Below are positions 1 through 20,033 of a stretch of DNA of 20,033 bases, one piece after another. This DNA comes from a virus. Positions within the stretch are counted from its first letter, which is position 1; every line of letters starts with the position of its first letter. The notes beneath the pieces were generated by a model, which saw only the letters and a list, made by a program, of their open reading frames with translations, was not told where the DNA came from and searched no databases. Where the stretch lies: positions 1-20,033 of the IMG/VR virus record IMGVR_UViG_3300025117_000433, one strand, 5' to 3'. The translations under genes and the position numbers were made by a program.

Positions 1-2210
1 CACCTGAACCCCCTCCAGCAGATCCACTCTGCTATTTGATTTCAACTCATCTGACTGCTACCGATAGCGATGGCGTTTTGATGGGGCATTTTGCCGCTGG
101 ACGTGATGAAGGGGTCAAAATACTCAAGGCGGGTGGCTATCCAAACGGATGCTCTATCGCTATACGGGCGATGGTTGGCATTGGGGACATATCGGCCAAG
201 ACCTACACGATAGAGGAAGTAACGCTAGATGGATCTAACAATGTGACAGGAGTCGTTTCAACGTTTGGCACGATGGCAGGGTCTATCTTTACGAGTAGTT
301 CAGCCTGGTATGGGATTGACATCGACGAGGCAATAGATGAAGGAAACGCTATCAGAATCCGGGCTCCGTCTGTTGATGATGCAAACGCATTGAGACTTTA
401 CAGGAGTCTTACGCCTACTGTTGTTGCCGGCGCTGCTGCTGATTTGCAGATGTTGGTTTGGGGAGATGATTGGGCCATATTTGAGCTAGATTCAGGATGG
501 GATATGGCTATAAAAATCACTGAATCTGATGAGGTAATAACGCCACCTGCGACTACCTGTGATCTGACTTATAACCCATCCCTGACTGCTGACTTTGACT
601 ATCTGCAAGTTGGAAGGTATACTGCTTCTGATTTCCCTGGTTATCTGTATTCACCGGAATCAAATGAGTGTGTTTGTAGCCTAAATCCGTTTATTGTTTC
701 AGAAACAGGCGACCCAACAGGAAAAAATTACCATGCTCGAATATTTGTCTACAATGGTGATACCAAGGCCCTTGATAGCATAGCCGGGACTAGTTCGGCA
801 GTGGCGGGAGCCGGGATAAATGGGCAAGGAGGGCAATGGTCTTCTGCATCGGCAGGGACCTATGATTTTGACCCATGCGTGAGCCTGTCTACCGGGACAA
901 CCTACCTGATTTCGTGGTTTGTCGATACAGACGGCGATTTGACGGACGATCCCGAAGCCGATGCGGCAAACTATTGGGCTATCGGAACAGACAATGAAAA
1001 CAACGGTGATGCTGTCCAGTTAGGTCGTGGATCTTGGATATGGGATGCCTCAATCCCATACTCCATAGATGGTACGGTAGATGCCGAAGACGATGGAATG
1101 TTTAAGATTTACACCGAAACCGATGAAGCTGAAGTCCTCTATCAAATCCGATGTAAGGAAGGCGGCAACTGTTCCGGCCCCTACAAAGAGGGTGAAACCA
1201 TAGGACCGTTTGAAGTGGTTTGCTCTGAGGCTCCAACATTATCAGACGTAACAGCCGTAACCATGACCCTCACGGACGGCACACACACCACGACCGTTGC
1301 CGGAACGACAGTTGCCAGCACGATTGTAAATTTTGAAGCATTGACGGTTCCTGCTACTTGGGACGGGCCAATCTCAGCCACCACATTCACCCTAAACGGG
1401 ACAACGTGGACGGACGCAGGGGCAAACAACTTTGATCTGACTGTACCAACTTCCTCAAACATTGACGATCTCTGTGCAAACTGCGAGGTCGATACTGTGG
1501 CAGACACTCAAACCTCGTGGACAGGGGTTACGACTGACGCGGCCACGTTCACAGCGGCCACGGACACGATTGATGTCCTCCTGACACTGCCCGATGCGGC
1601 TGGTTACATCATTTCAGCGGCCCCTACCTGGCCTCGTGTGGCGGTAACTTTGAAGTACCCGGCCACGGGCGTTTATGCCTATTATGTCGAAACGGTATCT
1701 GCCCAAACGTACAAGTTCAGGATCTATTTAGGCAATGGTTATCGGGATTCTGACGGCATCACCATGACCGGGGATCTGTTGCTTTCGGACGGAACATTTA
1801 CAGATCAAGCGGGTAATGCAATAAGCATTACTCTACCGACAACTCCGAACGCTTTAGAGGATGATAAGACCTATATTGTGGCTATTCCATGGTCGGCTGA
1901 CGCTCCATTGGAAGTTGCGACTGGCAATACAGTAGCGACCATGACGGCGGCGCAGACGATAGGGATTTTGGCAGGCGACCACTTCACCCTCGGCACCGTC
2001 ACCGAGCCAGGCCCCCTGGACTTGAGCGGAGATGACTGTACGGAGTCCTCCCCTTGCCGGGCAACACTGAGTGGCACATGGACGCAATCCGGGGCAGGGC
2101 TGACCACTGGAGATTGGTGGGTAATTTATTGTGAAGGTAATTCTATTATAGGTGGAGTCGCTTCAGGCGATAATAATACATTAGATAAATGTAAATTTAA
2201 GAAAGAATAG
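1..2210 (+). CDS. Partial Thr/Ser-rich beta-rich protein, probable virion structural or adhesin-like protein
   Basis: The frame is open to the left edge (first full codon at base 3), so the true start lies upstream; a TTG at 36 is only the first possible start inside the window. At least 735 residues are visible. The product is rich in Thr, Ser, Ala, Gly and Asp, has no evident membrane segment, and looks like a series of beta-sandwich or Ig-like domains (for example around bases 1200-1470 and 1560-1830). It carries scattered cysteines, including CVC and CANC pairs, which is uncommon in phage structural proteins. The end, with an IIGG...NNTLDKCKF pattern, resembles one rung of a right-handed beta-helix and then stops. 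I recognise no specific family. Its place upstream of the tail genes suggests a virion protein, decoration or receptor-binding protein. G+C is high until about 2110 (38 of 60 bases at 1981-2040) and drops to 12 of 50 at 2161-2210. Confidence 0.6.
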   Translation, partial: PEPPPADPLCYLISTHLTATDSDGVLMGHFAAGRDEGVKILKAGGYPNGCSIAIRAMVGIGDISAKTYTIEEVTLDGSNNVTGVVSTFGTMAGSIFTSSSAWYGIDIDEAIDEGNAIRIRAPSVDDANALRLYRSLTPTVVAGAAADLQMLVWGDDWAIFELDSGWDMAIKITESDEVITPPATTCDLTYNPSLTADFDYLQVGRYTASDFPGYLYSPESNECVCSLNPFIVSETGDPTGKNYHARIFVYNGDTKALDSIAGTSSAVAGAGINGQGGQWSSASAGTYDFDPCVSLSTGTTYLISWFVDTDGDLTDDPEADAANYWAIGTDNENNGDAVQLGRGSWIWDASIPYSIDGTVDAEDDGMFKIYTETDEAEVLYQIRCKEGGNCSGPYKEGETIGPFEVVCSEAPTLSDVTAVTMTLTDGTHTTTVAGTTVASTIVNFEALTVPATWDGPISATTFTLNGTTWTDAGANNFDLTVPTSSNIDDLCANCEVDTVADTQTSWTGVTTDAATFTAATDTIDVLLTLPDAAGYIISAAPTWPRVAVTLKYPATGVYAYYVETVSAQTYKFRIYLGNGYRDSDGITMTGDLLLSDGTFTDQAGNAISITLPTTPNALEDDKTYIVAIPWSADAPLEVATGNTVATMTAAQTIGILAGDHFTLGTVTEPGPLDLSGDDCTESSPCRATLSGTWTQSGAGLTTGDWWVIYCEGNSIIGGVASGDNNTLDKCKFKKE

Positions 2211-2218
2211 AGGACAGT

Positions 2219-3415
2219 ATGGGACGAAACTATAACAAACCAATTCTGGATGAAGAAAACAACCCTATCAAGATTGCTGAATTAGGAGATCATCATTGTA
2301 TCAGATGTGTGAAAAAGGCAAATGCATTTAAGAAAGTAGGTTATGAAATTCACGGAATGGGTAGTAGACCATCTTTTGGTACTGATGTATATGATACATA
2401 TCATACATTTAAGAATCAACACCAATTTAAAATGGCAATTAAAAACTTAATTCAAACAGGTGTTAGAATATTCACATGGAACAATGAACCTCACCACCAA
2501 GCAGTATGGACGAGAGAAGTCATTACTGAAATGGGTGTTAGGGATAAAGTAAAATTAATTATTGATGTACACGACAGCGATCTGATAAGAAGGGCATTTG
2601 CACCATTAGATGAAATCAATATGTTTAGGGTAGCAGATGGAATAATTTATGCTAGTTTGCCAATCCAACAGAAGCTAAATCGTGCTTATAGGATAAATGT
2701 ACCATATACTACTATTTACTCATACTGTAATGAGGGTATTATAGAATATGATAAAGATGCTCCACGTAAGAATGCTTTAGTCTACGAGGGTGGGGCCAAT
2801 CCTTTCGGCAATGCCCAATACGACGAAGCATTCCGTTATAGGAGTTTGTATCATATTATGAAACAACTTGTGGAACAAGGAAATCAAGTGGAAATGTTTC
2901 TAGGAAATATTGACGCATACGAAACTTATCATGACACAGGTGCTGTTTTATATCCACCAACCGACTATAAAGAGATGATGACTGCTTTAACAAAATTTAA
3001 GTATGGGTTGTGTATTTTTAATAACGAAAAGAGAGATCAGCCGCAAGTACAACTCACGATTACGAATAAACAATTTGAATATTTACAAGCAGGACTTCCA
3101 ATACTGGCTTGCTATTGTCCAGAAGTAGAAAAGTATGTAAGAAAACACAGGATTGGGTTCACATTTGAGAATCTCTCTGATATAGGGAATATGTCTCATC
3201 TTGAAGATAAATATAAAGAAGTGTATGAGAATATACAAATTAAACGTAAAGAACTGATAATGGAAAACTATATACAACGATTGGAGTGTTTGTATGCTTT
3301 CGTACTTGGTCTAAAAGGAAAGGCAATAGATAGAGATACTAAAAAACGACATATCTTTGAGTATGGCAAAGACGACGCCATGCATTGCTTTGATTACAAT
3401 AAGAGGGTGATTTAA
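2219..3415 (+). CDS. GT-B fold glycosyltransferase (GT4-like)
   Basis: A 398-residue soluble protein. The C-terminal half has the layout of a GT-B nucleotide-sugar-binding domain: a new Rossmann start at LVYEGG (about 187-192) and the motif NKQFEYLQAGLPILA (about 283-297), close to the (K)xxEYxAxGxPxxx signature of GT4/group 1 enzymes, where the Glu (E287) usually contacts the donor. The N-terminal half (IAELGDHHCIRCVKKA, then IIDVHDSDLIRRA near 114-126) would be the acceptor domain. The ATG at 2219 follows AGAGGA at 2209-2214, which overlaps the stop of the upstream gene, so the two are probably co-translated. Phage glycosyltransferases are known to modify virion proteins, phage DNA or host surface glycans; the sequence does not say which. 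Its position between a Thr/Ser-rich protein and the tail tube gene favours a virion target, by inference only. Confidence 0.8.
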   Translation: MGRNYNKPILDEENNPIKIAELGDHHCIRCVKKANAFKKVGYEIHGMGSRPSFGTDVYDTYHTFKNQHQFKMAIKNLIQTGVRIFTWNNEPHHQAVWTREVITEMGVRDKVKLIIDVHDSDLIRRAFAPLDEINMFRVADGIIYASLPIQQKLNRAYRINVPYTTIYSYCNEGIIEYDKDAPRKNALVYEGGANPFGNAQYDEAFRYRSLYHIMKQLVEQGNQVEMFLGNIDAYETYHDTGAVLYPPTDYKEMMTALTKFKYGLCIFNNEKRDQPQVQLTITNKQFEYLQAGLPILACYCPEVEKYVRKHRIGFTFENLSDIGNMSHLEDKYKEVYENIQIKRKELIMENYIQRLECLYAFVLGLKGKAIDRDTKKRHIFEYGKDDAMHCFDYNKRVI

Positions 3416-3418
3416 ATC
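3401..3418 (+). promoter_or_regulatory. Shine-Dalgarno and probable ATC start of the first major tail protein
   Basis: AAGAGGGTGAT (3401-3411) resembles the extended anti-SD complement AAGGAGGTGAT, differing only by an A/G swap at positions 4-5. It lies inside the last codons of the glycosyltransferase. The next in-frame codon after the TAA at 3413-3415 is ATC at 3416. The leader aligns with that of the paralogue downstream (GTGAT...TAAAATGGGAA before 4985), placing ATC where the paralogue has ATG. No ATG, GTG or TTG occurs in this frame before 3503. Confidence 0.6.
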
Positions 3419-3988
3419 GGAAATGTAAATAACTATAGTATCGGTAAAGCCACTCTCTATTTCAGCGAAGGGGCTGCTCAAGCATCACCCTCTGCTGCAA
3501 GGATGGATGATCCAATATCGTTCGGAAATATTGAGGTTGCAGAAATCACTCCTGATATAAGTTATGTGGAACATTATGTTTCACTCAAAGGTTGTAGAAA
3601 GAAAGATAAGGATTTAGTTGAAACGAAAAAGGTAACAATTCCGTTCACATTCGATGAAATTTCTGCCAGTAATGTTAAGTATTTTATGCATGGTGGCACG
3701 ACAATTGCAAGTACTTTCTCTGTGATGTCTAAAAATAGCATTGAGGGAAGAGCAATATTACAGTTCAATACAGATGTGGGTAATGAATTTCTTTATGTCA
3801 TACCAAAAGTAGTTCTGAAAGCAGAAGGAGGATTATCATTGCAGGCAGACTCATGGATAAATGGACAGTTTACATTAGAGGTGTTGAACCATCCAAGGTA
3901 TAGAGTATACGATTCATCTACAGCGTCGTTGGCTCCATATGGGTATTTTGATTATGATAATCCGAGTGTGATTGGCTCACCGTTTTAA
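3416..3988 (+). CDS. Major tail protein paralogue 1 (tail tube), probable ATC start
   Basis: Homologous to the gene at 4985-5608. The paralogy is visible from the N-terminus (NNYSIGKATLYF against GNYTIGAAELYF), through FGNIEVAEITPDISYVEHYV against FGNITDIELSPEISYLDHYV, to the C-terminal SSTASLAPYG against TSTASIKAPYG. The first conventional start, ATG at 3503, would remove the first 29 residues that the paralogue keeps, so I place the start at ATC 3416, giving 190 residues. The size and position, before the G/GT chaperones and tape measure, fit a lambda V-type tail tube subunit that stacks as rings around the tape measure. The ATC sits immediately after the glycosyltransferase stop, in the same frame, so re-initiation by terminating ribosomes is plausible. 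It could instead be a minor or decaying copy. The tail tube role is inferred from synteny and paralogy. Confidence 0.65.
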   Translation: MGNVNNYSIGKATLYFSEGAAQASPSAARMDDPISFGNIEVAEITPDISYVEHYVSLKGCRKKDKDLVETKKVTIPFTFDEISASNVKYFMHGGTTIASTFSVMSKNSIEGRAILQFNTDVGNEFLYVIPKVVLKAEGGLSLQADSWINGQFTLEVLNHPRYRVYDSSTASLAPYGYFDYDNPSVIGSPF

Positions 3989-4037
3989 TGACGATAATAT
4001 AAAGTAGATAAGATAAAGCATAATATTGGAGAATGTT

Positions 4038-4961
4038 ATGAACGAATCTGAGAGAGAACATAGATTAGAGATAATTAAAAAGTACTATTTGAGTGATAAA
4101 AAGAAAAAAGCCGAAATAGCAGAAATACTAGGAATATCATTTGGTAAACTTGGATTGTTTTTAAAAGAAAACGGTTTAAAGAAACCAATTAAATACAAAC
4201 CTCACATGAATAGGGATTGGGTATATCAAAAGTATGTAGTTGAAAGATGGACAGGGAGAGAAATTGCAAAGTTTTGTGAAGTAAGTTGGCCATCTGTATA
4301 TAAATGGTTGAGAAAATTTAATATAGAAGTAAGACTACATAAAGACTCAATGCACGGGGGAGATAGGTATATATGTAAGAAATGGAATTCTGAAATAGAA
4401 GAATTTCTTACGGGCGAGTTACTAGGTGATGGTTGTTTGGTAAGTAATTGTGCATATACAGCATATTATATGCATAGTACGTCAAAAAGAAATTATTTAG
4501 TTTGGTTAGAAAAAATATTTAATTTATCTGGAATAGAAAAAGTAGGAAGAATAAGAGAATATAAAGGATACAGATCTCCAGATAATGTTTTTTATTCAAT
4601 GACAACTAGAACATATAAAGAGTTTAAAACTTTATATGAAAAATTTTATCCTAATGGAAAAAAGATTGTACCTAAAGATTTAATTTTAACTCCATTAGTA
4701 GTTAGGCAGTGGTATATTGGTGATGGCAGTATTTCCAAAAGAGAAAACGCTGCTAGTATAGCAACAAACGGTTTTACTGAGAATGATGTAGATTTTTTGA
4801 TTGAGAAATTAATACAACTTGGTATTAGTGCAAGTAAATGTAAAAGTAGATCTGGACATACTTTATACGTTCCAGTAAAAAGCGCAAAAGTATTTTTTGA
4901 CTTTATAGGAAAGTGTCCAGATGAATTAGAAAACGTATATGGCTATAAATGGCCTAGATAA
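4038..4961 (+). CDS. LAGLIDADG homing endonuclease (LAGLIDADG_2-like), free-standing
   Basis: A 307-residue protein from ATG 4038, preceded by TTGGAG at 4026-4031; an in-frame TTG at 4026 is less likely because it is that ribosome binding site. Two LAGLIDADG-type helices are visible: LTGELLGDG at 124-132 and VVRQWYIGDG at 221-230, with putative catalytic acids D131 and D229. The phrase LTPLVVRQWYIGDGS is typical of the LAGLIDADG_2 group. Before the catalytic core lie two helix-turn-helix-like units (about 8-48, KKAEIAEILGIS, and 60-98, TGREIAKFCEVSWPSVYKWL), which probably bind DNA. Such enzymes cut a long asymmetric site in alleles lacking the element and so spread by repair. It sits between two complete paralogous tail genes; I see no intron or intein boundaries, so it is best read as an intergenic element. 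Confidence 0.9.
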   Translation: MNESEREHRLEIIKKYYLSDKKKKAEIAEILGISFGKLGLFLKENGLKKPIKYKPHMNRDWVYQKYVVERWTGREIAKFCEVSWPSVYKWLRKFNIEVRLHKDSMHGGDRYICKKWNSEIEEFLTGELLGDGCLVSNCAYTAYYMHSTSKRNYLVWLEKIFNLSGIEKVGRIREYKGYRSPDNVFYSMTTRTYKEFKTLYEKFYPNGKKIVPKDLILTPLVVRQWYIGDGSISKRENAASIATNGFTENDVDFLIEKLIQLGISASKCKSRSGHTLYVPVKSAKVFFDFIGKCPDELENVYGYKWPR

Positions 4962-4984
4962 TTTAAAAGGATGTGATATGTAAA

Positions 4985-5608
4985 ATGGGAACAATTTCTA
5001 CTGGCAACTATACGATTGGTGCCGCCGAACTTTATTTTGAAGCTTCTGTAGGAAATGCTTCGCTTGATGAAGGAACTTCTAATGGTGTTGGGTCTGCGTT
5101 CAGAACCGCAGCCAGGAGATTTGGCAATATTACTGATATTGAGCTATCTCCAGAAATTTCTTACCTCGATCACTACGTGATCACTCAAACTGGTGTGAAA
5201 CAGAAAGACTTAACTGTTGCTAATGAACTATCTTTGGCAATAAATTTTTCATTCGATGAAGTGAATTCGACAAATTTAAGAAAGTTTATGTTTGGTAGTC
5301 AAGTAGTAGATGCAAGTTTGGCTTCTCCACTTACTATGAGTCCAGTCTTTACAGTTATGAGTAATACTCTTAGCTACGGTTCGGCTCAGATTTATTTTAG
5401 AACTGGTGTTGGTAGGGACTTCGTTTACCTTATACCGAAGTGCACAATTAGGCCAGATGGAGCCATGCCCCTTACGAGTGAGGATTGGATCTCTGCTGGT
5501 ATGGTTCTGGAGGTTTTCAACTATCCAGCATGGAACGCTGTAAATATAGCTACTTCCACTGCATCAATTAAAGCGCCCTATGGTCTTATCAGTATGACTG
5601 CAATCTAA
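4985..5608 (+). CDS. Major tail protein paralogue 2 (tail tube)
   Basis: A 207-residue protein. I choose ATG 4985 over the in-frame GTG 4973 because AGGATGTGAT (4968-4977) lies about 7 bases before the ATG, and because the first residues then align with paralogue 1. The protein has no membrane segment or signal peptide and looks beta-rich. A slightly longer N-terminal region than in paralogue 1 (around residues 20-40) contains a Gly/Ser-rich stretch. It is followed by a strong hairpin and then by the G/GT chaperone genes, the usual place of the lambda V-type tail tube gene. With its good start signal and the hairpin behind it, this is the likelier main tube subunit. Assignment rests on synteny and paralogy, not on a diagnostic motif. 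Confidence 0.75.
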   Translation: MGTISTGNYTIGAAELYFEASVGNASLDEGTSNGVGSAFRTAARRFGNITDIELSPEISYLDHYVITQTGVKQKDLTVANELSLAINFSFDEVNSTNLRKFMFGSQVVDASLASPLTMSPVFTVMSNTLSYGSAQIYFRTGVGRDFVYLIPKCTIRPDGAMPLTSEDWISAGMVLEVFNYPAWNAVNIATSTASIKAPYGLISMTAI

Positions 5609-5617
5609 TTAACCTCC

Positions 5618-5653
5618 AACATAGGGGATACCGGCTTCGGTATTCCCTATGTT
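5618..5653 (+). terminator. Strong hairpin after the major tail gene (terminator or attenuator)
   Basis: The arm ACATAGGGGATACCG (5619-5633) pairs with CGGTATTCCCTATGT (5638-5652) around a GCTT loop; the only imperfection is one G-U pair, and A5618-T5653 extends the stem to 16 bp. The following TATAAGG is a poor U-tract, so termination may be partial, or the hairpin may mainly protect the 3' end of an abundant tail-protein mRNA. Its position, 10 bases after the tail gene stop and 17 before the next start, fits a step-down in expression. Confidence 0.6.
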
Positions 5654-5670
5654 TATAAGGACTACACTAC

Positions 5671-6036
5671 ATGAAAAAAACTGATGAAGAAATTCTCTTT
5701 CCAGATGTAAAGGTTGGTAAAGTTGTAGTTAAACCCTGGTCATTCGGTGTCTTGTTTGAAATTTCCGATCTTGTTGATAGTGTTCTTAATAAGATGGAAA
5801 GTAAGAATCTTGGATTCGATTCTCTCTTTACGTCAGACGGCACTATCACATTTATCACCATTGGTAAATTGTTTACCATTGCATCCCCTGAAGTACTAAA
5901 AATCATTTCTATTACGACTGGATTGTCGGATGAAGATATTAAAAAGTTGCCTATGGAAGATGGTATTAAGATTGCATTCACTATCTTCTCTCAGAATAGA
6001 GATACCATAAAAAACGCACTAAACTCCCTGACGTAA
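5671..6036 (+). CDS. Tail assembly chaperone, G-like (0-frame product)
   Basis: A 121-residue protein starting at ATG 5671 with AAGGA (5656-5660) upstream. It lies between the major tail protein and tape measure genes, the position of lambda G. It is mildly acidic and probably mostly helical, with no membrane segment. Lambda gpG (140 residues) binds the tape measure protein and, with its frameshifted form gpGT, recruits tail tube subunits; a similar role is inferred here. The identification is supported mainly by synteny, size and the slippery heptamer near the end of the gene (6009-6015), six codons before its TAA, from which a -1 shift enters the downstream frame. Sequence motifs alone would not identify this protein. 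Confidence 0.8.
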   Translation: MKKTDEEILFPDVKVGKVVVKPWSFGVLFEISDLVDSVLNKMESKNLGFDSLFTSDGTITFITIGKLFTIASPEVLKIISITTGLSDEDIKKLPMEDGIKIAFTIFSQNRDTIKNALNSLT

Positions 6037-6050
6037 ATTCGGCTGGGAGT
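6009..6050 (+). promoter_or_regulatory. Programmed -1 ribosomal frameshift site with downstream stem-loop
   Basis: The heptamer A AAA AAC (6009-6015) is read in the 0 frame as ATA AAA AAC, exactly the X XXY YYZ phasing of canonical -1 slippage sites. Seven bases later the arm ACTCCC (6023-6028) pairs with GGGAGT (6045-6050) in a 6-bp stem with a 16-base loop, the expected place for a stimulatory structure. The -1 frame is open from upstream of the site through to 6431, so slippage gives a G-T fusion of about 253 residues. Confidence 0.88.
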
Positions 6051-6431
6051 AAGAAACGAAAACGCAAGACAATCGAGTTAGCTGAAATATTCAACACACT
6101 TATATCTAACGGTCATCATATAGACGATATTAAATATAGGTACACTATGGATCAAGTGTACAGATTCTATGAGGACTGTAGAAAACAAGACTTAGACAAA
6201 CAGAGAGATTTAGCTATTACAGTTGCCAACTGTCTTATTTTTGCTAGTCCTGCTAATAGTAAAGGGGATGTTAGAAAAAAGAATAAGGCGTGGGATAAGT
6301 TTATGGATGGGTTGGATTGGGATAAACTTACCAATAAAGAAAAAAAGAATACTGTTCAGGATATTGAGAAAGTAGCATCTATGTTTGGTATTCCGATCTT
6401 GAGTAAGAAAGAAGAGGAAGTGAGTGGCTAG
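6015..6431 (+). CDS. T-like extension of the GT tail assembly chaperone (reached by -1 frameshift)
   Basis: This frame is -1 to the G-like gene and is open without stops from before the slippery site to TAG 6429-6431. After slippage at 6009-6015 the next codon is CGC at 6015, adding 138 residues to the first 115 of G, so the fusion is about 253 residues against 279 for lambda gpGT. An ATG at 6147 could start a 94-residue free protein, but no clear ribosome binding site precedes it and the coding signal (lysine-rich, then TIELAEIFNTLI) extends well upstream, so I treat it as part of the fusion. In lambda the T domain contacts the tail tube protein while G contacts the tape measure. The stop overlaps the tape measure GTG by one base. 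Confidence 0.83.
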   Translation, partial: RTKLPDVNSAGSKKRKRKTIELAEIFNTLISNGHHIDDIKYRYTMDQVYRFYEDCRKQDLDKQRDLAITVANCLIFASPANSKGDVRKKNKAWDKFMDGLDWDKLTNKEKKNTVQDIEKVASMFGIPILSKKEEEVSG

Positions 6432-9400
6432 TGGCTAATATTGGTGGGATAAATGTATCAGTTGGTATTGATGTCTCTGGTGTTAAGAAAGGCGTAGATG
6501 ATGTTCAGAAACACCTAAAAGCATTTCAGGAAAAGATTGGTAAGATACGCCTTGATACAATGCTCAAGGGTGATACATTTGCTAATATCAATCGTGCCAT
6601 TACTACTTCTCAGAAAGTTCTTCAATCTACTTTCAATCTTTGGAAATCTGACATACACGATGTAGATCACTCCTATAGAAAACTCACCGAATCCACTATT
6701 ACGAATACCTCTAAAATGATAGTAAAGTATGAAGCAGCTAAAAATAAATTAAATGAGGCATCTAAGGCTGCTAGTAATCTATCTGAACAAATGAAGAGAA
6801 TAGAAACAGGTGCAGTTGATATTGGAACTGGTAGATCTGGCGTTAGATCTAGTTTAGCAGACTTTATGACTAAGCCTGGAGAAGACAGAGAAGGAGTAGC
6901 CAAGAGATTAAAAGAAGAGTTTAAAGATATAACAAAAGCTACTGGATTTCAAGTTGATGACTTGATGTTTAAAGGAAAAGACGAAGCTTTAGAGTTTTTA
7001 GATAAATTAAAAGTTACTGTTCTTAAAACTGAAGATGAAGCCAAGCAAGCATTTGCAAACGTAGGTATAGAGTTTGAGAAAGCCTTTAAAGCTGATAAAA
7101 TTCTAGCATATAAAGCTAGAATGGAAGAACTTCGTAATGAAATAAAAGCCGGTATTAATGTAGATAAGAATAGAGCTGAAATGATGACTCTTCTGCAAAC
7201 TAAAATGGCAGAAGGAGAGAAACTTTCACAGCAAGAACTATTTACTCTTCGTGGTTTGTATGTTCAGAAGATGAAAGTTGCTGCTATTGATCAAAACTAT
7301 CAAGCTAGACACGAAGCAGCATTAACAGTTGCTAAAAGTGTTACTGATGCTGAAGCAAGACGTACTCAAGAACTCCATAAGATGGAAATTGCTGATGCTA
7401 AAGCCAACACTGAATTACAAATGGGAATCAATATTCTCAAAAATCGAGCTACTCTACTTTCCAATCTGGAAGCAAGAGAAAAACAAGGAATTAAACTTAC
7501 AGAACAACAATTAACCGCTTATCAGCAATTATATGTTCAGCAAAAGAAAATGCAAACATTTAAAGGTACTACTTCTGAGGCTGAATATAAGGGAGAACTC
7601 CAACTAGCAAAAAGTGTCAATGATGTACTTTTAAAAAGACATGCCTCTGTACGTACAGTTAGATTAGAAAATGAAAGAATTAGAACTGAACTGAAACTCC
7701 AAATAAATACTCTTGAAAATCAGAAATTATTATATACTAATATAAATAAACTTAAAGCATTAGGTATAGGACTTACTAAAAAAGAGATAGTAGAGTTAAA
7801 AGGATTAAATAAAGCAACACACATTACATCTGATAAGAACGCCTTTCTAAGTCCTGAATGGTTTAAGTACAGAATGAAATGGTTCTTACAATTGCGGTTA
7901 GCTTGGGCTGCATGGCAGATAACTACAGAATCATTTCGTGGTGCTTTAGAATTTGAAACTGAAATGAAAAAGGTTCAGTCTATTACTAGAGCAACAACTG
8001 AAGAATTAAATAAACTAAAAAGCGTTGCTTTGGAAGTTGGAAGTACAACTATCTTTTCAGCAAAAGAAGCTGCTGAGGGTATGTACACTCTTTCTCAGGC
8101 AGGTCTTTCTGCAAAAGAAGTACTTCTTACTATTAAGGACGTTGCTGTTCTTGCTTCTGCTACAATGTTTGATATGAAAAAGACAGCAGAACTTGTTGTT
8201 ACGGTTATGAAAGCTTGGAAGTATGAAGCAGATAATACCAAAAAAGCTACTGATATTCTAGCCACAGCTATTAATGCTTCTAAACTTTCAATGGAAGATT
8301 TAGTAACAGCATTTGGATATGTTTCTGGTATAGCTCCACAGTTAGGAATGTCTTTAGAAGAAACATCAGCAGCTTTGGGAATTCTTTCCAATAATGGACT
8401 TAATGCTTCAATTTCTGCTACCTCTCTTAGAGCCGTTCTTGCAGAATTGTTACAACCCAGTACTAGATTTTTAAGAGAATTAAAGAAAACCAATCTAACT
8501 ATTCAAGATGTTAATCCTCAAATTTTCTCTCTTGGTGAGATTCTCGTTAAGTTGAAAAAAGCAGGGTGGGATGCAGCTAATACATTCAAAGCTTTTGAAA
8601 GAAGAGCTGCTGCTGGTGCTGCACTCTTAATATCTAACGCTGAAGCATACCAAGATATGGTTCCTTTGATGCATGAGCACAACAGAGCACAGAAAATGTC
8701 AGAAGAGATTCTAGGCTCTGTTGGAAATCAATGGAAACAATTAAAAGATATTTTGATTGCAACAACAAGTACAATAGTAGATACGGTTTCTCCTGGAGTA
8801 CAAAGTTTTATACAATTGTTGGGAAAATTAGCAATTGTTGCAGGAAAAGTACTAAACATATTTGTTGCTTGGCCTATAAAACTTATTGCAACTGGTTGGC
8901 AAGGAATAACTACTATTCTTACTGAAGGATTTGAAGGAATCCATTTTGAAAAACAGATAAAATCTTTAGAAGAAATCTTTAATAAAACTAAAGGAATAAA
9001 TACTGAAATGGATCAAGTAGTTACAAAATACAGAAATCTATCTTCAGTATTTAGTAGTATAAATAAAGCCTTAAAGTGGAGTGTTGAAACAAAAAACACC
9101 GAAAGAAGCATTGCTTTAACAAATAGAGCGGTAAAGTTAGCAAAGGATTCTGAGATTATAACAAAAGAAGAAGCTAGAAGTTTACTTGAAATTAAGGACA
9201 CAACTCAGAGAAGAATAACTTTGGAAGATATGGTTAATAAAAGATTTAAAGAAAGAGAAAGACTTTTAGCATCAGAGTTGAAAATGTTAAGTGAGTCTAA
9301 AGTTATATCTACTGATTTAGCTAAAGGCAAGTTTGTTACATCAACTAAAATGATAATGTCTATGGTTGATAGGGATATCAAAAAAATAGAATTAGTTAAA

Positions 9401-11359
9401 AAGCAACTAGAAAAGGGACAAGTAACAGAGAAAGAAGTAGATCGTCTTACTAAAGAAGTTAGTGATGATATGGTTAAAAAGGTCGGACCTCTACTTGAAA
9501 ATATGTCAGATGAGTTTATAGAAGAAGCAAAAAAGAATACACCTGGGTTTGAAACTTTAATAGAAGCATATAAAAGTGTAGTAAACGATACAAAAAAGAA
9601 CTTATATACAGAATTGGCTGTTGCTGGTAAAGTAACTAAAAAAATAGCAAAGGTATCAGAAGATGATATAGACGCTCTTAAAAAGAAAGTTGGTGGAGTT
9701 GCAGACCAACTTTTGGGTGAAGATGATGAGGATTTAAAATCACTAAGAAAGAGAAAAGATTTGGCTGAATCTGAATTAAGATTATTAGAAGTAAGACAAA
9801 CTCAAGCAGAAATGGAAGGAAAGAGTGGAGCAGATTTAGACAAAATCTATGATAAAATTCTTAATAAGAAAATAGAAATAGCAAAATGGGGTGCAGAAAT
9901 AGCCGAATTTAATGGTATAAGTGATGATATAATACAAAATACATTAAAAGCCGAAATAGCAAGAGCAAATATAGAAAGAACAGTAGCTAAATTGGCAGAT
10001 AGAAAAAGAGACTTAACTGTACAAAAAGAAACTCTAGAATATACAAAAAAAGAGCAAGAGAAAAAAATAGAAATTCTAGATTTAGATGGACTTACTGCCG
10101 AAGAAGTAGAAAAAAGAAAAGAAGCTTTGGATGAAATTGCAATAATTGACTCTCTATTAGTTATTTTAGAAAAACAAATTACTGAATTAGAAAAGAAATC
10201 TTCAGAAGAAGCTGAAAAACTATCTAAAGCTTTAGCTGCTGCTTTAAAAGAAGATAGAGAGAGAAAAAAAGTAGCAGGAGATCTTTTATATATACAGACA
10301 GAACAAGAAAGAATTGCCAAAGAAGCTGCCAATAAAGTATCAATAGTAGAGCAAGAGTTGGCAATTATGGAAATGAATAAAGCACTAACTATTGATGTTC
10401 TGAGAAAAGAAGAAGAGAGACTTCAAATTAGATATAAAGAGTTGACTGCTAGAATAGCAATAGTAAAGAATACTAGAGACGAAGAAGAGTTACTACGTCA
10501 AAGACGACAAATAGAAACTGATATATTAAAAAATATAGAAAAACAAAGACGAGCATCTGAACCTCTATATGATGCTTGGATTAGAATTAGAGATACAGTA
10601 AAAGAATATCATCAACTACTCTCTGATGTATATGTTGACTTTACCCAAGGTATGGTTGCTGGTATTACTGAATCTGCATATGATGCTACTGGTGGATTTC
10701 AAGAACAGGAACAAGAAATTGAAGATATAAAAGGTAAGATTAAAGAACTGAATGAAGAGTATAAAGAAGCTTTGGGAGAAGGAAACACTCAGAGAGCAGA
10801 AGAACTGAAGAATCAGATCAAGGATCTTAAAAATGAGATTTCAGATTTAGAGAATCCGATTAAGCAAGTTGGGGAAGTTTTTCGCCAGTTTTTCAAAGAT
10901 ACTATAGATGGTATAAGAAAGATGATTATTGAGTGGTTAGTTCTTCAAACGGTTCAAATGATTGGTAATGCGTGGTTGGGTGGAGGAAAATCTACTTCTA
11001 CTGGATCTACTTCCGTACCAATGTCTGTAACTAAAGCAGCACATGGTGGTATACTCCCTCATATTGAATCTTTTAGGAAATTCAGTTCAGGTGGAGTAAC
11101 TGGTAATCCTACACTTGCGTTGTTAGGAGATAATAAATCTGGAAGAGAACTTGTAATTCCATCTGAGAATATTCAGAATGATGAGGTAAGTGGATATACT
11201 AGAGATAGGGAAAAAACTCCGATTAATATATTAAATCTTATTTCGAACGATGAGATCGCCCAGGCCATGAATTCTACTGCTGGTAAACGCGTTATTATTA
11301 ACCATTTGGTACTCGACCGCGAGCGTCGTGGCCCCTCAGCGATGGCTTATAGTGTATAG
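6431..11359 (+). CDS. Tail tape measure protein
   Basis: A 1642-residue protein, by far the longest complete gene here. Start GTG 6431 overlaps the preceding TAG (TAGTG), with GAGGAAGTGAG just upstream. Residues ~1-500 are mostly coiled coil and contain three degenerate repeats of about 90 residues (near 222-312, 313-404 and 405-460). From ~508 (FETEMKKVQSITRATTEEL) to ~760 lies the conserved TP901/PhageMin_Tail-type domain, with GMYTLSQAGLS and LAELLQPSTR phrases. A hydrophobic stretch near 790-823 may insert into the host membrane. Residues ~850-1500 are Lys/Glu-rich coiled coil. Near 1550 comes the usual C-terminal GGVTGNPTLALLGD, similar to the GPTLALxGE motif of other tape measures. The protein sets tail length and leaves the tail during DNA ejection. 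At about 1.5 angstroms per residue it predicts a tail of roughly 240 nm. Confidence 0.95.
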   Translation: MANIGGINVSVGIDVSGVKKGVDDVQKHLKAFQEKIGKIRLDTMLKGDTFANINRAITTSQKVLQSTFNLWKSDIHDVDHSYRKLTESTITNTSKMIVKYEAAKNKLNEASKAASNLSEQMKRIETGAVDIGTGRSGVRSSLADFMTKPGEDREGVAKRLKEEFKDITKATGFQVDDLMFKGKDEALEFLDKLKVTVLKTEDEAKQAFANVGIEFEKAFKADKILAYKARMEELRNEIKAGINVDKNRAEMMTLLQTKMAEGEKLSQQELFTLRGLYVQKMKVAAIDQNYQARHEAALTVAKSVTDAEARRTQELHKMEIADAKANTELQMGINILKNRATLLSNLEAREKQGIKLTEQQLTAYQQLYVQQKKMQTFKGTTSEAEYKGELQLAKSVNDVLLKRHASVRTVRLENERIRTELKLQINTLENQKLLYTNINKLKALGIGLTKKEIVELKGLNKATHITSDKNAFLSPEWFKYRMKWFLQLRLAWAAWQITTESFRGALEFETEMKKVQSITRATTEELNKLKSVALEVGSTTIFSAKEAAEGMYTLSQAGLSAKEVLLTIKDVAVLASATMFDMKKTAELVVTVMKAWKYEADNTKKATDILATAINASKLSMEDLVTAFGYVSGIAPQLGMSLEETSAALGILSNNGLNASISATSLRAVLAELLQPSTRFLRELKKTNLTIQDVNPQIFSLGEILVKLKKAGWDAANTFKAFERRAAAGAALLISNAEAYQDMVPLMHEHNRAQKMSEEILGSVGNQWKQLKDILIATTSTIVDTVSPGVQSFIQLLGKLAIVAGKVLNIFVAWPIKLIATGWQGITTILTEGFEGIHFEKQIKSLEEIFNKTKGINTEMDQVVTKYRNLSSVFSSINKALKWSVETKNTERSIALTNRAVKLAKDSEIITKEEARSLLEIKDTTQRRITLEDMVNKRFKERERLLASELKMLSESKVISTDLAKGKFVTSTKMIMSMVDRDIKKIELVKKQLEKGQVTEKEVDRLTKEVSDDMVKKVGPLLENMSDEFIEEAKKNTPGFETLIEAYKSVVNDTKKNLYTELAVAGKVTKKIAKVSEDDIDALKKKVGGVADQLLGEDDEDLKSLRKRKDLAESELRLLEVRQTQAEMEGKSGADLDKIYDKILNKKIEIAKWGAEIAEFNGISDDIIQNTLKAEIARANIERTVAKLADRKRDLTVQKETLEYTKKEQEKKIEILDLDGLTAEEVEKRKEALDEIAIIDSLLVILEKQITELEKKSSEEAEKLSKALAAALKEDRERKKVAGDLLYIQTEQERIAKEAANKVSIVEQELAIMEMNKALTIDVLRKEEERLQIRYKELTARIAIVKNTRDEEELLRQRRQIETDILKNIEKQRRASEPLYDAWIRIRDTVKEYHQLLSDVYVDFTQGMVAGITESAYDATGGFQEQEQEIEDIKGKIKELNEEYKEALGEGNTQRAEELKNQIKDLKNEISDLENPIKQVGEVFRQFFKDTIDGIRKMIIEWLVLQTVQMIGNAWLGGGKSTSTGSTSVPMSVTKAAHGGILPHIESFRKFSSGGVTGNPTLALLGDNKSGRELVIPSENIQNDEVSGYTRDREKTPINILNLISNDEIAQAMNSTAGKRVIINHLVLDRERRGPSAMAYSV

Positions 11360-11361
11360 GA

Positions 11362-11372
11362 TGATATAAATA
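11362..11372 (+). repeat. Direct repeat, left copy (TGATATAAATA), upstream of the HNH gene
   Basis: TGATATAAATA occurs here and again at 12215-12225, each just after an AGG ribosome-binding core and just before the start codon of the following gene. The two copies bracket the HNH gene exactly. Both contain the octamer TATAAATA, which equals the T4 late promoter core, but nothing else here points to T4-type late transcription. Confidence 0.65.
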
Positions 11373-12211
11373 TGACAACTAAAATATGTTCCAAATGTAA
11401 AAGAGAATTAAGTATTGAAATGTTCTGTAAGGATAAGAGTAGAAAAGACGGACTATATTGTTATTGTAAAGATTGTAAAAAAGAAAATGGTAAAAAATAT
11501 AATGAAAATAATAGAGAAAGAAGATTAAAATACGGTAAAGAGTATTATAAAAATAATAAAGAAAAAAAATCAGAATATGGTAAAAAACATTACAAAGAAA
11601 ATAAAGAGAAAAGGGCAGAATATTATAAGGAACGCAGTAAAAATAATAAAGATAAGATAAATGCATATAGTAAAAAATATCGTAATTCTAACGCTCTTTA
11701 TCTTACCTATGTTAATAGACTAACTGTAGAAGAAGATCCAATTTCAGATGAAAATGGGTATTTGCTTGTTAGATGTACTCATTGTAAAAAATATTTTTAC
11801 CCAACTAATTCTAAAGTAAAATCCAGATGGGAGTCTTTAACTGGTATAACATCAGGAGAAAATAGATTATATTGCTCAGACGCCTGTAAACACTCTTGCC
11901 CATTATATGGGTTTGACCCACACCACCAATTTCAGCCTGGATCAAAAGAATGGGAAGAGAAACAAAACAAAGGGCCAAATAGAGATCCAGTATTGCAGGC
12001 AGATTGGAGAAAGATGGTACTAGAACGAGACGATTATAAATGTGTTAAATGTGGTGCTACCGAAAATCTAACCGCCCACCATGTCGAGGGTATACATTGG
12101 AATCCATTAGAAAGCGTCGATATTGATATTGGTATAACACTTTGTGAATCTTGCAATAGAAAAGCACACTCACTGGAAGGGTGTTCATATTACGATATGA
12201 GATGTAAATAA
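11372..12211 (+). CDS. HNH endonuclease with zinc-finger N-terminus (free-standing homing-type)
   Basis: A 279-residue protein from ATG 11372, 12 bases after the tape measure stop. The N-terminus has a zinc-binding CSKC (6-9) and CKDC (32-35) pair. A strongly Lys/Asn/Glu/Tyr-rich segment (about 40-105) follows, made of repeated 12-14-residue units of the type Y-x-K-x-N-K-E-K-x-x-E-Y, probably helical and DNA-binding. A second cysteine set lies at CTHC (135-138) and CSDAC (168-172). The HNH nuclease core is at the C-terminus: DWRKMVLERDDYKCVKCG (211-228), then AHH (235-237), N244, and LCESCNRKAH (257-266), giving the Cys4 zinc frame plus the His-His...Asn...His signature. It probably nicks or cuts DNA at a tail-gene site and spreads like phage homing HNH genes. 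It is flanked by an 11-bp direct repeat and interrupts the tape measure to M-like gene junction. Confidence 0.92.
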   Translation: MTTKICSKCKRELSIEMFCKDKSRKDGLYCYCKDCKKENGKKYNENNRERRLKYGKEYYKNNKEKKSEYGKKHYKENKEKRAEYYKERSKNNKDKINAYSKKYRNSNALYLTYVNRLTVEEDPISDENGYLLVRCTHCKKYFYPTNSKVKSRWESLTGITSGENRLYCSDACKHSCPLYGFDPHHQFQPGSKEWEEKQNKGPNRDPVLQADWRKMVLERDDYKCVKCGATENLTAHHVEGIHWNPLESVDIDIGITLCESCNRKAHSLEGCSYYDMRCK

Positions 12212-12214
12212 AGG

Positions 12215-12225
12215 TGATATAAATA
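12215..12225 (+). repeat. Direct repeat, right copy (TGATATAAATA), downstream of the HNH gene
   Basis: Second exact copy of the 11-mer, inside the leader AAAGGTGATATAAATAAATG of the next tail gene. Together with the left copy it gives both genes almost the same translation leader, as expected if the HNH gene arrived with, or duplicated, the target's ribosome binding region. Confidence 0.65.
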
Positions 12226-12226
12226 A

Positions 12227-12913
12227 ATGGCAGATTTATTCCCAATTGGAACAATGGCTAATAGTAGTTCGTCTGGAACTATAGATAGTAAATCATATAC
12301 GTTCTTTGAGCCAAATATGGGATCAAAGACTACATCTTCTTATAATACCCTTATTTCTACTTTTGAGCAAAAGACAATACTCACTCGTAAAAAAGCTGAA
12401 CCTGTAGTTATTATTGTCTATTCCTACAACAATATTCTCACTTCAGAATACCGAACCTTGGAGCACTTCATCGACGTTGTTGCAGAAGACGGACTAAACT
12501 CCTTTTACGTTGTCTCCTTCGACCGTGGTACTACTCCTACGTCCATTGCTCTCAGTGGCAGTAATTGGATTGTTTCTATGCCAGATACTAGATATTATTC
12601 TGCAACCGCCAATACTAAAGCTAATGCTGCGTTTCTTACTGATGGTGTGAATTGGAAAGCAGGAGCTATATCTGCTTTAACTGCCAATACTTCAGTAACT
12701 GTGGAACTAACTGTTGCACCTTATGGGAATTTGTCTTTAGCTAATGCTCAATTGAATGCTAATATTTACCCAATATATGAATGTTATCTCAGCCCAAATC
12801 AACTATCTGGCTTTGAAAAGACAGCCTATATTGATGGAAAAATAAATGCAAGCTCAGATGGAGGCTTCCTCTTCCAAGGGGAGCTTTCTTTCGTAGGTCG
12901 CTACAAAGTATAG
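12227..12913 (+). CDS. Minor tail protein at the lambda M position (distal tail/tip)
   Basis: A 228-residue protein from ATG 12227 with AAAGGTGAT about 8 bases upstream. It follows the tape measure (with the HNH gene between) and precedes the L-like gene, which is the lambda M slot. The N-terminal 40 residues are Ser/Thr/Gly-rich. The middle has alternating beta strands (VVIIVYSYN near 60-68) and a segment LEHFIDVVAEDGLNSFYVVSFDRG, shown here as LEHFIDV (78-84) and NSFYVVSFDRG (91-101), that recalls the dF...G...sF.v.D pattern of M/DUF2460-type tip proteins. It ends with a short beta-rich region. No membrane segment is seen. A role at the junction of tube and tip is inferred from context; the family assignment is tentative and an unrelated distal tail protein would fit too. 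Confidence 0.6.
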   Translation: MADLFPIGTMANSSSSGTIDSKSYTFFEPNMGSKTTSSYNTLISTFEQKTILTRKKAEPVVIIVYSYNNILTSEYRTLEHFIDVVAEDGLNSFYVVSFDRGTTPTSIALSGSNWIVSMPDTRYYSATANTKANAAFLTDGVNWKAGAISALTANTSVTVELTVAPYGNLSLANAQLNANIYPIYECYLSPNQLSGFEKTAYIDGKINASSDGGFLFQGELSFVGRYKV

Positions 12914-12924
12914 GAGTAATTTCA

Positions 12925-13638
12925 ATGACTTATGACGTAAATGCCACATTTTCTAGACAACAGGCAAGAATATCTGGTTCTTACCCAATAGATATGTTTG
13001 TATTCAATGCCACATTTAGTGGTAAGGAGTATTACTACTTCGTAAACAATAACTCAGATATGGTTGGCTATGCTTTAAGTAATGAAGGTGCTGTTACTAG
13101 TGCCACAACTACCTATACAGCTCTTCCAATGAAACGTAGTCAGCAAGGAACCAATACTTCAGGTGAAGTTTCTACTATTGATGTAACCTTTCCTAACACT
13201 AATAGAGTCATTGAAACTTTTATTCAGAGTAGAGACTATCTTAGGGGTAATGAAGTTTACGTTATTACCATGTTCTCTGTAAATCTACCTACTGGAACTG
13301 GAGCCAAGTATGTTGGGTCTGACCCCGATTATAGAGCCAATATAAAAGAGAAGTATTATATAGATTCTGTTAAATCTAATGAACAGGAAATTACATTCAA
13401 CTGTAAGTCTAAGTTTGATATTAGAAAAATTGTTATTCCTAGAAGGAAATATAGCCATGAGTGTGCTTGGGCATTAAACAATGCTTATCTAGGAAGTCAG
13501 TGTGACCCGAATTTAACAGTAGATTCTGGTACTTATCCAACATGTGATGGCACACTAGAACAATGCAGACAACGTGATAATTCTAAAAGATATGGTGGAT
13601 TTCCTGGTATTATGAGGAATACAATTTGGGTTCGTTAG
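12925..13638 (+). CDS. Minor tail tip protein, lambda L-like, with probable Fe-S C-terminal domain
   Basis: A 237-residue protein from ATG 12925, with AGGAG about 8 bases upstream and 11 bases after the M-like stop. The N-terminal ~165 residues are beta-rich (TFPNTNRVIETFIQSRDYLRG near 88-108), like the L/DUF2163-type domain that folds as a distal-tail-like sandwich. The last ~60 residues hold four cysteines at C180, C193, C207 and C214, followed by RYGGFPGI. Lambda gpL has a C-terminal domain with four cysteines that binds an iron-sulfur cluster and ends in a similar NFGGF motif, so the same cofactor is expected here. C160 is an extra cysteine outside the set. The gene's last 13 bases overlap the NlpC/P60 gene. 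It probably forms part of the tip baseplate with the J-like protein. Confidence 0.82.
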   Translation: MTYDVNATFSRQQARISGSYPIDMFVFNATFSGKEYYYFVNNNSDMVGYALSNEGAVTSATTTYTALPMKRSQQGTNTSGEVSTIDVTFPNTNRVIETFIQSRDYLRGNEVYVITMFSVNLPTGTGAKYVGSDPDYRANIKEKYYIDSVKSNEQEITFNCKSKFDIRKIVIPRRKYSHECAWALNNAYLGSQCDPNLTVDSGTYPTCDGTLEQCRQRDNSKRYGGFPGIMRNTIWVR

Positions 13639-14027
13639 GAAAATATATTGGTCTTACATATAAAAATTTAGGTAGGGACATTAAAGGTGTAGACTGTTAT
13701 GGTCTAATCTATCTCATCTTTCAGAATGAAAGAAATATAGAATTACCAGATTTTACAGAACTTAAATATGAAAAAGAATGGTATAAGTCTAAAAATCATA
13801 TTCTTGATAATGTGGATGAAAAATGGGATTCCGTTTCTTTACCTTATAAAAAATATGACATTCTTTTAATGAGGCTTGGAACCAAATCTATAGTTAATCA
13901 TTGTGGTATGTTTTTAGAAGGTGATAAGTTCATTCATATTTATGAAGATCATAAGTCTGAATTAGGACATTTAAATGGATTTTGGTCTGATATTTTATAT
14001 AAAGCTATTAGGTGGAAGGTGAATTAA
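13626..14027 (+). CDS. NlpC/P60 cysteine hydrolase, lambda K-like tail tip peptidase
   Basis: A compact 133-residue protein. The start is TTG 13626, preceded by TGAGGA (13613-13618) with 7 bases between, inside the end of the L-like gene. The catalytic Cys lies in GVDCYGLIYLIF (C24), the usual NlpC/P60 DCxGL motif with Tyr in place of Ser; the His is in IVNHCGMFL (H92), and H104 in KFIHI is a good candidate for the third polar residue. Family members cleave peptide crosslinks in peptidoglycan. In lambda-like phages the K protein joins an NlpC/P60 domain to a JAMM/Mov34 domain; here only the NlpC/P60 part is present, with no extra N-terminal domain. It probably opens a local path through the cell wall or processes a tail tip partner. 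The stop directly abuts the TTG of the I-J-like gene. Confidence 0.85.
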   Translation: MGSLGKYIGLTYKNLGRDIKGVDCYGLIYLIFQNERNIELPDFTELKYEKEWYKSKNHILDNVDEKWDSVSLPYKKYDILLMRLGTKSIVNHCGMFLEGDKFIHIYEDHKSELGHLNGFWSDILYKAIRWKVN

Positions 14028-17000
14028 TTGGCAAAGGTTTGCTTCAAAAACTTCTTAGAAGAGTCTGCTGACTATAAAGAGATAGAAAGAGATAAGTTGC
14101 TTTCTGCCGTATATGAGTATGCTAAGACTTGTGATGATGAATTATATGATCTGATTCTTCATCAGAAAGTTTCTATTAGAGTTAATGGTGAAATCATTCA
14201 TCCAGATGATTGGATGATTATTGATCTAACTCCGGATTCGGAAGTAGAGATTATACCGGCTTTAGGAGGTGGAGGTAAAGCTGCTGGTATGATAATGATG
14301 GTTATTGGTGTAGCTTTAATTGCAGTAGGACAGTATTATGCTGCTCCTTTAATGGCTGCCCAATTTGGAGCATTTACTGCATATCAAGCTATTACAATGA
14401 TTGGAGTTAGTCTAGCTCTTGGTGGATTATCCTCTCTTCTATTTGCTCCAGATCTTCCACAATTAGGATTAGGTAATGATCGTAACTCTCAAACTTATAG
14501 TTGGAGTGGAATAAGAACTACAGCACAATATGATTCTTGTGTTCCTATAGTTTATGGTACTCACAAAGTTGGCGGTAATTTAATATCTGCTTTCACTGAA
14601 AATTATCAAGAAGATAGTTATCTCTATATGCTAATTTCTCTTTGTGAGGGAGAGATAGCAGGAATTGTAAGAGAGAGTGACCATACTGAAGTTTGTTTAA
14701 CTAGTAATCCAGGAGATGCTTCTTATACTTACTATCCTCCAGCTATTGAAGTTGATGGTCAACCATTAAAAAATTACAATAATGTTGTATGGTGGTACAG
14801 AACTGGAACTGGAACTGAAAATGCATCATATGATCAGTATTATCCTTTTGTACAAAATAAGATTCCTGGATTTGACGGTGCTAGAATTCAAGTAGAGGAT
14901 GGCCGAGAACTAAGTACTGCTGGTGTAATTTACACTACTACTAAAGAAGTAGACGAGGTTACGGTTCGTGTAAAAGCACCACAACTATATGATACTGATA
15001 ATAAAGGAAAAATTGAAGCTCAGACAGTTACATATAAAATAGAATTTGCTCCGGCTAGTTCTGGTTCTTATACACTCTATGAACCCCCAGTATGGAAACC
15101 AGATGTAACAGTAATTACTTCTGTTTCTGATACGACTGCTGAAAATTTAATTTGTGAAAGATATTTGGACAATGATAGAGTATATGGAGATACTAGTAAA
15201 ACCAAATCATTTAGAGTTAGAATATTAGGAAATACATTTGTAGAATTTGATGATGGTGGATTTGATTTTGGAACAACAATAACTTATACTATAACATATG
15301 AAGTAACAACTGTTAATAATGACGATTTGACAGCCGGAGAGTATGCCGGTATTTTTAAAGCCAGCTCTTGGGCATATAGAGATCTAGGTGGGGGTACTCC
15401 TGCTCAATATAATGAACCAATTGTTTCTATTGGGGATTATTCAGTTAAACTAGATAAGGACTGTCAGGTTGGAGAAGAGTGGCAACTTTCTTCGGTAGAA
15501 GATACAGACGTTTCTAGAACAGGTTGGATTCCTCTTAAAGCCAAAACTACATCAGGACATTGGAGTGCAGTAACTCTAGATTTTAATAATGTATCTGGTG
15601 GTAATGGGAGAGGAATGTATGATATAAGGATTTCTAGAAGAACAGAAGTTTCTTCAGATTTTTCAAAACAAGACAAACTTTATCTTGATTCAGTTATTGA
15701 AACTGTTGAAGGAGAATTTATATACCCACATACGGCTTTGTTGGGCTTGAAAATCAAAGCTACAGGACAACTTTCTGGATCAGTCCCTAATATTACTACA
15801 ACAATAAAAGGAACGAAAATTAAAGTTCCAGATACTTCTGGTTCTGAAACTTTTGACCAACTATATTATGATGAAAATCAATCTAGATTTGAAACATCTG
15901 GTGGATTAGAAAGAACTTGGAATGGAACTACATATCAGACTGCAAAAGAATTTTCTAACAATGCAATGCTATGTGTTAGAGATTTGGTTCTTTCTTCTAG
16001 ATACGGACTTGGTTCTTATATAACAACTACCGATTTAAATCAAACTGATATTGCTGCTGCTATTAAGAAATGTCATATAGTGTATGATCCATATGCTGAT
16101 GCTAGTATGGACTATTTTGATTGGTGGTCAGAAACATCAGACAGCAATTGGTATAAACAGTGGTATGGTTTACCGTTTTATGGTAATTTAGAACCGGCAA
16201 CCAGTGGAGTTATAGCCGGTAGTGCATCTACTAGAGATATTGTTTGTTCTGGTGCCACCTATTATGCATTCTATTTTGCAGCCAGTACTGGATTGTATAT
16301 GAATATGCCATATACAGTTACAGTTACACTTAAAAACTGTAATTCTTCTGCACTAAATCTATATATTTATGGGTTTGATTTTTATGATGGATTAGAAGAT
16401 CTAAGATATATTACTTCTACTACCAGTATTGGAGATGGAACGCACACTCTAACATTTACCCCTAAAGTTTCCTATAATTTTCTTTGTGTAGGAGTCGGTG
16501 GAATAGAAGGAGCACAAGTTACAATTGATGATATATCTCTAATAGCCAGCATTACGGACAGATACCACACTTATGATGGTGTTTTAGATGCTTCTCAATC
16601 AGCAATGACTGCCTTGTTTGAGTTTTGTGACTCATTTAGATGTTGGCCTATTTGGAAAAACGGACAGTTTGCTTTTGTTATAGACCAAGATGATACACCA
16701 GAACATTCTCTCTCAATGGGTAATATTGTTGAAGGATCTTATAACCAAACATTTACTGCATTATCTGAAATTCCTTCTAGATTAGTTGGTCAGTTTACTG
16801 ATAGAACATTAGGATATGATCTAAGATCTGCTGTTGTGCGTGTTACTCAAAGTCATTTAAGAGAAATAAATGAAAGAACAATTGGTTTAAAAGGTATTGT
16901 ATCTAAAGAAAAAGCAGAACGTGAGTTAATATGGAAACTTAATAAAGTTATTAATTGCAATAAAATAATTAGTCTTAGAGCTGCACTTGACGCTATTCAT

Positions 17001-20000
17001 GTTACTGCTGGAGATATTATTAATATTGAACATACACTTCCTAATTGGGGAAGTGGCGGTAGGATTGTTTCAATTGGTGGAACAACTGTTGTACTGGACA
17101 CTCCGTATACGTTTTCAGATCCTGCCGGACAAACTTATATACTTAGGTACCAAACAAATGATAACTCGTTTCTTGAAGCAGAAATTGATACAAGTACATA
17201 TTCTCCAGGAGATGAAAAGATACAAATCACAGTACTTGCATGGGAGAGTAGTACAGCTCCCAAACAAGATGCTGCCTATCAAATAGGTATAGAGAATTTT
17301 GCATATTATCCTTTTAGAATTATATCGGCAAATAGAACAGAAGAGCATGAAGTAGAAATTACTGCTGTAGAGCATCTTTCTGCTCTATATACAGAATCAG
17401 ATATTAAAATTATTACTCCTAATCCTAATCCACAACCACCAGTTCCAACTCCCACTGGAAAGCCAAAACCCCCAGTTAATGTTAGTGTAACTGGTATAGT
17501 AACCGAATCTGGATTAGGATTTATATTTAAAGCTGAACCAAATTCGGCAGATGCAGGTAGAGTACAGTATATACTAGTTCAGATGTCTAGCTCTAATGAT
17601 GGTCTATATAATACCATTACATCAATTCCTGTTGGATTGGGAGAAATACGATACATAGGACAAGATCTATTATTAGATAATACTTATTATTTCAGATTTA
17701 TATGTGTTACATATAGTGGAGTAAAAAGCGATCCATATTCCATGTCCTATACATTGGATAGAACGGCTCTTTACGGACAACTACCAATACCAACTGGAGT
17801 TAGAATATCAGATTCTAATCCAAATGATCAATATTTTGAAGGAAGAGATTGTAGAATAGAATGGAATGAAGTAGGTATTGGATCTGGATCTTCAGTAAAA
17901 GGGTATAAAGTACTTATATATCATGATACATATGCGCCTGAAAATCTACTCAGAGAATCATTTTGTAGTTCTCCTCCATATATTTATACATATGAAGCTA
18001 ATAAACTTGATAGTAAGAGAGATTATCCATATAGTACATTAGTTATTATTGTAAAAACTGTCGGTACAAATGGATCTATATCTAGACCGTCTACACCACT
18101 TTTAGTATCAAATGATACTCCTAGAAAGCCTACTAATCTAACTATTACTCCAGTAGCTGGTGGTATCAACTTTAGATGGGACGCTAATTTAGAAGGAGAT
18201 TTCTCACATTATAGAGGAAGAATAAGAATAACAGGAGAAGGTAATAACAGTGATTGGTCTGTTTGGGTAGATTATGGACAAACAACTTATACATATACTG
18301 TAGATTCTGCAAATAGGGCAACATATGGACCCGAACAAATAGTTTATGTTGAGCTTAAATCTGTAGATTTGTATAGGAATGAATCTGCTGTAACTTCTGG
18401 AACTGGTACGACAGAAGCCGTAACGGTAGATATAACTGAAGTAGATGATTTTTCTATTACAGCGTCTAAACTTTGGGTTAATATTCCAATATTGGAAAGT
18501 GATTCTTGGACTAACAATTCTCCTAGTGCTGGATATGTTGCATGGAATACTCACTATTTATATCATAATGGTATAAAATATACTATTGCTGCTGGTAGTA
18601 CTAATTTAAAATATATATACTGGGCTGGATTGGGATCTTCTTATTCGTCGTCTAATACTCATCCTGTTCTTGCAGACAATGAGTTTATTATTGCCACTAA
18701 CGTAAGTGGTGCTCATGACTTGGCGTGGAATTCTATAGCAAATCAAGTTATAGGTTCTGCTTTTATACAAGATGCAGCTATTATTGAAGCAAAAATTGGT
18801 GATTTATCAGTAACAAATGCTAAAATTGCTGAATTAGCAGTTACCAATTTAAATGTAGCGGAAGGAACACTAACTGCATCAAAAATAGCTGGTAATAGTT
18901 TTGGTAATTTAATTATTACATCTGGTACAATTACGATACAAGCTAGTAGTTATATCTTAATTGATACATCTACTGGTGGTGCTGGATTATTAATTGGAGA
19001 TACATATTCGACAACTGGTTGGTCTATTAATGAAATAGGACTTCTTTCCTATACTGGTGGAGATCAGTTACATGCATTTGCATTATCTACTTTTACTTGG
19101 CAAACCCAAACATTAAATAATGGAGATTTTATACTAGGCAAATATGTATCAGGTTCTGGTATATTTTGGGACAACGATGGTGGAGCAGATGGTAGTGGAC
19201 AGTTAGATATTAAAGGTAATCTAAATCTCAATTATTTATATGCTCCTCCAGATGATATAAATTTAATATTATATTTATCCTGTGATGAGGGGGAAGGAAA
19301 TGTAGTTGCTGATAGCACCCCTCCTTTGAAAAAATCAGGTATAACATATTCAGGCACTTGGGTTGGAACTCATTACTGGACAAGCGGAATAGTTGGATCT
19401 TCTATTAGAACCTCTTCTGGAAATTATGTTACTTTAGGATCAGCATCGGAATTAAGATTTACATCTACATTTTCATTTACATGTTGGATACGACCACAAA
19501 GTGTAGAAACAGCATTTTCTAGAATTTTTTCTAATACATCAGTTGCAACTAGTGGATATGCTTTATTACAAAATTCAAACAATACTGTATATGTAGCTCA
19601 TGGCACAGCAAGTGGAACTAAAACTTGCTTAGGAACCTCTATACCACTTACAAGCCAAACTTGGTATTTTGTTGCATACAGATATGATGCATCTACGTCT
19701 AAAGGCCAATTATATATAAACTGTGAGTTGGCAGGACAAAATACAAGTTTAATTCCTCCAGCGGCTGCTTTGGGAAATTTTACAATTGGAGCAGACCCTT
19801 CTGGATCAAATGCATATACAGGAAGAGTTGATGAATTAAGAATATATAAAAATTTGTTTATAACAGATCAACAAATGAGAGCCCTTTATATGTACCCTTC
19901 TGGATTAAAAGGAGGACAAGTAGTTGCTCACAGTGTAATAATTGGAGATATACCGGAGGTTACTGGTTGGATAATTGATAAAACAGGATTAGTTTCATAT

Positions 20001-20033
20001 AGTAGTTCATTAGAAGTACACGCATTTGCATTA
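14028..20033 (+). CDS. Giant I-J fusion tail tip / host-recognition protein (partial, runs off the window)
   Basis: The frame stays open from TTG 14028, preceded by GGAAGGTGAA, to the window end: at least 2002 residues. Residues ~1-80 look like the ubiquitin-like N-terminus of lambda gpI and end in EVEIIPALGGGG. Two hydrophobic helices follow (~85-142), as in gpI. The J-like tip begins near 154 (YSWSGIRTTAQYDSCVPIVYG) and continues to about 1125 (YQIGIENFAYYPFRI at ~1084). Within it, ~695-844 is an extra aromatic-rich beta-sandwich. A proline-rich linker (PNPNPQPPVPTPTGKPKPP, ~1131-1149) leads to three FN3-like domains (~1146-1245, 1252-1360, 1365-1462). Further on come a DUF1983-like AKIGDLSVTNAKIAELAV section (~1588-1605), a 31-residue module (1656-1686), a LamG/jelly-roll-like domain (~1742-1958) and a second copy of the module (1972-2002). 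J proteins form the tail tip hub and fibre that bind the host receptor. Confidence 0.88.
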   Translation, partial: MAKVCFKNFLEESADYKEIERDKLLSAVYEYAKTCDDELYDLILHQKVSIRVNGEIIHPDDWMIIDLTPDSEVEIIPALGGGGKAAGMIMMVIGVALIAVGQYYAAPLMAAQFGAFTAYQAITMIGVSLALGGLSSLLFAPDLPQLGLGNDRNSQTYSWSGIRTTAQYDSCVPIVYGTHKVGGNLISAFTENYQEDSYLYMLISLCEGEIAGIVRESDHTEVCLTSNPGDASYTYYPPAIEVDGQPLKNYNNVVWWYRTGTGTENASYDQYYPFVQNKIPGFDGARIQVEDGRELSTAGVIYTTTKEVDEVTVRVKAPQLYDTDNKGKIEAQTVTYKIEFAPASSGSYTLYEPPVWKPDVTVITSVSDTTAENLICERYLDNDRVYGDTSKTKSFRVRILGNTFVEFDDGGFDFGTTITYTITYEVTTVNNDDLTAGEYAGIFKASSWAYRDLGGGTPAQYNEPIVSIGDYSVKLDKDCQVGEEWQLSSVEDTDVSRTGWIPLKAKTTSGHWSAVTLDFNNVSGGNGRGMYDIRISRRTEVSSDFSKQDKLYLDSVIETVEGEFIYPHTALLGLKIKATGQLSGSVPNITTTIKGTKIKVPDTSGSETFDQLYYDENQSRFETSGGLERTWNGTTYQTAKEFSNNAMLCVRDLVLSSRYGLGSYITTTDLNQTDIAAAIKKCHIVYDPYADASMDYFDWWSETSDSNWYKQWYGLPFYGNLEPATSGVIAGSASTRDIVCSGATYYAFYFAASTGLYMNMPYTVTVTLKNCNSSALNLYIYGFDFYDGLEDLRYITSTTSIGDGTHTLTFTPKVSYNFLCVGVGGIEGAQVTIDDISLIASITDRYHTYDGVLDASQSAMTALFEFCDSFRCWPIWKNGQFAFVIDQDDTPEHSLSMGNIVEGSYNQTFTALSEIPSRLVGQFTDRTLGYDLRSAVVRVTQSHLREINERTIGLKGIVSKEKAERELIWKLNKVINCNKIISLRAALDAIHVTAGDIINIEHTLPNWGSGGRIVSIGGTTVVLDTPYTFSDPAGQTYILRYQTNDNSFLEAEIDTSTYSPGDEKIQITVLAWESSTAPKQDAAYQIGIENFAYYPFRIISANRTEEHEVEITAVEHLSALYTESDIKIITPNPNPQPPVPTPTGKPKPPVNVSVTGIVTESGLGFIFKAEPNSADAGRVQYILVQMSSSNDGLYNTITSIPVGLGEIRYIGQDLLLDNTYYFRFICVTYSGVKSDPYSMSYTLDRTALYGQLPIPTGVRISDSNPNDQYFEGRDCRIEWNEVGIGSGSSVKGYKVLIYHDTYAPENLLRESFCSSPPYIYTYEANKLDSKRDYPYSTLVIIVKTVGTNGSISRPSTPLLVSNDTPRKPTNLTITPVAGGINFRWDANLEGDFSHYRGRIRITGEGNNSDWSVWVDYGQTTYTYTVDSANRATYGPEQIVYVELKSVDLYRNESAVTSGTGTTEAVTVDITEVDDFSITASKLWVNIPILESDSWTNNSPSAGYVAWNTHYLYHNGIKYTIAAGSTNLKYIYWAGLGSSYSSSNTHPVLADNEFIIATNVSGAHDLAWNSIANQVIGSAFIQDAAIIEAKIGDLSVTNAKIAELAVTNLNVAEGTLTASKIAGNSFGNLIITSGTITIQASSYILIDTSTGGAGLLIGDTYSTTGWSINEIGLLSYTGGDQLHAFALSTFTWQTQTLNNGDFILGKYVSGSGIFWDNDGGADGSGQLDIKGNLNLNYLYAPPDDINLILYLSCDEGEGNVVADSTPPLKKSGITYSGTWVGTHYWTSGIVGSSIRTSSGNYVTLGSASELRFTSTFSFTCWIRPQSVETAFSRIFSNTSVATSGYALLQNSNNTVYVAHGTASGTKTCLGTSIPLTSQTWYFVAYRYDASTSKGQLYINCELAGQNTSLIPPAAALGNFTIGADPSGSNAYTGRVDELRIYKNLFITDQQMRALYMYPSGLKGGQVVAHSVIIGDIPEVTGWIIDKTGLVSYSSSLEVHAFAL
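18993..19085 (+). repeat. 31-residue repeat module, copy 1, in the J-like fibre
   Basis: Encodes IGD...TGWSI..IGLLSY...HAFAL. It matches the copy at 19941-20033 without gaps over 31 residues, with 16 identical positions by eye. It lies just before the LamG-like domain. Confidence 0.7.
19941..20033 (+). repeat. 31-residue repeat module, copy 2, cut by the window end
   Basis: Encodes IGD...TGWII..TGLVSY...HAFAL, the partner of the copy at 18993-19085. It follows the LamG-like domain and probably continues past the window, because copy 1 goes on with STFTWQTQTLNNGDF. Confidence 0.7.

Follow-up and report, generated by a model that had tools for sequence, protein, structure and literature searches.

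The window analysed here is a single virus record of 20,033 bases, which is the entire assembly and of which there is no second copy. Two diverged tail-tube paralogues, TTP1 and TTP2, lie in this one phage (Table 1). The ORF upstream of TTP1 closes with TAA at 3413–3415 and the next codon in the same frame is ATC, exactly where the original prediction had placed it. From this ATC, the TTP1 frame is open as far as TAA 3986–3988. Its earliest ATG, GTG or TTG is the ATG at 3503 (codon 30), again as predicted. The upstream ORF had been called a glycosyltransferase, a name to which the similarity of its C-terminal half to galactofuranosyl/glucosyltransferases lends weak support, all matches being weak. 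Further upstream, the GC content falls sharply from about 51% to 35% near 2100–2200, at the end of ORF 3–2210, which has no match in PHROGs, Pfam or NCBIfam; the drop may mark an acquired gene or an assembly junction.

Table 1. Features at the TTP1 locus and the position of its paralogue
Feature	Position	Strand	Basis
Upstream ORF, 398 aa, probable sugar transferase	2219–3415	+	ORF list; weak matches to PRK09814-type sugar transferases and PDB 4w6q
Extended Shine-Dalgarno (SD) AAGAGGGTGAT, within the final codons of the upstream ORF	3401–3411	+	Duplex energy with 16S 3' end; rarity in window
ATC, proposed (AUC) start codon of TTP1	3416–3418	+	Distance to NYSIG motif; opposite TTP2 ATG
TTP1, tail tube protein, 190 aa from ATC	3416–3988	+	PHROG 807, NF052337, AlphaFold2 model and Foldseek
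First in-frame ATG, codon 30, unlikely start	3503–3505	+	No SD; loses strand β1
TTP2, second tail tube protein, 207 aa, ATG start, extended SD	4985–5608	+	TTP1 alignment, family profiles, SD energy

TTP1 matches the profile of PHROG 807 (major tail protein with an Ig-like domain) with an E-value of 2.9e-15 and scores 59.8 bits against NCBIfam NF052337 (tail_tube_6XGR), just below the cut-off of 60. The AlphaFold2 model of TTP1, for which the alignment comprised the window and IMG/VR loci only, is of moderate confidence (mean pLDDT 71). Its best PDB match in Foldseek is 6xgr, the tail-tube protein of YSD1 (E 1e-7). The tail-tube identity given in the original prediction is confirmed by these three results. 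Family profiles, tube fold and, if ATC is the start, the distance to the N-terminal motif all place TTP1 among the Chi/YSD1-type tail tubes. TTP1 and TTP2 are 40% identical; no second tail-tube copy was seen in the available flanks of the fetched relatives. The intact TTP2, with an ATG and a strong SD, is located 1.0 kb downstream and could build the tail tube by itself, TTP1 being a silent copy that recently lost its start codon. We regard this as quite unlikely. The TTP1 frame is fully open with no decay seen, it retains a strong, well-spaced SD, and its scores against the family models are no lower than those of TTP2 (57 versus 46 bits for PHROG 807; 59.8 versus 46.3 bits for NF052337), so that TTP1 is not the more decayed copy.

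The two paralogues are separated by a free-standing LAGLIDADG homing endonuclease with an N-terminal HTH region (4026–4961), and an HNH-type endonuclease gene (11372–12211) is located between the tape measure gene and the next tail genes. The tail assembly chaperone region (genes 5671–6036 and 6147–6431) contains a slippery heptamer, A_AAA_AAC, at 6009–6015 in the frame of the chaperone gene. The -1 frame after it is open to 6431, an arrangement typical of λ G/GT-type programmed -1 frameshifting.

The expected N-terminus was derived from 44 loci (41 related IMG/VR loci, L004 and two annotated phages), a set that includes duplicates and near-duplicates such as L004/L011 and L005/L012. These were scanned for start codons ahead of the N-terminal motif NY[TS][IL]G. 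All 44, and TTP2, have an in-frame ATG 4–9 residues ahead of the motif, making its N residue 5–10; TTP1 is the sole exception. If ATC is taken as the first codon, NYSIG in TTP1 has its N at residue 6 (5 residues ahead), inside the family range. The only other codon that TTP1 offers within this range is GGA (4 residues ahead; N as residue 5). Only ATC differs from ATG by one base, and no other near-cognate codon lies at a distance from NYSIG that the family allows. The DNA alignment sets the TTP1 ATC opposite the TTP2 ATG at 4985, in agreement with the earlier proposal that the leaders and first codons of the paralogues align with ATC in place of ATG. Comparison with related loci had also been suggested. 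It yielded distant members, all with their own ATG ahead of the motif. Searches of IMG/VR for close orthologues yielded none for TTP1, TTP2, the tail-tip protein or the upstream enzyme, and those of GTDB genomes, phages and plasmids yielded none for TTP1.

That every other fetched family member uses ATG counts against initiation at AUC. It also fits a virus that has ATG, with the C at base 3418 introduced during sequencing or assembly, or taken into the consensus from a minority variant: the ATC is one base away from ATG, and the single 20 kb record has no second copy against which to set it. We judge such an error unlikely. The other conserved genes of the window show no frameshift or stop, which suggests good sequence quality, and nothing besides base 3418 itself hints at an error. 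Either a single-base error or a recent silencing of TTP1 would give an identical sequence.

Translation might instead begin at ATG 3503, the earliest canonical start codon of the frame, and give a short tube protein of 161 residues. This form still scores 56.7 bits on the NF052337 model, compared to 59.8 bits for the protein from ATC. It would, however, lack N6, Y7, G10 and L14, which are invariant in a 31-sequence family alignment and make up four of its eight invariant columns, as well as strand β1 (residues 11–18 of the model). The original prediction described all 29 residues lost from 3503 as conserved; this holds for the four invariant residues but not for the whole stretch. Residues 2–29 of TTP1 are identical to TTP2 at 15 of 28 positions, and 8 of these 15 residues are encoded by different synonymous codons, which indicates that the first 29 codons are conserved at the protein level. 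The SD ahead of ATG 3503 amounts to only -2.6 kcal/mol, at an unusable spacing. As the motif, these four invariant residues and β1 all precede 3503, a start there would remove essential parts, and we consider it very improbable.

The SD AAGAGGGTGAT ends 4 nt ahead of the ATC and matches AAGGAGGTGAT at 9 of 11 positions. Its position and strength are as originally described, “near-perfect” being slightly generous. Pairing with the 16S 3' end is predicted at -12.9 kcal/mol with an aligned spacing of 6, the strongest among the likely starts of the window; an SD of at least this strength at spacing 4–10 occurs at only 51 of 40,000 positions (7 clusters) over both strands of the window. For comparison, the SD of TTP2 ATG 4985 is at -12.3 kcal/mol, and those of the relatives range from -5.9 to -13.6 kcal/mol with spacings of 3–11. 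The leaders of the closest relatives are similarly built, with the SD within the final codons of the gene before, then TAA, and the start no more than 2–3 bases further on (for example GGAGGGATTTAAAAATG in L008 and GGAGAGATTTAAGCGATG in L003). Elsewhere in the window, the tail-tip (GpJ-like) gene at 14028 has an apparent TTG start that immediately adjoins the end of the NlpC/P60 gene at its TAA; the SD is similar to that of TTP1 (-11.4 kcal/mol, spacing 7).

The strong SD at proper distance would be superfluous if TAA 3413 were read through and the upstream enzyme thereby fused to TTP1. The two ORFs do share a frame and are separated by this TAA alone. However, the fetched relatives have no need of a fusion, an ATG of their own lying just ahead of the motif in every case, and the N-terminus of tail tubes is engaged in ring–ring contacts (PMC9022992). 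Read-through is, in our estimate, extremely improbable. Reassignment of TAA was also rejected: of the 12 genes listed for the window, 7 end in TAA and 5 in TAG.

Other candidate starts near the SD were discarded. A start at GTG 3407, which is part of the SD, would meet TAA at the third codon. ATG 3423 is in a different frame with TAA immediately after, so that the TTP1 frame could be reached only via a one-base insertion; its aligned spacing of 13 is too far from the SD, and the N of the motif would be residue 4, below the family range. The third frame has no start between its stops at 3400 and 3430. Inspection by eye of the two other frames ahead of TTP1 revealed no usable start.

TTP1 therefore has a homologous N-terminus without a canonical start and a strong extended SD at proper spacing, as would be looked for at a near-cognate start. 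The start position, 3416, is well supported by the N-termini of the family, by the energy and spacing of the SD, and by the core sequence that would be lost from ATG 3503. The AUC itself would probably be a weak start, rare but not unprecedented. The best explanation, which we hold to be moderately probable, is that translation of TTP1, as a genuine tail-tube gene, begins at AUC 3416 under the guidance of the extended SD, probably helped by re-initiation. This likelihood and those of the rival readings are judgements and were not computed. In such a mechanism, the extended SD helix (AAGAGGGUGAU) would hold the 30S subunit and place AUC in the P site, where the initiator tRNA would be accepted despite the third-base mismatch. 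As the AUC directly follows the upstream UAA (3413–3415), a ribosome that has just terminated there may re-initiate at AUC and raise the yield, coupling TTP1 to the upstream gene. In Escherichia coli, an SD promotes re-initiation, which becomes less frequent the further apart the two cistrons lie (PMC2268962).

The original prediction regarded AUC initiation as very rare in bacteria; the rarity stands, and there are precedents. The gene for IF3, infC, starts with AUU in E. coli and with AUC in Streptomyces (PMC5472188). It resembles TTP1 in its near-cognate AUY start, in Streptomyces with the very same codon; however, infC autoregulates via IF3, whereas no feedback is known for TTP1, which encodes a structural protein of the virion. 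In Staphylococcus aureus, cvfC1 starts with AUU and ccpN and infC with AUA, all with extended SDs, and reporter yields from AUA/AUU are about 10% of those from AUG in poor medium, one gene reaching as much as about 30% when the medium is rich (PMC13009471). There, as is proposed for TTP1, an extended SD helix at suitable spacing directs a non-canonical start; those starts are AUU or AUA in cellular genes and were mapped by ribosome profiling and reporters, whereas the AUC start of TTP1 is predicted from the sequence. Streptomyces sigR has a GTC start, proven by stop-codon scanning, in place of a wrongly annotated GTG (PMC5472188). Like the codon proposed for TTP1, its start codon has C as third base, and both leaders contain, within the SD, a GTG that is ruled out as the start (here GTG 3407); sigR differs in using GTC instead of ATC and in the experimental proof.

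Among tailed phages, orf28 of the Streptococcus thermophilus phage TP-J34 has a predicted AUU start for which resequencing excluded a sequencing error (PMC3952083). It likewise has an annotated near-cognate start, but the codon is AUU, the initiation is predicted only, and the gene, to the extent checked, does not encode a tail tube. A GTC start is annotated in phage RsoM1USA (PMC6389784). Our literature search, of incomplete coverage, found no phage gene with an ATC/AUC start. With these AUC, AUA, AUU and GTC precedents, TTP1 would belong to an already known kind of non-canonical start. Two tail-tube protein forms in one phage are known from SPP1, in which gp17.1 and gp17.1* occur at 3:1 (PMC8718954); those arise by frameshifting from one gene, whereas the window has two paralogous genes.

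We infer that initiation at AUC would yield less protein than AUG. An abundant virion protein would hardly be expected to rely on a start at about 10% of AUG, unless TTP1 is present only as a minor component or re-initiation makes good the loss. The AUC coupled to upstream termination might even serve deliberately to keep one tail-tube paralogue low and IF3-sensitive, giving a mixed tube with its stoichiometry set by the start codon; we consider this rather unlikely.

Gene callers restricted to ATG, GTG and TTG would shorten TTP1 by 29 residues, and these belong to the part of the tail-tube subunit needed for assembly. The AUC start affects a structural gene that exists in two diverged copies. 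If real, it would extend the short list of near-cognate starts by one from a phage structural gene, and TTP1 would be a natural test case for the ability of an extended SD and of re-initiation next to a stop codon to rescue AUC. Should the tail contain both TTP1 and TTP2, their ratio could be set simply through the start codon.
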